In this document: positions 1 to 64,000 of the stretch, one piece after another
Position numbering within the stretch: the first letter of the stretch is position 1
How the letters are laid out: the number at the start of each line of letters is the position of its first letter
Assembly (NCBI RefSeq): GCF_016804325.1
Contig: NZ_CP043627.1
Coordinates: 3,299,001 to 3,363,000 of the forward strand
Source: Methylobacterium aquaticum
Lineage (GTDB): Bacteria > Pseudomonadota > Alphaproteobacteria > Rhizobiales > Beijerinckiaceae
Reading direction: 5' to 3'
DNA: 64,000 nucleotides
The notes under the pieces: generated by a model
Seen by the model: the letters and a program-made list of their open reading frames with translations, nothing else
The model's database searches: none
What the model was told of the DNA's origin: nothing
Translations under genes and position numbers: made by a program

Positions 1-2082
1 GATGGTGGCGAGGAAAAGCTTCACCTCCGCCGAGAGCTGCTCGGATTGCCGCGACAGCTCGGACGAGGCCGCGAGCACCTGCGTCGCCGCCGCGCCCGTC
101 TCCTCGGCGGCGCCGGCCACGGCGGTGATGGTGTGCGTCACCTCGTTCGTGCCGGTGGCGGCTTCCGCGACGTTGCGGACGATTTCCTGCGTCGCCGCGC
201 CCTGCTCCTCGACGGCGGCGGCGATCCCCACCGAGACGCGGCTGATCTCGGCGATCCGCCCGGTGATCGCCTCGATCGCCGAGACCGCGTCCCCGGTCTT
301 GCCCTGGATGCGGCCGATCTGGCCGGTGATCTCCTCGGTGGCCTTCGCGGTCTGGCCGGCGAGTTCCTTCACTTCCGCCGCCACCACCGCGAAGCCCCGG
401 CCCGCGGCCCCGGCGCGGGCGGCCTCGATGGTGGCGTTGAGCGCCAGGAGATTGGTCTGGCTGGCGATCGACGAGATCAGCCCGACCACGTCGCCGATGC
501 GCGACACCGCCTCGCTCAGCTCGCGCATGTGCCCGGCGGTGCCGGCGGCCTCGACCTCGGCGGTCCGGGCGAGGACCGCCGAGCCCGAGACCTGGCGGCC
601 GATCTCGGTCACCGAGGCGCCCAGCTCCTCGGCGGCAGCGGCGACGGTGCCGACATTCTCGGCGGTCTGGCCAGCGGCGGCGGCGACGGCCGTGGAGCGC
701 CCGGCGGTCCGGGTGGCGCCATCGGTCATGACCGCGGCGGTCGCCTGGAGCTCGGTGGCGGAGGCCGCGACCTGGCCGACGATGCCGCCGACGGCGTGCT
801 CGAAGGCGTCCGCCATCTGGCGCATGCCGGCCCGTCGCTGCGCCTCGGCCGAGGCGCGGGCGAGCGCCGTCTCCTCCTCCAGGGCCCGGGTGCGGATCAG
901 GTTGTCGCGAAACACCTGCACGGTGGCGGCCATCGCGCCGATCTCGTCGCGCCGCCCCTGCGCCGGCACCGTCACGGCGGCGTCGCCCTCGGCGAGCGCC
1001 TGCATCGCGGCGGTCATCCGCCGGATCGGCAGGGCGATGCGGACATGCGCCACGGCGCAGCTCGCGGCGACGAGCAGCAGCGCCGCCGCGAACAGGGCCG
1101 CGTTGACGATCAGGTGGCGTTCCGCCGCCTCGGCCGCCGCATTCGCCGCGACGACGCCGACGGCGAGGGCCTCGTTGGCCACCGCCACGATGGTGTTGAG
1201 CTTCGGGGTGATGAATTTCTGCCACTCGGGCAGGGTCATGGCGGGCTCGGCGCCCGGCGAGAAGGCGCGCAGGTTGCGCTGGATCACCGCCGTCACCTCG
1301 GAGGTGAAATAGGCGGCCTGCGCCGTCGCGACCGCGGCGGCGATCGCGTTCGGCAGGTCGCCGGTCGCCGCCTCGGCGAGCTTCCACGTCGCCTCGTAGC
1401 GGCCGCGCAGGGTCTGTACCGCCTCGGCCTGCTCCAGGGTCAGCGGCGTCCGGCTCGACAGGACGGTGTTGACGACCACGGCGAGCGAGCCGGCGGTGGC
1501 CCGGGTCGCCCAGGCGTTGTTCTTGGCGCCGGTCAGGAGCCGGGTCTCGGGATCGAGGCGGGCCATCTGCCGCTCGAGCACGGTGGCGACCCGCTCGAGC
1601 CGGGCCAGCACCGCGTCGCCGGTCTTCAGCACGCGCGCGGCCAGGGCCTTGTCGCGGGTCTCGGCCTCGCGGGCATAGGCCTCGTCGGCGGCGCGGCGCA
1701 AGGAGAGCTGGTCGCCGTAGCCGGCTTCGAGGTCCTTCAGCGCCTCGCCGAGGCCCGGCACCGGAAGGTCGGCGGGCGCGGCGAGGAGGGCCCGGATCGC
1801 CCCGTCGACCCGGCCGCGATGGCCGTCGATGACCTTGCGCATCGCCGCGGCCTGCTCGCCCAACAGGCTCAAGGTGGCGGCGGTGTCGCCGCGCTCCGAG
1901 CGGAAGGCCTGCATCGCCTCGAGGATGCGCTGGTCGAGCTTCGCCGCGGTGGCGACGGTCCGGGCGTTGCGGTAGCCGGTCCAGGCCGTAACCACCCCGT
2001 CGAGGGTCATCGCCCCGACGATCGCCCCGAGGGCGAGGGCGATCCCGAGCACCTGGGCCCGGATGGACAACAACGACGGCAT
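1..2082 (-). CDS. Methyl-accepting chemotaxis protein, 3' end cut by window edge
   Basis: Transmembrane chemoreceptor that should signal through CheA/CheW. The reverse-strand frame opens at ATG 2082 ([13 protein letters not shown]) and stays open to base 1, giving 694 codons with the stop outside the window. A membrane segment lies at about residues 8-30, followed by a long helical periplasmic region. A second membrane segment lies at about 322-344, then a HAMP-like stretch ([15 protein letters not shown]). The signalling domain covers roughly 430-694 and includes the conserved hairpin-tip region ([18 protein letters not shown]). The last visible residues align with the final few residues of the second receptor at 60315-61778, so probably only a few codons are missing. 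The periplasmic part resembles helical-bundle sensor domains, but the ligand is unknown. No che genes are visible nearby, so it looks like a stand-alone receptor gene. Confidence 0.93.
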
Positions 2083-2347
2083 CGCGACCCCCGAATGCCT
2101 GAAATCCGTTCAGGCCCCACCTCGAAGCGGCTGCAGACGACAACGATTTCCCTAAAGAAGCATTAAATGATCTGCATCAAGAGAATTGTGTCACTTATTT
2201 GACAACAGATTACGTTCGACAGCAACGAAACGGAGATACCTCGATCGTCAAATGCCGCCGACGACCGAAGAGTGCTGGACCTGAAGACGAGAGCCTTGGT
2301 TCCGGCGGGATGCGGCGTCCGGGACTACGGCTCTTCGAAAGGCAGGC
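2083..2347. other. Intergenic region upstream of the chemoreceptor
   Basis: About 265 bases without a supported gene, between the receptor start and the YqeY terminator hairpin. It is visibly A+T-richer than the rest of the window around 2135-2240 (for example TGTGTCACTTATTTGACAAC), so it probably carries the receptor promoter. No repeat of the families found elsewhere is present, and I could not assign -35/-10 elements with confidence. Confidence 0.5.
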
Positions 2348-2379
2348 CCGGACCCCGCCCGCGAGGGGGCGGGGTCCGG
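2348..2379 (-). terminator. Hairpin terminator after the YqeY-family gene
   Basis: A perfect 13-bp stem (2348-2360 with 2367-2379, CCGGACCCCGCCC) with a 6-base loop begins just past the stop of the reverse-strand gene. It is followed on that strand by a weak pyrimidine stretch (GGGCCTGCCTTTCG). The stem is very stable. The lack of a clear U-run makes intrinsic termination likely but not certain. Confidence 0.6.
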
Positions 2380-2385
2380 TTCGCG

Positions 2386-2841
2386 TCAGGAGGCCAGCAT
2401 CGCCTTCACGAGGCCGCTCGCCTTGGCGAAGTCCATCCGGCCGGCATAGGCGCCCTTCAGGGCGGCGATGACCTTGCCCATGTCCTTCGGCGAGGCGGCA
2501 CCGGTCTCCGCGATGGCGGCCTGGATCGCCGCGCGGGTCTCGTCCTCGTCCATCTGCTGGGGCAGGAACTGGGTGATGATCGCAGCCTCGGTGCGCTCGC
2601 CCTCGGCGAGCTCCGGGCGGCCGCCCTGGTCGTAGACCGTGGCCGATTCGTTGCGCTGCTTGATCATCTTCTGGAGCAGGGAGAAGATCTCCTCCTCACC
2701 CAGGGGCTCCTTGCCGAGGCCGCGGGCCTCGATGTCCTTGTCCTTGAGGGCGGCCTGGATCAGCCGGACGGTGGCGAGCTTCGCCTTGTCGCCGGCCTTC
2801 ATGGCCTCCTTCATCTCGGCGGTGAGGCGCTGGCGCAGCAT
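2386..2841 (-). CDS. GatB/YqeY domain-containing protein
   Basis: 151-residue protein of the YqeY family, related to the C-terminal tail domain of the GatB subunit of Glu-tRNA(Gln) amidotransferase. The family is small, cytosolic and usually of unknown cellular role; a link to tRNA-dependent amidation is suggested only by the domain. The start is ATG 2841 (MLRQRLTAEMKEAMKAGDK), the usual family N-terminus. An upstream extension to 2916 is open but has no family similarity. Typical family segments are RLIQAALKDKDIEARG near residues 25-40 and the C-terminal KDMGKVIAALKGAYAGRMD. It is divergent from carA, a neighbourhood common in alphaproteobacteria. A strong hairpin follows its stop. Confidence 0.93.
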   Translation of the reverse strand: MLRQRLTAEMKEAMKAGDKAKLATVRLIQAALKDKDIEARGLGKEPLGEEEIFSLLQKMIKQRNESATVYDQGGRPELAEGERTEAAIITQFLPQQMDEDETRAAIQAAIAETGAASPKDMGKVIAALKGAYAGRMDFAKASGLVKAMLAS

Positions 2842-3026
2842 GCCGGTCTCCTGGTGTTCCGGTTGGGGGGCGAGGCACTTGCAAGGCTCCTGCAAGGCTC
2901 TTGAAAGTCGAGGCACTTGAGGGGATAGCAGGGCGTCCCCAGATTGACCGGGCCGCTGCCGGCCTCGTAAACAGCCGGCCGCGCCCGTCGGCCGTGCCCG
3001 GCCGCGACATAAGCGAGATCACGATC

Positions 3027-4241
3027 ATGCTGCAAGACGACGCGGCCGCCCCCGCGCAACCCGAAGGCTGGGCCGAGCCCGTCGCGACCGCCCTCCTGGT
3101 GCTCGCCGACGGCACGGTTCTGGAGGGTTTCGGCATCGGTGCCACCGGCGAGGCCGCCGGTGAAGTCTGCTTCAACACCGCGATGACCGGCTACCAGGAG
3201 ATCCTGACCGATCCGTCCTATGCCGGGCAGATCGTCACCTTCACCTTCCCGCATATCGGCAATGTCGGCACCAACGACGAGGATCTGGAAAGCCTCGACG
3301 CGGCCCCGGCCTCCGGCGTGCGCGGCGCGGTGATCGCCTCGGCGGTGACGAACCCGTCCAACTGGCGCTCGTCGCGCCATCTCGACGGCTGGCTCAAGGC
3401 CCGCGGCATCGTCGGCATCACCGGCGTCGACACCCGCGCGCTCACCGCCCTCATCCGCGACCGCGGCATGCCGAACGCGATCCTGGCCAACGACCCGGAC
3501 GGCCGCTTCGACCGCGAGGCCCTGATCGCCAAGGCCGCGTCGCTGCCGCCGATGGAAGGCCTCGACCTCGTGCCGCCGGTGACGAGCAAGGCCTCGACGA
3601 CCTGGGGCGAGACCTCCTGGCAGCACCCGGCCGGCTACGGCAGCCGGGCGGCCGGCGAAGGCCTCAAGGTCGTGGCGATCGATTACGGCGTGAAGCGCAA
3701 CATCCTGCGCCTGCTCGCCAAGGCGGGCTGCGACGTCACCGTGGTGCCGGCGACCGCGAGCGCCGACGAGGTGCTGGCGCTCCAGCCCGACGGCGTCTTC
3801 CTGTCGAACGGCCCGGGCGACCCGGCGGCGACCGGCGAGTACGCCGTGCCGGTGATCCGCGCCCTCCTCGACAAGAAGGTCCCGACCTTCGGCATCTGCC
3901 TCGGCCACCAGCTGATGGGCCTCGCGCTCGGCGGCCGCACGGTGAAGATGAGCCAGGGCCATCACGGCGCCAACCACCCGGTGAAGGACCACACCACCGG
4001 CAAGGTCGAGATCGTCTCGATGAACCACGGCTTTGCCGTCGACCCGTCGAGCCTGCCGGCGAATGCCGTCGAGACCCACGTCTCGCTGTTCGACGGCTCG
4101 AATTGCGGCCTGTCGCTCACCGACCGTCCGGCCTTCTCGGTGCAGCACCACCCGGAGGCCTCGCCGGGCCCGCAGGACAGCCACTACCTGTTCGACCGCT
4201 TCGTCACGCTCATGCGTGAGACGAAGAGCAGCAACGCGTAA
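3027..4241 (+). CDS. carA: Carbamoyl-phosphate synthase small subunit
   Basis: Glutaminase subunit of carbamoyl-phosphate synthetase. It hydrolyses glutamine and passes ammonia to CarB for arginine and pyrimidine synthesis. The length (404 aa) is typical. The N-terminal CPSase domain covers about residues 20-170 (ALLVLADGTVLEGFG, FNTAMTGYQEILTDPSYAGQ), and the class I glutamine amidotransferase domain about 205-395. The nucleophile is Cys about 291 in FGICLGHQL, and the His/Glu pair is in VQHHPEASPGPQ. ATG 3027 (MLQDDAAAP) is preferred over the open upstream extension because family similarity begins shortly after it; a 10-20 residue hydrophilic lead is common in this group. carB is not in the window. 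A 20-bp perfect palindrome lies 13 bases past the stop. Confidence 0.97.
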   Translation: MLQDDAAAPAQPEGWAEPVATALLVLADGTVLEGFGIGATGEAAGEVCFNTAMTGYQEILTDPSYAGQIVTFTFPHIGNVGTNDEDLESLDAAPASGVRGAVIASAVTNPSNWRSSRHLDGWLKARGIVGITGVDTRALTALIRDRGMPNAILANDPDGRFDREALIAKAASLPPMEGLDLVPPVTSKASTTWGETSWQHPAGYGSRAAGEGLKVVAIDYGVKRNILRLLAKAGCDVTVVPATASADEVLALQPDGVFLSNGPGDPAATGEYAVPVIRALLDKKVPTFGICLGHQLMGLALGGRTVKMSQGHHGANHPVKDHTTGKVEIVSMNHGFAVDPSSLPANAVETHVSLFDGSNCGLSLTDRPAFSVQHHPEASPGPQDSHYLFDRFVTLMRETKSSNA

Positions 4242-4254
4242 CTTCGAAAAAGGT

Positions 4255-4274
4255 TGCGGCCGGTTCCGGCCGCA
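4255..4274. terminator. 20-bp perfect palindrome after carA
   Basis: TGCGGCCGGTTCCGGCCGCA is a perfect palindrome starting 13 bases after the carA stop. It is preceded by CGAAAAAGG and followed by CCACAAAAAACC. The flanking A-runs would suit reverse-strand termination better than forward, but it is the only structure between carA and the next gene and may protect or end the carA message. Confidence 0.45.
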
Positions 4275-4337
4275 GCCACAAAAAACCCGAACTCGCGGCC
4301 GATTCTCCCGGCCGTCCACCGCCCTGGAGCGACGACG

Positions 4338-4751
4338 ATGAACGATCGTCGCGGGGCCGCGATTCGGGGCTTGAATCCAGTGATCGACCACGCCGCCAGC
4401 GACAGCTTCTCGCGCCTGCACCGCACCTTCACCACCCATCTCGGCATCGCCGTGGGGCTGGCCTGGGTGACGACGCTGGCCGCCGCCACCCAGGCGCCGT
4501 GGGTGCGCAACATCCGCGCGCTGATCGACCCGACCGCGGGCCGCGTCGAGAGCACTTGGTCGTTCCTGTTCGCGATGCCGGTGGTGCTGACGCTCGCCTG
4601 GCTCGGCGCCCTCTACGGCCGCGAGACCCTGCGCGAGCTGCGTGCCCTGCCCAACGACGCCGCCGAGTTCGCGCTCGCCGCCGCCGTCGCCTTCGCGGTG
4701 TTCTATCTCTCGATCGACCGGGCCGTCTCGGTCCTGCTCATCGGCGGCTGA
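4338..4751 (+). CDS. Small three-helix membrane protein of unknown function
   Basis: 137-residue protein that I do not recognise. ATG 4338 (MNDRRGAAIRGLNP) follows the carA hairpin. Three hydrophobic stretches can be seen: about 38-56 (GIAVGLAWVTTLAAATQ), 76-97 (FLFAMPVVLTLAWLGALYG) and 112-136 (FALAAAVAFAVFYLSIDRAVS). It is therefore predicted to be an inner-membrane protein with a cytosolic or periplasmic N-terminal arm of about 35 residues. Codon use matches its neighbours. It lies 96 bases after carA and 26 bases before the methyltransferase, so the latter two may share a transcript. No catalytic motif is evident. Confidence 0.75.
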   Translation: MNDRRGAAIRGLNPVIDHAASDSFSRLHRTFTTHLGIAVGLAWVTTLAAATQAPWVRNIRALIDPTAGRVESTWSFLFAMPVVLTLAWLGALYGRETLRELRALPNDAAEFALAAAVAFAVFYLSIDRAVSVLLIGG

Positions 4752-4777
4752 GCCCTCCCGACACAGGCTGTCCGATC

Positions 4778-5470
4778 GTGGTGTCTTCCTGGCGCGAGTT
4801 CTGGGACCGCGACACCCCGATCTACGTCAATGCGCGCCACAAGGCCCGGCACTATGCCGGGCTGGCCGAGGAGATCGCCGCCCTGGTGCCGCATCCGGGT
4901 GCGGTCGTTCTCGATCACGGCTGCGGCGAGGCCCTGTCGGCCGACCGGGTCGCGGAGTCTTGCGGCCGGCTCCTCCTCTGCGATGCCTCCCCGCGCCAGC
5001 GCGACGCCCTGGGGCAGCGTTTCGCCGCCTCCCCGACCATCGCCATCCTCTCCCCCGACGACGTCGCCGCCCTGCCCGCGGCGAGCCTCGACCTCGTGGT
5101 GGCGAATTCCCTGGCGCAGTACCTCACGGTCTCGGAACTCGATGCCTGCCTGCGCGACTGGCGCCGGCTGCTCAAGCCCGGCGGTCGCCTGGTCCTCGCC
5201 GACGTGATCCCGCCGCAACTCGGCGCCGTCGCCGATGCGACGGCGCTCCTCGCCTTCGCGCGGCGCGAGGGTTTCCTCGTGGCGGCCGCCGTCGGACTCG
5301 TCCGTACCCTGTTCTCGGATTACCGCGCGCTGCGCCGGACGCTAGGCCTTGCCCGCTCCGACGAGGCCGCGATGCTGGCCCGGCTGCGGGAGACGGGCTT
5401 CAGGGCGGAGCGGTTGCCGCGCAACCTCGGGCACAATCAGGGGCGGATGGCGTTCTCGGCATGGGCGTGA
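4778..5470 (+). CDS. Class I SAM-dependent methyltransferase
   Basis: 230-residue cytosolic methyltransferase of the UbiE/Methyltransf_11 type. The SAM-binding motif I is seen in VVLDHGCGEALSADRVAE near residues 44-61. An acidic post-I position lies in LLLCDASPRQRDALG, and the later motif RRLLKPGGRLVLADVIPP near 130-147 is typical of the family. The start is one of two consecutive GTG codons (4778 or 4781), giving VVSSWREFWDRDTP; no ATG is available before the conserved region. The substrate is unknown. The protein ends with GRMAFSAWA shortly before the convergent exopolysaccharide block. Confidence 0.85.
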   Translation: MVSSWREFWDRDTPIYVNARHKARHYAGLAEEIAALVPHPGAVVLDHGCGEALSADRVAESCGRLLLCDASPRQRDALGQRFAASPTIAILSPDDVAALPAASLDLVVANSLAQYLTVSELDACLRDWRRLLKPGGRLVLADVIPPQLGAVADATALLAFARREGFLVAAAVGLVRTLFSDYRALRRTLGLARSDEAAMLARLRETGFRAERLPRNLGHNQGRMAFSAWA

Positions 5471-5487
5471 GAGCCCGGCACCCGGAC

Positions 5488-5531
5488 GGGGCGAGGCGGA
5501 ACTGACGCCGACACCTCTCCCGCCTCGTCCC
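5488..5531. terminator. Hairpin between convergent genes
   Basis: GGGGCGAGGCGG at 5488-5499 pairs with CCGCCTCGTCCC at 5520-5531 (one G-T pair) across a 20-base loop. It lies in the gap between the methyltransferase and the convergent sugar transferase, where a two-way terminator is expected. No clear U-run follows on either strand. Confidence 0.4.
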
Positions 5532-5651
5532 GCAGCATAAGTCCAGGAGCCCTCCGTCGAGGCTCCCGTTGGTGGCACCTTCGGGCCTGCTCGCGTGACC
5601 CGACCGAGCAGGCACCGAGGGGGCTGGGAAAACGGTCCTCCCCCCTGCACC

Positions 5652-7187
5652 TCAATATGCGTTCTCGGTCTTGAACAGGGCCAGCGGCGTCATCGCCAGG
5701 ATCTGCAGGTCGAAGAACACCGACCAGTTCTCGATGTAGTACAGGTCGTGCTCGACGCGGCGCTGGATCTTCTCGTTGGTGTCGGTCTCGCCGCGCCAGC
5801 CGTTGATCTGGGCCCAGCCGGTCATGCCGGGCTTGACCTTGTGGCGGGCGAAGTAGCCGTCGACGACCTGGTCGTAGAGGGTGTTGGCGGCCTTGGCCTG
5901 GAGGGCGTGCGGGCGCGGCCCGACCAGGGACAGGTCGCCCTTCACCACGTTGATGAGCTGGGGCAGCTCGTCGAGCGAGCTCTTGCGGATGAAGCGGCCG
6001 ACCGGGGTCACCCGCGGATCGCCCTTTGTGACGATCTTGTTCGCCGCGAAGTCGCACTGGTCGGTGTACATCGACCGGAACTTGTAGACGTCGATCACCT
6101 CGTTGTTGAAGCCGTGGCGCTTCTGGCGGAAGAAGACCGGGCCGGGCGAGGTGAGCTTCACGGCGAGCGCCACGCCCAGCATCACCGGCGAGAGCATCAG
6201 CAGCAGCACGGCGCCGACCACGCGGTCGAACACGCCCTTCACCACCACGTCCCAATCGGCGATCGGCCGGTCGAACACGTCGAGCACCGGCACCGAGCCG
6301 AGATAGGAGTAGCTGCGCGGGCGTAAGCGAAGCTTCGAGGCATGGGCCGAGAGGCGGATGTCGACCGGCAGCACCCAGAGCTTGGCCAGCATCTGGAGGA
6401 TGCGCGCCTCGGCCGAGATCGGCAGGGTGAAGACGATCAGGTCGACCTTGGTGCGGCGGGCGAAGGTGACGAGGTCGCTGACCGTGCCGAGCTTGGGGTA
6501 GCCCGCGACCACGTCGGCCGAGCGGCCGTCGTTGCGGTCGTCGAACAGGCCGACCACCTTGAGGCCGGAATCGCCCTGCGCCTCGATCGCCCGGATCAGC
6601 GCCTCGGCCGGCTCGCCCCCGCCCACGACGGCGACGCGCCGGTCGAACCGGCCGCGGCGCATCTGGGCGCTGACCACCAGGGCCAGCACCAGGCGCTCGG
6701 CGAGCAGCAGCGCCAGGCCGCCGCCATAGACGCTCACCAGCCACAGCCGCGAGTAGTTGTCGCCGAGCTTGGCGAGGAACAGGGCGGTGGCAGCGAGCAG
6801 CATCACCAGCGACCAGCCGAGCACCACCCGGGCGCCGACGCTGAAGAAGGCCCGGAACGCCCGGATGCCGTAGGCGCCGAGCGCCTGCAGCACCAGCACC
6901 GTGAGGGCGGCGAGCCCGAGGATCGCCGCCGCGTAGCCGAGATTGAGCGGCACCACGCCGGCGAGCAGCCATCGCTGGGCGCACAGGCCCGCCAGCGCCA
7001 CGAGGACGAATTCGAGGGCCCGGACGCAACCGGTGAACACCACCGGCGAGAGGGCGGGGTTCGGCCGCACCGGCGCCACCGTCTCGGCGGGCGGCACGGG
7101 CTCGCGCTCCTGGCCCGAGCGGTTCAGAGGCCCGGCCTGGTCGGCCGCCACGGTCTTGAGGATGTCGCGGACGTCGAACGCACTCAT
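5652..7187 (-). CDS. Undecaprenyl-phosphate glucose phosphotransferase (WcaJ/ExoY type)
   Basis: Polyisoprenyl-phosphate hexose-1-phosphate transferase. It starts exopolysaccharide repeat-unit synthesis by moving a sugar-1-phosphate to undecaprenyl phosphate at the inner membrane. The length (511 aa) is right for the large WcaJ-like subclass. The N-terminal half has about four membrane helices (for example [19 protein letters not shown]). A Rossmann-like CoA-binding fold follows ([20 protein letters not shown]). The C-terminal transferase domain from about residue 310 has a membrane helix ([19 protein letters not shown]) and the signature [20 protein letters not shown], then [20 protein letters not shown] 7187 ([13 protein letters not shown]) is chosen over an upstream in-frame ATG at 7229. 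Glycosyltransferase and export genes follow upstream on the same strand, so it acts in the same pathway. Confidence 0.93.
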
Positions 7188-7330
7188 GGCACGGTTCCGG
7201 TCTCGGTCGAGGCGACGAAAGTCTCGCATCGTCCGTGGGTTAGGATGGGGATCCTGCCGCCAAGCCCTGAGCGAAGGCTTAAAGGGACCATGACGGGTTT
7301 CTCGAAGATCGGCGGTCCCGGGACGGGGCG

Positions 7331-8527
7331 TCAGCCCCGCCCGACCCGGGCGGCGGCGTAGCCGGCGAGCCCGTCCTCCGCCATTCGGCTCATCGAAAAG
7401 CGGCAGCGGATGAAGGCGCTGAGCGCCGCCGCCTCGCCGGAGCGCTCATCCGGATCCTGGTCGACCTTGCGCAGGATCGCCCGGGCGAGGGCTCCGGCGT
7501 CGCCCGGCGGCACCAGGGCGGGGGCGGCGGGCCCGAAGATCTCCGGGATGCCGCCGACATCGGTCGAGACGAGGGGCTGGGCGGCGGCGGCCGCCTCGAG
7601 GATCACGTAGGGCAGCGACTCGGCCAGCGAGGGCACCACCATCACGGTGGCGCGGCTGAGCGCCGACCGGATCGGTTGCGGCGGCTCGAACAGCACGTCC
7701 TCGGCGAGGCCCAGCGCGGCGACGCGGTTGCGCAAGGAGGTCTCGTCGGGCCCCGAGCCGACCACCAGCAGGGTCAGGCGCCGGCCCTGCTCCCGGCGCA
7801 GGCGGGCCAGCGCCTCGAACAGCACCGGCACGCCCTTCGCCTCGCGCAGCTCGCCGATATAGACGAGGTCGAGCGGGGCCGGACCGGGGACGATCGGGGC
7901 GAACTCGGCCGGCGAGATGCCGTTATGGACCACCCGCACCAGCCGGTCGGTCGGGCCGACATAGGCCCGGTAGCGCCCGGCGATGTAGTCGCTCTCGAAC
8001 AGAAAAACGTCGGTGCGCCGGGTGAGGACGCCCTCCGCCAGCATGTAGAGGCGGTGGAGCGGCGTGCCCGGGCGGTAGTTGAAGCTGCCGCCATGCGGCG
8101 TGTAGGCCCGCACCGGAGGCGCCCCGCCCCCGGCCGGCGCCAGGCGGGCGAACAGGCCGCCCTTCGAGCCGTGGCCGTGCAGGACGGTCGGCGCCAGCCG
8201 TCGGATGAGGCGGGCGAGCGCCGACAGGGCGGCGAGGTCGCTCGGATGCGGGTTGCGGCGCATCGGCAGCCGGGTGATGCCGAGGGTGAGGTGCGGCGCC
8301 AGCTCGGCGAGGACCGCCTCCGCCCGGGCGCCCCCGGTGCTCGCATCGCAGAACAGGCCGACCGCGTGACCGGCCTCGGCCTGCAGCCGCGCGACGTCGA
8401 GGACGTGGCGAAACAGGCCGCCGACGGGGGCGCGGAACACGTGCAGGATCCGCTCGCGCGGGGCGGAAGCGGGCACGGGCGCCGGCGGCGCGGGCTCGGC
8501 GGCGAGGCGATGGGAGGTGGCGGCCAC
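7331..8527 (-). CDS. Glycosyltransferase family 4 (GT-B fold)
   Basis: 398-residue cytosolic GT-B glycosyltransferase that probably adds a sugar to the lipid-linked exopolysaccharide unit. The N-terminal Rossmann domain carries ILHVFRAPVGGLFRHVLDVA, with the glycine-rich acceptor-side loop typical of GT4. The C-terminal donor domain shows DLVYIGELREAKGVPVLFEA and later ESLPYVILEAAAAAQPLVST followed by DVGGIPEI, the family EX7E-type donor-binding motif (E-S-L-P...E). It lies 143 bases from the sugar transferase gene on the same strand, and 177 bases separate it from the export lipoprotein gene. The specific sugar cannot be read from sequence. A 30-residue Ala/Pro-rich N-terminal lead is present before the fold begins. 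Confidence 0.9.
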   Translation of the reverse strand: MAATSHRLAAEPAPPAPVPASAPRERILHVFRAPVGGLFRHVLDVARLQAEAGHAVGLFCDASTGGARAEAVLAELAPHLTLGITRLPMRRNPHPSDLAALSALARLIRRLAPTVLHGHGSKGGLFARLAPAGGGAPPVRAYTPHGGSFNYRPGTPLHRLYMLAEGVLTRRTDVFLFESDYIAGRYRAYVGPTDRLVRVVHNGISPAEFAPIVPGPAPLDLVYIGELREAKGVPVLFEALARLRREQGRRLTLLVVGSGPDETSLRNRVAALGLAEDVLFEPPQPIRSALSRATVMVVPSLAESLPYVILEAAAAAQPLVSTDVGGIPEIFGPAAPALVPPGDAGALARAILRKVDQDPDERSGEAAALSAFIRCRFSMSRMAEDGLAGYAAARVGRG

Positions 8528-8704
8528 GGGCGAAGTCCTCGAAGCGGATGACGGCGCCGCGGCGGGCGGCTGCCGTATCTCGCCCCAAGGCCGTGGCCGG
8601 GCGGTTAAGCGGCGGGAGGGAAGTCCAGTCCCGCGCAGGATGGATGAGGGCGTGGTTAACCGCCGGTCAGCGCAAGTCGAGCCCGGTGCGCGCCCGTCCG
8701 GGTC

Positions 8705-9277
8705 TCAGAACCAGCGCTCCTTGACCACGATCGTGTCGCCGGGGCGGACCGGGTAGGTCATCGGGACGATGCCGGAGACGAGGCCGGTCGGCCCCTCGCG
8801 GGTGAGCACGGCGTAGTCGCGGGCGGCGCGGGGGCCGAAGCCCGCCGCGATCGCCACCGCGGTCTCGACCGTCATGCCGCTCACGAAGGGGTACTGGCCC
8901 GAGGTGGTGACCTCGCCCAGGATGAAGAACGGCCGGTAGACCTCGACCTCGACCGTGACGTGGGGCTCGCGCACGAAGCCGTCGCGCAGCCGCGCCTCGA
9001 TGGCGCGGGCGGCCTGGGCGGTCGAGCCGCCGGCGACCTTGATCGGGCCGATCAGCGGCATGGCGATGCGCCCGGCCCCGTCGACCGCGTAGATGTTCGA
9101 CAGGTTGTCCTGGCCGAACACGATCACCCGCAGCCGGTCGCCGGAGGCGAGCGAGTACGAGGCGCCGACCGCGCCGGTGCCGGTCTCGTCGAGGAGCGCG
9201 GTGCGGTACTCGGGCCGCAGGCATCCGCCGAGCGCGAGCGTGGTCGCCAAGCCTGTGAGAAGGGCGCGTCGGTTCAT
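8705..9277 (-). CDS. Polysaccharide export lipoprotein (Wza/ExoF-type)
   Basis: 190-residue periplasmic/outer-membrane protein of the polysaccharide biosynthesis/export family. ATG 9277 starts a lipoprotein signal peptide (MNRRALLTGLATTLALGGC), and the lipobox LGGC puts the lipidated Cys at residue 19. The Poly_export domain follows (YSLASGDRLRVIVFGQDNLS). A SLBB-like repeat comes next (YRPFFILGEVTTSGQYPFVSG), ending in VRPGDTIVVKERWF. It is shorter than E. coli Wza (about 380 aa) but typical of the short alphaproteobacterial form that works with a Wzc-like partner. It is divergent from the Wzc-like gene at 9474, and the 196-base gap probably holds both promoters. Confidence 0.92.
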   Translation of the reverse strand: MNRRALLTGLATTLALGGCLRPEYRTALLDETGTGAVGASYSLASGDRLRVIVFGQDNLSNIYAVDGAGRIAMPLIGPIKVAGGSTAQAARAIEARLRDGFVREPHVTVEVEVYRPFFILGEVTTSGQYPFVSGMTVETAVAIAAGFGPRAARDYAVLTREGPTGLVSGIVPMTYPVRPGDTIVVKERWF

Positions 9278-9473
9278 CGCTTCCGGCCAGTCCAAGTCGT
9301 GTCCGAGATGTTGTCCCCAGGCCTAGGGTGTCGTGGTTAATGAAGTCTCACCCGGGGCACGATCGGGACGGCACGAGAGGATTTCGGTCTTAACCGCGCG
9401 GCAACCTTAATCGCGTCTGCTGGCGGCAGGGCCCGGTCCGGGCCGCTTCCCGCCTCCTCACCGACGGTCCGCA

Positions 9474-12020
9474 ATGCCCCGCGTCTTCCCCTTCGCCGAG
9501 CGGTCGCAGGCCCGGCTGCCCGACCGCCTCGCCGGCCGGGCCCGCAAGGGTCCCAAGGATTCCGGCTCCAAGGAGCCGAAAGGCGCGAAGCCGGTCGCCG
9601 ATCCCCGCTCGGCGCGGGAGCCCGAGGTCGAGCGCAGCCCCGAGGACGGCCTGACCCTCGGCGATGTCGGCCGGCTGCTGCGGCGGCGCTGGCTCGTCAT
9701 CCTGCTGCCGACGGTCGCGGCCTTCGGTCTCTCGGTCGCCTTCGTCCAGGTGGTGACGCCGCGCTACACCGCGGAGGCCAAGCTGCTGCTGGAGAGCCGC
9801 GACAGCGCGCTGACCCGGCTGCAGCAGGACCGGGGCGAGATACCCCTGCCGATCGACGAGCAGGCGGTGGCGAGCCAGGTCCAGGTGGTGATGTCGCGCG
9901 ACATCGCCCGCGAGGCGATCAAGAGCCTCGGCCTCGTCGGCAACCCCGAATTCGACCCGATGGTCAAAGGCGTCGGCGGCCTCCAGCAGGTGCTGGTGAT
10001 GCTCGGCCTGGCGCAAAATCCCCTCGACCGCGAGCCGGTCGACCGGGTGCTGGAGAAATACTTCGACCGGCTGCTGGTCTATCCCGCCGGCAAGTCGCGC
10101 ATCCTGACGATCGAGTTCCGCTCCAAGGATCCTGAACTGGCCGCCAGGGCCGCCAACACCATCTCGGACCTCTACCTGTCCTCGCTCGCCGCGGTGAAGG
10201 TCGATACCGCCCGCTACGCCTCGACCTGGCTCGGCACCAACATCGAGACCCTGCGCAGCCGCGTCGCGGAGGCCGAGGGGAAGGTCGAGGCGTTCCGGGC
10301 CCGCAACGGGCTGATCGGCAGCGGCGGCACCACCAGCCAGCCGCTGGCGGCCCAGCAGCTCGCCGAGCTCTCGACCCAGCTGACCCAGGCCCGCGCCGCC
10401 CAGGCCGATGCCGGCGCCAAGGCCAAGCTGATCCGCGAGATGCTGAAGGATGGCCGCGGCTTCGAGATCCCCGACGTCGCCAACAACGAGCTGATCCGCC
10501 GCCTGGTCGAGCAGCGTATCGGACTGAAGGCGCAGCTGGCGCTGGAGGCCCGCACCCTGCTGCCGCAGCACCCGCGGATGAAGGAGCTGCGCGCCCAGCT
10601 CGAAGGCCTGGAGACCCAGATCCGCGCCGCCGCCGACCGCGCGGTGCGCACCCTGGAGAACGATGCCCGCATCGCCGGCAGCCGGGTCGAGAGCCTGCAG
10701 GCGGCGGTGGACGCCCAGCGCGGCATCGTCGCCAAGGCGAATGGCGACGAGGTCGAGCTGCGGGCGCTCGAGCGCGAGGCGAAGGCCCAGCGCGAGCAGC
10801 TCGAATCCTATCTCGGCCGCTTCCGCGAGGCGGCGGCCCGGGACGCGGCGAGCGCGGCACCCGCCGATGCCCGCGTGGTCTCCCGCGCGGTCGTGCCGGA
10901 CCTGCCGTCCTTCCCCAAGAAGCTGCCGATCGTCCTGTTCGCCACGGTGATCGCCTTCCTGTTCGCCATCGGCAGCATCGTCGCCAAGGCGCTGCTCGCC
11001 GGCGACCCGCCCGGCCGCGGCCGGGGCCGCCCGCGCCGGCCGGAGACCGAGCCGGTACCGGAGGCCCCCGTCGCGGCGCCTGTCCTCGCCCCCGCCCTGC
11101 CGGCGGCTCCCCTCCCCGCGGCGGCCTCCGCCACCGGGACGGTCGAGCCGGAGGTGGCCGCGATGCCCGCACCCCTCCCCGCCGATCCGCGCCCGAGCGC
11201 CGATCCGATCCCGGCGGCCGTCCCGGTCCCGGCCTTCGGGGCGCCCGTCGCGCCGGCGCCGCTCGCCGCAACGCCCGCACCGATTGCCGCCGCGGCACCG
11301 GCCGCCCCGCGTCCTGTCGCGGAGCCGGCGCCTGCCCCGACGGTTCCGCCCGTCGAGCCCGCGCCGCCTGCCGAGACGATCGCGGTCGTCGCACCGGCTC
11401 CCACGGCCGCCCCGCTGCCCTTCGAGGCCCGCTACGACCTCGACGTGCTGGTGGCGCGGCTCGATGCGATCGAGACGGCGGGGGGCGGCCGGCGGGTGCT
11501 CCTCGTCGGCACTGGCGACGAGGCCGACCTCGACGGGCTCGCCCGCAGCCTCGGCCGCGCCGCCGCCCTGCACGGCCGTGCCCTCCTGGTGCGCCTGGAC
11601 CGGCCGCAGACGGACCGCCCGGGCCTCGCCGACCTCGTCGCCGGCCAGGCGGATTTCCGCACCGTGATCCAGCCCGACGAGGGCCCGCGCCTGAACCTGA
11701 TCGAGCGCGGCCGCGGCGGCCCCGAGGCCCTGGTCGCCGGACGCGACGCCCTCGGGCTCACCCTCGACGCCCTCGGCGAGGCCTATGACTGGGTGATCGC
11801 CTGCCTCGGCGACGGCTTCTCCGACGAGGCCCGGCCCCTGGTGAGCGCGGTCTCGGCCTGGATGGACGCGGTGGTGATCGCCTCGAATGCCGAAGCGGAC
11901 GACCCGCGCCTCGTCGGCCTGTTCGACACCGCCGAGGCCGCCGGCGTGCCGGAGGTGATCGTGGCCCAGGACCGCGTTCCGGCGGAGGTGCCGTCCTATT
12001 CGCTGCGCCGGTCGGCGTGA
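9474..12020 (+). CDS. Wzc/GumC-type polysaccharide chain-length protein with degenerate kinase domain
   Basis: 848-residue inner-membrane polysaccharide co-polymerase. The N-terminal cytosolic arm is followed by the Wzz domain (LTLGDVGRLLRRRWLVILL) with membrane segment 1 at about 73-94. A long periplasmic coiled-coil region runs from about 95 to 480, and membrane segment 2 lies at about 483-507. A Pro/Ala-rich linker fills roughly 510-655. The C-terminal domain (about 655-848) has the fold pattern of a bacterial tyrosine kinase: RRVLLVGTGDEADLDGLA where the Walker A loop should be, ALLVRLD at Walker A', and DWVIACLGD at Walker B. The GxxxxGK[ST] loop is missing and the tail (PSYSLRRSA) has no tyrosine cluster. 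It probably cannot phosphorylate itself. It is divergent from the export lipoprotein gene and belongs to the same export machinery. Confidence 0.9.
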   Translation: MPRVFPFAERSQARLPDRLAGRARKGPKDSGSKEPKGAKPVADPRSAREPEVERSPEDGLTLGDVGRLLRRRWLVILLPTVAAFGLSVAFVQVVTPRYTAEAKLLLESRDSALTRLQQDRGEIPLPIDEQAVASQVQVVMSRDIAREAIKSLGLVGNPEFDPMVKGVGGLQQVLVMLGLAQNPLDREPVDRVLEKYFDRLLVYPAGKSRILTIEFRSKDPELAARAANTISDLYLSSLAAVKVDTARYASTWLGTNIETLRSRVAEAEGKVEAFRARNGLIGSGGTTSQPLAAQQLAELSTQLTQARAAQADAGAKAKLIREMLKDGRGFEIPDVANNELIRRLVEQRIGLKAQLALEARTLLPQHPRMKELRAQLEGLETQIRAAADRAVRTLENDARIAGSRVESLQAAVDAQRGIVAKANGDEVELRALEREAKAQREQLESYLGRFREAAARDAASAAPADARVVSRAVVPDLPSFPKKLPIVLFATVIAFLFAIGSIVAKALLAGDPPGRGRGRPRRPETEPVPEAPVAAPVLAPALPAAPLPAAASATGTVEPEVAAMPAPLPADPRPSADPIPAAVPVPAFGAPVAPAPLAATPAPIAAAAPAAPRPVAEPAPAPTVPPVEPAPPAETIAVVAPAPTAAPLPFEARYDLDVLVARLDAIETAGGGRRVLLVGTGDEADLDGLARSLGRAAALHGRALLVRLDRPQTDRPGLADLVAGQADFRTVIQPDEGPRLNLIERGRGGPEALVAGRDALGLTLDALGEAYDWVIACLGDGFSDEARPLVSAVSAWMDAVVIASNAEADDPRLVGLFDTAEAAGVPEVIVAQDRVPAEVPSYSLRRSA

Positions 12021-12138
12021 GCCGGGAGCCGGGAGCCGGGGTTGCTCGGTGACGACGAAGGGGGATAGGGGATTTTCCCTGCCCGTCTTCCCGTGTGAGA
12101 TCTGATTGCTTGTTCGCTCGAAATCTCAAATCCACCGG

Positions 12139-12276
12139 GTCATTCCGGGGCCGCGAAAGCGGAGCCCGGAATCCAGAACCTCGGATGGATCAGGATCGAG
12201 CGGAAATCGTTCCGCTTTCTTCTGACTCACCTGAGTGTCTGGATTCCGGGCTCCGCTTTCGCGGCCCCGGAATGAC
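12139..12276. repeat. Repeat family A, copy 1 (38-bp inverted arms)
   Basis: A 138-bp element whose outer 38 bases form a perfect inverted repeat (12139-12176 with 12239-12276). The arms begin GTCATTCCGGGGCCGCGAAA and are separated by about 62 bases rich in GGATCGAGCGGAA-type sequence. Five more copies lie at 12509, 31410, 38296, 41231 and 45052. It has no coding content and lies between convergent genes. Confidence 0.9.
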
Positions 12277-12317
12277 GAGAAGGGTGTCAACACTGTCGAG
12301 GAAGGCAAACGAGCTTC

Positions 12318-12476
12318 CTGAGAGCCTGTTTGACTTGCGAAAATTTAGCTGCAACGACCTTTTTTATCCCTCTCGCGACCTCATCCTGAGGTGTTAGCCC
12401 ATCTTCGATGGGCTAACACCTCAGGATGAGGTCGTGTGTGGGAATCGGTGCTTGAGCCAATCAAACAGGCTCTGAG
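12318..12476. repeat. Repeat family B, copy 1: hairpin inside terminal inverted repeats
   Basis: AGAGCCTGTTTGA at 12321-12333 is repeated inverted at 12461-12473 (13 bp perfect). Inside is a near-perfect cruciform: 27 bases at 12377-12403 pair with 12407-12433 across a 3-base loop (arm starts GACCTCATCCTGAGGTGTTA). The flanks between hairpin and ends are A+T-rich. The layout resembles a small non-autonomous mobile element or a nested REP/BIME. No target-site duplication is obvious. Confidence 0.85.
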
Positions 12477-12508
12477 AGATTGCCGCATGCCATCCGATAG
12501 CTCTCGAC

Positions 12509-12649
12509 GTCATCCTGGGTCTCGTCGAAGACGAGAACCCGGGATCCATCACCGCCGAGGATTCGGGACGAAGCGGAACGCTGGCCGCCCTATTCTCAAC
12601 TGCCAGCGTTTATGGAGCCCGGATTCCGCTTTCGCGGCCCCGGGATGAC
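12509..12649. repeat. Repeat family A, copy 2 (diverged arms)
   Basis: This copy has the usual outer ends (GTCATCCTGGG ... CCCCGGGATGAC) and the right arm GGATTCCGCTTTCGCGGCCC. The left arm is changed to GTCTCGTCGAAGACGAGAAC, a hairpin of its own. It lies 33 bases from family B copy 1, so three elements sit side by side in the 790-base gap between the Wzc-like gene and the convergent acetyltransferase. The rest of that gap shows nothing I can name. Confidence 0.75.
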
Positions 12650-12810
12650 AGTGAGGATGTCGGTTCGGACGGATCACACGACGAGGCCGCGGCAGGTGGG
12701 GACGGTCGATGCTGAGATCATCGACCGTCGGTGCGGCTGCCCTCCCCCACCCTCACCCGCGATGCCGGGCAAACCCGGCACCGCCCGTGAGGGGGAACAC
12801 GTCGCGCCGG

Positions 12811-13347
12811 TCAGGCGGCGACGCGGAACGCCTCCGCCGGCGGGGCGCTCGCCACCACCTGCCCGGTCGCCCGCACCATGCCGGTCGCGCCGTCGAGCGC
12901 ACCCGGGACGAGGTCGAGGGCCAGAAACCGCTCCGGCGCGTAGGGCCCCGGCAGGCTGAGGGTCCCGACCCGCTCGCGGGTGAAGCCGAAGCGGGCGTAG
13001 TAGGGCGCATCCCCGACCAGGATCACGGCGCGGTGGCCGAGCGAGGCCGCACGCGCCAGCACCGCGCGCATCAGCTTATGGCCGATTCCCAGCCCGTGCA
13101 GGCCGGGCTCGACGGCGATCGGGCCGAGCATGAGGGCGGGAATGCCGCCGGCATCGACGTGCCACAGCCGCACGGTGGCGACCAGACGGCCGTCCATCTC
13201 GACGACGAGGGCGAGGCCCTCGGCCGGAAAGCGCCCTTCGCGCAGGCGCTCGCAGGTCTTGGTGAAGCGGGCCTCGCCGAAGCACACATCGAGCAGGTGC
13301 TCGCGGGCGGCGACATCGGTGGCGCGCTCGTCGCGGATCTGGATCAC
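12811..13347 (-). CDS. GNAT family N-acetyltransferase (YhbS-like)
   Basis: 178-residue acetyl-CoA-dependent N-acyltransferase. The start is GTG 13347 (VIQIRDERATDVAARE), chosen because GGGAGGG sits 6 bases upstream; an ATG at 13383 in the same frame lacks such a site. The fold shows HLLDVCFGEARFTKTCERLR at the N-terminus. The acetyl-CoA loop follows strand 4 (LGPIAVEPGLHGLGIGHKLM), and then VILVGDAPYYARFGFTRE, typical of the COG3153 subgroup. The substrate is unknown. It is on its own between the repeat cluster and the decarboxylase; the 208-base gap to the decarboxylase gene carries a direct repeat and that gene's terminator. Confidence 0.9.
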   Translation of the reverse strand: MIQIRDERATDVAAREHLLDVCFGEARFTKTCERLREGRFPAEGLALVVEMDGRLVATVRLWHVDAGGIPALMLGPIAVEPGLHGLGIGHKLMRAVLARAASLGHRAVILVGDAPYYARFGFTRERVGTLSLPGPYAPERFLALDLVPGALDGATGMVRATGQVVASAPPAEAFRVAA

Positions 13348-13438
13348 GGCCGTACCCTCCCGATACTCACAGAAAACGGGCAAAGGACAGCCCTCGCACC
13401 CGCCGCACGCGGCGGGCCGTCCGGGACTTGTTCGGTGG

Positions 13439-13492
13439 CTGGAAAAGGCGCGACAGCGCCCGGGGCTGGAAAAGGCGCGAACGCGCCGGGGC
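13439..13492. repeat. Two tandem 26-28 bp direct repeats
   Basis: CTGGAAAAGGCGCGACAGCG followed by CCCGGGG is repeated as CTGGAAAAGGCGCGAACGCG plus CCGGGG. Each unit contains its own GCGC hairpin. They lie in the gap between the acetyltransferase and the decarboxylase. There is no known function. Confidence 0.6.
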
Positions 13493-13531
13493 CCGTGAGA
13501 ACGGCCGACCCGGCGCTTCGTTCCGAAGGAC

Positions 13532-13549
13532 CGGCGCCTTGCGGCGCCG
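13532..13549 (-). terminator. Hairpin after the decarboxylase gene
   Basis: A 7-bp G+C stem (CGGCGCC/GGCGCCG) with a GCAA tetraloop on the reverse strand lies 7 bases past the decarboxylase stop. It is followed by GTCCTTCGG rather than a true U-run. It is likely a terminator or 3' stabiliser. Confidence 0.5.
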
Positions 13550-13555
13550 AACCCG

Positions 13556-14722
13556 TCAGATCACGTAGGACTGGAGCGGCGGGAAGCCGTTGAACGCCAC
13601 CGCCGCATAGGTGGTGGTGTAGGCGCCCGCGCCCTCGATCAGCACCTTGTCGCCGATGGCGAGCGAGACCGGCAGCGGGTACGGGGTCTTCTCGTAGAGC
13701 ACGTCGGCCGAATCGCAGGTCGGACCGGCGAGCACGCAGGGGATCGTGCGATCCTCGTCGTGCTCGGTGACGATACGGTAGCGGATCGACTCGTCCATCG
13801 TCTCGGCGAGGCCGCCGAACTTGCCGATGTCGAGATAGACCCACCGCACCTCGTCGGCCGCGTCCGACTTCTGCGAGACCAGCACCACCTCGGCCTCGAT
13901 CACGCCGGCATTGCCGACCATGCCGCGGCCCGGCTCGATGATCGTCTCGGGCAGCTGGTTGCCGAAATGCTTGGTCAGCGCCCGGAAGATCGCGTCGCCG
14001 TAGGATTCCACGCCCGGCACCGCCTTGAGGTACTTGGTCGGAAAGCCGCCGCCGAGGTTCACCATCGAGAGATGGATGCCGCGATGCGCGCATTCGCGGA
14101 AGATCATCGCGGCCGAGGCGAGCGCCCCGTCCCAGGCTTCCGTGTTGCCCTGCTGCGAGCCGACATGGAACGACACGCCGTAGGCGTGCAGGCCCGCCCG
14201 GGTGCCGTGCTCGAGCACGTCCACCGCCATCTCCGGCACGCAGCCGAACTTGCGCGAGAGCGGCCACTCGGCGCCGGCGCCGTCGCACAGGATGCGGCAA
14301 AACACCTGCACGTCCTCGCGGGCAACCTTGACCGCGTCGGCGGCGCGGGCGATCTTGTCGACCTCGGCCTGGCAGTCGACGGCGAAGAGCCGCACGCCGA
14401 GCTGAAGCGCGCGGGCGATGCAGCGCTCCTTCTTGATGGTGTTGCCGAAGGACACGCGGTCGGCGGTGGCACCGGCGGCGAGCGCCATCTGGATCTCGAC
14501 CACCGAGGCGGTGTCGAAGCAGGAGCCCATCTCGGCCAGCGCGCGCAGCACCTCGGGAGCGGGGTTCGCCTTGACGGCGTAGAAGACGCGCGTGTCCGGC
14601 AGGGCGCGGGCGAAGGCGGCGTAGTTGTCGCGCACGACGTCGAGGTCGAGCACCATCACGGGACCCTCGTCCCGGCCGAGCTCGCGGCGCACGCGCAGGA
14701 AATCGCGGATGCGATCGGTCAT
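13556..14722 (-). CDS. Type III PLP-dependent ornithine/lysine decarboxylase
   Basis: 388-residue fold type III decarboxylase (eukaryotic ODC/LysA-like) that makes putrescine or cadaverine. ATG 14722 (MTDRIRDFLRVRRELG) is the family start; the upstream open extension lacks similarity. The PLP lysine is in TRVFYAVKANPAPEVLR near residue 50. The glycine-rich phosphate loop is in NLGGGFPTKY, and EPGRGMVGNAG follows. The active-site cysteine of ornithine decarboxylases is in LAGPTCDSADVLYE near residue 325. Alphaproteobacterial members may act on both ornithine and lysine. The ODC name is the safest guess. A structured leader lies upstream (14830-15130), and a hairpin follows the stop. Confidence 0.93.
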   Translation of the reverse strand: MTDRIRDFLRVRRELGRDEGPVMVLDLDVVRDNYAAFARALPDTRVFYAVKANPAPEVLRALAEMGSCFDTASVVEIQMALAAGATADRVSFGNTIKKERCIARALQLGVRLFAVDCQAEVDKIARAADAVKVAREDVQVFCRILCDGAGAEWPLSRKFGCVPEMAVDVLEHGTRAGLHAYGVSFHVGSQQGNTEAWDGALASAAMIFRECAHRGIHLSMVNLGGGFPTKYLKAVPGVESYGDAIFRALTKHFGNQLPETIIEPGRGMVGNAGVIEAEVVLVSQKSDAADEVRWVYLDIGKFGGLAETMDESIRYRIVTEHDEDRTIPCVLAGPTCDSADVLYEKTPYPLPVSLAIGDKVLIEGAGAYTTTYAAVAFNGFPPLQSYVI

Positions 14723-14829
14723 GATCAGCCCCACCAAAGGTTCGAGAGGGCTCCCGCGGGAACCCGAAGTCGAGATCGAGACGGCGCGCGTCGGCCGTCC
14801 GGCGTCAGGGGGCGATGCAACGCGGCGCC

Positions 14830-15130
14830 GACGTGCTGTGGAGACACGCCAGACGGCGCGGGCGCAGAGCACCCGGAAGCTGCCTTTGCTTGGAACGGGG
14901 AAACCCGATCCGCACTCGGGGCAAGGAGAAACAAGCCTCTTCGGTGTCGGCCTTTGGAGGGCCGACGAGACCAAAAAAGCCCGTTCGTCGTTGCTTTAAG
15001 CTGCGTCCCCCGTGGAGAGCGGGGTTCGCCGGTTTTGCCTCCGGCTGCCGGTTGTTGTCGGGGTCCGGTGTTTCCACCTGGATGCCGGCCGGAGGGATCC
15101 ACCCTTCCCGGCCATCGATCCTTTAAGACC
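14830..15130 (-). promoter_or_regulatory. Structured 5' leader of the decarboxylase gene, candidate speF-type RNA
   Basis: The 709-base gap between decarboxylase and glucan gene is far longer than a promoter needs. Its decarboxylase-proximal part is full of stems on the reverse strand: a perfect GTCGGCC/GGCCGAC hairpin (14946-14966), CCGGCAGCCGG near 15040-15053, and a GGCCGG/CCGGCC pair near 15083-15112. The speF motif (Rfam) is a known leader upstream of alphaproteobacterial ornithine decarboxylase genes. Position, strand and length fit, but I could not verify the consensus. The stretch 15131-15431 shows no gene and should hold both promoters. Confidence 0.45.
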
Positions 15131-15431
15131 CCTGGCGGCTGTCCGGCCTCTTGTCCGGATGCCCACCAACCGGCACGCGGCCACAGGCACGTGCGAAATT
15201 GGGCAAGGCGGTAGATACGGACCATGCCCCCCGACCGCAAGCCCCGATCTCCCGATTTCCGGCGGAATTCCCCAGCGTGGCGCGGGAGATACAGCGGGCG
15301 GCGGGAGCGGGTCCGGCACATGACGACACCGTCATGCCGCGGGGCCTTCTCAAGCGGCGCCGGACGGGCCATTCAGCGCGGCGACGCACGAGGCGGCCGT
15401 TCAGCCGGGACGCCCTATTCTCCGGGACACC

Positions 15432-17051
15432 ATGACCATCGCACCCTCGCGCCGCGCGCTCCTCGCCGGCCTGCTCTCCTCCGCCGCCCTGACCGGGACG
15501 GCCTCCGCCCAGGTCGGGCCGACCCAGCCCGGCCCGAGCGCCCTGCCGCCGCCGGCCCCGAGCCCGGCCCCGTCGGGCCCGCCGCGCTTCCGCTTCGACG
15601 AGGTGGTGCGCCGGGCGAAGGCGCTGGCCGGAGCGCCGTTCGAGGCCGCCGTGGCGCCGCTGCCGGCGCCGCTGGCCTCGCTCGACTACGATGCCTGGCG
15701 CGACATCCGCTTCCGGCCGGACAAGGCCTTGCTCGGCGACCTGGACGGGCCGTTCCGGCTCCAGCTGTTCCATCCCGGCTTCCTCTATACGAGGCCGGTG
15801 ACCGTGAACGTGGTGCGCGACGGCGTGCCGACGCCGATCCCCTACCAGCCGGCCCTGTTCGATTACGGCCGCACCACCATCGACAAGCCGCTGCCGGTCA
15901 CTCTGGGCTTCGCGGGCTTCCGGCTGCACTACCCGCTCAACAAGCCGGGCGTGCTCGACGAGCTGATCTCGTTCCTCGGCGCGAGCTACTACCGCTTCCT
16001 CGGCCGCGACCAGCTCTACGGGCTCTCGGCCCGGGGCTTAGCCGTCAACGTCGAGGGCGTCGGCGGGCCGGAGGAATTCCCGGTCTTCCGCGAGTTCTGG
16101 ATCGAGATGCCGCCGAAGGGCGCCGACCGGGCGGTGATCTACGCCCTCCTCGACGGGCCGTCCTGCACCGGTGCGTTCCAGTTCCTGGTCTATCCCGGCG
16201 ACGAGACCGTGGTCGACGTGCGCTGCACGCTGGTTCCGCGCCGGGACCTCGCCACGGTCGGGATCGCGCCCTTGACCTCGATGTTCTTCATCGGCGAGAA
16301 CGACCGCCACCACTCGGACGATTACCGCCCCGAGCTGCACGATTCCGACGGGCTCCTGATGCAGTCGGGCGGCGGCGAGTGGATCTGGCGGCCGTTGCGC
16401 AACCCGAAGGAGCGCTGCATCTCGGCCTTCGAGGACCGCAACCCGAAGGGCTTCGGGCTGATGCAGCGCGACCGGGTGTTCGAGGATTACCAGGACCTCG
16501 AGGCGTACTATCACCGCCGCCCGGGCTACTGGGTCGAGCCGCAGGGCGAGTGGGGCGAGGGCACCGTGCGCCTCGTCGAGCTGCCGACCGAGAACGAGAC
16601 CCACGACAACATCGTGGCCTCCTGGCAGCCCAAGCAGCCCTACAAGGCCGGCGAGGCGGTGGAACTGTCCTACAAGATCCGGGCGCTCGCCGAGACCGAC
16701 GACCTGCATCCCGGCGGGCGCGTCGTGAACACCTACGTCGCCCGCACCACGGCGAGCGGCGGCACGGCGGATGCCAGCGAGCCGCGCACCCGGCGCTTCC
16801 TCGTCGACTTCTCGGGCGGCGACCTCGGCTACTGGCTCACCGACCCGAAGGCGGTCGAGATCGTGCCCTCGACGACGCAGGGCAAGATCCTGGCGGTCTC
16901 GCTGGTGCCCAACCTCCACGTCCGGGGCTTTCGCGCGGCGATCGACGTGCGGCTCGACCAGCCCGGGCAATCGACCGAATTGCGCGCCTTCCTGCGCGCC
17001 CGCGGCCAGACCCTGACCGAGACCTGGACCTATCCGTGGCAGGCCGCGTGA
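15432..17051 (+). CDS. opgG: Periplasmic glucan biosynthesis protein, OpgG/OpgD (MdoG) family
   Basis: 539-residue exported protein of the MdoG family, needed for osmoregulated periplasmic glucan synthesis or branching. The signal peptide (residues 1-26) begins MTIAPSRRALLAGLLSS. The twin arginine before a hydrophobic run suggests Tat export, as known for OpgD rather than OpgG. A Pro-rich spacer follows (residues 33-50). The MdoG domain begins at RFRFDEVVRRAKALAG and includes FRLHYPLNKP, GASYYRFLGRDQLYGLSARG and the late DFSGGDLGYWL. The length is normal. No opgH glucosyltransferase is adjacent. The stop overlaps the GTG of the next gene. The OpgG/OpgD choice is not settled. Confidence 0.9.
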   Translation: MTIAPSRRALLAGLLSSAALTGTASAQVGPTQPGPSALPPPAPSPAPSGPPRFRFDEVVRRAKALAGAPFEAAVAPLPAPLASLDYDAWRDIRFRPDKALLGDLDGPFRLQLFHPGFLYTRPVTVNVVRDGVPTPIPYQPALFDYGRTTIDKPLPVTLGFAGFRLHYPLNKPGVLDELISFLGASYYRFLGRDQLYGLSARGLAVNVEGVGGPEEFPVFREFWIEMPPKGADRAVIYALLDGPSCTGAFQFLVYPGDETVVDVRCTLVPRRDLATVGIAPLTSMFFIGENDRHHSDDYRPELHDSDGLLMQSGGGEWIWRPLRNPKERCISAFEDRNPKGFGLMQRDRVFEDYQDLEAYYHRRPGYWVEPQGEWGEGTVRLVELPTENETHDNIVASWQPKQPYKAGEAVELSYKIRALAETDDLHPGGRVVNTYVARTTASGGTADASEPRTRRFLVDFSGGDLGYWLTDPKAVEIVPSTTQGKILAVSLVPNLHVRGFRAAIDVRLDQPGQSTELRAFLRARGQTLTETWTYPWQAA

Positions 17052-17536
17052 GCGGCGATCCCGCCCGGGCGCCGGCCGTCACGATCCGGCCGGCGATCCG
17101 GGAGGACCTCGACGCCCTGATGGCGCTCGAGGCCGCGGCCTTCGCCACCGACCGGGCCGAGCGCCGGGCGATCCGCCACGCCATCGGGTCGCCGTCGATC
17201 TCGCTGCTCGTCGCCCTCGACGGGGCGGTTCTGGTCGGCGCCGCCACGATCGAGCGCCGCCGCGGCAGCGCGCGCGCGCGCCTGTCCTCGATCGCGGTGG
17301 CGCCGAGCCGGGCCGGCACGGGCCTGGGCCGGGTGCTGCTCGGGGCCGCCGAGGCCGAGGCCATGGCCCGGGGCTGCGAGTCCCTCCGCCTGGAGGTGCG
17401 CGAGGATAACGGCGCCGGCATCCGCCTCTACGAGCGCAGCGGCTACCACCGCTTCGAGACCGTGCCGGATTACTACGAGGACGGCACGACCGCCTGGCGG
17501 TACGAGAAGCGGCTGGCGGGTGGGGAAGAGTGCTGA
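17048..17536 (+). CDS. GNAT family N-acetyltransferase (RimI-like)
   Basis: 162-residue acetyltransferase. The GTG start at 17048 overlaps the stop of the glucan gene (GTGA), so translation is probably coupled. The acetyl-CoA site is visible in LSSIAVAPSRAGTGLGRVLL (motif A, R-x-G-x-G-x style). ESLRLEVREDNGAGIRLYER and SGYHRFETVPDYYEDG, the usual RimI-type C-terminus, follow. The substrate is unknown and could be a ribosomal protein N-terminus or a small amine. An alternative upstream start is unlikely because the frame upstream lies inside the glucan gene with no family similarity. Confidence 0.88.
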   Translation: MSGDPARAPAVTIRPAIREDLDALMALEAAAFATDRAERRAIRHAIGSPSISLLVALDGAVLVGAATIERRRGSARARLSSIAVAPSRAGTGLGRVLLGAAEAEAMARGCESLRLEVREDNGAGIRLYERSGYHRFETVPDYYEDGTTAWRYEKRLAGGEEC

Positions 17537-17730
17537 GCAACCTGCCCCGTCCTGATACAACCACGCTTCGAACGGAACGGGCCCGGCACCACCGGACCCG
17601 CCCCGCTCCGGCGAAATGTGCCGTAGCGGCATGGTTTCCAATCGGTTTCCGTTGGCACGCCTGACGCAAGGAGATCGTCGACCGGGGCCGTCGCGCCCCA
17701 TTGTGGGATCCTCGGACAAGGGTGGCAGCC

Positions 17731-18150
17731 ATGGCTCTGACGAACGCCGATTTCCGCCGGATGGTCGCCGAGAGTCGCGATGGAGGGTCGCGCCCGTTCG
17801 CGCCCGCGACCCTGCCCGACCGGTTCACGCCGCAGGGCGAGGCGGTGTCCCGGCCTCCGATGCGCCGGGACGGGCACGATGTGCGCACGATCGAGATCGT
17901 GTGGGCGCCGACGCCCGAACCGTCGCGGAGCCGCTTCCTCGGCGGCCTCGCGGCTCTCGCCAAGGTGCTGGCCCTGCCGGTGCTGGTCGTCGGCGGCCTC
18001 TACGCCCAGCCGGTCTACGAGTGCCAGAAGCAGAAGAGCCTCGGGATGCTGTATTACGGCACCACCGTGCAGATGTGCGTGAACGAGCGCATGGCCGAAC
18101 GCGCCGGAAGCGTGCAGGCCTTCCTGGAGCGGCAGATACCGGGGATGTGA
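17731..18150 (+). CDS. Single-pass membrane protein of unknown function
   Basis: 139-residue protein that I do not recognise. ATG 17731 (MALTNADFRRMVAESRD) is preferred over 17701 because a purine-rich site (AAGGGTGG) precedes it. The cytosolic N-terminal half is charged. One membrane segment lies at about 76-94 (LAKVLALPVLVVGGLYA). The C-terminal part has two cysteines (VYECQKQKS, VQMCVNERM), which could pair in the periplasm, and ends VQAFLERQIPGM. Codon use is like its neighbours. It stands alone between the acetyltransferase and a convergent hexapeptide transferase. Confidence 0.7.
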   Translation: MALTNADFRRMVAESRDGGSRPFAPATLPDRFTPQGEAVSRPPMRRDGHDVRTIEIVWAPTPEPSRSRFLGGLAALAKVLALPVLVVGGLYAQPVYECQKQKSLGMLYYGTTVQMCVNERMAERAGSVQAFLERQIPGM

Positions 18151-18189
18151 GACCCCGAAACCTCGGGGCCCGCGGCACCCTCCCGGAGG

Positions 18190-18816
18190 TCACCGCAGCG
18201 GCGCCGGATCCAGGTTCCTCAGGGCCCGCACCAGGGCCTCGGCCTCGCCGCTCTGGATCAGCGGCACCAGGGCCCGCACCCGCTCCGGTGGCAGGTCCCA
18301 CCAGGCGGTCTCGACGAGCGCCGCCGCGATCTCCGGTGGGAAGCGGTGGCGGATCACCCGGGCCGGGTTGCCGGCGACGATCGCGTAAGCCGGCACGTCC
18401 CGGGCGACGACGGCGCGGGCCGCCACCACGGCGCCGGGGCCGACCGTGACCCCCGACAGGATCAGGCAGCCGGAACCCAGCCAGACATCGGCGCCGATCG
18501 CCACGTCGCCCCGCGAGGCGTGGTAGTCGTCCGGCGCGTCGAGGTCCGGCCACAGGCCCGTCATCGCGGCGAACGGGTAGGTCGAGACCCAGTCGGTCCG
18601 GTGGTTGCCGCCTAACAGGATCTCGACCTTGTCGGCGATCGAGCAATAGGGGCCGATCGACAGCCGCGCGCCGGATTCCGGGAAGCGGATCTTCGGCCTG
18701 CCGTACGAGTAGGGCCCGATCCGGAAGCCATGGCGGGCCGCAAGCTTGGCGAGATGCAGGCGGGTCTCGTTGTGAGGGTTGCGCCCCTGCCGCAGGCGGT
18801 GCAGGAAACCCCTCAC
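18190..18816 (-). CDS. CatB-related O-acetyltransferase (left-handed beta-helix)
   Basis: 208-residue hexapeptide-repeat acyltransferase of the xenobiotic/streptogramin acetyltransferase (Vat/CatB) group. The start is GTG 18816 ([17 protein letters not shown]), with AAGGGAG upstream on the reverse strand; no ATG is available. The beta-helix repeats run from [13 protein letters not shown] through [20 protein letters not shown] to [15 protein letters not shown]. The catalytic His of the family is expected in [16 protein letters not shown]. The C-terminus is helical. Chromosomal members often acetylate sugars of surface polysaccharides, so a resistance role should not be assumed. It is divergent from maeB with a 72-base gap. 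Confidence 0.87.
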
Positions 18817-18888
18817 CCGCGGGCTCCCTTGCGAGACGCGGGCGGGATGGCAAGCCCGACTTTTTGGGCGATCCGGGGAGACAGCGCG

Positions 18889-21228
18889 GTGAGCAGCAAC
18901 ATTTCGGACGATCTGAAGAGCGGCGCGCTGTTCTATCACCGGAATCCGAGACCCGGGAAGCTGGAGATCCAGCCGACGAAGCCGCTCGGCAACCAGCGCG
19001 ACCTGGCGCTCGCCTATTCCCCGGGCGTGGCCGCCGCCTGCGAGGCGATCGTCGCCGACCCGGAGGAGGCCGCCAGCCTGACGGCGCGCCAGAACCTCGT
19101 CGCGGTGGTCTCGAACGGCACCGCGGTGCTGGGGCTGGGCGATATCGGCCCGCTCGCCTCCAAGCCCGTGATGGAGGGCAAGGCGGTCCTGTTCAAGAAG
19201 TTCGCCGGCATCGACGTCTTCGACATCGAGCTCGACGAGAAGAATGTCGACAAGCTCGTCGACGTGGTGGCGGCGCTCGAACCGACCTTCGGCGGCATCA
19301 ACCTCGAGGACATCAAGGCCCCGGAGTGCTTCGAGGTCGAGGAGCGCTGCCGGGCCCGGATGAACATCCCGGTCTTCCACGACGACCAGCACGGCACCGC
19401 GATCATCGTGGCGGCCGCCGTCCTCAACGGGCTGGAATTCGCCGGCAAGAACATCGCCGAGGTCAAGATCGTCACCTCGGGCGCGGGCGCGGCGGCCCTC
19501 GCCTGCCTCAACCAGCTCGTCTCGCTCGGCGCGCGGCGCGAGAACATCTACGTCACCGACCTCGAAGGCGTCGTCTTCAAGGGCCGTGAAAAGCTCATGG
19601 ACCGCTGGAAGTCGGTCTACGCGCAGGACACCCAGGCCCGGACGCTCGCCGAGATCATCCCGGGCGCCGACGTGTTCCTGGGCCTCTCGGCCGGCGGGGT
19701 GCTCAAGCCCGAGATGCTGGAGCGGATGGCCGAGAAGCCGCTGATCATGGCGCTCGCCAACCCCTATCCGGAGATCATGCCGAACCTCGCCGAGGAGAAG
19801 CGGCCGGACGCGATGATCTGCACCGGCCGGTCGGACTTCCCGAACCAGGTCAACAACGTCCTGTGCTTCCCCTACATCTTCCGGGGCGCGCTCGATGTCG
19901 GCGCGACCACGATCAACGAGGAGATGAAGGCGGCGGCCGTCAAGGCGATCGCCGGGCTCGCCCGCGAGACCCCGTCCGACGTGGTCGCCCGCGCCTATGG
20001 CGGCGAGGCGCGGCCCTTCGGCCCGCACTCCCTGATCCCGAGCCCGTTCGACCCGCGCCTGATCCTGCGCATCGCCCCCGCCGTCGCGCAGGCGGCAATG
20101 GATTCCGGCGTCGCCAAGCGTCCGCTGCCGGACGTGCAGGCCTATGCCGAATCCCTGGACCGGTTCGTGCACCGCTCCGGCTTCATTATGAAGCCGGTCT
20201 TCACCAAGGCCAAGGAGGACCCGCGCCGGGTCGTCTATGCCGAGGGCGAGGACGAGCGGGTGCTGCGCGCCGTCCAGGCGATCGTCGAGGAAGGCTTGGC
20301 CAAGCCCATCCTGATCGGCCGCCCGAGCGTGATCGAGACCCGCCTGAAGCGCTTCGGCCTCGCGATCCAGCCCGGCCGCGAATTCGAGCTGATCAACCCC
20401 GACGACGATCCGCGCTACCGCGCCTACGTCCAGACCTACCTGGACCTCGCCGGCCGCCGCGGCATCACGCCCGACGCCGCCCGGACGCTCGTGCGCACCA
20501 ACAACGCGGTGATCGGCGCGCTGGCGGTGCGCCGCGGCGAGGCCGACGCGCTGATCTGCGGCCTGGAAGGGCGCTTCGAGAGCAAGCTGCGGGTAATCCG
20601 CGACATCATCGGGCTCGCACCCGGCGCCCGGGACTTCGCGGCGCTGAGCCTCATCGTCACCTCGAAGGGCGCCTACTTCATCGCCGACACCCATGTGAGG
20701 CCCGATCCGAGCGCCGAGGAGATCGCCGACGTCGCCATCGCCTGCGGCGACACCGCCCGCCGCTTCGGCCTGTCGCCGAAGATCGCGCTGGTCAGCCACG
20801 CCGATTTCGGCTCGTTCGACACCGCCTCGTCCCGCAAGATGCGCCAGGCCCTCACCCTCCTGCGCGAGCGCGCCCCCGACCTCGAGGTCGACGGCGAGAT
20901 GGCGGCCGATACCGCCCTGTCCCAGGCGATCCGCGACAAGGTGCTGCCGGGCTCGCGCCTCAAGGGCGAGGCCAACGTGCTGATCATGCCGAATCTCGAT
21001 GCCGCCAACATCGCGTTCCAGTTCTCCAAGATGCTCGCCGACGCGCTGCCGGTGGGGCCGCTGCTCCTTGGCCCGGCGCAGCCCGCCCACATCCTGACCC
21101 CGTCGGTGACGGCGCGGGGCATCGTCAACATCACCGCCGCGGCCGTGGTCGAGGCGCAGGGAAGCGAGGGGGTGAAGGTCGCGGCGGACAGCACGGCGGA
21201 GGCCGGGACGCCGCTGGTGTCGGCGTAA
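18889..21228 (+). CDS. maeB: NADP-dependent malic enzyme with phosphotransacetylase-like C-terminus
   Basis: Oxidative decarboxylation of malate to pyruvate with NADP. The N-terminal malic enzyme part (about 1-430) shows [32 protein letters not shown] and the NADP-site region [18 protein letters not shown]. The C-terminal phosphotransacetylase-like part (about 440-779) shows [20 protein letters not shown] and [15 protein letters not shown]. That tail is known to regulate hybrid malic enzymes but usually lacks acetyltransferase activity. GTG 18889 ([18 protein letters not shown]) is preferred because GGGGAG lies 8 bases upstream; ATG 18847 would add 14 residues. The length (779 aa) is normal for MaeB. 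A 10-bp hairpin follows the stop. Confidence 0.95.
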
Positions 21229-21240
21229 GCGGGATGGGGC

Positions 21241-21265
21241 GGCCCGGCGACGCGATCGCCGGGCC
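21241..21265 (+). terminator. Hairpin after maeB
   Basis: A perfect 10-bp stem (GGCCCGGCGA with TCGCCGGGCC) and a 5-base loop begin 13 bases past the maeB stop. There is no U-run, so it may be a terminator or a 3' stabilising hairpin. Confidence 0.5.
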
Positions 21266-21365
21266 GTCATGCCCCCACAGGGACACCATGGGCTTGACCG
21301 TGGGCTTGACCGCTCTTGCCCACGGACCTTCGTGCGATGCCTGATCGAGCCTGAAGGCGACCGGT

Positions 21366-22112
21366 CTACCGCTTCACGAAGCCGATGTCGGCGGCCACGG
21401 CCACGAGCCGGTCCGGCTCCCGTTCCTTCCGCTCGCTGTAGCGGTCCACGAGATAATCGGCCCGTTCGCGGGTCAGCAGCGTGAACTTCATCAGCTCCTC
21501 GCACACGTCGACCACGCGCTCGTAGAGCGGCCCCGGCTTCATCCGGCCGGCCTCGTCGAACTCCTTGTAGGCCATCGGCACGCTGGACTGGTTCGGGATG
21601 GTGATCATCCGCATCCAGCGGCCGAGCAGGCGCAGGGAGTTCACGGCGTTGAAGCTCTGCGAGCCGCCGGACACCTGCATGACGGCGAGGGTGCGGCCCT
21701 GGGTCGGGCGCACCCCGCCCTCGGACAAGGGCAGCCAGTCGATCTGGCTTTTCATCACGCCGGTCAGGTTGCCGTGCCGCTCCGGCGACACCCAGACATG
21801 CCCCTCGGACCAGAGCGAGAGGGTGCGCAACTCCTGCACCTTGGGGTGATCGGCGGTGGTGTCGTCGGGCAGAGGCAACCCGTCCGCATGGAAGATGCGC
21901 ACCTCGCCGCCCATCGCTTCGAGCAGCCGGGCGGCCTCGCAGGCCAGGAAGCGGCTGAACGAGCGCTCGCGGAGCGACCCGTAGAGGATCAGGAACCGGG
22001 GGGCGTGGGTGAAAGTCTGCCGGGGCGCGAGGGCGGCGGCGGTGGGCGTCTCGAAGTGGGCCGCACTGAGGTTCGGCAGGCCGTCGGTGAACGGCTGAGC
22101 GGGCTTGTCCAA
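21366..22112 (-). CDS. arsH: Arsenical resistance flavoprotein ArsH
   Basis: 248-residue NADPH-dependent FMN reductase family protein. ArsH oxidises trivalent organoarsenicals and reduces other substrates in known systems. The flavodoxin-like core starts at [16 protein letters not shown], the FMN phosphate loop. [22 protein letters not shown] (here [16 protein letters not shown]) and [15 protein letters not shown] are ArsH signatures. TTG 22112 (translated as Met, then [15 protein letters not shown]) is the only plausible start, because an in-frame stop lies 24 bases upstream with no ATG or GTG between. It is divergent from arsR with a 47-base intergenic region, so ArsR probably controls both directions. 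Confidence 0.95.
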
Positions 22113-22130
22113 GGGACGGCTTTCATCTAC

Positions 22131-22159
22131 GTTTCAACAATGATTGAGATATTGCAGCA
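22131..22159. promoter_or_regulatory. Likely ArsR operator between arsH and arsR
   Basis: The 47-base divergent gap is A+T-rich compared with its surroundings and contains CAAT-G-ATTG (22138-22146), an interrupted palindrome, followed by GAGATATTGCAGCAATG. Short imperfect dyads of this kind are usual for ArsR-family repressors. The exact site is inferred from position, not matched to a known operator. Confidence 0.45.
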
Positions 22160-22522
22160 ATGATGGACGAACGGCAAGCCGTCGCTGCCTTCGCGGCCCT
22201 CGGCCAGGAGCACCGCCTGCGCATCGTGCGGGCGCTCGTCACCGCCGGCCCGGACGGCCTGGCGGCCGGCGCACTGGCCGGCGAGGTCGGCGTATCCGGC
22301 ACCAACCTGTCCTTTCACGTCAAGGAACTGAGCCACGCCGGGCTGATCCGGTCGCGGCGCGAAGGGCGCTCGGTGATCTACAGCGCCGCCTTCACGGGCC
22401 TGTCCGGCCTGGTCGAATTTCTGATGCGCGATTGCTGCCAGGGCCGGCCGGAGGTCTGCACCCCGGCCGTCGAAGCCCTGGCGGCCTGCCTTTGCACTCC
22501 CGGAGACACTGCCGATGCCTGA
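22160..22522 (+). CDS. arsR: ArsR-family arsenic-responsive repressor
   Basis: 120-residue winged-helix repressor. The DNA-binding region is LAGEVGVSGTNLSFHVKELS (about 39-58), followed by the wing SRREGRSVIY. The classical ELCVCDL arsenite site of the E. coli type is absent from helix 3. Instead cysteines sit at residues 92, 93 and 100 (DCCQGRPEVC), plus 110 and 112. That spacing is close to the C-terminal Cys95/96/102 site described for the Acidithiobacillus ferrooxidans ArsR, so an independently evolved As(III) site of that kind is likely. ATG 22160 and 22163 are both possible starts. The gene overlaps arsC by 8 bases. Confidence 0.93.
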   Translation: MMDERQAVAAFAALGQEHRLRIVRALVTAGPDGLAAGALAGEVGVSGTNLSFHVKELSHAGLIRSRREGRSVIYSAAFTGLSGLVEFLMRDCCQGRPEVCTPAVEALAACLCTPGDTADA

Positions 22523-22952
22523 GTCGTTCGACGTGATCATCTATCACAACCCGGCCTGCGGCACGTCCCGCAACACCCTGGCGATGATCCGCAACGCCGG
22601 CATCGAGCCGCACGTGATCGAGTACCGGAAGACCCCGCCCTCGCGGGCGCTGCTGGTCGCGTTGCTCGATCGCGCCGGCCTCACGATCCGCGACTTGCTG
22701 CGCGAAAAGGGTACGCCCTATGCGGAACTGGGGCTGGGCGATCCGGCCCTGACCGATGCGCAACTGCTCGATGCCGTCGCGGCGCATCCGGTCCTGCTCA
22801 ACCGCCCCCTGGTGGTGAGCCCCAGGGGCGTGCGCCTGTGCCGGCCCTCCGAGGCGGTGCTGGACCTGCTGCCGGCGCAGCAGGGCGAGTTCGTCAAGGA
22901 AGACGGCGAGCGGATCGTCGACGAGCACGGCCGCCGCGTCGCCACCGCCTGA
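22515..22952 (+). CDS. arsC: Arsenate reductase, glutaredoxin-coupled type
   Basis: 145-residue cytosolic reductase that converts arsenate to arsenite. The thioredoxin-like fold begins VIIYHNPACGTSRNTLAMIR. Cys15 is the catalytic residue that forms the arsenate adduct, within the HNPxCGTS motif of the E. coli plasmid-type enzyme. LLREKGTPYAELGL and HPVLLNRPLVVSPRG are also typical and contain the arginines that hold the anion. It overlaps the end of arsR by 8 bases and lies 33 bases before arsB, so the three genes form one operon. The length matches the family. Confidence 0.96.
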   Translation: MPESFDVIIYHNPACGTSRNTLAMIRNAGIEPHVIEYRKTPPSRALLVALLDRAGLTIRDLLREKGTPYAELGLGDPALTDAQLLDAVAAHPVLLNRPLVVSPRGVRLCRPSEAVLDLLPAQQGEFVKEDGERIVDEHGRRVATA

Positions 22953-22985
22953 GCCTCACCCCAACCACAACAAGAAACCTCCCCG

Positions 22986-24281
22986 ATGCTCGCGCTCGCC
23001 ATCTTCCTCTTCACCCTCGTGTTCGTCATCTGGCAGCCCAAGGGCCTCGGGATCGGGTGGAGCGCCCTGGCCGGCGCGGGCATCGCCCTCGCCACCGGCG
23101 TGATCCACCCCGGCGACATTCCGGTGGTCTGGCACATCGTCTGGGACGCCACGTTCACCTTCGTGGCGCTCATCGTGATCTCCCTGCTGCTCGACGAGGC
23201 CGGGTTCTTTCACTGGGCCGCCCTGCACGTCGCCCGATGGGGCGGCGGCCGGGGCCGGCGGCTGTTCCCACTGGTGATCCTGCTCGGCGCCGCCATCGCG
23301 GCGGTGTTCGCCAACGACGGCGCCGCGCTGCTGCTGACGCCGATCGTGCTGGCGATCCTGCTGCGCCTGGACTTCAAGCCGGCGGCGGCGCTGGCGTTCA
23401 TCGTCGCCTGCGGGTTCGTGGCGGACTCGACCTCCCTGCCGCTGGTGATCTCCAATCTGGTCAACATCGTCTCGGCCAACTTCTTCGACGTGACGTTCGG
23501 CCGGTACGCGGCGGTGATGGTGCCGGTGAACCTGGTGTCGCTCGCTGCGACGCTGGCGGTGCTGTGGTGGTATTTCCGGCGGGTCGTGCCGGCGGCCTAC
23601 CCGGTCGAGGCGCTGGAACCGCCCCGGCAGGCGATCCGTGACCCGCTGGTCTTCCGGGCCGCGTTCCCGCTGCTCGGCGTGCTGCTCGCCGCCTACTTCG
23701 TCACCGCGCCCTTCGGCGTGCCGGTCTCGGCCGTCACCTGTGCCGGGGCGGCCGCGCTCCTGCTGCTCGCAGGCCGCAGCTGCATGATCCCGATCCGCAA
23801 GGTGCTGGCCGGCGCACCCTGGCAGATCGTGCTGTTCAGCCTCGGCATGTACCTGGTGGTCTACGGCCTGCGGAACGCCGGCCTCACCGACGAACTCGCC
23901 AAGGGCCTGGTCTGGCTGGGTGGGCAGGGGCCGTGGGCCGCCACGGTCGGCACCGGCTTTGCGGCGGCCATCCTGTCGTCGGTGATGAACAACATGCCGT
24001 CGGTGCTGATCGGCGCGCTCTCGATCCAGCACGCCCCGGACCTGTCGCCGCTGACCCGCGAGCTGATGATCTACGCCAACGTGATCGGCTGCAATCTCGG
24101 GCCGAAGTTCACGCCGATCGGCAGCCTGGCGACGCTGTTGTGGCTGCACGTGCTCGCCAGCAAGGGGCAGACGATCACCTGGGGCCAGTACATGAAGGTG
24201 GGCCTGGTCATCACCCCGCCCGTGCTGCTGGTCACGCTGCTGGCGCTGGCGGCCTGGCTGACCGTGCTCGGCCCCCCGTAG
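22986..24281 (+). CDS. arsB: Arsenite efflux pump ArsB
   Basis: 431-residue inner-membrane arsenite/proton antiporter of the ArsB/NhaD superfamily. It begins [20 protein letters not shown] and shows about 11-12 hydrophobic helices. Family segments include [38 protein letters not shown] and the late [16 protein letters not shown] plus [20 protein letters not shown]. The length agrees with ArsB and is longer than Acr3-type pumps. It can work alone or with ArsA; no arsA is present here. It is the last gene of the ars operon and converges on lptA with only 49 bases between. Confidence 0.96.
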
Positions 24282-24330
24282 CCGACGCCACCACCCTCGG
24301 CGGCCAGTCCCGCGGTCGAGATTGTCCCGC

Positions 24331-25146
24331 CTACCCCCTCGGCTTCGGCGCCGCCTTGCCCGCCTGCCCCGGCGGCTGCGCGCACCCCGCCTGCTTGCCC
24401 TTGGCGCCGTCATCCTTGCCGCCCGGCACGAACATCGCCGAGACGCGCCCGCCCGCCACCGGGTCCATGTTCGCCCGGCCGGTATTCATGTCGTAGACGA
24501 GGCGCGAGCCGCGGGTGACGTTCTGGCACTGGCTCAGCACCACGTTGCCGGTCAGCACGACGCGGTTCGCCACCCGGTCGAACACCGCGTTGTCGCCGCT
24601 CGCCACCTGGTCCTTCGACACCACCGTAACCGGGCCGGCGCAGACCACCTGGCGGATCGCGCTGCCGTCGGTCGGGTCGGAGGATTTTTCGGCCTTGGCC
24701 TCCGTCTTGGGCTCGGGCTTCGCCTCGACCTTCACCGCCTTCTCGACGGGTTTGGCCTCCGCCGGCTGGGCGATGGACGCCTTCGCGTCGGGCTTCACCT
24801 CAAGGCCCTTGGCCTCGGCGACCTTGGCCTTCGGCTCCTTCTCCTTGCGCTGGTAATGCACGGTCATGCTGGAGCAGCGGATCGTGCTCTCGCCCTGCAC
24901 CGCCACGACGTTGCCGGCGAAGACCGCCTTGTTCTCGCGATCGAACACGTCGAGCCGGTCTGCGTCGATCTTGATCGGCTCCTTGCCGCCGCCGCTGCCG
25001 AAGGCACCGAAGCCGGAGCCGGCCTCCTTCTTCTTGGCGGTGGATTTGTCGGCGGCGGGCGCCGGCGTCTCGGCCCGCGGGACCGACGGGAGGGCGACGA
25101 CCGCGAGGGTGAGGAGCGCCGCGAGGGCCGGAAGACGGGGACGCAC
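24331..25146 (-). CDS. lptA: LPS transport periplasmic protein LptA with a charged insertion
   Basis: 271-residue periplasmic bridge protein of the Lpt pathway. The signal peptide (1-25) ends at PRAE. The OstA beta-jellyroll starts at PIKIDADRLDVFDRENKAVF (about 57-76) with AGNVVAVQGESTIRCSSMTV, and resumes at VASGDNAVFDRVANRVVLTG after residue 180. Between about 100 and 160 lies an insertion rich in Lys, Glu, Ala and Pro, which the usual fold does not need. The C-terminal tail after 240 is Gly/Lys-rich. It lies 4 bases after lptC on the same strand. lptB, normally next, is absent; the convergent arsB takes its place. Confidence 0.9.
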   Translation of the reverse strand: MRPRLPALAALLTLAVVALPSVPRAETPAPAADKSTAKKKEAGSGFGAFGSGGGKEPIKIDADRLDVFDRENKAVFAGNVVAVQGESTIRCSSMTVHYQRKEKEPKAKVAEAKGLEVKPDAKASIAQPAEAKPVEKAVKVEAKPEPKTEAKAEKSSDPTDGSAIRQVVCAGPVTVVSKDQVASGDNAVFDRVANRVVLTGNVVLSQCQNVTRGSRLVYDMNTGRANMDPVAGGRVSAMFVPGGKDDGAKGKQAGCAQPPGQAGKAAPKPRG

Positions 25147-25150
25147 GGGC

Positions 25151-25900
25151 TCAATCGTCCTTGATCTGGGCCTCGGTGGTCCGCAGCGGCGGATCCTGGT
25201 CCGAGGAATCTTGCGAGGGCATGTGGTTGGAGAAGACCGCCTTGACGTTGCCGACGAACGAGATGGTCTTGCCGTTCTCGGTCACGTCGAGGCCGTCGGC
25301 CTTGATCGAGCCGGTCGGCATCGTGACGGTGACGGCCTCGCGCGAGGACATCGTGCCGGCCTTGAAGTCGACATGGGCCGAGGTCAGCCGCGCCTCCTGG
25401 CCCTTGTCGGTCCACAGGCGGATGTGCTGGCTCAGGTCCAGGGACTCCTTCTGGGTGTCGAAGATGCCAGCCGTCGCCTCGATATGGGCGAGCCCCCCCG
25501 ATTCGTCGGTGGTGAGGCGCCCGAGCATGCTCTGCAACTCGATCACGAAGGGCTTGCGCACGTCCTGGAGCGCGGCCTTGGCGGTCACGACGTAGGGCCG
25601 GTTGTCCTTCGAGCGATAGCCTGAGAGCCGCGGGCTCTCCATCGTCACCTTCGAGCCCGAGACGCCGATCCCGCCGAGGCTGACCGAGACGCCGAGATCG
25701 GCGAACGGATTGAGCCAGGTCCCGACCACGATGGCGAGCCCCGCCGCCCCCGCCCCAAGGGGAATCGCGCGCCGCAGCCAGCGCACCTGTGCGCTGTGCC
25801 GGCGCGCCCGCGCATGGGCCCGCAGGCGCCGGGGATCGAGGCCCGGGGATGGAACCGTCTCGAACGGGGAAGCTTGCAGCAAGGTCGTGACCGCCTGCAT
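25151..25900 (-). CDS. lptC: LPS export system protein LptC
   Basis: 249-residue inner-membrane-anchored protein that receives LPS from the LptB2FG complex and hands it to LptA. It has a basic N-terminal arm, one membrane helix (about 45-63, AIPLGAGAAGLAIVVGTWL) and a periplasmic beta-jellyroll (SGYRSKDNRPYVVTAKAALQ, then GTMSSREAVTVTMPTGSIKA). ATG 25900 (MQAVTTLLQASPFETV) is the start. It is followed after 4 bases by lptA and preceded by an RNase D gene 116 bases away on the same strand, the usual alphaproteobacterial order rnd-lptC-lptA. Confidence 0.92.
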   Translation of the reverse strand: MQAVTTLLQASPFETVPSPGLDPRRLRAHARARRHSAQVRWLRRAIPLGAGAAGLAIVVGTWLNPFADLGVSVSLGGIGVSGSKVTMESPRLSGYRSKDNRPYVVTAKAALQDVRKPFVIELQSMLGRLTTDESGGLAHIEATAGIFDTQKESLDLSQHIRLWTDKGQEARLTSAHVDFKAGTMSSREAVTVTMPTGSIKADGLDVTENGKTISFVGNVKAVFSNHMPSQDSSDQDPPLRTTEAQIKDD

Positions 25901-26016
25901 CGTACCGAGGTCCGGCGCGGAATGCGTGGGACGTCGGCCCCATGCTCCGGCCCGGTGTCGAAGTTATGGCCGCCAGGTTAACAGAACGGCGACGCTTCGT
26001 CCCGTTCGCTCAAGCC

Positions 26017-26631
26017 TCAGCTATGCGCGAAGATGTCGGTCTCGTCCCATTCGAGCAGGTCGAGGCGGGCGCGGGTCGGCAGGAAGTCGAAGCAGGCCTG
26101 GGCGACCGCGGTCCGGTCCTCGCGGGCCAGCATCATGTCGAGCCGGTCGCGCAGGGCGTGGAGGTGGAGCACGTCGGAAGCCGCGTAGTCGATCTGCGCC
26201 TGGGTCAGGGTGTCGGCGCCCCAATCCGAGGATTGCTGCTGCTTCGACAAATCGACGCCGACCAGCTCGCGCACCAAGTCCTTCAGGCCGTGCCGGTCGG
26301 TATAGGTGCGGGCGAGCCGCGAGGCGATCTTGGTGCAGTAGACCGGCCCCGGCATCACGCCCAGGCGATGATACAGCACCGCGAGGTCGAAGCGGGCATA
26401 GTGAAAGATCTTGGTGACCGCCGGATCGGCCATCACCCGCTTGAGCACCACCGGCTCGGGACCGGCCTTGGGGATCTGCACCACGTCGGCCTCGCCGTCG
26501 CCGCGGGAGATCTGCACCACGCAGAGCCGGTCGCGGTGGGGCTGCAGGCCGAGGGTCTCGGTATCGACCGCGATGGCCGGGCCCGGCACGTAATCGTCGG
26601 GCAGGTCGCCGCGGTGCAGGCGGTGGGGCAT
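26017..26631 (-). CDS. Ribonuclease D-like 3'-5' exonuclease (DEDDy)
   Basis: 204-residue protein, a single DEDDy exonuclease domain without the C-terminal HRDC domains of full-length RNase D (about 375 aa in E. coli). The catalytic residues are seen in AIAVDTETLGLQ (Exo I, D-x-E), KIFHYARFDLAVLYHRLG (Exo II) and QIDYAASDVLHLHALRD (Exo III with the Tyr and Asp). ATG 26631 (MPHRLHRGDLPDDYVPG) is chosen; an upstream extension would run into the tandem repeat. Short RNase D proteins of this kind commonly precede lptC in alphaproteobacteria. The role is likely structured RNA 3'-end trimming. Confidence 0.9.
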   Translation of the reverse strand: MPHRLHRGDLPDDYVPGPAIAVDTETLGLQPHRDRLCVVQISRGDGEADVVQIPKAGPEPVVLKRVMADPAVTKIFHYARFDLAVLYHRLGVMPGPVYCTKIASRLARTYTDRHGLKDLVRELVGVDLSKQQQSSDWGADTLTQAQIDYAASDVLHLHALRDRLDMMLAREDRTAVAQACFDFLPTRARLDLLEWDETDIFAHS

Positions 26632-26694
26632 GGGAGAGGGTGTCCGGGGAAGCGAGGAGCCGCCCCGGCGCCTAGCACCCCTCCCCATGGTCGG

Positions 26695-26746
26695 CAAGGA
26701 TCGCCGACAAGGATCGCCGACAAGGATCGCCGGCAAGGATCGCCGG
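26695..26746. repeat. Four tandem 13-bp repeats
   Basis: CAAGGATCGCCGA/G is repeated four times without gaps between the HHH-protein stop and the RNase D start. Units 1-2 end in A and units 3-4 in G. The copy number may vary between strains. No function is known. Confidence 0.85.
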
Positions 26747-26761
26747 CAGGGAGGCGTGCCG

Positions 26762-27151
26762 TCAGGACTTCTGGCGGGCGATGATCTTGTCCTTGATGTC
26801 GTCGTAGACGTTCGATGGCACGATCTTCTTCGACAGGAGCTCGTCCTTGCCGCGATAGGGCCGGCCCTTGATGATCGCCTCGGAGCGCGCCGCGCCGATG
26901 CCCTTCAGGGTCTCGAGCTCCTGCTTGCTCGCGCTGTTGAGGTCGATGAGGGCGGGCTTGCCCGCCGGGGACGGCTGCGCGGCGGGGGCGGCCTTCGGGG
27001 CCTCGGGCGCCTTGGGCGCGACGGGGGCCGTCGTGGTGGGGGCCGGCCGCGTCGTCGGGGTCGCAGGTGCCGGTGTCTGGGCGAGAGCAGGGCCCGCGGC
27101 CAGGAGGGCGGTCAGCGCCAGGGCGCGGGTCAGGCGGGGAAAGCGCGTCAT
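26762..27151 (-). CDS. Exported helix-hairpin-helix protein (ComEA-like domain)
   Basis: 129-residue secreted or periplasmic protein. The signal peptide is at 1-24 (MTRFPRLTRALALTALLAAG, ending ALAQ). A Pro/Thr/Ala-rich linker (25-65) follows. A helix-hairpin-helix domain then starts LIDLNSASKQELETLKGIGA and continues ARSEAIIKGRPYRGKDELLS. This domain binds DNA in ComEA, and comEC is present elsewhere in this window (45241-47496), so a role in DNA uptake is possible but unproved. Many such proteins have no known role. ATG 27151 is selected because the open extension upstream would precede the signal peptide. Confidence 0.87.
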   Translation of the reverse strand: MTRFPRLTRALALTALLAAGPALAQTPAPATPTTRPAPTTTAPVAPKAPEAPKAAPAAQPSPAGKPALIDLNSASKQELETLKGIGAARSEAIIKGRPYRGKDELLSKKIVPSNVYDDIKDKIIARQKS

Positions 27152-27410
27152 CGGGAACAGCTCCGATCGTGCCGCTCTCTCGCCTCCGGATCGGGGGCTT
27201 TCCGGAGCGGCAGGGCCCATCATGCGACCTTCGCCGTTGAACGCCAGCTTAATGGGTGTATGAAGCGGGCGAGCGGATTTCTGGGACCGGTCCCCTAGCC
27301 AGGGCGGCGCGTCTCCTCTATAGACCCCGCTCCGATCAGGATCGCGACGCGCGCGGCGGCTCCGCCCGGGGCAGCTTCGCGCCTATTTTGTTGCACGGGA
27401 AGTAGTTCCA

Positions 27411-27596
27411 ATGGCCGTTCCGAAGCGAAAGACCTCTCCGTCGCGGCGTGGCATGCGCCGTTCCGCCGACGCCCTCAAGGCCCCGACCTACGTCGAGGAC
27501 AAGGATTCCGGCGAGCTGCGCCGCCCGCACCACATCGACCTGAAGACCGGCATGTATCGCGGTCGCCAGGTCCTGAAGGTCAAGTCCGACGCGTGA
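27411..27596 (+). CDS. rpmF: 50S ribosomal protein L32
   Basis: 61-residue ribosomal protein with the universal start [18 protein letters not shown]. The alphaproteobacterial form has no zinc-binding cysteines (family known), and none are seen here. It ends [14 protein letters not shown] (here [10 protein letters not shown]). It is single on the forward strand. TATAGA at 27318-27323 is a possible -10 element for its promoter. An intrinsic-terminator-like hairpin follows at 27645. Confidence 0.98.
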
Positions 27597-27644
27597 TCCG
27601 GTGTGGCGGCGCGCTCACGCGCCGCCGATGACCGGCACGGGATG

Positions 27645-27675
27645 ACGGCGCCCCTCCGCGGGCGCCGTTCTCGTT
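27645..27675 (+). terminator. Terminator after rpmF
   Basis: ACGGCGCCC (27645-27653) pairs perfectly with GGGCGCCGT (27660-27668) across a 6-base loop and is followed by TCTCGTT. A second stem (GGCGGCGCG/CGCGCCGCC) lies just upstream at about 27605-27626. Together they probably end the rpmF message. Confidence 0.6.
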
Positions 27676-27857
27676 CGTGGGCGACCATGAGGCGCCGCCG
27701 GCGAGCAAATCCAAGGCTGCGACCACCGAGCGGTCATGGACGATGGGCGGCGTCGGTCGCGACCGCTGCCGAAACGAAGGCGGAGGAAAAGGCCGGGACG
27801 CGTGAGCGTTTTACTTGGCGCGCCAGCGACGGCACCGTCTTCGTTGTCCTACCTTAC

Positions 27858-27969
27858 GACCTCGTCCCGAGGTGCGACCGTCAGGGAGCCTCGAAGGGGG
27901 TCTCCAGGCGTCTCCGAGCTTGCCGGAGCCCTCCTTCGAGGCCGCTGCGCGGCACCTCAGGATGAGGTC
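27858..27969. repeat. Repeat family B, copy 2 (core only, degenerate)
   Basis: Starts GACCTCGTCCCGAGGTGCGA and ends GGCACCTCAGGATGAGGTC, with the GCCTCGAAGGGGG ... CCCTCCTTCGAGGC module between. The arms match imperfectly and the outer AGAGCCTGTTTGA repeats are absent. It fills much of the 399-base gap after rpmF; nothing else was recognised there. Confidence 0.8.
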
Positions 27970-27995
27970 GTGGTTGGGATGCCCCGATCCTGGCG

Positions 27996-28214
27996 TCAGT
28001 CGCACCCCGCGGCGGCCGCATAACGCTCCGAGGCCACCCGCGACCGGTCGAGGCGCGACGGCCTCAGGGTCCCGGTCGGCCCGTCGATCAGCTGGACCAG
28101 GAAGGTCGCCAGCGGCCGGGCCGGCGCGGCGCGCGCCGGCGCCGCGACCTCGGTCGGGACGAGGGCCCGGCCGGTGGCGTTCGGAACCGGGACGGGCGTA
28201 TCGGGCTGGGACAT
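27996..28214 (-). CDS. Small conserved-looking protein of unknown function
   Basis: 72-residue protein starting [18 protein letters not shown] at ATG 28214. The middle reads [20 protein letters not shown], then an Arg/Ala-rich end with SERYAAAA. I recall similar short proteins with an FLxQLI core and a basic C-terminal half in Hyphomicrobiales, so it is probably real, but the function is unknown and this was not checked. There is no signal peptide or membrane segment. It lies 70 bases beyond the phaR stop on the same strand, so it may be the last gene of the phaR transcript. Confidence 0.6.
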
Positions 28215-28284
28215 GCCGGGGGCTCCGCGAGGCGACGACGGACCAACGCCGCAAGTCGCCTGCCGCGTTCCCTCCCGACCCGAT

Positions 28285-28887
28285 TTACTTCTTCGCCAGC
28301 GCCTCGAGCCGGCTTTGCATCTCGGCCATCTGGCGCTTGATGTCGTCGAGCTCGCCCTTCGGGGCCGGGGCCGCCGGGGTCGGCGCCTCGGCCGGCTTGT
28401 CGCCGGGAGCCGGCTGGCCGCCTGCGCCGAACGGCGTGAACATCCGCATGGCGTCGCTGAAGAAGCTCATGTTGGCCCGGACCTGCTCCTCCATGGCGTG
28501 CTGGAAGGCGGTGGGGCCGAAGGTCTGGGACATCTTCTCGCGCAGGCCGTCCTGCTCGCGGGCGAGATTGTCCATGGAATATTCGAGGAAGCTCGGCACC
28601 ATCGCCCGCATGCTGTCGCCGTAGAAGCGGATCAGCTGGCGCAGGAAGGCCACCGGCAGCAGGTTCTCGGCGCCGGCCTTGTTCTCCTGCTCGAAGATGA
28701 TCTGGGTCAGCACCGAGCGGGTGATGTCCTCGCCCGACTTGGCGTCGAAGACCACGAAGTCCTCGCCGGCCTGCACCATCGCGGCGAGGTCCTCCAGCGT
28801 GACGTAGGTCGAGGTGCCCGTGTGATAGAGACGCCGGTTGGCGTACTTCTTGATGACGGTGGGTGTCGACTTGCCGCTCTCCGCCAT
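28285..28887 (-). CDS. phaR: Polyhydroxyalkanoate synthesis repressor PhaR
   Basis: 200-residue DNA- and PHB-binding repressor that controls phasin and PHB genes. The N-terminal PHB_acc_N DNA-binding domain is obvious ([40 protein letters not shown]). One or two PHB_acc domains follow ([40 protein letters not shown]). An Ala/Pro-rich linker and a C-terminal coiled segment ([20 protein letters not shown]) complete it. ATG 28887 has AGGGAGG ten bases upstream; the frame stays open to 29037 across a 12-bp tandem repeat. It is divergent from phaA, so it may regulate that promoter directly. Confidence 0.95.
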
Positions 28888-28913
28888 CGGTGCGTGGCCT
28901 CCCTGTGCGCCAA

Positions 28914-28985
28914 TCTCTTGGCCGATCTCTCGACCTATCTCTTGGCCGATCTTGTGGCCAACTCCTTGGCCGACCTTCTGGCGGA
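28914..28985. repeat. Six tandem 12-bp units between phaR and phaA
   Basis: Imperfect units of TCTCTTGGCCGA occupy 28914-28985. On the reverse strand they stay in frame with phaR and would encode four-residue repeats (GQEI, GREI), if an upstream ATG at 29037 were used. The rest of the 354-base divergent gap (to 29241) must hold the phaR and phaA promoters; no clear -35/-10 was assigned. Confidence 0.8.
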
Positions 28986-29241
28986 CCCGGCCGGAACTGG
29001 GGGACGCCGGGCGAGCCGAATTTTCACCGGTTCTCATGATCGGACCTTAAGGCCTTCGTGTGCTGGCGAAAATAGCAATCTGCGCGCCGTCCACGCAAAC
29101 TGGTCGCGCTGCCACCCCGGGGGCGGGCCTTGGCACGCCTTGACTTCCCGCATTGCAGCGCTTTCATCCAACGCAAAGCGCGTGGGACCGGCCTCGGGAC
29201 GCAGGCCCGCGACGCTGGGTGAGGATCGAGAGGAGAGGCGC

Positions 29242-30423
<1,182 letters not shown>

Positions 30424-30463
30424 GCAGTGAAGTCACGCTGAAATGTTAGTCGCGTGACGAAGG

Positions 30464-30490
30464 GCGGCCGGGAGCGCGGCCGCTCTCTTA
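30464..30490 (+). terminator. Hairpin between phaA and phaB
   Basis: GCGGCC (30464-30469) pairs with GGCCGC (30478-30483) across GGGAGCGC and is followed by TCTCTTA. The phaA-phaB gap is 189 bases, so phaB may have its own promoter or get partial read-through. Confidence 0.45.
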
Positions 30491-30612
30491 CAGTTAGTAC
30501 TTAAAGAAGCGGGACAGCACCCGCCTTCGTTGTGGAACGGCCGCCTTCCGTAAAGTACCACGGAACCGCGCCGAGGGACGGATCGCTCGAACGCTCAAGA
30601 GGAGAGGCAAAC

Positions 30613-31341
30613 ATGGCTGAACGCGTCGCATTGGTCACCGGCGGCACCCGCGGCATCGGCGCTGCGATCTCGAAAGGTCTCAAGGAGGCCGGATACAAGG
30701 TCGCGGCCAATTACGGCGGCAACGACGAGGCCGCGCAGGCCTTCAAGGCCGAGACCGGCATCCCGGTCTTCAAGTTCGACGTCGGCGACGCCGCCGCCTG
30801 CGAGGCCGGCATCCGCGCGGCGGAAGCCGAGCTCGGCCCGATCGACATCCTGGTCAACAATGCCGGCATCACCCGCGACGGCATGTTCCACAAGATGACC
30901 TTCGAGCAGTGGCAGGCGGTGATCCGCACCAACCTCGACTCGATGTTCACCTGCACCCGCCCGCTGATCGACGGCATGCGCTCGCGCGGCTTCGGCCGCA
31001 TCATCCTGATCTCGTCCATCAACGGCCAGAAGGGCCAGATGGGCCAGACCAACTACTCCGCCGCCAAGGCCGGCGTGATCGGCTTCGCCAAGGCCCTGGC
31101 CCAGGAGAACGCCAACAAGGGCATCACCGTCAACGTGATCGCGCCCGGCTACATCGCCACCGAGATGGTGAAGGCGATCCCCGAGGAGGTGCTGAAGGCC
31201 AAGATCCTGCCGCACATCCCGGTCGGCCGCCTCGGCGAGGCCGAGGAGATCGCCCGCGCGGTCGAGTTCCTGGCCGGCGAGCAGGCGGGCTTCATCACCG
31301 GCTCGACGCTGACGATCAACGGCGGCCAGTACATCGCGTGA
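30613..31341 (+). CDS. phaB: Acetoacetyl-CoA reductase
   Basis: 242-residue short-chain dehydrogenase that reduces acetoacetyl-CoA to (R)-3-hydroxybutyryl-CoA with NADPH. The nucleotide loop is in VTGGTRGIGAAISKGLKEAG, NNAGI is present (ILVNNAGITRDGMFHKMT), and the catalytic Tyr/Lys pair is in QTNYSAAKAGVIGFAK. The C-terminus IAPGYIATEMVKAIPEEVL and GSTLTINGGQYIA match PhaB. ATG 30613 has AGAGGAGAGG upstream. A phaC synthase is not in the window. A family A repeat lies after the stop. Confidence 0.97.
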   Translation: MAERVALVTGGTRGIGAAISKGLKEAGYKVAANYGGNDEAAQAFKAETGIPVFKFDVGDAAACEAGIRAAEAELGPIDILVNNAGITRDGMFHKMTFEQWQAVIRTNLDSMFTCTRPLIDGMRSRGFGRIILISSINGQKGQMGQTNYSAAKAGVIGFAKALAQENANKGITVNVIAPGYIATEMVKAIPEEVLKAKILPHIPVGRLGEAEEIARAVEFLAGEQAGFITGSTLTINGGQYIA

Positions 31342-31409
31342 TTGGGGTGGGGCGTCCCGGACGGGGCGCTCCTCTTCTCGGTCGGCGCGACGGTCCTCAT
31401 ACCCTCAGT

Positions 31410-31550
31410 GTCATTCCGGGGCCGCGTAAGCGGAGCCCGGAATCCAGAAGCACAGGTGGTGCAGGATGGAGCGGACAACGTTTCGCTGCTTCCTGCACCT
31501 CTCGCGGCTCTGGATCCCGGGCTCTCGCCTTCGGCGAGCCCCGGGATGAC
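31410..31550. repeat. Repeat family A, copy 3 (mixed arms)
   Basis: The left arm is standard (GTCATTCCGGGGCCGCGTAA). The right arm ends TCTCGCCTTCGGCGAGCCCC then GGGATGAC, so the terminal stem changed to a different hairpin, as in copy 2. It fills the convergent gap between phaB and the orphan binding protein. Confidence 0.85.
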
Positions 31551-31588
31551 CCTGTGAAGCGGAATTGCCGCTGCTGAAATATCGACGT

Positions 31589-32848
31589 TTACTGCGTCAG
31601 CGGGCACCCGCTCGCCTTGGCCGACAGGAACGCCTTGTCGCCCGGAATCGTCGCCAGCAGCTTGTAGTAGTCCCATGGCGCCTTCGACTCGGCCGGCGAC
31701 TTGACCTGGAACAGGTACATGTCGTGGACCATGCGGCCGTTGGCCTGCACCGTGCCGCCGCGGCCGAAGAAGTCGTCGACCTTCAGCTCGCGCATCTTGG
31801 CCGCCACCGCGTCGGTGTCGTCGGTGCCCGCGGCCTTCACGGCCTTCAGGTAGTGCAGCACCGAGGAATAGGTGCCGGCCTGGATCATGTTCGGCATCTT
31901 TCCGGTCTTGGCCATGAACCGCTTGGCAAAGCCCCGGGCCTGGTCGTCGAGGTCCCAGTAATAGCCCTCGGTCAGCACGATGCCCTGCGCCGCCTTGAGG
32001 CCGAGGCCGTGGACCTCGGAGAGCGTGAACAGCAGGGCCGCGAGGCGCTGGCCGCCCTGGACGATCCCGAATTCCGCCGCCTGCTTGATCGCGTTCGCGG
32101 TGTCGAGGCCGGCATTGGCGAGCCCGATGATCTTGGCGCCCGATCCTTGCGCCTGGAGCAGGAACGAGGAGAAGTCCGGGGCGCTCAAGGGATGGCGCAC
32201 CGCGCCCACCACCTTGCCGCCCTTCTGGGTGACGTATTGCGTCACGTCGGCCTGAAGCGCCGAGCCGAAGGCGTAGTCGGCGGTGAGGAAGAACCAGGTG
32301 TCCCCGCCGGTCTCGACCAGCGAGCCGCCGGTGCCGACCGCGAGCGCATGGGTGTCGTAGGCCCAGTGGAAGCCGTACGGCGTGCATTGCTTGCCGGTGA
32401 GATCGGACGTGGCGGCCCCGTCCACGATGGTGATCTTGCGCTTCTCCTTCGAGAGGCCCTGCACCGCGAGCGCCACCGACGAGGTGGTCAGCTCCATGAT
32501 CGCGTCGACCTTGTCGGTGTCGTACCACTGCCGGGCGATGTTGGAGGCGATGTCCGGCTTGTTCTGGTGGTCGGCGTCGACGATCTGCACCGGCACGTCG
32601 AGGACCTTGCCCCCGAAATCCTCGACCGCCATCCTGGCCGCCTCGACCGAACCGCGGCCGCCGAAATCGGCGTAGACGCCGGACTGGTCGTTGAGGATGC
32701 CGATCTTCACCACGCCGTCGGAGACGCCCTTCTGCCCTGCATTCTGCGCCTGCGCGGCAGGGGCGAAAGCCAGCCCCGCGGCGAGCGCGAAGGAAAGGCC
32801 GGCGGCGAGGGCGGTGGTGCGGGCGAGCGCCCGGCTCAAGCGTGTCAT
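31589..32848 (-). CDS. ABC transporter substrate-binding protein, LIV type (orphan)
   Basis: 419-residue periplasmic binding protein of the Peripla_BP_6 (branched-chain amino acid) family. The signal peptide covers about 1-34 (MTRLSRALARTTALAAGLSF, ending AQAQ). The mature domain starts VSDGVVKIGILNDQSGVYAD, with FGGRGSVEAARMAVEDFGGK and later ATSDLTGKQCTPYGFHWAYD. ATG 32848 has GGGGAGGAACACC upstream. It ends SAKASGCPLTQ; the two cysteines could pair. There is no permease or ATPase gene next to it, so it must share a transporter encoded elsewhere. The ligand is unknown; many homologues in methylotrophs bind small organic acids or amides. Confidence 0.9.
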   Translation of the reverse strand: MTRLSRALARTTALAAGLSFALAAGLAFAPAAQAQNAGQKGVSDGVVKIGILNDQSGVYADFGGRGSVEAARMAVEDFGGKVLDVPVQIVDADHQNKPDIASNIARQWYDTDKVDAIMELTTSSVALAVQGLSKEKRKITIVDGAATSDLTGKQCTPYGFHWAYDTHALAVGTGGSLVETGGDTWFFLTADYAFGSALQADVTQYVTQKGGKVVGAVRHPLSAPDFSSFLLQAQGSGAKIIGLANAGLDTANAIKQAAEFGIVQGGQRLAALLFTLSEVHGLGLKAAQGIVLTEGYYWDLDDQARGFAKRFMAKTGKMPNMIQAGTYSSVLHYLKAVKAAGTDDTDAVAAKMRELKVDDFFGRGGTVQANGRMVHDMYLFQVKSPAESKAPWDYYKLLATIPGDKAFLSAKASGCPLTQ

Positions 32849-33084
32849 GGTGTTCCTCCCCGGCCGACGTTGCGGCCGCATCCCTGGTACCTGTACCAAA
32901 TGGCAGGTAGGGCGGTGCCGGCGCGGGAATCAAGCGGCGTTCCGGCCCTGCGCCCCCCGTCTTTCGCAGCACGGCCAAGTTGGTCCGCGGCGACCGCTGC
33001 CTTTTGGGTGCACGGCTCCCTATATGGGCCTATAAGGCGCCCGCGGCGCGCGCCACTACCGTTACGATCGATCGCAGGTTCACG

Positions 33085-35955
<2,871 letters not shown>

Positions 35956-35972
35956 TCGTCCGCTCGCAAATG

Positions 35973-36231
35973 AACCCTCCCCCTCTGCGGGGGGGACGCC
36001 CGGGGAAAAGAATGGCGCGCCTCCCCTCTCCCGTGTGGGAGAGGGGCCGGGGGTGAGGGTGACACGCTTCCGTGTAAAGCCGTAACCGCTGTGCTGGCAG
36101 CGGGACGGTTCAGTATCACTCTGAAGCGTGTCACCCTCACCCCTACCCCTCTCCCACACGGGAGAGGGGATCCCGCGCTTGATTTTGAGCGGGATTTTTC
36201 CCGGGCAGCCCTGCGCAGAGGGGGGAGGGTT
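35973..36231. repeat. Repeat family C: long imperfect palindrome after secA
   Basis: Inner arms of about 47 bases (36023-36069 with 36124-36169) carry CCCCTCTCCCGTGTGGGAGA and GGGTGACACGCTT. Outer arms continue the symmetry: AACCCTCCCCCTCTGCGGGG near 35973 with GCAGAGGGGGGAGGGTT near 36231, and GGGGAAAA with TTTTTCCC. The whole 259-base gap between secA and the TetR gene is thus one folded element. No coding sequence. Confidence 0.85.
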
Positions 36232-36242
36232 ACGGGCGAGCC

Positions 36243-36869
36243 TCACCCCGCCACCCGCGCCTCCGGCATCGGTTCCCCCGCAATCCCCCGCGCCCCCTCG
36301 GCGATCAGCCGGGTGACGAGATCGGCGTAATCCGCCCGCGTCAGCCCGGCGCCGGGCTTGAACCAGAGATAGTGCCAGTTCACCATCCCGAAGAACGACA
36401 TGGTCACGGGCTTGAGCAAGGGCGTCCCGGCGAGGTGCGGCGCCACCCCGGCGATGGCCTCGGAAAACAGCCGCACCAATTCGCGCTCGCTCGCCTTCAG
36501 CTCCGCCTGCCGCTCGGGCGCAAGCAGGCCCAAATGGTTGATCTGCACCTTGTGCTGCGCGTCGGCATCCCGGTAGGCCTCGAGCAGCGCCTCGGCGAGG
36601 CTGCGCAGGCGCGGCTCGGGCGCGAGGCCGGGGCGGTCGGCGGCCTCGACGGCCTCCAGCAGCTCCTCCAGGTGCAGCCGGATCACGTCGAACAGGATCT
36701 CGTCCTTGTCGCGATAATAGTGGTACAGATTCGCCTTCGAGACGCCGCAGGCCTCGGCGATCCGGCTCATCGAAGCGCGGTCGTAGCCGTGGGCGGCAAA
36801 GAGTTCGGCCGAGCGATCGAGGATCGCCCGGCGCTTGTCGTCGTAGTCGCTGGCGCGGGTGCGGGCCAT
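36243..36869 (-). CDS. TetR/AcrR-family regulator of the phenylacetate operon
   Basis: 208-residue repressor. ATG 36869 starts MARTRASDYDDKRRAILDRS. The helix-turn-helix is MSRIAEACGVSKANLYHYYR (about 34-53), typical of TetR, followed by DKDEILFDVIRLHLEELLEA. The ligand-binding part ends with a hydrophobic segment (TMSFFGMVNWHYLWFKPGAG), typical of the TetR regulators placed with phenylacetate genes, which sense an aryl-CoA in studied cases. It is the last gene of paaG-paaI-paaK-tetR (22 bases after paaK). Its likely target is the 20-bp palindrome at 39776 in front of paaG. Confidence 0.88.
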   Translation of the reverse strand: MARTRASDYDDKRRAILDRSAELFAAHGYDRASMSRIAEACGVSKANLYHYYRDKDEILFDVIRLHLEELLEAVEAADRPGLAPEPRLRSLAEALLEAYRDADAQHKVQINHLGLLAPERQAELKASERELVRLFSEAIAGVAPHLAGTPLLKPVTMSFFGMVNWHYLWFKPGAGLTRADYADLVTRLIAEGARGIAGEPMPEARVAG

Positions 36870-36891
36870 GGGGTCTCGTCGCTGATGATCT

Positions 36892-38229
36892 TCACTGGTC
36901 TCGCGGACGCTGGTCGATGACCCGGCGGGCCTTGCCGAGCGAGCGCTCGATGCCGCCCGGGGGCAGCACCTCGACCGTCGTGGTGACGCCGATCGTGTCC
37001 TTGACCGCCTGGCACAGCCGGTCGGCCGCCGCCTCGCGCACATCCGCGACGTCGGCCTCCGGCCGCGCCTCGACGCGGATGGTCATGGTGTCCATCCGGC
37101 CGTCGCGGGCCAGCACCACCTGATAATGCGCCGACAGGGCCGGGATCGTCAGGATCTTCTCCTCGATCTGGCTCGGGAAGACGTTGACGCCGCGCACGAT
37201 CATCATGTCGTCGGAGCGGCCGGTGATCTTCTCCATCCGGCGCATCGCCCGGGCGGTGCCGGGGAGCAGCCGGGTCAGGTCGCGGGTGCGGTAGCGGATC
37301 ACCGGCATCGCCTGCTTGGTGAGCGAGGTGAAGACCAGCTCCCCCTCCTCCCCGTCCGGCAGGACCGCGCCGGTCCGCGGATCGACGATCTCCGGGTAGA
37401 AGTGATCCTCCCAGATGTGCAGGCCGTCCTTGGTCTCGACGCACTCGCTCGCGACCCCGGGCCCCATCACCTCGGACAGGCCGTAGATGTCGACGGCGTG
37501 GAGGTCGAACGCCTCCTCGATCTCCTGGCGCATCGCGTTGGTCCAGGGCTCGGCCCCGAAGATGCCGACCTTGAGCGAGGAGGCCCGCGGGTCGAGCCCC
37601 TGGCGGCGGAACTCGTCGAGGATCGCCAGCATGTAGGACGGCGTCACCATGATGATGTCGGGCCGGAAATCCTGGATCAGCTGGACTTGGCGCTCGGTCA
37701 TGCCGCCCGACATCGGGATCACCGTGCAGCCGAGGCGCTCGGCGCCGTAATGGGCCCCGAGCCCCCCGGTGAACAGCCCGTAGCCGTAGGCGACATGGAC
37801 CAGCATCCCGGGCCGCCCGCCGGCGGCGCGGATCGAGCGGGCCACCACGTCGGCCCAGGTGTCGATGTCGGCCTTGGTGTAGCCCACCACCGTCGGCTTG
37901 CCGGTGGTGCCGGACGAGGCGTGGATGCGCGCCACCTCCTCGCGCGGCACCGCGAACATCCCGAACGGATAATTCGCCCGCAGATCGGCCTTGGCGGTGA
38001 AGGGGAAGCGGGCGAGGTCGGGGAGATCCTGGAAGTCGCGCGGATGCACGCCGGCGGCGTCGAAGGCGGCGCGGTAATGCGGCACGTTGGCGTAGGCGTG
38101 GTGCAGGGTCTCGCCCAGCTTCTCGCGCTGCCAGGCGGCGAGCTCAGGCCTGGAGGCGGTCTCGAACCGGTCGAGCTCGGAGGCCTCCGGGACCATGCGG
38201 GTGAGCTTGCGGGGGGCGATCTGGAGCAT
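36892..38229 (-). CDS. paaK: Phenylacetate-CoA ligase
   Basis: 445-residue adenylate-forming enzyme that activates phenylacetate to phenylacetyl-CoA with ATP. The P-loop-like AMP motif is ARIHASSGTTGKPTVVGYTK. Other family signatures are DIIMVTPSYMLAILDEFRRQ, GIFGAEPWTNAMRQEIEEAF and VDIYGLSEVMGPGVA. The C-terminal domain contains RSDDMMIVRGVNVFPSQIEE and ends ERSLGKARRVIDQRP with the adenylation lysine. The start is ATG 38229. A family A repeat sits in the 231-base gap to paaI, so the operon transcript would carry this hairpin. The paaABCDE epoxidase genes are not in the window. Confidence 0.96.
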   Translation of the reverse strand: MLQIAPRKLTRMVPEASELDRFETASRPELAAWQREKLGETLHHAYANVPHYRAAFDAAGVHPRDFQDLPDLARFPFTAKADLRANYPFGMFAVPREEVARIHASSGTTGKPTVVGYTKADIDTWADVVARSIRAAGGRPGMLVHVAYGYGLFTGGLGAHYGAERLGCTVIPMSGGMTERQVQLIQDFRPDIIMVTPSYMLAILDEFRRQGLDPRASSLKVGIFGAEPWTNAMRQEIEEAFDLHAVDIYGLSEVMGPGVASECVETKDGLHIWEDHFYPEIVDPRTGAVLPDGEEGELVFTSLTKQAMPVIRYRTRDLTRLLPGTARAMRRMEKITGRSDDMMIVRGVNVFPSQIEEKILTIPALSAHYQVVLARDGRMDTMTIRVEARPEADVADVREAAADRLCQAVKDTIGVTTTVEVLPPGGIERSLGKARRVIDQRPRDQ

Positions 38230-38295
38230 GGCGTTTCTCCCTGACGTGTTTTTGACTGCTTGTTCGTGGTCACCGGAGGACCTGACACCCTCCGC

Positions 38296-38432
38296 GTCAT
38301 CCCGGGGCCGCGAAAGCGGAGCCCGGGATCCAGAGCCGCAGGTGGAGCAGAACCGAGCGGAACGCTGTCGCTTAGTCCTGGACGCTCAGCGGTTCTGGAT
38401 TCCGGGCTCCGCTTTCGCGGCCCCGGAATGAC
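38296..38432. repeat. Repeat family A, copy 4 (inside the paa operon)
   Basis: 137 bp with standard arms GTCATCCCGGGGCCGCGAAA and the inverted CTTTCGCGGCCCCGGAATGA. It sits between paaI and paaK, which lie on the same strand, so it would fold in the message. Confidence 0.9.
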
Positions 38433-38460
38433 CCTGTGGGCTTCAGTTCGGTCAGCGGAA

Positions 38461-38922
38461 TCAACCGGACGCCGATCCCCCCTCCCCCGCCCGCACCGTC
38501 CCCGGCACGGTCCGCGAGTGCCCGCGGAACTCCGCCACCACCTGACCCTCCGCATCCGTCACCGTCACGTCGGTGATGCCGGAGCGCCCCTCGCGCACCC
38601 GCTCCACCGCCCGCGCCGTCAGCACCTCGCCGCGTTGTCCGGGCCGCAGGAAGGTGACGGCACAATGCTGCGCCACCGCCCGCTGATCGTGCGCGTTGCA
38701 CGCGAAGGCGAAGGCCGAATCGGCCAGCGCGAAGATGAAGCCGCCGTGGCACGAGCCGTGGCCGTTCACCATGTCGTCGCGCACCCGCATCGACAGCACC
38801 GCCTCGCCGGGCCCGACATGATCGAGGCGCATCCCGAGCCCCTGGCTCGCCCGGTCCTCGGCCCACATCGCCGCCGCGCAGGCGCGGGCGACCGCCTCGG
38901 GGCTCTCCTCCACCGGGCTCAC
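38461..38922 (-). CDS. paaI: Hydroxyphenylacetyl-CoA thioesterase PaaI
   Basis: 153-residue hotdog-fold thioesterase that hydrolyses ring-hydroxylated phenylacetyl-CoA and frees CoA from dead-end intermediates. The GTG start at 38922 overlaps the paaG stop (GTGA on the reverse strand). The family segments are MRVRDDMVNGHGSCHGGFIF, then ALADSAFAFACNAHDQRAVA and CAVTFLRPGQRGEVLTARAV. The Asp in the active-site helix (ALADSAFAF) is present. The length is normal. Coupling to paaG supports the phenylacetate assignment. Confidence 0.93.
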   Translation of the reverse strand: MSPVEESPEAVARACAAAMWAEDRASQGLGMRLDHVGPGEAVLSMRVRDDMVNGHGSCHGGFIFALADSAFAFACNAHDQRAVAQHCAVTFLRPGQRGEVLTARAVERVREGRSGITDVTVTDAEGQVVAEFRGHSRTVPGTVRAGEGGSASG

Positions 38923-39722
38923 CGCTTGCGCCCGGTGAAGCGGGCGGGGCGCTTCTCCAGGAAGGCGGCCACGCCCTCGCGGTAATCCGGCGAACGCCCG
39001 GCCTCGCCCTGCAACTCGCTCTCGACCTGGAGCTGCGCGTCGAGGTCGTTCGTCTCCGAGGCGTCCAGCGCACGGCGGATCAGGGCGAGGCCGTAGGTCG
39101 GCGCCTGGGCGAGCTGCGCGGCCAGCCGGTGGGCCTCGGCCATCAGGTCGGCATCGTCGATCACCCGCCAGATCATGCCCCAGGATTCCGCCTGCTCGGC
39201 GGTGATCGGCTCGGCGAGCAGCGCCATGCCGCGGGCCCGTGCCCGGCCGGCGAGGCGCGGCAAGAGCCAGGTGCCGCCGGCATCCGGGATCAGCCCGAGC
39301 TTGGCGAAGGCCTGGAGGAACTTGGCCGAGCGCGCGGCGAGCACGAGGTCGCCGTGGAAGGCGAGACTGGCGCCCGCCCCCGCGGCGACGCCGTTGACGG
39401 CGCAGATCAGCGGCATCGGCAGGTCGCGGATCTGGCGGACCAGCGGGTTGTAGAATTCCGCGAGGGTGCGGGAGAGGTCCGGCTCGACGTCGGGCGCGAA
39501 GTTGCGGGCCGAGAGATCCTGGCCGGCGCAGAAGCCGCGGCCGGCCCCGGTGAGAATCAGCGCCCGGCAATCCGGATCGGCGGCGGCATCGCTCAGAGCA
39601 GCGCGCAGGGCGAGGTGCAGCGGCTCGTTGAAGGCGTTGAGCCGGTCGGGCCGGTTGAGCAGCAGCACGCGGTAGCCGCCGTGGCGCTCCGTCAGCACCA
39701 GGGTCTCGCTCGTCTCGCTCAT
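38919..39722 (-). CDS. paaG: Enoyl-CoA hydratase/isomerase PaaG
   Basis: 267-residue crotonase-family enzyme, best placed as the ring-1,2-epoxyphenylacetyl-CoA isomerase. ATG 39722 (MSETSETLVLTERHGGYRVL) is chosen; the longer open frame reaches past the operator palindrome. The oxyanion-hole segments are LILTGAGRGFCAGQDLSARN and PLICAVNGVAAGAGASLAFH. KLGLIPDAGGTWLLPRLAGR and LAAQLAQAPTYGLALIRRAL follow. The C-terminus YREGVAAFLEKRPARFTGR is typical. It is the first gene of the operon and is divergent from the LIV-type binding protein at 39959. Confidence 0.94.
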   Translation of the reverse strand: MSETSETLVLTERHGGYRVLLLNRPDRLNAFNEPLHLALRAALSDAAADPDCRALILTGAGRGFCAGQDLSARNFAPDVEPDLSRTLAEFYNPLVRQIRDLPMPLICAVNGVAAGAGASLAFHGDLVLAARSAKFLQAFAKLGLIPDAGGTWLLPRLAGRARARGMALLAEPITAEQAESWGMIWRVIDDADLMAEAHRLAAQLAQAPTYGLALIRRALDASETNDLDAQLQVESELQGEAGRSPDYREGVAAFLEKRPARFTGRKR

Positions 39723-39775
39723 TCGGTCATGTCCTCCCCGTCCGCCATGTCGGGTTTCCCCGCCGGCGCGATCTA

Positions 39776-39795
39776 TTGACCAACCGGACGGTAAA
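39776..39795. promoter_or_regulatory. 20-bp palindrome, likely TetR operator for paa and ABC genes
   Basis: TTGACCAACCGGACGGTAAA reads TTnACCnnCCGGnnGGTnAA, a perfect dyad at all fixed positions. It lies 54 bases in front of the paaG start and 164 bases before the divergent binding-protein gene. A 20-bp dyad is the usual size for a TetR dimer pair, and a TetR gene ends this operon. The assignment is an inference from symmetry and position. Confidence 0.6.
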
Positions 39796-39958
39796 TTATA
39801 AACCCCGGGGAGTGAAGTCAAACGCGGATGCCGTTAGCCGAACGCCAGGGTGGACGGCAGCCGCGCGGAACTGCAAAGCAACGATCCGCGCGCCCAACGA
39901 GGCGCGCGATGCCGGCGACCGGGCTCCAACCGGCGCGGCCCGAACGGGAGGATACACC

Positions 39959-41116
39959 ATGAGGCGCATCGTCTGGGCGCTCGCCCTTGCCGGCACCGTT
40001 CTGGCCGGACCCGTGCTGGCGCAGCCGATCAAGATCGGCGTCACCATCGCCAAGACCGGCCCGGCGGCCTCGCTGGGCATCCCGCAGGCCAACACCGTGA
40101 CGCTGCTGCCGACCGAGATCGGCGGCCAGAAGGTCGAGTGGATCGTCCTCGACGACGCCACCGACACCACCAAGGGCGTCGCCAACGCGCGCAAGCTGGC
40201 GAGCGACGATCACGTCGACGCCATCGTCGGCTCCTCGGTGACGCCGGTCTCGCTCGCCCTGATCGAGGTCGCGGCCGAGGCCAAGGTGCCGCTGATCAGC
40301 CTCGCCGCCTCCTCCAAGATCGTCGCCCCGATGGACGATAAGCGCCGCTGGGTGTTCAAGGCGCCGCAGAACGACGCGCTGATGGCCGAGGCGATCGCGG
40401 CGCACATGGCCAAGGCCGGCGTGAAGTCGGTCGGCTTCATCGGCTTCAACGACGCCTATGGCGACGGCTGGCTCGCCGAGATCACACCGCGGCTGGAGGC
40501 CAAGGGCATCAAGCTCGCCGCGACCGAGCGCTACGCCCGGACGGACACCAGCGTCACCGGCCAGGTGCTGAAGGTGATGGCGGCGCGTCCCGACGCGGTG
40601 CTGATCGCGGGTTCGGGCACGCCCGCGGCGCTGCCGCAGAAGACGCTCAAGGAGCGCGGCTACGCCGGCAAGTACTACCAGACCCACGGCGTCGCCAATG
40701 CCGACTTCCTGCGCGTCGGCGGCAAGGACCTGGAAGGCACGGTGCTGCCGGCCGGCCCCCTGCTGGTCGCCGAGCAACTCCCCGAATCGAACCCGGTGAG
40801 GAAGGTCGCCCTCGACTATACCAAGGCCTACGAGGCGAAGTTCGGCGCAGGTTCGCTCGCGACCTTCGGCGGCCACGCCTACGACGCCCAGGTACTGCTG
40901 GCGAACGCGATTCCCGTCGCCCTCAAGACCGCCAAGCCCGGCACGCCCGAGTTCCGTTCGGCGCTCCGCGACGCGATCGAGGGCCTGAAGGACGTCGTCT
41001 ACACCAACGGCGTCGTCAACATGACCCCCACCGACCATGTCGGCCAGGACGACCGCGCCCGCGTGATGGTGACGATCGAGAACGGCAAGTGGAAGCTGTT
41101 GTCGGCGACGAATTGA
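39959..41116 (+). CDS. ABC transporter substrate-binding protein, LIV type
   Basis: 385-residue periplasmic binding protein. The signal peptide is at 1-21 (MRRIVWALALAGTVLAGPVL, ending AQP). The Peripla_BP_6 domain starts IKIGVTIAKTGPAASLGIPQ and includes DDHVDAIVGSSVTPVSLALI and VGFIGFNDAYGDGWLAEITP. The length is standard. Permease and ATPase genes follow (41442-45011), separated by a family A repeat. Divergence from paaG with a shared palindrome suggests that the importer serves an aromatic acid such as phenylacetate rather than leucine; this is an inference. Confidence 0.92.
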   Translation: MRRIVWALALAGTVLAGPVLAQPIKIGVTIAKTGPAASLGIPQANTVTLLPTEIGGQKVEWIVLDDATDTTKGVANARKLASDDHVDAIVGSSVTPVSLALIEVAAEAKVPLISLAASSKIVAPMDDKRRWVFKAPQNDALMAEAIAAHMAKAGVKSVGFIGFNDAYGDGWLAEITPRLEAKGIKLAATERYARTDTSVTGQVLKVMAARPDAVLIAGSGTPAALPQKTLKERGYAGKYYQTHGVANADFLRVGGKDLEGTVLPAGPLLVAEQLPESNPVRKVALDYTKAYEAKFGAGSLATFGGHAYDAQVLLANAIPVALKTAKPGTPEFRSALRDAIEGLKDVVYTNGVVNMTPTDHVGQDDRARVMVTIENGKWKLLSATN

Positions 41117-41230
41117 CGGGTGGGGCCACCGGCCCCGAAACCTCGGGCCGGGTTCCACTCCGTTGTCTCGGAATGGAGGCCGGTCCGAGAACCCTGTCCG
41201 ACCGGTCGCGACGACATTGAAACCCACCGC

Positions 41231-41366
41231 GTCATCCCGGGGCCGCGAAGCGGAGCCCGGGATCCAGAACCGCAGGTGGGCGAGGACGAAGCGGAACGCT
41301 TTTCGCCTTGTTCTCATCCATCCGCGGTTCTGGATTCCGGGCTCCGCTGCGCGGCCCCGGAATGAC
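41231..41366. repeat. Repeat family A, copy 5 (between binding protein and permease)
   Basis: 136 bp with arms GTCATCCCGGGGCCGCGAAG and the inverted CTGCGCGGCCCCGGAATGAC. The arms carry GCGAAGCGG and CCGCTGCGCGG, so the central stem shortened compared with copies 1 and 4. The 325-base gap holds nothing else that I can name. It would lie within the importer message between the abundant binding protein and the permeases. Confidence 0.9.
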
Positions 41367-41441
41367 GCGGAGGATATGACTTCGTCAGCGAGATTGAGCT
41401 GGCCCCACATACATCATTGAGACAGCCCCGAGTTCTCCTCC

Positions 41442-42479
41442 GTGGACGCCACGATCCTCCTTCTCCTCCTCCAGGACGGCGTCGTGAACGGCGCGATCTA
41501 CGCGCTGATCGCCCTGTCGCTGGTCCTGGTCTTCACCGTCACCCGGGTGATCCTGATCCCGCAGGGCGAGTTCGTCGCCTACGGCGCGCTGACGCTGGCG
41601 AGCCTGGAGGCCGGCACCCTGCCGGGCACCGTGCCGCTGCTCCTCGGCCTCGGGTGCCTCGCCTTCCTGGCCGATTGCGCGGAGAGCCGCCACACCCTCG
41701 ATCGCCGGACGCTCCTGCGCCTCGCGCTCCGGGACCTCGCGCTGCCGGCCGTCGTGGCCGCAGCCGCCTGGATCCTGGCGCCGATGAAGCCCGGCCTCCT
41801 GATCGAGATCCTGGTGACGCTCGCCATCGTGACGCCGATGGGCGGCTTCCTGCACGCGGTGGCGTTCCGGCCGCTGGCCCATGCCTCGGTGCTGGTGCTC
41901 CTGATCGCCTCGGTCGGCGTGCACCTGGCGCTGACGGGTCTCGGTCTCGTGTTCTTCGGCGCGGAAGGCTCGCGCACCCCGCCGCTGTCGGAGGCCTCGT
42001 TCCCGGCCGGGCCCCTGCTCGTCAGCGGGCAGTCGCTGTGGATGATCGGCCTGACGCTCGCGATCATCGTCGGCCTGTGGCTGTTCTTCTCGCGCACGCT
42101 GCTCGGCAAGGCGCTGATCGCCACCGCGGTCAACCGGCTCGGCGCCCGGCTGATGGGCATCGCGCCCTCGCTCGCCGGCCGGCTCAGCTTCTCGGTCGCG
42201 GCCTTCATCGGGGCGCTGTCGGGCGTGCTGATCGCGCCGCTGACCACGGTCTATTACGACACCGGCTTCCTCATCGGCCTCAAGGGCTTCGTCGCGGCGA
42301 TCATCGGGGGGCTGGCGAGCTACCCGGCGGCGGCCGCCGCGGCGATTCTCGTCGGCATCATCGAATCCGTCGCCTCGTTCGAGGCCAGCGCCTTCAAGGA
42401 GGTGATCGTGTTCATGGCGATCATCCCGGTCCTGCTCTGGCGCTCCCTGCGCTCGGCCCCGATCGAGGACGAGGAGTAA
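41442..42479 (+). CDS. LIV-type ABC transporter permease (LivH)
   Basis: 345-residue inner-membrane permease of the branched-chain amino acid type. It starts at GTG 41442 ([20 protein letters not shown] after Met), the normal LivH beginning. No strong ribosome-binding site is visible. About 8-9 hydrophobic helices are present, with [20 protein letters not shown] near the end as the family signature. It is some 50 residues longer than E. coli LivH because of a charged loop ([20 protein letters not shown]) with an extra helix near residues 70-125. That loop is unusual but the reading frame and codon use are smooth. One base separates it from the next gene. Confidence 0.92.
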
Positions 42480-42480
42480 G

Positions 42481-44259
42481 ATGCCCGCCCGCCTCACGTC
42501 CTCCACTCTCCTGGCCGGCCTGACCGCGCTGGCCGTCGTGGCCCTGCCCGTCCTGCCCGGCGTGCCGCCGTTCTGGCTCACGCTGATGACCTATGCCGGC
42601 CTCTCGGCGATCGTGGTCACCGGCCTCGTGGTGCTCACCGGGGTCGCCGGCATCACCTCCTTCGGGCAGGCGATGTTCGTCGGCATCAGCGCCTACGCCA
42701 CGGCCTTGCTGACCACGCAAGGGGGGCTCTCGCCCTGGCTGTCGCTGCCGGTGGCCCTGCTGCTGTCGGGCATCGCCGCCTGGGTGATCGGCGCCATTAC
42801 CTTAAGGCTCTCGGGCCATTACCTGCCGCTCGGCACGATCGCCTGGAACATCTCGTTCTTCTACGTGCTCGGCAACACCGACATGCTCGGCCGCTACGAC
42901 GGCCTGACCGGCCTGCCGCCGATCACGATCCTCGGCCACCCGGTCCTCGGCGGGGGCGAGGCGATGCTGCTGACCTGGGGGTTCCTCGGGATCTGCCTGT
43001 GGCTCACCCACCGCCTGCTGCGCTCGCGCACCGGCCGGGCGATCCGGGCGCTGAAGGGCGGGGTCGTGGCGGCCGAATCCTTCGGGGTCGACACCGCCCG
43101 GGTGAAGATCGTCGCCTTCGTCTATGCGGCGATGCTGGCGGCGCTCTCGGGCTGGCTCTATGCCCATATCCAGCGCGCCATCAACCCGACGCCGTTCGGC
43201 ATCAACGCCGGCATCGAGTACCTGCTGATGGCGGTGATCGGCGGGGCCGGCTCGATCGGCGGCGGCGTGTTCGGCGCCGTGCTGGTGACGGTGCTGAAGG
43301 ACCAGCTCCAGAACGTGCTGCCGCTGGTCTTCGGGGCGCAAGGCAACTTCGAGGCGATCGTGTTCGGGGTGCTGCTGGTGCTGATGCTCCAGCGCGCGCC
43401 CGAGGGCTTATGGCCGTTGATCGTGCGCCGCATGGTCTCGGGCCCGCCGGATCGCGGGCCGGCGGGCGCCCCCCTGGCGCCGCGCCCGGCCGCCGCCCCC
43501 GGCACGGCCCTGCTGGAGGCCGCCAACCTCAGAAAGACCTTCGGCGGCCTCGTCGCGGTCAACGACATCGGATTCAAGGTCGAGGCCGGCGAGGTGGTGG
43601 CGCTGATCGGGCCGAACGGGGCCGGCAAGAGCACCACCTTCAACCTCGTCACCGGGGTCGCGCGGCTGACCTCCGGGGCGGTCCGCCTCGGGGGCCGGGA
43701 AGTGACCGGCCTGCCGGCCCGGCGCATCGCCCGGCTCGGCTGCGCCCGCACCTTCCAGCACGTCAAGCTCGTCGCCGGCATGTCGGTGATCGAGAACGTG
43801 GCGCTCGGCGCCCACCTGCGCGGCTCCGCCGGCCCGGTCCGCGGCGCGCTCGGGCTCGATGCGGCCGAGGAAGCCGCGCTCTTCGCCGAGGCCGAGCGGC
43901 AGCTCGCCCGGGTCGGCCTGTCGGCCTGTCGCGACCTGCCGGCGGGCAGCCTGGCGCTCGGCCAGCAACGCATCGTCGAGATCGCCCGGGCGCTCTGCCT
44001 CGGGCCCCAGCTCCTCCTCCTCGACGAGCCGGCCGCCGGATTGCGCCACCAGGAGAAGCAGGCGTTGGCCGACCTACTGCGCCGCCTGCGCCAGGAGGGC
44101 CTCGGCATCCTGCTCGTCGAGCACGACATGGATTTCGTGATGGGGCTCGCCGACCGGCTGGTGGTGATGAATTTCGGCGCCAAGCTGTGCGAGGGCGCGC
44201 CCGCCACCGTGCGGCGCGACCCGGCGGTGGTCGAGGCCTATCTGGGGAGCGCCGCATGA
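42481..44259 (+). CDS. LIV-type ABC transporter permease-ATPase fusion (LivM-LivG)
   Basis: 592-residue fusion protein. Residues about 1-320 form a LivM-like permease (GLVVLTGVAGITSFGQAMFV, then LLMAVIGGAGSIGGGVFGAV). A short Ala/Pro linker (GPAGAPLAPRPAAAPGTALL) follows, and the LivG-like ATPase occupies about 345-592. The Walker A loop is GPNGAGKSTTFNLVTG near 376. The signature is LALGQQRIVEIARAL, Walker B is LLLLDEPAAGL and the switch His is in LLVEHDMDFV. The fusion is common in alphaproteobacterial aromatic-acid and amide importers. The stop overlaps the next ATG (ATGA). Confidence 0.95.
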   Translation: MPARLTSSTLLAGLTALAVVALPVLPGVPPFWLTLMTYAGLSAIVVTGLVVLTGVAGITSFGQAMFVGISAYATALLTTQGGLSPWLSLPVALLLSGIAAWVIGAITLRLSGHYLPLGTIAWNISFFYVLGNTDMLGRYDGLTGLPPITILGHPVLGGGEAMLLTWGFLGICLWLTHRLLRSRTGRAIRALKGGVVAAESFGVDTARVKIVAFVYAAMLAALSGWLYAHIQRAINPTPFGINAGIEYLLMAVIGGAGSIGGGVFGAVLVTVLKDQLQNVLPLVFGAQGNFEAIVFGVLLVLMLQRAPEGLWPLIVRRMVSGPPDRGPAGAPLAPRPAAAPGTALLEAANLRKTFGGLVAVNDIGFKVEAGEVVALIGPNGAGKSTTFNLVTGVARLTSGAVRLGGREVTGLPARRIARLGCARTFQHVKLVAGMSVIENVALGAHLRGSAGPVRGALGLDAAEEAALFAEAERQLARVGLSACRDLPAGSLALGQQRIVEIARALCLGPQLLLLDEPAAGLRHQEKQALADLLRRLRQEGLGILLVEHDMDFVMGLADRLVVMNFGAKLCEGAPATVRRDPAVVEAYLGSAA

Positions 44260-45011
44260 CGAAAGCCATGCTCGAAGCGGAGAACCTCTCCGTCGCCTAC
44301 GGCAAGGTCGAGGCGGTGCGGGGCGTCTCGCTCGCCGTCGCGCCCGGTCGGCTCGTCACGGTGCTGGGCGCCAACGGCGCCGGCAAGACGACGCTGCTGA
44401 ACGCCCTGATGGGGGTGCTGCCGGCCCGCGGCCGCATCCTGTTCGAGGGGCGCGACCTGACGCGGCTGCCCGTCGAGGCGCGGGTGGCGGAAGGCCTGAG
44501 CCTGATTCCCGAGCGCCGCGAGCTGTTCTCGACCATGACCGTCGAGGACAACCTGAAGCTCGGCGCCTTCCGGTTTCGCGGCAAAGGGGGCGGCGGCGAC
44601 CTCGGCGAGATGTACCGGCTCTTCCCCCGCCTCGCCGAGCGCCGGCGCCAGCAGGCCGGCACGCTGTCGGGGGGCGAGCGCCAGATGCTCGCCATGGCCC
44701 GCGCCCTCATGGGCCGGCCGCGCCTCTTGATGCTCGACGAGCCGAGCCTCGGCCTCGCGCCGCTGATCGTCGCCGAGGTGATGCGCACGGTGGCGCGCCT
44801 GCGCGACGAGGGGGTGGCGATCCTCCTCGTCGAGCAGAATGCCCGCGCGGCGCTCCAGATCGCCGATCACGGCTACGTCCTCGATGGCGGCCGCGTCGTG
44901 CTCCAGGGCGACAGTCGCACGCTGCAGGGGGATGCCCGGGTGGTGGAGACCTATCTCGGCACGCTGGCGGTCGACGAGGCGCCGCAGGGGCGGGCCGCGT
45001 CGGGGCGTTGA
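44256..45011 (+). CDS. LIV-type ABC transporter ATPase (LivF)
   Basis: 251-residue cytosolic ATPase, second motor subunit of the importer. ATG 44256 overlaps the stop of the fusion gene. Walker A is VLGANGAGKTTLLNALMG, the Q-loop region is LIPERRELFSTMTVEDNLKL, the signature is GTLSGGERQMLAMARAL and Walker B is LLMLDEPSLGLAPLI. All are complete. The C-terminal tail (VDEAPQGRAASGR) is slightly longer than usual. A family A repeat ends the transcription unit. Confidence 0.95.
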   Translation: MTKAMLEAENLSVAYGKVEAVRGVSLAVAPGRLVTVLGANGAGKTTLLNALMGVLPARGRILFEGRDLTRLPVEARVAEGLSLIPERRELFSTMTVEDNLKLGAFRFRGKGGGGDLGEMYRLFPRLAERRRQQAGTLSGGERQMLAMARALMGRPRLLMLDEPSLGLAPLIVAEVMRTVARLRDEGVAILLVEQNARAALQIADHGYVLDGGRVVLQGDSRTLQGDARVVETYLGTLAVDEAPQGRAASGR

Positions 45012-45051
45012 AGACTTCTTCGATTGCACCAACAGATGGGAAACCCTCCGT

Positions 45052-45187
45052 GTCATTCCGGGGCCGCGCAGCGGAGCCCGGAATCCACAACCTCGGACGG
45101 TTGAGAATGGAGCGGAATGCTATTCGCTTCTTCCTGAACGAACTGAGTGTCTGGATTCCGGGCTCCGCTGCGCGGCCCCGGAATGAC
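45052..45187. repeat. Repeat family A, copy 6 (after the ABC operon)
   Basis: 136 bp with arms GTCATTCCGGGGCCGCGCAG and CTGCGCGGCCCCGGAATGAC; the outer 20 bases are exact inverses. It is in the convergent gap between livF and comEC and is followed by the tail CAGACGGGCTCTGAG, a faint echo of the family B end. Confidence 0.9.
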
Positions 45188-45240
45188 GAGGAGAGTGTCA
45201 GGATCATGGAGTAGATCAGACGGGCTCTGAGTCTATTGCC

Positions 45241-47496
45241 TCACGGTTCACCCTGCCCCTCCTCCGCCTCCCCCTCCGGTGCCGCCGGCGCCGGGCGAGG
45301 CGCCGGGGCCGGCACCGGCGCAACGGGCGGGGCCGGCGCCTGCACCGCGGGTGCCGGCCGCCACGGCCGCGTCTCCCCGGGCCGCTTGGCGGTCTCGACC
45401 ACCACCCCCTCCGGCGTGAAGCGCAGCACCGTCGCCCCGTGGGCGGCGAGAAATATCCGGTCGAGGACGTGCGTGGCGGCGCAACCCGGCGGTGCCGCGA
45501 GGCGCGAGACCACCACGCTCGCCCGGGCGCAATCCTCCGGAAAGGCGCGCTTGTCGCGCACCAGGGCCACGCTGACGCCGCCCGGCCCGTGGCCGACGCA
45601 GCCGAGCTTGTCGCAGCGGGCGCCGGCGCTCAGCCCGGGTTCGTCGCGGGAGCGGCCGTCGCCGTCGGCCTTCAGCCATTGATCGAGCACGAAGGCGGGG
45701 GGCTTGCCCAGAACCACGAGCCGCCCGTCCGCCCCGCGCAGGGCCGCGCCGCCGCCCTCGCGGTCGACATAGAGGTCGGGGCGCACCGGCGAGGCCGCGA
45801 GCGCGATCCCGAGGAGGCCGGGAGCGAGGCCGAGCCAGCGCAAGCCGGAGACCGGCAGCACCAGGAGCAGCAGCGCCACCGTCATCAGCCCGAGCGCGCC
45901 CGGGCCGAAGGCCGGAAGAACCAGGGTGGCGCGGTCGAACCCCTCGATCCAGGTCGAGATGTCGATCATCCCGCGCACGGCCAAGCCCATCGTCCACCAG
46001 ACCGGCCGGTCGAGGGCGAAGGGCGTGGCGAGGATGCCGAGCACGGCGGCCGGCATCACCACCAGCGAGACGAGCGGCAGGGTGAGCGCATTGCCGACGA
46101 GGCCGAAGGGCTGCACGGTCTGGAAGTGGTAGGTGGCGAAGGGCGCGGTGGCGACCTGCGCCACGAGGGTGGTGGCGAGCGTGCCGATCACCGTGGCGAG
46201 GCACCAGGCCAGCGCCCGGGTGACCGGCCCGGCCCCCTCCGGGTTCCACAGCCGCCCATCGATCAGCCGGGCGCAGGCGATGAGCCCGGCTACCGCCCCG
46301 AACGACATCTGGAAGCTCGGCCCCAGGAGACCCTCCGGCTCGCGGGTGAGCGAGATCAGGGCGGCCAGCGCCAGGTTGCGCAGGCTGAGCGCCGGCCGGT
46401 CGACCAGGATCGCGCCCAGCATCACCAGGGTCATCACCAGCGAGCGCTCGGCGGCGAGGTCCCAGCCCGAGAAGGCGCAGTAGCCGGTGACCCCGACCAT
46501 CGCGAAGGCGGCGGCTAGCTTCTTGATCGGCCAGGACAAAGCCAGCCCCGGCGCCAGCGCGAGGAGCGCCCGCGCGAGCCAGAACACCACGCCGGCGGCC
46601 AGCACCATGTGTAATCCGGATATGGAGACGACGTGATAGATCCCGGCCGCCCGCAGGGCGTCGTTGGTCGGCTGGTCGATGAGGCCGCGCTTGCCGGTGA
46701 CGAGCGCCGCCGCCACCGCCCCGGCCTGGCCCCCGTTCGATTCGGCGATGCGGCGGGTGAGCGCGTTGCGGGCCTCGTCGAGGCGCGCCGCGAGGCGCAG
46801 CGAGAGCGGCGCCGGCTCGGGCGGCGGCTTGACCGCGGCCTGGCCGAGGAGCGAGCCGACGGCGCCGATCCCGCGAAAGTACGCGTCGCGGGCGAAATCG
46901 TAGCCGCCCGGCCGGGCCGGCTCCGGCGGGGGCAGCAGCCGCGCCTTGGCCTCGATGTAGTCGCCGGGCTTGAGGCCGTCGGCGCGGCGATAGGAGACCC
47001 GCACCCGGGTCGGGCGCTCGGGCACCGCCATCTCGCCGAGCCGCATGACCCGCACCACCAGCCGCGCGCCCTCCTCGCGCTCCTCCAGCGCCTCGACGAA
47101 GCCGTGGAGCGGCGCGATCACCGTGCGGGCGAGCACCGGCGCGGCGACGCTCGTCGTGCGGGTGGCCGCGGCGGCGAAGCCCAGGAACACGAAGGCGGCG
47201 GCGAGCAGCAGGGCCGGCGCCACCGCCCGGGCCCGGAGCGCAAAGGCCGCCCCGGCGAGCGCGAGGCCGCAGCCGAACGGCGCGGGGAGAAAGACCGGGC
47301 CGTCGGCCAGGTTGAGGAACAGGAGCGCCCCGGCCCCGAAGGCGACCGCCAGCCAGGGGAACAGCCGGCGCTGCGCGGCCTCCGCGGCGAGATTGCCCGA
47401 GATCCAGCCGCCGAGGGCGGGGAGCAGCAGCACGGGGGCCGGCAGCGCGCGCAGGCCGCGCGCCACGACTCCCGTTCCTGCCCCCGGCCCCGCCAT
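45241..47496 (-). CDS. comEC: ComEC/Rec2-family DNA uptake channel protein
   Basis: 751-residue inner-membrane protein related to the competence channel ComEC. The N-terminal DUF4131-type part carries helices and an OB-like domain (ARLVVRVMRLGEMAVPERPT). The competence domain is identified by GAVAAALVTGKRGLIDQPTN, AGIYHVVSISGLHMVLAAGV and YCAFSGWDLAAERSLVMTLV. The usual beta-lactamase-like domain of Gram-positive ComEC is lacking. The C-terminus instead has a short conserved domain with cysteines (SAGARCDKLGCVGHGP) and a Pro-rich tail, typical of alphaproteobacteria. ATG 47496 is used. An out-of-frame overlapping frame of similar length is a GC artefact. It lies divergent from gltX, as in related genomes. 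Confidence 0.92.
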   Translation of the reverse strand: MAGPGAGTGVVARGLRALPAPVLLLPALGGWISGNLAAEAAQRRLFPWLAVAFGAGALLFLNLADGPVFLPAPFGCGLALAGAAFALRARAVAPALLLAAAFVFLGFAAAATRTTSVAAPVLARTVIAPLHGFVEALEEREEGARLVVRVMRLGEMAVPERPTRVRVSYRRADGLKPGDYIEAKARLLPPPEPARPGGYDFARDAYFRGIGAVGSLLGQAAVKPPPEPAPLSLRLAARLDEARNALTRRIAESNGGQAGAVAAALVTGKRGLIDQPTNDALRAAGIYHVVSISGLHMVLAAGVVFWLARALLALAPGLALSWPIKKLAAAFAMVGVTGYCAFSGWDLAAERSLVMTLVMLGAILVDRPALSLRNLALAALISLTREPEGLLGPSFQMSFGAVAGLIACARLIDGRLWNPEGAGPVTRALAWCLATVIGTLATTLVAQVATAPFATYHFQTVQPFGLVGNALTLPLVSLVVMPAAVLGILATPFALDRPVWWTMGLAVRGMIDISTWIEGFDRATLVLPAFGPGALGLMTVALLLLVLPVSGLRWLGLAPGLLGIALAASPVRPDLYVDREGGGAALRGADGRLVVLGKPPAFVLDQWLKADGDGRSRDEPGLSAGARCDKLGCVGHGPGGVSVALVRDKRAFPEDCARASVVVSRLAAPPGCAATHVLDRIFLAAHGATVLRFTPEGVVVETAKRPGETRPWRPAPAVQAPAPPVAPVPAPAPRPAPAAPEGEAEEGQGEP

Positions 47497-47693
47497 CTCC
47501 CGCCCCGGCCCGACGAGGCTCGCACAAAGAGGCTGCCGGCCCCGCGGCGACGCGAGAGGCCCGGACGACAGTTTCTTAACGGCTCGTCCCGCGCATGCTA
47601 CAGGACCCGGCGCCGGCGGGTCGACTCACCCGGCCCTGCCCTAACGGCCCCGGCCACACCGTTTTTTTCGCTCTCACCCGGTTCTCGAAGCGC

Positions 47694-49112
47694 ATGTCCT
47701 CCGTCGTCACCCGCTTTGCCCCGTCGCCCACGGGCTTCCTCCACATCGGCGGGGGTCGCACGGCGTTGTTCAACTGGCTCTATGCCCGCCGCCACGGCGG
47801 CCGGATGCTGCTGCGCATCGAGGATACCGACCGCGAGCGCTCGACGGACGCCGCCATCGAGGCGATCCTCGACGGGCTCAACTGGCTCGGCCTCGATTGG
47901 GACGGCGACGTGGTCTACCAGTTCGCCCGGGCGGGCCGGCACCGCGAGGTGGCCGAGGGGCTGCTCGCCGCAGGGCGGGCCTATCACTGCTACGCCACGC
48001 CCGAGGAGCTGACCGAGATGCGCGAGGCCGCCCGCCGCGAGGGCCGGCCGATCCGCTACGACGGCCGCTGGCGCGACCGCGACCCGTCCGAGGCGCCGGC
48101 CGGCGTCAAGCCGGTCATCCGGCTCCGGGCGCCGACCGAGGGCGAGACCGTGGTCGAGGATGCGGTGCAGGGCCGCGTGGTCTGGCAGAACAAGGATCTC
48201 GACGACCTCGTCCTGCTGCGCTCCGACGGCACGCCGACCTACATGCTGGCGGTGGTGGTGGACGACCACGACATGGGCGTGACCCATATCATCCGCGGCG
48301 ACGACCACCTGACCAACGGCGCGCGCCAGACCCAGATCTACCAGGCGCTGGGCTGGGACGTGCCGAACATGTCGCACATCCCGCTGATCCACGGGCCGGA
48401 CGGGGCCAAGCTCTCGAAGCGCCACGGCGCCCTCGGGGTCGATGCCTATCGCGACCTCGGCTACCTGCCGGTGGCCTTGCGCAACTACCTCGTGCGCCTC
48501 GGCTGGAGCCACGGCGACCAGGAGATCTTCTCCACCGAGGAGATGATCGCCGCCTTCGACCTCGCCCAGGTCGGGCGCTCGCCGGCCCGGTTCGACTTCG
48601 CCAAGCTCGAGAGCCTGAACGGGCACTACATCCGCTCCTCCACCGACGCGGCGCTGGTCGAAGCCATCGAGGCGATCCTGCCGACGCAAGGCGCACGCTG
48701 GGGCCTCTCGGCGCCGCTGGCGCCCGAGATCCGGCAGAAGTTCATCGCCGCGATGCCGGGGCTGAAGGAGCGGGCCAAGACCCTGATCGAGCTCGTCGAC
48801 AGCGCCTATTACCTCTACGCGCCGCGCCCGCTCGCCCTCGACGAGAAGGCGACCGGGCTGCTGGGCAACGGCGGCCGCGAGCGGCTGGCCGGCGCGCTCA
48901 CCCATCTCGAGGCGCTGACCGAGTGGTCCGCCACCTCGACCGAGGGTGCGGTGCGGCAATTCGCCGAGAGCGCCGGGGTCAAGCTCGGGCAGGTCGCCCA
49001 GCCCCTGCGGGCCGCGCTGACCGGCCGGACCACCTCGCCGCCGCTCTTCGACGTGATGGCGGTGCTCGGCCGCGAGGAGAGCCTGGAGCGCCTGCGCGAG
49101 CAGGCGGCCTGA
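47694..49112 (+). CDS. gltX: Glutamate-tRNA ligase
   Basis: 472-residue class I aminoacyl-tRNA synthetase that charges tRNA-Glu. ATG 47694 ([20 protein letters not shown]) is the family start. HIGH appears as [12 protein letters not shown], and KMSKS as [31 protein letters not shown] region (here [20 protein letters not shown]) is present. The anticodon-binding alpha-helical domain fills the last 170 residues. The length is normal. A GatCAB partner is not in the window. gltA follows 230 bases downstream. Confidence 0.97.
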
Positions 49113-49342
49113 GGAGATCCGAACCGATGCCCCCGCGAATCCACCCTCGCGGGGGCGATCCGAAGACCTCTGAACAGAAACTGAATTCTGTCACCCGGGC
49201 GGGGAGCCGTGGTTGATGCCGGTGCGTCGATCCGCTAACCCGGGCGGTGAGTGAGCACCCGCAGCAAAGTCGCCGCCTGCCCCGGGCGCCGCGGTCGAGG
49301 CGCCGACGCTCAGTCACGTTGATGGAAAGGGTCCGCAACCCC

Positions 49343-50635
<1,293 letters not shown>

Positions 50636-50658
50636 GCATTCATCATCGGGAATCGGGG

Positions 50659-50693
50659 ACGGGCGGCACTTCGCGTGCCGCCCGTTTCCGTTT
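50659..50693 (+). terminator. Intrinsic terminator after gltA
   Basis: An 11-bp perfect stem (ACGGGCGGCAC with GTGCCGCCCGT) and a short loop is followed by TTCCGTTT, starting 23 bases past the gltA stop. This is the clearest intrinsic terminator in the window. Confidence 0.75.
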
Positions 50694-50805
50694 GGGCCTC
50701 GGACAGGCTCGAATGCGGATGACGACGCATCTCCCCTTCTGCCTCGCGAGTGCGGAGCCCGGAAGAGGAGGCACATCCGTGCGGGGACATCCGGGCCCCT
50801 ATTCG

Positions 50806-51060
50806 CTGAGAGCCTGTTTGAGCAGCGTGATTTGACAAAAACTGAGAAAAATCAGGAGATATCCTACCCTTCCACCTCATCCTGAGGTGTTAGTCGATCG
50901 CAGATCGACTGACCTCGAAGGAGGGCTCCAGAAGCGTCTGCGATCCCTGGAGCCCTCCTTCGAGGCTCACTTCGTTCGCACCTCAGGATGAGGTTAGCGG
51001 GTAGGATGATCCCGTCCGCCTCAAATATTGGGTAAAAATCCTGCTCAAACAGGCTCTCAG
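50806..51060. repeat. Repeat family B, copy 3: 255-bp element with 20-bp terminal inverted repeats
   Basis: CTGAGAGCCTGTTTGAGCAG (50806-50825) is exactly inverted at 51041-51060. A+T-rich arms of about 50 bases enclose a G+C-rich folded core (about 50875-50998), which starts CACCTCATCCTGAGGTGTTA, includes GACCTCGAAGGAGGGCTCCA with its inverse, and ends TTCGCACCTCAGGATGAGG. It is the best preserved copy with complete ends. It has no coding capacity. Confidence 0.9.
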
Positions 51061-51320
51061 AATGAGGTTGGACGATCAGATGATCCCGCCCCACTCAAAT
51101 AATTATAGAAAATCTCGTTCGAACAGGCTCTGAGGTGTCAGCCGATTGAAAATCGGCTGACCTCGAAGGAGGGCTCCAGGGATCGCAGAGACTTCTGGAG
51201 CCCTCCTTCGAGGTCAGTCGATCTCTGATCGCCAACACCTCAGAATGAGGTGGAGGGATAGGCTATCCCATGATCCCTTTCAGTGATGGTCAGACCGATG
51301 CGCTCAAACAGGCTTTGAGG
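51061..51320. repeat. Repeat family B, copy 4, abutting copy 3
   Basis: Directly after copy 3 comes AATGAGGTTGGACGATCAGA, an A+T-rich arm ending TCGAACAGGCTCTGAG (51118-51133). A further core follows (CTGACCTCGAAGGAGGGCTC with its inverse, about 51158-51216), then AACACCTCAGAATGAGGTGG, a second arm and CTCAAACAGGCTTTGAGG. It is a diverged copy, possibly joined to copy 3 by recombination at shared ends. The bases 51321-51522 show no gene, repeat or clear signal apart from AT-poor sequence before the convergent kinase stop. Confidence 0.75.
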
Positions 51321-51522
51321 CACTTCCTCAGCAACGAAAAGGGTTCGCGCGCCGGAGCATTGTGCGACGAGGCGGATACCGGTCCGTCGCGGACGATGCG
51401 GCAGCGTCAAACGTCCGGAGGGCTTCGTGATTGCAGCGCGATCGCGAAGCGGCATGTCTTCGCGAAGCGACATGTCATGCCAAACGAAACCTCGACCGGA
51501 TTTCGGCTCTGCCGAGGACCGA

Positions 51523-52560
51523 TCACAACGCGATGTCAATACTCGCCGCCGTCCCGCGCTCAGCCTGCGCATAATCGATCTGCGCCCGCAGATTCGACGC
51601 CATGGCGCGGACGATGCGGGATCCCAGCCCGGTGCCGCGCGGGGTGCCGGCCCCCTGCCAGCCGACGCCGTCATCGGCGACCGTGAGGCGCAGGGTGTCG
51701 CCGTCGCGGCGGGCGGTGATGCGGATCTCGCCGGTGACACCCTCCGGATAGGCGTATTTGTAGGCGTTGGTGACGAGCTCGGTGACGATCACCCCGAGCG
51801 AGACCGCCTTGTCGGTCGCCACCTCGACGGAGACGGCATCCAGCAGCATGCGGTGGCGCTGGCCGGTGGCGTTCATCGCCCCGTCGAGATCCTCCACCAG
51901 GGTCGCCAGATAGGCGTCGACCGCCACCACCCGCACGTCGTCGGAGGTATAGAGCCGGCGGTGGATGCCGGCGATCGCGGTGATGCGGGTCTGGGTTTCC
52001 TCGAGGGCGGCGCGGGCGGCGGCGTCGGTGACGGCGTTGGCCTGCATCCGCACGAGCGCCGCCACCAGCGCGAGGCTGTTCGCGACCCGGTGGTTGACCT
52101 CGCGCAGGAGCAGTTCGGCCCGGTCGCGGGCCTCGCGCACCTCGGCCTCGGCCCGCTCCTTCTCGCGGCGGGTGCGGTCCTGGAGCACGGCGGTGGCCAC
52201 CGCCTCGGCCAGCAACTCGCGAAAGTGCCCTTGCAGGTCCTTCCAGACATAGTCGACGGCGCCGGCCTTGAGCGCTGCCACGGCGACGCGGCTGTCCTCG
52301 GAGCCGGTGACGTAGATCACCGGCGGCGCCTCGGGCAGCGCGCGGATGCGCGGCAGGATCTCGAGGCCGGTCTCGTTCGGCATGTGGTGGTCGAGGGCGA
52401 CCACGTCGAAGCGCTCCGCCGCCACCAGGGCGAGGCCGGTCTCGCCGTCGGCGGCGTGCGCCACCGTGCAGCCGCGGGCTGCCAGCGTGCGGGTCACCAG
52501 TCGCGCCAGCCCGGGATCGTCGTCGATGTAGAGCAGGCGGACCGGGTCGGTCACGGTCAC
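51523..52560 (-). CDS. Receiver-HisKA_2 (HWE-like) hybrid histidine kinase
   Basis: 345-residue cytosolic protein. An N-terminal receiver domain (1-122) has the acidic pair in LLYIDDDPGLARLV and the phospho-acceptor Asp57 in VVALDHHMPNETGLEIL. A coiled linker follows. The HisKA_2 dimerisation domain has His157 in LLREVNHRVANSLALVAALV. The ATPase domain has the N-box VIVTELVTNAYKYAYPEG and the G-box VADDGVGWQGAGTPRGTGLG. The GTG start at 52560 overlaps the stop of the response regulator gene. It is therefore the last protein of a three-gene relay, and its receiver may take phosphate from the kinase at 53188-55923. Confidence 0.92.
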   Translation of the reverse strand: MTVTDPVRLLYIDDDPGLARLVTRTLAARGCTVAHAADGETGLALVAAERFDVVALDHHMPNETGLEILPRIRALPEAPPVIYVTGSEDSRVAVAALKAGAVDYVWKDLQGHFRELLAEAVATAVLQDRTRREKERAEAEVREARDRAELLLREVNHRVANSLALVAALVRMQANAVTDAAARAALEETQTRITAIAGIHRRLYTSDDVRVVAVDAYLATLVEDLDGAMNATGQRHRMLLDAVSVEVATDKAVSLGVIVTELVTNAYKYAYPEGVTGEIRITARRDGDTLRLTVADDGVGWQGAGTPRGTGLGSRIVRAMASNLRAQIDYAQAERGTAASIDIAL

Positions 52561-52991
52561 GCGCTCTCCGGAACCTGCATCACCGAGAAGAACAGGCCGA
52601 GCTGGCGGATCGCGTTGGCGAAGCCCTCGTAGTTCACCGGCTTGGTGATGTAGACGTTGCAGCCGAGATCGTAGCAGCGCTGGATCTCGCGCTGGTCGTC
52701 GGTGGTGGTCAGGATCACGACGGGCGAGCGCCGCAGATGCGGGTTCGACTTGACCTTCTGCAGGATGTCGATGCCGGTCATGTCCGGCAGGTTGAGGTCG
52801 AGCAGGATCAGCAGCGGCCGGCCGGCATTGATCTCGCCGCTGCCGTCGGGCCCGAACAGGGCGGCGAGGGCGGAGGTCCCGTCCCGGAACGACTCGATGA
52901 CGTTGTTCACGCCGGCCCGGCGGATGTTCCGCTCGATCAGCCGGGCATGGCCCTCGTCATCCTCGATCATCACGATGTGTACGGCCGGCAC
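52557..52991 (-). CDS. Single-domain response regulator (Rcp1-like)
   Basis: 144-residue receiver-only protein. The acidic pocket is in VHIVMIEDDEGHARLIERNI. The phospho-acceptor Asp is in LLILLDLNLPDMTGIDILQK, and the conserved Thr and Lys are in VVILTTTDDQREIQRCYDLG and NVYITKPVNYEGFANAI. This pattern is that of Rcp1-type regulators that partner phytochrome-like kinases. GTG 52991 (VPAVHIVMIEDD) is preferred because GGGGAG lies 7 bases upstream; the frame is open to an ATG at 53084. It has no output domain, so it likely relays phosphate. The stop overlaps the start of the hybrid kinase. Confidence 0.9.
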   Translation of the reverse strand: MPAVHIVMIEDDEGHARLIERNIRRAGVNNVIESFRDGTSALAALFGPDGSGEINAGRPLLILLDLNLPDMTGIDILQKVKSNPHLRRSPVVILTTTDDQREIQRCYDLGCNVYITKPVNYEGFANAIRQLGLFFSVMQVPESA

Positions 52992-53187
52992 CTGGCGACT
53001 CCCCGTGGCGGAACCCGACCATGCCGGGACGCCCTTGACCTCATCACGAACACCGCGCCGACCGCGGTCGTGCGCGGGAGACATGCTCCCGTCATACTCT
53101 CTCTAGACCATTTCCCCGGCCGAGGGACACGCCGTCGGCGTAGAAAAACATGCCGGTCACGTTAACCTGCCGTTGCACCGGTCGCGC

Positions 53188-55923
53188 TCAGGCCTGGCGC
53201 AGGGGCAGCGTCACCGTGAAGGTCGTGCCGACCCCGAACTCCGATTCGAGGTCGATCCGCCCGCCGAGCACCCGGACCAGGGTGCGGACATGGGCGAGTC
53301 CGATCCCCTCCCCCGGCCGGTCCTGGACGCCGGAGCGGCGGAAGAGCTCGAACACCCGGGCGTGGTCGCGGGCATCGATGCCGCGGCCGTTGTCGCGCAC
53401 CGCGATGACCGCGAGCCCGTCCGAGACCGAACCCGAGATCTCGATCCTCCCGGGCCGGTCCTTCGCCAGGTACTTGATCGCGTTGTCGATCAGGTTGCCG
53501 AAGATCTGCCCGACCGCCACCCGGTCGGCGACGAGGTCCGGCAGATCGCCGATGGTGATGACCGCGCCGACCGTGTCCGCCTGGTGGCGCTGCGCGTCGG
53601 CCAGGCTCTGGACCAGGGCGGTCATCGCCAGGGGCTCGGGCTGGAAGTTGCGCCGCCCCTCCCGCGACAGCTTCAGGATGGCGTTGATCAGCCCGTCCAT
53701 CTTGTTGATCGCCGCCTTGATGAAGCTCACCGATTCGGCGAGGTCGGCGTCGATCCGCGCGGCGTCCGGCCGGCCCGCGAGCGCGGTCCGGATGTCGTCC
53801 TGGCTCGCCTCGATCTCGCTGGTGAAGCCCATGATGTTGACGAGCGGCGCCCGCAGGTCGTGGCTGACGATGTAGGCGTAGCGCTGGATCTCCTCGTTCG
53901 ATTCGCGCAGGGCCGCTTCCGCGGCGCGCTGCTCGGTGATGTCGGAATGCACGCCGACCCATTCGCGGATCGTGCCGTCGGGATCGAGCACCGGCACCGC
54001 CTGGATCGCGTAGGTGCGGAACACCCCGTCATGGCGGCGCACCCGGTGCTCGTGGGTGTAGCGCCGGCGCTCGGCCACCGCCGCGTTCCAGGTCTCGACG
54101 CTGGTGGCGCGGTCGTCCGGATGCACCGCATCGGCCCAGCCGAAGCCGGCATATTGCGCGGGCGTCTGCCCGGTCAGCCCGGCCCAGGCCGGCTGGTCGT
54201 CGGTCATCCGGCCGTCGGGACCGTTGGTCCAGAGCACGCCGCGCACCGCCTGGACGGCCGCGGCGAAACGGTCCTGCTCGCGCCGCACCGAGGCGAACAG
54301 GCGAGCATTGTCCATCGCCACCGCCGCCTGCCCGGCCAGTCCCTCGATCAGGGCGGCCTCGCGGGAGCCGAAGCGGTGCGGCTCGGGATGGCCGAACAGC
54401 AGGGCGCCGAGGGTCGAGCCGGTGCCGGAGACCACCGGCACCGCGAGATAGCTGCGCACCGGCAGGTGGCCCTTCGGCATGCCGCCATGGCTGCCGTAGC
54501 GCGGATCCGTCGTTACGTCCTCGCTCAGGACCACTCCGCCGGCCGCGAAGGTCTCGCTGAACAGGTTCGTCACCCGCGGCAGGCCGAAGCGGGTGAAGGC
54601 CTCGCGGGGGCCCCCGGTGAGGCTGAGGAGGCGCCAATGCTCCGGGCCGTCCGGCCCCTCCGGCACCCGCTCGAACAGGGCGCCGTAGGCCGCGGCCGTC
54701 AGGTGGGTGGCGGCCTCCACCACCGCGTCGCCGAGGCGCTGGCGGTCGAGCTCGCTCGAGAGCGCCGTGCCGAGGCGGTTCAGCACCTCCAGGCGCTGGG
54801 TCTCGGCGCGGAGCGCCGAGGCGGCCCGCGCCCGCTCGGCCGTGCGCTCGCGCTGGCGCTGCGCGGCGCCGGCGATCTCGGCGCTCACCGCGGCGACCTC
54901 CGCCGGCACCCCGGTCAGCACCGGCGCCGCGCGGCCCAGCCCGAGGGCCACCGCCTGGTCGCGCAGGGCGTGGAGCGGGGCCGCGATGCCGCGGGCGAAG
55001 GCGAGCGCCAGGACGGCCGCGATCGCCGCCAGCATGATCCCGAGCCCGGCGAACCACACCAGCGAGGCCCGGACCGGGGCCGCCAGCGTCTCCTCCGGCA
55101 CCCCGACGGCGACGCGCCAATCCGGCACCCCGGCCCGGGCATAGGCGGCGAAGAACGGCTCCCCCTCGAGGGAGGCGCCGCGCCAGTGGCCCTCCGGCCC
55201 GGTGGCCCTGCGCAGCGCCTCGGGCGCCGGCGTACCGGTGAAGCGCTCCGGCGACCGGGTGCGGGTCACGATCCGCTGGTCGCCGTCGATGATGGTGATC
55301 ACCCAGGCCTTCGGCACGCCGCCGGAGACGAGCACGTCGCGCAGCCGCGCAGTCGGCAGGGAGAAGGACAGGAGGTAGAGCACCGCGTCGCCGCCGCGGC
55401 GCCTGACCGGCACCGTCACCCGGACATGCCCGTCGATCACGCCCGAGACGGCCGCGCGGCCGGTGAGCGCGCTCGCATCCGCCGCGTCCAGTCGCTCGGG
55501 CATCGGCTCGTCGCCGAGGTCGATCAGCCGGCGCCCGTCGGAATCGCGCAGGATCGCCGGCAGGCCGCTGCGGCGGGCCAGTTCCTGCACCTGCTCGCGG
55601 AACGCCGTCACGTCGCCGCGCTGGAGCGCGTTCGAGAGGCTCAGGGCCTCCAGGGTGGCGATCAGGCTCGCGATCTCGCGGTCGACCGCCGCCGCCTCCA
55701 CCCGGGCGCGGCCGAGCGCCTCCGCCTCCAGGCGCTCGCGGGCGGCGTCGGCGAACTGCCACAGGACCACGCCGCCGAAGATCAGGATCGGCACGGCGAG
55801 GCCGAGGCCGAACACGACGAGGCGGCGCACGATCGAGCCGGGACGCGGGCCTCCCCGCACGGGCAATCCCGGATCGGCGGACGGGGCAGGCCCGGGCGGG
55901 GTGGCGGGGGCCTGCATCGGCAT
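53188..55923 (-). CDS. Membrane sensor histidine kinase with GAF and PAS domains
   Basis: 911-residue inner-membrane kinase. Membrane segment 1 lies at about 33-56. A periplasmic sensor region (about 57-285) resembles a Cache-type fold. Membrane segment 2 lies at about 287-310, then a HAMP-like linker. A GAF domain covers about 378-535 and a PAS/PAC domain 545-670 (NGPDGRMTDDQPAWAGLTGQ, ending GVHSDITEQRAAEAAL). HisKA follows, with the phospho-His in QRYAYIVSHDLRAPLVNIMG. The ATPase has FGNLIDNAIKYLAKDRPG, AVRDNGRGIDARDHARVFEL and a C-terminal GVGTTFTVTLPL. The GAF lacks an obvious bilin-binding Cys. The partner regulator lies 197 bases downstream. The input signal is unknown. Confidence 0.92.
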   Translation of the reverse strand: MPMQAPATPPGPAPSADPGLPVRGGPRPGSIVRRLVVFGLGLAVPILIFGGVVLWQFADAARERLEAEALGRARVEAAAVDREIASLIATLEALSLSNALQRGDVTAFREQVQELARRSGLPAILRDSDGRRLIDLGDEPMPERLDAADASALTGRAAVSGVIDGHVRVTVPVRRRGGDAVLYLLSFSLPTARLRDVLVSGGVPKAWVITIIDGDQRIVTRTRSPERFTGTPAPEALRRATGPEGHWRGASLEGEPFFAAYARAGVPDWRVAVGVPEETLAAPVRASLVWFAGLGIMLAAIAAVLALAFARGIAAPLHALRDQAVALGLGRAAPVLTGVPAEVAAVSAEIAGAAQRQRERTAERARAASALRAETQRLEVLNRLGTALSSELDRQRLGDAVVEAATHLTAAAYGALFERVPEGPDGPEHWRLLSLTGGPREAFTRFGLPRVTNLFSETFAAGGVVLSEDVTTDPRYGSHGGMPKGHLPVRSYLAVPVVSGTGSTLGALLFGHPEPHRFGSREAALIEGLAGQAAVAMDNARLFASVRREQDRFAAAVQAVRGVLWTNGPDGRMTDDQPAWAGLTGQTPAQYAGFGWADAVHPDDRATSVETWNAAVAERRRYTHEHRVRRHDGVFRTYAIQAVPVLDPDGTIREWVGVHSDITEQRAAEAALRESNEEIQRYAYIVSHDLRAPLVNIMGFTSEIEASQDDIRTALAGRPDAARIDADLAESVSFIKAAINKMDGLINAILKLSREGRRNFQPEPLAMTALVQSLADAQRHQADTVGAVITIGDLPDLVADRVAVGQIFGNLIDNAIKYLAKDRPGRIEISGSVSDGLAVIAVRDNGRGIDARDHARVFELFRRSGVQDRPGEGIGLAHVRTLVRVLGGRIDLESEFGVGTTFTVTLPLRQA

Positions 55924-55936
55924 CGCGTGGGGGTCC

Positions 55937-57980
<2,044 letters not shown>

Positions 57981-58139
57981 GTAACGGCGCCACTGTCCGG
58001 CGACGGGTCGGGTTTGTCAATCGCGGGTCGCGGAACGCTGCGGCATCCAGGCCGTCGCGCCGATGGTCGCGCCGCCTTGTCCCCCGCCCGCCCGGCGCCC
58101 CAGATACCGTGAGATGTCCCCGTCTTTCAGGAGCCTGCC

Positions 58140-58514
58140 TTGGGACGCCGTGATCGGCTCTGGCGCGACGACGACCCCTCCACCCATGCCTACACGACCC
58201 CGAAGGTCGTGATCTGCCCGCTCTGCGAGCGGCCGATCCCGCCCGGTGCCCGCCAGAGCCGGCACCATCTGACGCCGAAGCTGAAGGGCGGTACCCATGG
58301 CGAGACGGTGCAGCTGCACCAGATCTGCCACTCGGCGATCCATGCCCGCCACAGCGAGGCCGAGCTGGCGCGCCGGCTCAGCGACGTCGAGAGCCTGCGG
58401 GCCGAGCCGGAGATCGCCCGCTTCCTCGCCTGGGTCCGCGGCAAGCCGGACGATTTCCACACCGCGACGCGGATGACCCGGACGCGGCGGGAGACCAGGC
58501 GGAGCTTTCGATAG
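58140..58514 (+). CDS. Small HNH-family protein
   Basis: 124-residue protein with an HNH nuclease-like zinc fold. The first Cys pair is Cys26/Cys29 in VVICPLCERPIPPG. The catalytic His region is SRHHLTPKLKGGTHGETVQL. The second zinc half and HNH helix are LHQICHSAIHARHSEAELAR. The start is TTG 58140 (MGRRDRLWRDDDPSTHA), with AGGAG upstream; no ATG is available. It is divergent from thiC. The role is unknown: HNH proteins of this size include restriction, repair and mobile nucleases, and nothing in the surroundings indicates a mobile element. Confidence 0.82.
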   Translation: MGRRDRLWRDDDPSTHAYTTPKVVICPLCERPIPPGARQSRHHLTPKLKGGTHGETVQLHQICHSAIHARHSEAELARRLSDVESLRAEPEIARFLAWVRGKPDDFHTATRMTRTRRETRRSFR

Positions 58515-58641
58515 GGCGGCCGTAGTCGTCGGCGGGATGGTGAATCCATCCTGGCCGATTTCCGCACGATTCGACCGGCCGCCCCGGCTCCGATCTTTAC
58601 GTCTGCCTGCGAGGCTCGGGGCATCCTCGTGGAGACGCCCG

Positions 58642-59792
58642 ATGTCCGCCCGCCCCAACACCGAACCCGCCCTCTCGGTCCGGCCGGACGATCCAGTCAG
58701 CCCGCCGCTGCGCCCGCGCGCCGCGCCGGAGGCGGGGCGCCTCGCCTGGGTCGACGTCGCCAAGGGCATCTGCATCATCCTGGTGGTGATGATGCACTCC
58801 ACCCTCGGAGTCGGCGAGGCGATGGGGGGCGAGGGCTTCATGCACCACGTCGTCGAGTTCGCCAAACCGTTCCGGATCCCCGACTTCTTCCTCCTGTCGG
58901 GCCTGTTCGTTGGCCGCGTCGTCGATCGCGACTGGCGGCTCTTCTCCGACCGGCGCATCGTCCACTTCGCCTATTTCTACCTGCTGTGGATGGTACTCCA
59001 GTCGGCGGTGAAGTACGGCCAGATCACCGAGGGGGCGGGCCCGGGGGCGTTCCTCGCCCATCTCGCCCACGGCCTGATCGAGCCGTACTCGACCCTCTGG
59101 TTCATCTACCTGCTGGCGGTGTTCTCCATCGCCGTGAAGCTGCTGCGCCGGGTGCCCGGCCCGGTGCTGCTGATCGGCGCCGCCCTGCTGCAACTGGCGC
59201 CTATCCATACCGGCTCGACCCTGATCGACGAGTTCTGCGATCGCTTCGTCTACTTCGTCGCCGGCTACCTGTTCGCGGCCCGGATCTTCGCCCTCGCCGA
59301 CAGGGTGCGGGCGCGGAGCGGCCTCGCGCTCCTCGGGCTCGCCGCCTGGGCCCTGGTCGAGGGCGTCCTCGTCGTCACGCCGTCCGGCTTCCCCTCCCAC
59401 CCGAACCTCGCGAGCCTGCCCGGCGTGAGCCTGGTGCTGGGGCGGCCGGCGCGCTCGCCATCGTGTGCGCGGCGGCGTTGCTGACCCGGGCCGGCGGTCC
59501 GGTCACGGCGATGCTCCGGGCCTGCGGCGAGCGCTCGATCGTGATCTACCTCGCCTTCTTCCTGCCGATGGCGGCCCTGCGCATTGTGCTGGTGAAGAGC
59601 GGGGTCATCACGGATGTCGGCCTCGTATCGCTCCTCGTGACCCTGGCCGCGGTGGCCGTGCCCCTCGGGATCGAGCGGCTGGTCCGCCATACCCCGGCCC
59701 GGTTCCTGTTCCGCCGGCCCGCCGCCTGCCACCTCGTCGGCGAGGAGCGCCCCGCCGCGACCCCGCCGCTGGCCTCCGCCCGCACGGTCTGA
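58642..59792 (+). pseudogene. Acyltransferase-3 family membrane protein, broken by one frameshift
   Basis: About 383 codons across two frames. The first frame starts at ATG 58642 (MSARPNTEPALSVRPDD) and contains the family start WVDVAKGICIILVVMMHSTL, then FFLLSGLFVGRVVDRDWRLF and YFYLLWMVLQSAVKYG. It runs to a stop at 59484, but family-like hydrophobic sequence switches at the G run 59439-59442 to another frame. That frame then reads AAGALAIVCAAALLTRAGGP and SIVIYLAFFLPMAALRIVLV to 59792. One extra G would join them (LVLGAAGALAIV). It may be a real mutation or a sequence error. An intact protein would be a 10-helix membrane O-acyltransferase. Confidence 0.88.
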
Positions 59793-59976
59793 CCCCGGCG
59801 GCTCCCGGTCGGGCTCGACGACGGCGCTCCCGCGAGGGGGCGCCGTTTCGCTGTCTTGGCCTCGTTTGACTTACGGTTATCCGGGTGGGCGGCGGATCAA
59901 TCATCCCCAGTCTTTACCGATCATCAGCGATTCCACGACAAATTCCGCCAAGGTCAGGGAACCGGGGCGGACCCAG

Positions 59977-60318
59977 ATGGAAGCGCGTTTTCGCCTCCGG
60001 GACAGTACCGGCCTGGTGCTTCTGCTGCTGGCGCCACTGCTCGTCGTCGCCGTCCCGCGCTCCGAGGCGGTGGCGGTACTCGGCCGGCCCGGCGGCGGCA
60101 TTGCCGAGGCGGCCGCGATCGTGACGGCGGCGGGCGGCACGCTGGTGCGGGCCGGCGCGGCCGGCCTGGTCGTGGCCCGGTCGAGCGAGGCGGGCTTCGT
60201 CGGGCGCCTCTACGGCGCCGGGGCGTGGCTGGTGCTCGATCCCGTCGTCGCCGGCGGCTGCGGCCCGGGACCCGACCGATACGACGATTCCTCTCCGTCA
60301 CCGAGCCCTGCCCGATGA
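59977..60318 (+). CDS. Small exported or membrane protein coupled to a chemoreceptor gene
   Basis: 113-residue protein that I do not recognise. ATG 59977 ([20 protein letters not shown]) gives a signal-like hydrophobic segment at about 10-26. The rest is small-residue-rich, with two clear segments: [20 protein letters not shown] and [20 protein letters not shown]. The end ([20 protein letters not shown]) is disordered. Its stop overlaps the ATG of the next receptor gene (ATGA at 60315), so the two are translated together. A periplasmic or membrane partner of that receptor is the simplest idea, but no function can be assigned. Confidence 0.72.
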
Positions 60319-61778
60319 TGACCGACGCCGACGACTTCCGCCGCTCCTACGCCCGCATCCTGGTCGGCCTGCTCTGGGCCCACGTTCCGGTGGCGGCGGC
60401 GCTGCCGCTCATCGCCGGCGACGGCGGCGCCCTCGCACCCGGGGCGGCCGCGACCCTGCTCGCGACGCTCGCCACCCTGTCGTGGTGGCGCGACGCGACC
60501 GGGCTGCGGACCCGGATCGCCACCGCTCTGGCGCTCGTCGGCATGGCGGCGGTGATGCTCTATGCCAGCGCCGGCCATCCCTGGCAGGTCGACCTGCACA
60601 TGTACTTCTTCGCCTGCCTGGCGGTGCTCGCCGGCTGGTGCGACTGGCGGGTGATCCTGGCGGCCACCGCCGCCACGGCCCTGCATCATCTCGTCCTGAA
60701 CCTGGTCCTGCCCGGCGCCGTCTTCCCGACGGGGGCGAGCCTGCAACGGGTGCTGCTCCATGCCGGGATCCTGGCGATCGAGGCGGCGATGCTGGCCTGG
60801 ATCTGCCGCACCGTCGCCCGGACGCTGGCGGGGCTGGCGCAGTCCGGGCGCGAGATGAAGGCCCAGATGGCGCGCCTGCGCGACCTGGAACAGGAGGGCG
60901 AGACCGCCCGGGTGGCAGCCGAGCACGAGAGGCGCGAGAGCGTGATGCGGATGGCGGCGGCGTTCGAGGCGGCGGTGGGCGGCATCGTCGGCGAGGTCGC
61001 GGCGGCGGCCGGCGAGCTGCAGGCGACGGCCCACGCGATGTCCCAGAAGGCGGGCACCGCCGCCGCCCGCTCGGCCGAGGCCGAGGCCGCCGCGGGTCAG
61101 GCGGCGGGCGATGTCGGGACCGTGGCGGCCGCGACCGAGGAACTCGGCGCCTCGGTGCGCGAGGTCGGCCAGCAGGTCGGGGAATCCGCCGGCCTCGCCC
61201 GTGCCGCCGTGAGCGAGGCCGACCGCACCGCCGCCCTCGTCGGCGAATTGAGCGAGGCCGCCTCCCGGATCGGCGACGTGGTGAGCCTGATCTCGGGCGT
61301 CGCCGACCAGACCAACCTGCTGGCGCTGAACGCCACCATCGAGGCGGCCCGCGCGGGTGCGGCGGGACGGGGCTTCGCGGTGGTGGCGGCCGAGGTCAAG
61401 GAACTGGCAAGCCAGACCGCGAGGGCGACGCAGGACATCAGCGGCCAGATCGGCCGCATCCAGGGCGCCACCGGCGACGCCGTGCGGGCGATCGAGGCGA
61501 TCGGCACGCGCATCCGCGGGATGGACGGGGTGGCCTCCGCCGTGGCGGCGGCGGTCGAGGAGCAGGGCGCGGCGACCCAGGAGATCATCCGCGCCATGGA
61601 CCGGGCCGCCGCCGGCACCGGCTCGCTCACCGCCACCATCGGCGCCGTGGCGCAGGCCGCCGGCGAGACCGGCTCCGCCGCCGGCCGGGTGCTCGCCTCC
61701 GCCGACGCCCTGACGCATCAGGCCGAGCATCTCGGAACCGAGGTCGCGCGCTTCCTGCAAGGCGTGCGGGCGGCGTGA
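60315..61778 (+). CDS. Methyl-accepting chemotaxis protein with multi-helix membrane sensor
   Basis: 487-residue receptor. ATG 60315 overlaps the preceding stop. The N-terminal 180 residues form about six membrane helices instead of a periplasmic ligand domain, with histidines in [20 protein letters not shown] and [20 protein letters not shown]. There is no clear HAMP domain. A coiled linker (about 185-220) leads to the signalling domain, whose tip contains [20 protein letters not shown]. The C-terminus is FLQGVRAA. This class may sense a membrane-linked or diffusible signal such as redox state or a hydrophobic compound; that is an inference. It is followed by a family B repeat. Confidence 0.93.
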
Positions 61779-61784
61779 GCGCCG

Positions 61785-61990
61785 CTGGAACTGTTTGAGC
61801 AGGCCCCCTGTCGAAAAAATCAATAGATCTGCAAATCCCACCCACTCACCTCATCCTGAGGTGCGAACGAAGTGAGCCTCGAAGGAGGGCTCCAGAAATC
61901 GCCGAGACTTCTGGAGCCCTCCTTCGAGGTCAGTCGATCCGTGATCGACTGACACCTCAGGATGAGGTAAGTGGGTGGGATACCCAACCC
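61785..61990. repeat. Repeat family B, copy 5
   Basis: Arms of 29 bases (61835-61863 and 61953-61981, ATCCCACCCACTCACCTCAT onwards) match with one mismatch. Between them the left half has GCGAACGAAGTGAGCCTCGA and the right half TCAGTCGATCCGTGATCGAC, so the inner modules differ on each side. The outer end is only partly kept (ACTGTTTGAGCAGGCC). It begins 7 bases after the receptor stop. Confidence 0.88.
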
Positions 61991-62023
61991 CCTTTTCTTT
62001 CCGATAGCTCCTCAGGCAGGCGC

Positions 62024-62870
62024 TCAAGCGCGGCGACGCCGGGGCCGCACCAGCCGATCGAGGAAATTCCCGATCTCGCGCCGACGGCGCTCCGGCACCA
62101 GAACCTCTGCGGTGACGCCGAGGCGCCAGGCGAGGTCGGGACGCCCTTCCGGGTCGTGGTGCAGATCGCGAAAAGCATCGGCGTAAGTCTGGAGAGCGGC
62201 CTCGTCCGGGCAGAGGCCCGCCTCCACCACCCCGCTCGCCGAGAGCCGCAGCATCGCCGCGACCTCGTCGAGGTCGAGCTCCGGATGGTACTGCGTCCCC
62301 CAGAACACCCCGTCCCCGAGGCGGATCTCGATCGCCTGGACGTCGAGGCGGTCGTTGCCGGCGAGCACCCGGCTGCCGGGCGGCGGCTCGATCACGGCGT
62401 CGTCGTGGATCGCCGGGGCGTCCCAGGCCGGGGGCGGCCGTCGAGGAGCGGGTGGCCCGCCCCGGACTCCGTGCGGGAGATCGCGCGGGCGAGCCCGTAT
62501 TCCGGTCCGCGCGGGTTGCGGGCGGCACGCCCCCCGCGATGGTGGCGGCCACCTGCACGCCCCAGCACGAGCCGAAGACCGGGAGCCCGGCAGCGAGCGC
62601 CGCCCGCACCAGGTCGCATTGCCGGGTCACCGCCGGCCCGCCCTCCTCGACATGCAGGGTCGAGCCGGTGAGCACCAGGGCGTCGCAGTCGGCGAGCGCG
62701 CGGGGCAGCACCGCGTCGGAATCGGCCGGGGCGACGAGGTGGCAGACGGCATCCGGGGCGAGCGCCCGCAGGATGCCGGCATAGGTCTCGGCGGAGGTCT
62801 TGGCGCAGACCGTGAGATGCGTCTCGCGGCCGGCCCGGTCGTTCCCATCCGCCACCAGCAGGTGCAACAT
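62024..62870 (-). pseudogene. Class I glutamine amidotransferase, broken by two frameshifts
   Basis: Three frames together make one GMP-synthase-type amidotransferase of about 282 residues. Frame 1 starts at ATG 62870 (MLHLLVADGNDRAGRETHLT) and holds the nucleophile Cys in PVFGSCWGVQVAATIAGG. Frame 2 takes over at the C run 62530-62535 (RNPRGPEYGLARAISRTESG, GHPLLDGRP). Frame 3 takes over at the G run 62430-62434 (PAIHDDAVIEPPPGSRVLAG) and includes the catalytic His/Glu in FWGTQYHPELDLDE, ending at 62024. One added base in each run restores a continuous protein. The substrate is unknown; such proteins are often annotated as GMP-synthase-like. Confidence 0.88.
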
Positions 62871-63093
62871 GTCGGCCCCTTGTGAGAGCAACCGCAACGC
62901 TCCCCGGACTCCCCCGTTCCCGACACGGCTTGCCGCAGCCCTCCGGCTGCGGAGCTAAGTGGCCGTGATTCTTCGACAAAATTTCGGTTAACGGCCCTTA
63001 AACCCGCCTCATTTAGCGTCTCTTGAATGCCCCGCGTGGGCCGGAAATGTCCGCGGGCGAAGAAGAACTCGGGGCGAAGGGGAACTCGGCGGG

Positions 63094-64000
63094 ATGGCGA
63101 AGGGTCGGGAGCGGAAGGGTCGGGTCGAGCCGCGCTTCGAGGCGGATGGCCCCGGAGATCCGGCATCCCTCGACCTGCGCCTGTCGCGCGGGGACCGGGC
63201 GGGAGGCGGCGTGGCCAAGGACACATCCAGGGGCAAGGCCGCGCCGAAGCGGTCGGCCCGCGCGGCCGCGGCACCGCGGCGCCGGCGGCGCTCGTTCCTC
63301 GGCACCCTCGTCTACGGCACGATGATCCTCGGCCTGTGGGGGCTGGTGGCGGTGGCCGGCATCGTCGCCTACCACGCCTCGCAGCTGCCGCCGATCGACC
63401 AGCTCGCGGTGCCGAAGCGCCCGCCCAACATCGCGATCCTGGCCTCCGACGGCTCGCTGCTCGCCAATCGCGGCGAGACCGGCGGGCGCACGGTGAGCAT
63501 CCGCGAATTGCCGCCCTACCTGCCCCGCGCCTTCGTGGCGATCGAGGACCGGCGCTTCTACTCGCATCTCGGCATCGATCCGGTCGGCATCGCCCGCGCC
63601 ATCGGCCAGAACCTGACCCGCCGCGGCGTCGCCCAGGGCGGCTCGACCCTGACCCAGCAGCTCGCCAAGAACCTCTTCCTGACCCAGGAGCGCACCGCCT
63701 CGCGCAAGATCCAGGAGGCGATCCTGGCTTTGTGGCTCGAGCACACCTACACCAAGGACGAGATCCTCGAACTCTACCTCAACCGGGTCTATTTCGGTGC
63801 CGGCGCCTACGGCGTCGAAGCGGCGGCGCAGCGCTACTTCGCCAAGCCCGCCAAGGACGTGACGCTGGCCGAAGCCGCGATGCTCGGCGGCCTCGTCCAG
63901 GCGCCCTCGCGGCTCGCTCCCAACCGCAACCTGCCCGCCGCGCAGGCCCGGGCCGCCCAGGTGCTGGCGGCGATGCAGGAGCTGGGCTTCGCCAAGCCGG
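63094..64000 (+). CDS. Class A penicillin-binding protein (PBP1A-like), 3' part outside window
   Basis: The first 302 codons of a bifunctional murein synthase. ATG 63094 (MAKGRERKGRVEPRFEADG) opens a basic cytosolic arm of about 70 residues (PRRRRRSFLGT just before the membrane). One membrane helix lies at about 72-95 (GTMILGLWGLVAVAGIVAY). The glycosyltransferase-51 domain has the catalytic Glu in FVAIEDRRFYSHLGIDPVG. GGSTLTQQLAKNLFL and LWLEHTYTKDEILELYLNRV follow, then YFGAGAYGVEAAAQRYFAK. The transpeptidase domain should follow beyond the edge. The cytosolic arm is longer than in E. coli PBP1A. Confidence 0.93.
   Translation, partial: MAKGRERKGRVEPRFEADGPGDPASLDLRLSRGDRAGGGVAKDTSRGKAAPKRSARAAAAPRRRRRSFLGTLVYGTMILGLWGLVAVAGIVAYHASQLPPIDQLAVPKRPPNIAILASDGSLLANRGETGGRTVSIRELPPYLPRAFVAIEDRRFYSHLGIDPVGIARAIGQNLTRRGVAQGGSTLTQQLAKNLFLTQERTASRKIQEAILALWLEHTYTKDEILELYLNRVYFGAGAYGVEAAAQRYFAKPAKDVTLAEAAMLGGLVQAPSRLAPNRNLPAAQARAAQVLAAMQELGFAKP

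Follow-up and report, generated by a model that had tools for sequence, protein, structure and literature searches.

Probable IS5-family MITEs with a REP/BIME-like palindromic core, and their nested copies, in the genome of Methylobacterium aquaticum

In the accessible portions of the literature, the IS1031 group of the IS5 family is described as having a 3-bp target and a single ORF (PMC2516522), and MiniMdi3 of M. extorquens as a MITE of ~400 bp that is related to ISMdi3 and present in few copies (PMC2680597). REPs are described there as established targets of insertion sequences such as ISPsy8, ISPa11, ISPpu9/10, ISRm19, and ISRm22, and the mismatched direct repeats found at REP-inserted insertion sequences are put down to recombination (PMC1525189). 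REPs without a dedicated transposase are also on record (PMC3733652).

We analysed repeats in a 64,000-nucleotide stretch of the M. aquaticum genome (the window), in which a sequence-only reading had proposed five copies of a modular palindromic element, termed Family B. Two systems overlap in these repeats: a MITE and a REP/BIME-like palindromic module. Very probably, the repeats are IS5-family MITEs with a REP/BIME-like cruciform core, and an IS1031-like transposase recognises their ends (GAGCCTGTTTGA), inserts them at CTNAG, and duplicates TNA. The earlier interpretation was thus partly supported: its mobile reading was right, and the anatomy differs. The features of the window, with coordinates counted from its first nucleotide, are as follows:

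12322–12472, no strand assigned: class II MITE, short form of 151 bp, with perfect 12-bp ends and TGA on both sides
12379–12431, no strand assigned: short 53-bp form of the palindromic module, within the MITE at 12322–12472
27860–27967, no strand assigned: module without MITE ends
50807–50809, plus strand: left flanking triplet TGA of the class I MITE
50810–51056, plus strand: class I MITE, full length 247 bp, with 16-bp inverted ends
50875–50993, plus strand: 119-bp palindromic four-way-junction module in the class I MITE; its outer stem reaches ~50861–51007
51057–51059, plus strand: right flanking triplet TCA, unequal to the left TGA
51060–51130, plus strand: partial element B, derived from another class I MITE and comprising its right part, from the CTNAG of the right module arm to an end with one mismatch
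51131–51133, plus strand: triplet TGA separating partial elements B and C
51134–51315, plus strand: partial element C, the right part of a third element, comprising the module from the CTGAG of the left arm onward and an end with one mismatch
51316–51318, plus strand: triplet TGA, the same as 50807–50809; candidate duplication of the oldest insertion
61787–62023, no strand assigned: decayed class I-like MITE with three mismatches in each end; full module at 61849–61967

The family proved to be real. All the modules named in the sequence-only reading were present, and none of 100 dinucleotide shuffles of the window reached the observed numbers of ends (GAGCCTGTTTGA, ≤2 mismatches, 12 matches vs 2.7 expected), cores (CTCGAAGGAGGGCTCCAG, ≤3 mismatches, nine matches vs 0.18 expected) or arms (CCTCATCCTGAGGTG, ≤3 mismatches, 12 matches vs 2.1 expected). 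Two of the five proposed copies correspond to MITEs with intact ends (12322–12472 and 50810–51056); the remaining material consists of two partial elements, one decayed element and one module without ends. An element does exist at the copy placed at 61785, with decayed ends, whereas the copy placed at 27858 showed no terminal inverted repeats within three mismatches at the expected distances. The fourth copy (51061–51320), taken for a single element, is actually two partial elements. Its abutment on the third copy was seen correctly, and the abutting stretch, 50810–51315, fits nested insertion. A perfect 20-bp inverted repeat is indeed present at 50806/51060, as reported; only 16 bp of it (GAGCCTGTTTGAGCAG) belong to the element, the outer 4 bp being target DNA (C + TNA).

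Searching Rfam gave no match at the coordinates of the repeats. It did return, within 14835–15204 (minus strand), a speF leader and, upstream of it, the sRNA ar45, as well as a TPP riboswitch at 57876–57988 (minus strand). A different palindromic repeat, of the GTCATTCCGGGGCCGCGAAAGCGGAGCCCGGAATCCAG type, lies on both flanks of the class II MITE (12140–12276 and 12505–12650), and 51355–51451 holds a further dispersed repeat, with stretches of 74–90% identity in many congeners and at ≥5 further sites in this genome.

We then followed the ends and the module through the whole genome (7.28 Mb, five contigs), a search that the sequence-only reading had proposed. The 12-bp end GAGCCTGTTTGA was found 245 times with ≤1 mismatch, against eight times for the reversed pattern, and the arm CCTCATCCTGAGGTG had 460 exact matches, against none for the reversed pattern. 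The MITEs come in size forms of 247, 263, 216–218, and 151 bp, and the 12-bp ends are common to all of them. At least 36 matches to a 255-bp query covered ≥249 bases at 83–100% identity; this number is a lower bound, as 40 of the 273 candidates were scored. Two of the 36 lie near the two ends of contig C1 (L006 and L007), where a stretch of at least 3.2 kb is 99.9% identical, indicating that this contig may overlap itself. The pair was counted once in all figures with n = 29.

The 30 copies compared were the best matches to the window copy rather than a random draw. All start and stop at GAGCCTGTTTGA, mostly with ≤1 mismatch and at worst with three. Flanking duplications, which the sequence-only reading had suggested looking for, were recovered as identical triplets in 24 of the 30; T-N-A stood on both sides in 27, mostly in a CTNAG context. 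The six copies with unequal triplets include the full-length copy of the window, 50810–51056 (TGA vs TCA). Unbiased samples were obtained from contiguous stretches of three genomes, 1.58 Mb in total (780 kb of this genome and 400 kb each of congeners G016 and G020). MITEs counted here as end-matched had ≤1 mismatch in both ends and T-N-A on both sides, and the triplets were identical in 17 of 19. The elements are therefore short, with terminal inverted repeats, fixed ends and a target-site duplication, and a full-size insertion sequence with the same ends exists in congener G019, as is characteristic of MITEs. Given the fixed ends and flanking duplications, the proposal of a non-autonomous mobile element was sustained. 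MITE matches were also present in four plasmid records, all from Methylobacterium. On plasmid C2 of this genome, locus L095 includes a stretch with 81.6% identity to part of a Pseudomonas sp. K-62 plasmid, in a region where merA and a MerT-family protein are annotated.

As had been stated, the window itself carries no transposase: none of the IS5 or Y1 transposase matches falls there. A partner encoded elsewhere had been expected to be either a RAYT or an insertion sequence. The second option was supported, in the form of an IS5-family insertion sequence with the same ends in G019, and the first was not, as no RAYT was found in this genome. G019 holds nine units of 917–919 bp bounded by the MITE ends. 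All nine have CTNA immediately ahead of the left end, T-N-A is found in all, and the triplets are identical in seven. One translated unit encodes an IS5-family transposase in a single open frame (NF033580, 161.7 bits against a cut-off of 110; also DUF4096 and DDE_Tnp_1). With an IS5-type DDE transposase and a 3-bp TNA duplication, an IS5-family insertion sequence of ~919 bp with the same ends and target is the likely partner of the MITEs, and a transposase of the G019 type would move them in trans. On the basis of its ends and target, we provisionally assign this insertion sequence to the IS1031 group.

Loci with related transposases were returned from named genomes in 77 cases, 39 of which were scored. 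Both ends were present with ≤1 mismatch in 17, nine of these with identical triplets. Transposases at 11 of the 17 two-ended loci are 61–91% identical and come from Methylobacterium, an uncultured Beijerinckiaceae MAG, and one Roseomonas; the other six are relatives at 36–38% identity from acetic acid bacteria and a Xanthobacter, in which the last base of the ends differs. Many of the remaining 22 scored loci were cut by contig ends or had a single end only. In M. aquaticum itself, a direct protein search gave only remnants of the G019-type transposase, whose matched parts are 67%, 54%, and 51% identical (one remnant has an intact end), and no functional copy of the partner was found. An intact-looking IS5 transposase in this genome is just 35% identical, with no such ends nearby within two mismatches. 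More generally, none of the 25 Pfam IS5 transposase loci of the genome (10 + 15 domain matches) had an end pair, and eight had a single two-mismatch match.

An origin of the MITE as an internal deletion of the insertion sequence was considered and rejected, with significant similarity detected at the ends alone; since the two share only their ends, simple deletion does not account for the MITE. Congener G016 (L259–L262) contains 938-bp insertion sequence copies in which the transposase match is spread across two frames, along with 706-bp internal-deletion derivatives of the insertion sequence that have the same ends.

Comparison with congeners was made for four sites, one of which gave bridging matches among the matches listed (eight genomes of 111, seven of them aligned). 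At this class I locus, near 1946935 on contig C1 (G000:C1), the element is present in M. aquaticum, and in seven congeners the two genes that flank it are found side by side with no insert. The spacer at that locus has diverged, so this is a presence/absence difference and not a base-perfect empty site. A lack of fixed ends and of empty sites in relatives had been named as grounds for doubting mobility. The ends are fixed and the element is absent at one locus in relatives, even if the site is not exact to the base. For the window's own locus, no match bridging both flanks was seen among the congener matches listed.

The module inside the MITE consists of CCTCATCCTGAGGTG, a side hairpin, CCTCGAAGGAGGGCTCCAG, and a 15-nt loop, followed by the mirror image of this order. 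Its core segment was 35 nt long in all 32 cases. Paired palindromic units in inverted orientation, an intergenic location, and a high copy number give it a BIME-like organisation, which supports the suggestion of a REP/BIME-like system nested with a mobile element. The suggested swapping of inner hairpins between copies was not borne out: side arms do vary between elements, but two arm types account for most of the 30 best class I copies, and the apparent swapping is in part the same module read on the opposite strand. At G000:C1:3081662, a different inner sequence (tcataccaacggtcgttgg...) comes after a single module arm, which hints at a second module type; next to the MITE of L009 lies a sequence similar to this inner stretch.

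Each outer arm of the module includes CTNAG (CCTCATC-CTGAG-GTG and CAC-CTCAG-GATGAGG), making both MITEs and free modules landing sites for further copies. Excising the MITE together with one triplet restored a 15-bp module arm (≤3 mismatches) at 21 of 30 class I sites, or 20 of 29 without the duplicate, three of the 21 positives being at the three-mismatch limit. Under the strict test, in which excision had to restore a complete module, three of 30 sites were positive, two of them being one duplicated site. In the 780 kb of this genome, CTNAG was found 774 times; 302 of these sites fell outside crude gene calls, and exact module arms accounted for 61, of which 59 were intergenic. The preference of class I MITEs for arms (20 of 29) was strong when compared with all CTNAG sites (p = 4e-16) or intergenic ones (59 of 302; p = 1e-8) and weak when compared with CCTNAGG sites (61 of 129; p = 0.015). 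Nested elements accounted for four of 16 in the coordinate-ordered set, with spans left out, and two of six in the 780 kb, against none of 13 in the G016 and G020 samples and none of seven in class II. Nesting thus characterises class I in this genome, and the frequent landing of one MITE class in its own repeat would explain how the window came to hold a patchwork of nested copies.

In the simplest history of the stack at 50806–51320, element C would have inserted into host DNA, element B into the left arm of C, and element A, the full-length copy, into the right arm of B; the last step would have been recombination of C with A through their similar left halves. More generally, repeated landing in modules would build nested stacks, and recombination between like copies would trim them into mosaics such as this one, as its flanking triplets suggest. 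We infer that the abutment and mixed combinations of modules are better explained by insertion into a palindrome followed by recombination than by hairpin swapping.

The association between module and MITE was tight. All 19 end-matched MITEs from the contiguous stretches had at least one module arm. Among 35 places picked by their ends in congeners G016, G020, and G012, 32 held an element and three held none; every one of the 32 had an arm (both arms in 29, one clear arm in three). Thirty coordinate-ordered exact ends in M. aquaticum yielded 18 candidates, two of them spans over neighbouring copies, and an arm was found in 17; the sole candidate without an arm, 117 bp long with unequal flanks, may be spurious. 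The DNA between the ends and the module nevertheless differs among class I, class II, and the G016 type. This difference and the abundance of modules in intergenic DNA, with 460 exact arms in the genome, would suit MITEs and modules that are independent of each other, the module being a frequent cargo and MITE families having arisen repeatedly from insertion sequence ends flanking a module. We consider this account plausible, if somewhat short of an even chance; chance capture should leave some MITEs without a module, and all 19 carried one. We also offer, tentatively and with some doubt, the opposite view that the module is a working part of the MITE rather than cargo, and that IS5-type transposition spreads RAYT-less REP-like palindromes, each of them a new landing pad. 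If so, the system would feed its own growth. The module stays central in several species while the DNA out to the ends changes, perhaps because its fold joins the two ends or makes insertions tolerable.

Modules also occur by themselves: 25 of 61 in the three sampled genomes had no end on either side within three mismatches, while the reversed end pattern beside the 61 was never found with ≤2 mismatches and six times with three. Several congeners have modules and no exact TNA-end match (G008, for example, has 109 arms and no such match), and in G016 free modules show more variation in their arms than MITE-borne ones do. These observations favour the module as the true mobile unit, REPIN-like and moved by a RAYT or other enzyme, with the outer ends as a second layer that sometimes picks up a module. 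Such an arrangement is unlikely, as it leaves the TNA duplications at the outer ends unexplained and the genome yielded no RAYT. A RAYT was rejected as the partner: the genome has one Y1 transposase domain match in total (Y1_Tnp), which looks IS200-like, with no module within 1.5 kb of it and one end-like match with three mismatches. In addition, four of 18 G008 modules keep a left end with ≤2 mismatches, against none for the reversed pattern, and these decayed ends make part of the free-module pool look like old MITEs. Free modules would be old MITEs in part and, perhaps, an independent family in part.

Folding of the module predicted a multi-branched cruciform, or four-way junction (RNA −100.7 kcal/mol, z −11.2), and the whole MITE folded as DNA had a z of −13.1. 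The predicted folds show the closing stem, a 23-nt side hairpin, and the core; a second side hairpin, of 13 nt, rests on covariation. In a set of 18 modules sharing one length class, pairing holds in 97.9% of cells. The observed pairing, the number of double-changed cells, and the covariation score were reached in none of 500 shuffles; the number of double-changed pairs (six) and of pair types were reached in 30 and 388 of 500, respectively, and neither is exceptional. Module sequences were picked by a pattern requiring exact outer arms, which builds the invariance of the outer stem into the set; the covariation evidence is confined to the two side hairpins. None of 30 modules lay inside a called gene. 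By crude gene calls, 16 were between tandem, 12 between convergent, and one between divergent genes (n = 29; 19.6% divergent expected by length, p = 0.03). It is highly improbable that the repeats are hairpins under selection as RNA or DNA (at transcription ends, as mRNA stabilisers, or as supercoiling sites) and spread without transposition, as the very stable fold, the six pairs changed on both sides, and the 28 of 29 modules between tandem or convergent genes could suggest, because fixed ends with TNA duplications and a same-ended insertion sequence would be left unexplained, the context bias also follows from loss of harmful insertions, the symmetric changes could come from palindrome correction during replication, and a secondary role is compatible with mobility. 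The placement of modules is what would be expected of DNA tolerated away from promoters.

A full-text search of the open-licence literature found no paper in which the 13-bp module arm is printed as a sequence. Six 12-bp strings had matches in 14 papers: one match stands in a PCR primer table (PMC3477587), and the other 13 papers look unrelated in the text available. A limited search of open-licence papers, as far as their accessible text goes, found no report of the family or of an IS5-type MITE with a REP-like cruciform as both core and landing site. The repeats matter in two respects: MITEs of a well-known transposase family house much of the palindrome population of a genome in which no RAYT was detected, and nested mosaics resembling module swapping can be built by a transposon that carries its own frequent target.

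When compared with known systems, the partner insertion sequence resembles the IS5 family and its IS1031 group in matching the IS5 transposase model, in its length of ~900 bp, in its GAGCCTGTTTG ends and in its TNA target; its relatives in acetic acid bacteria have GAGCCTGTTTGG ends. The window elements differ from insertion sequences of that group in lacking a transposase and having the ends alone in common. The module is like REP, BIME, and REPIN elements in its paired inverted palindromes, intergenic location, and high copy number, as described in the accessible text of PMC3733652, PMC3116915, and PMC2817692. It differs from them in that no RAYT was found and much of its population lies inside DDE-type MITEs. 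To the extent that MiniMdi3 is described in the text available, the window MITEs share with it their non-autonomous nature, insertion sequence ends, several copies, and a partner insertion sequence, and differ in their size (151–263 bp), tens of copies, and REP-like core. As far as the accessible accounts of REP-targeting insertion sequences extend, the window MITEs are also like these elements in inserting into a palindromic intergenic repeat; unlike them, the class I MITE itself carries the target palindrome, so its copies nest in one another.
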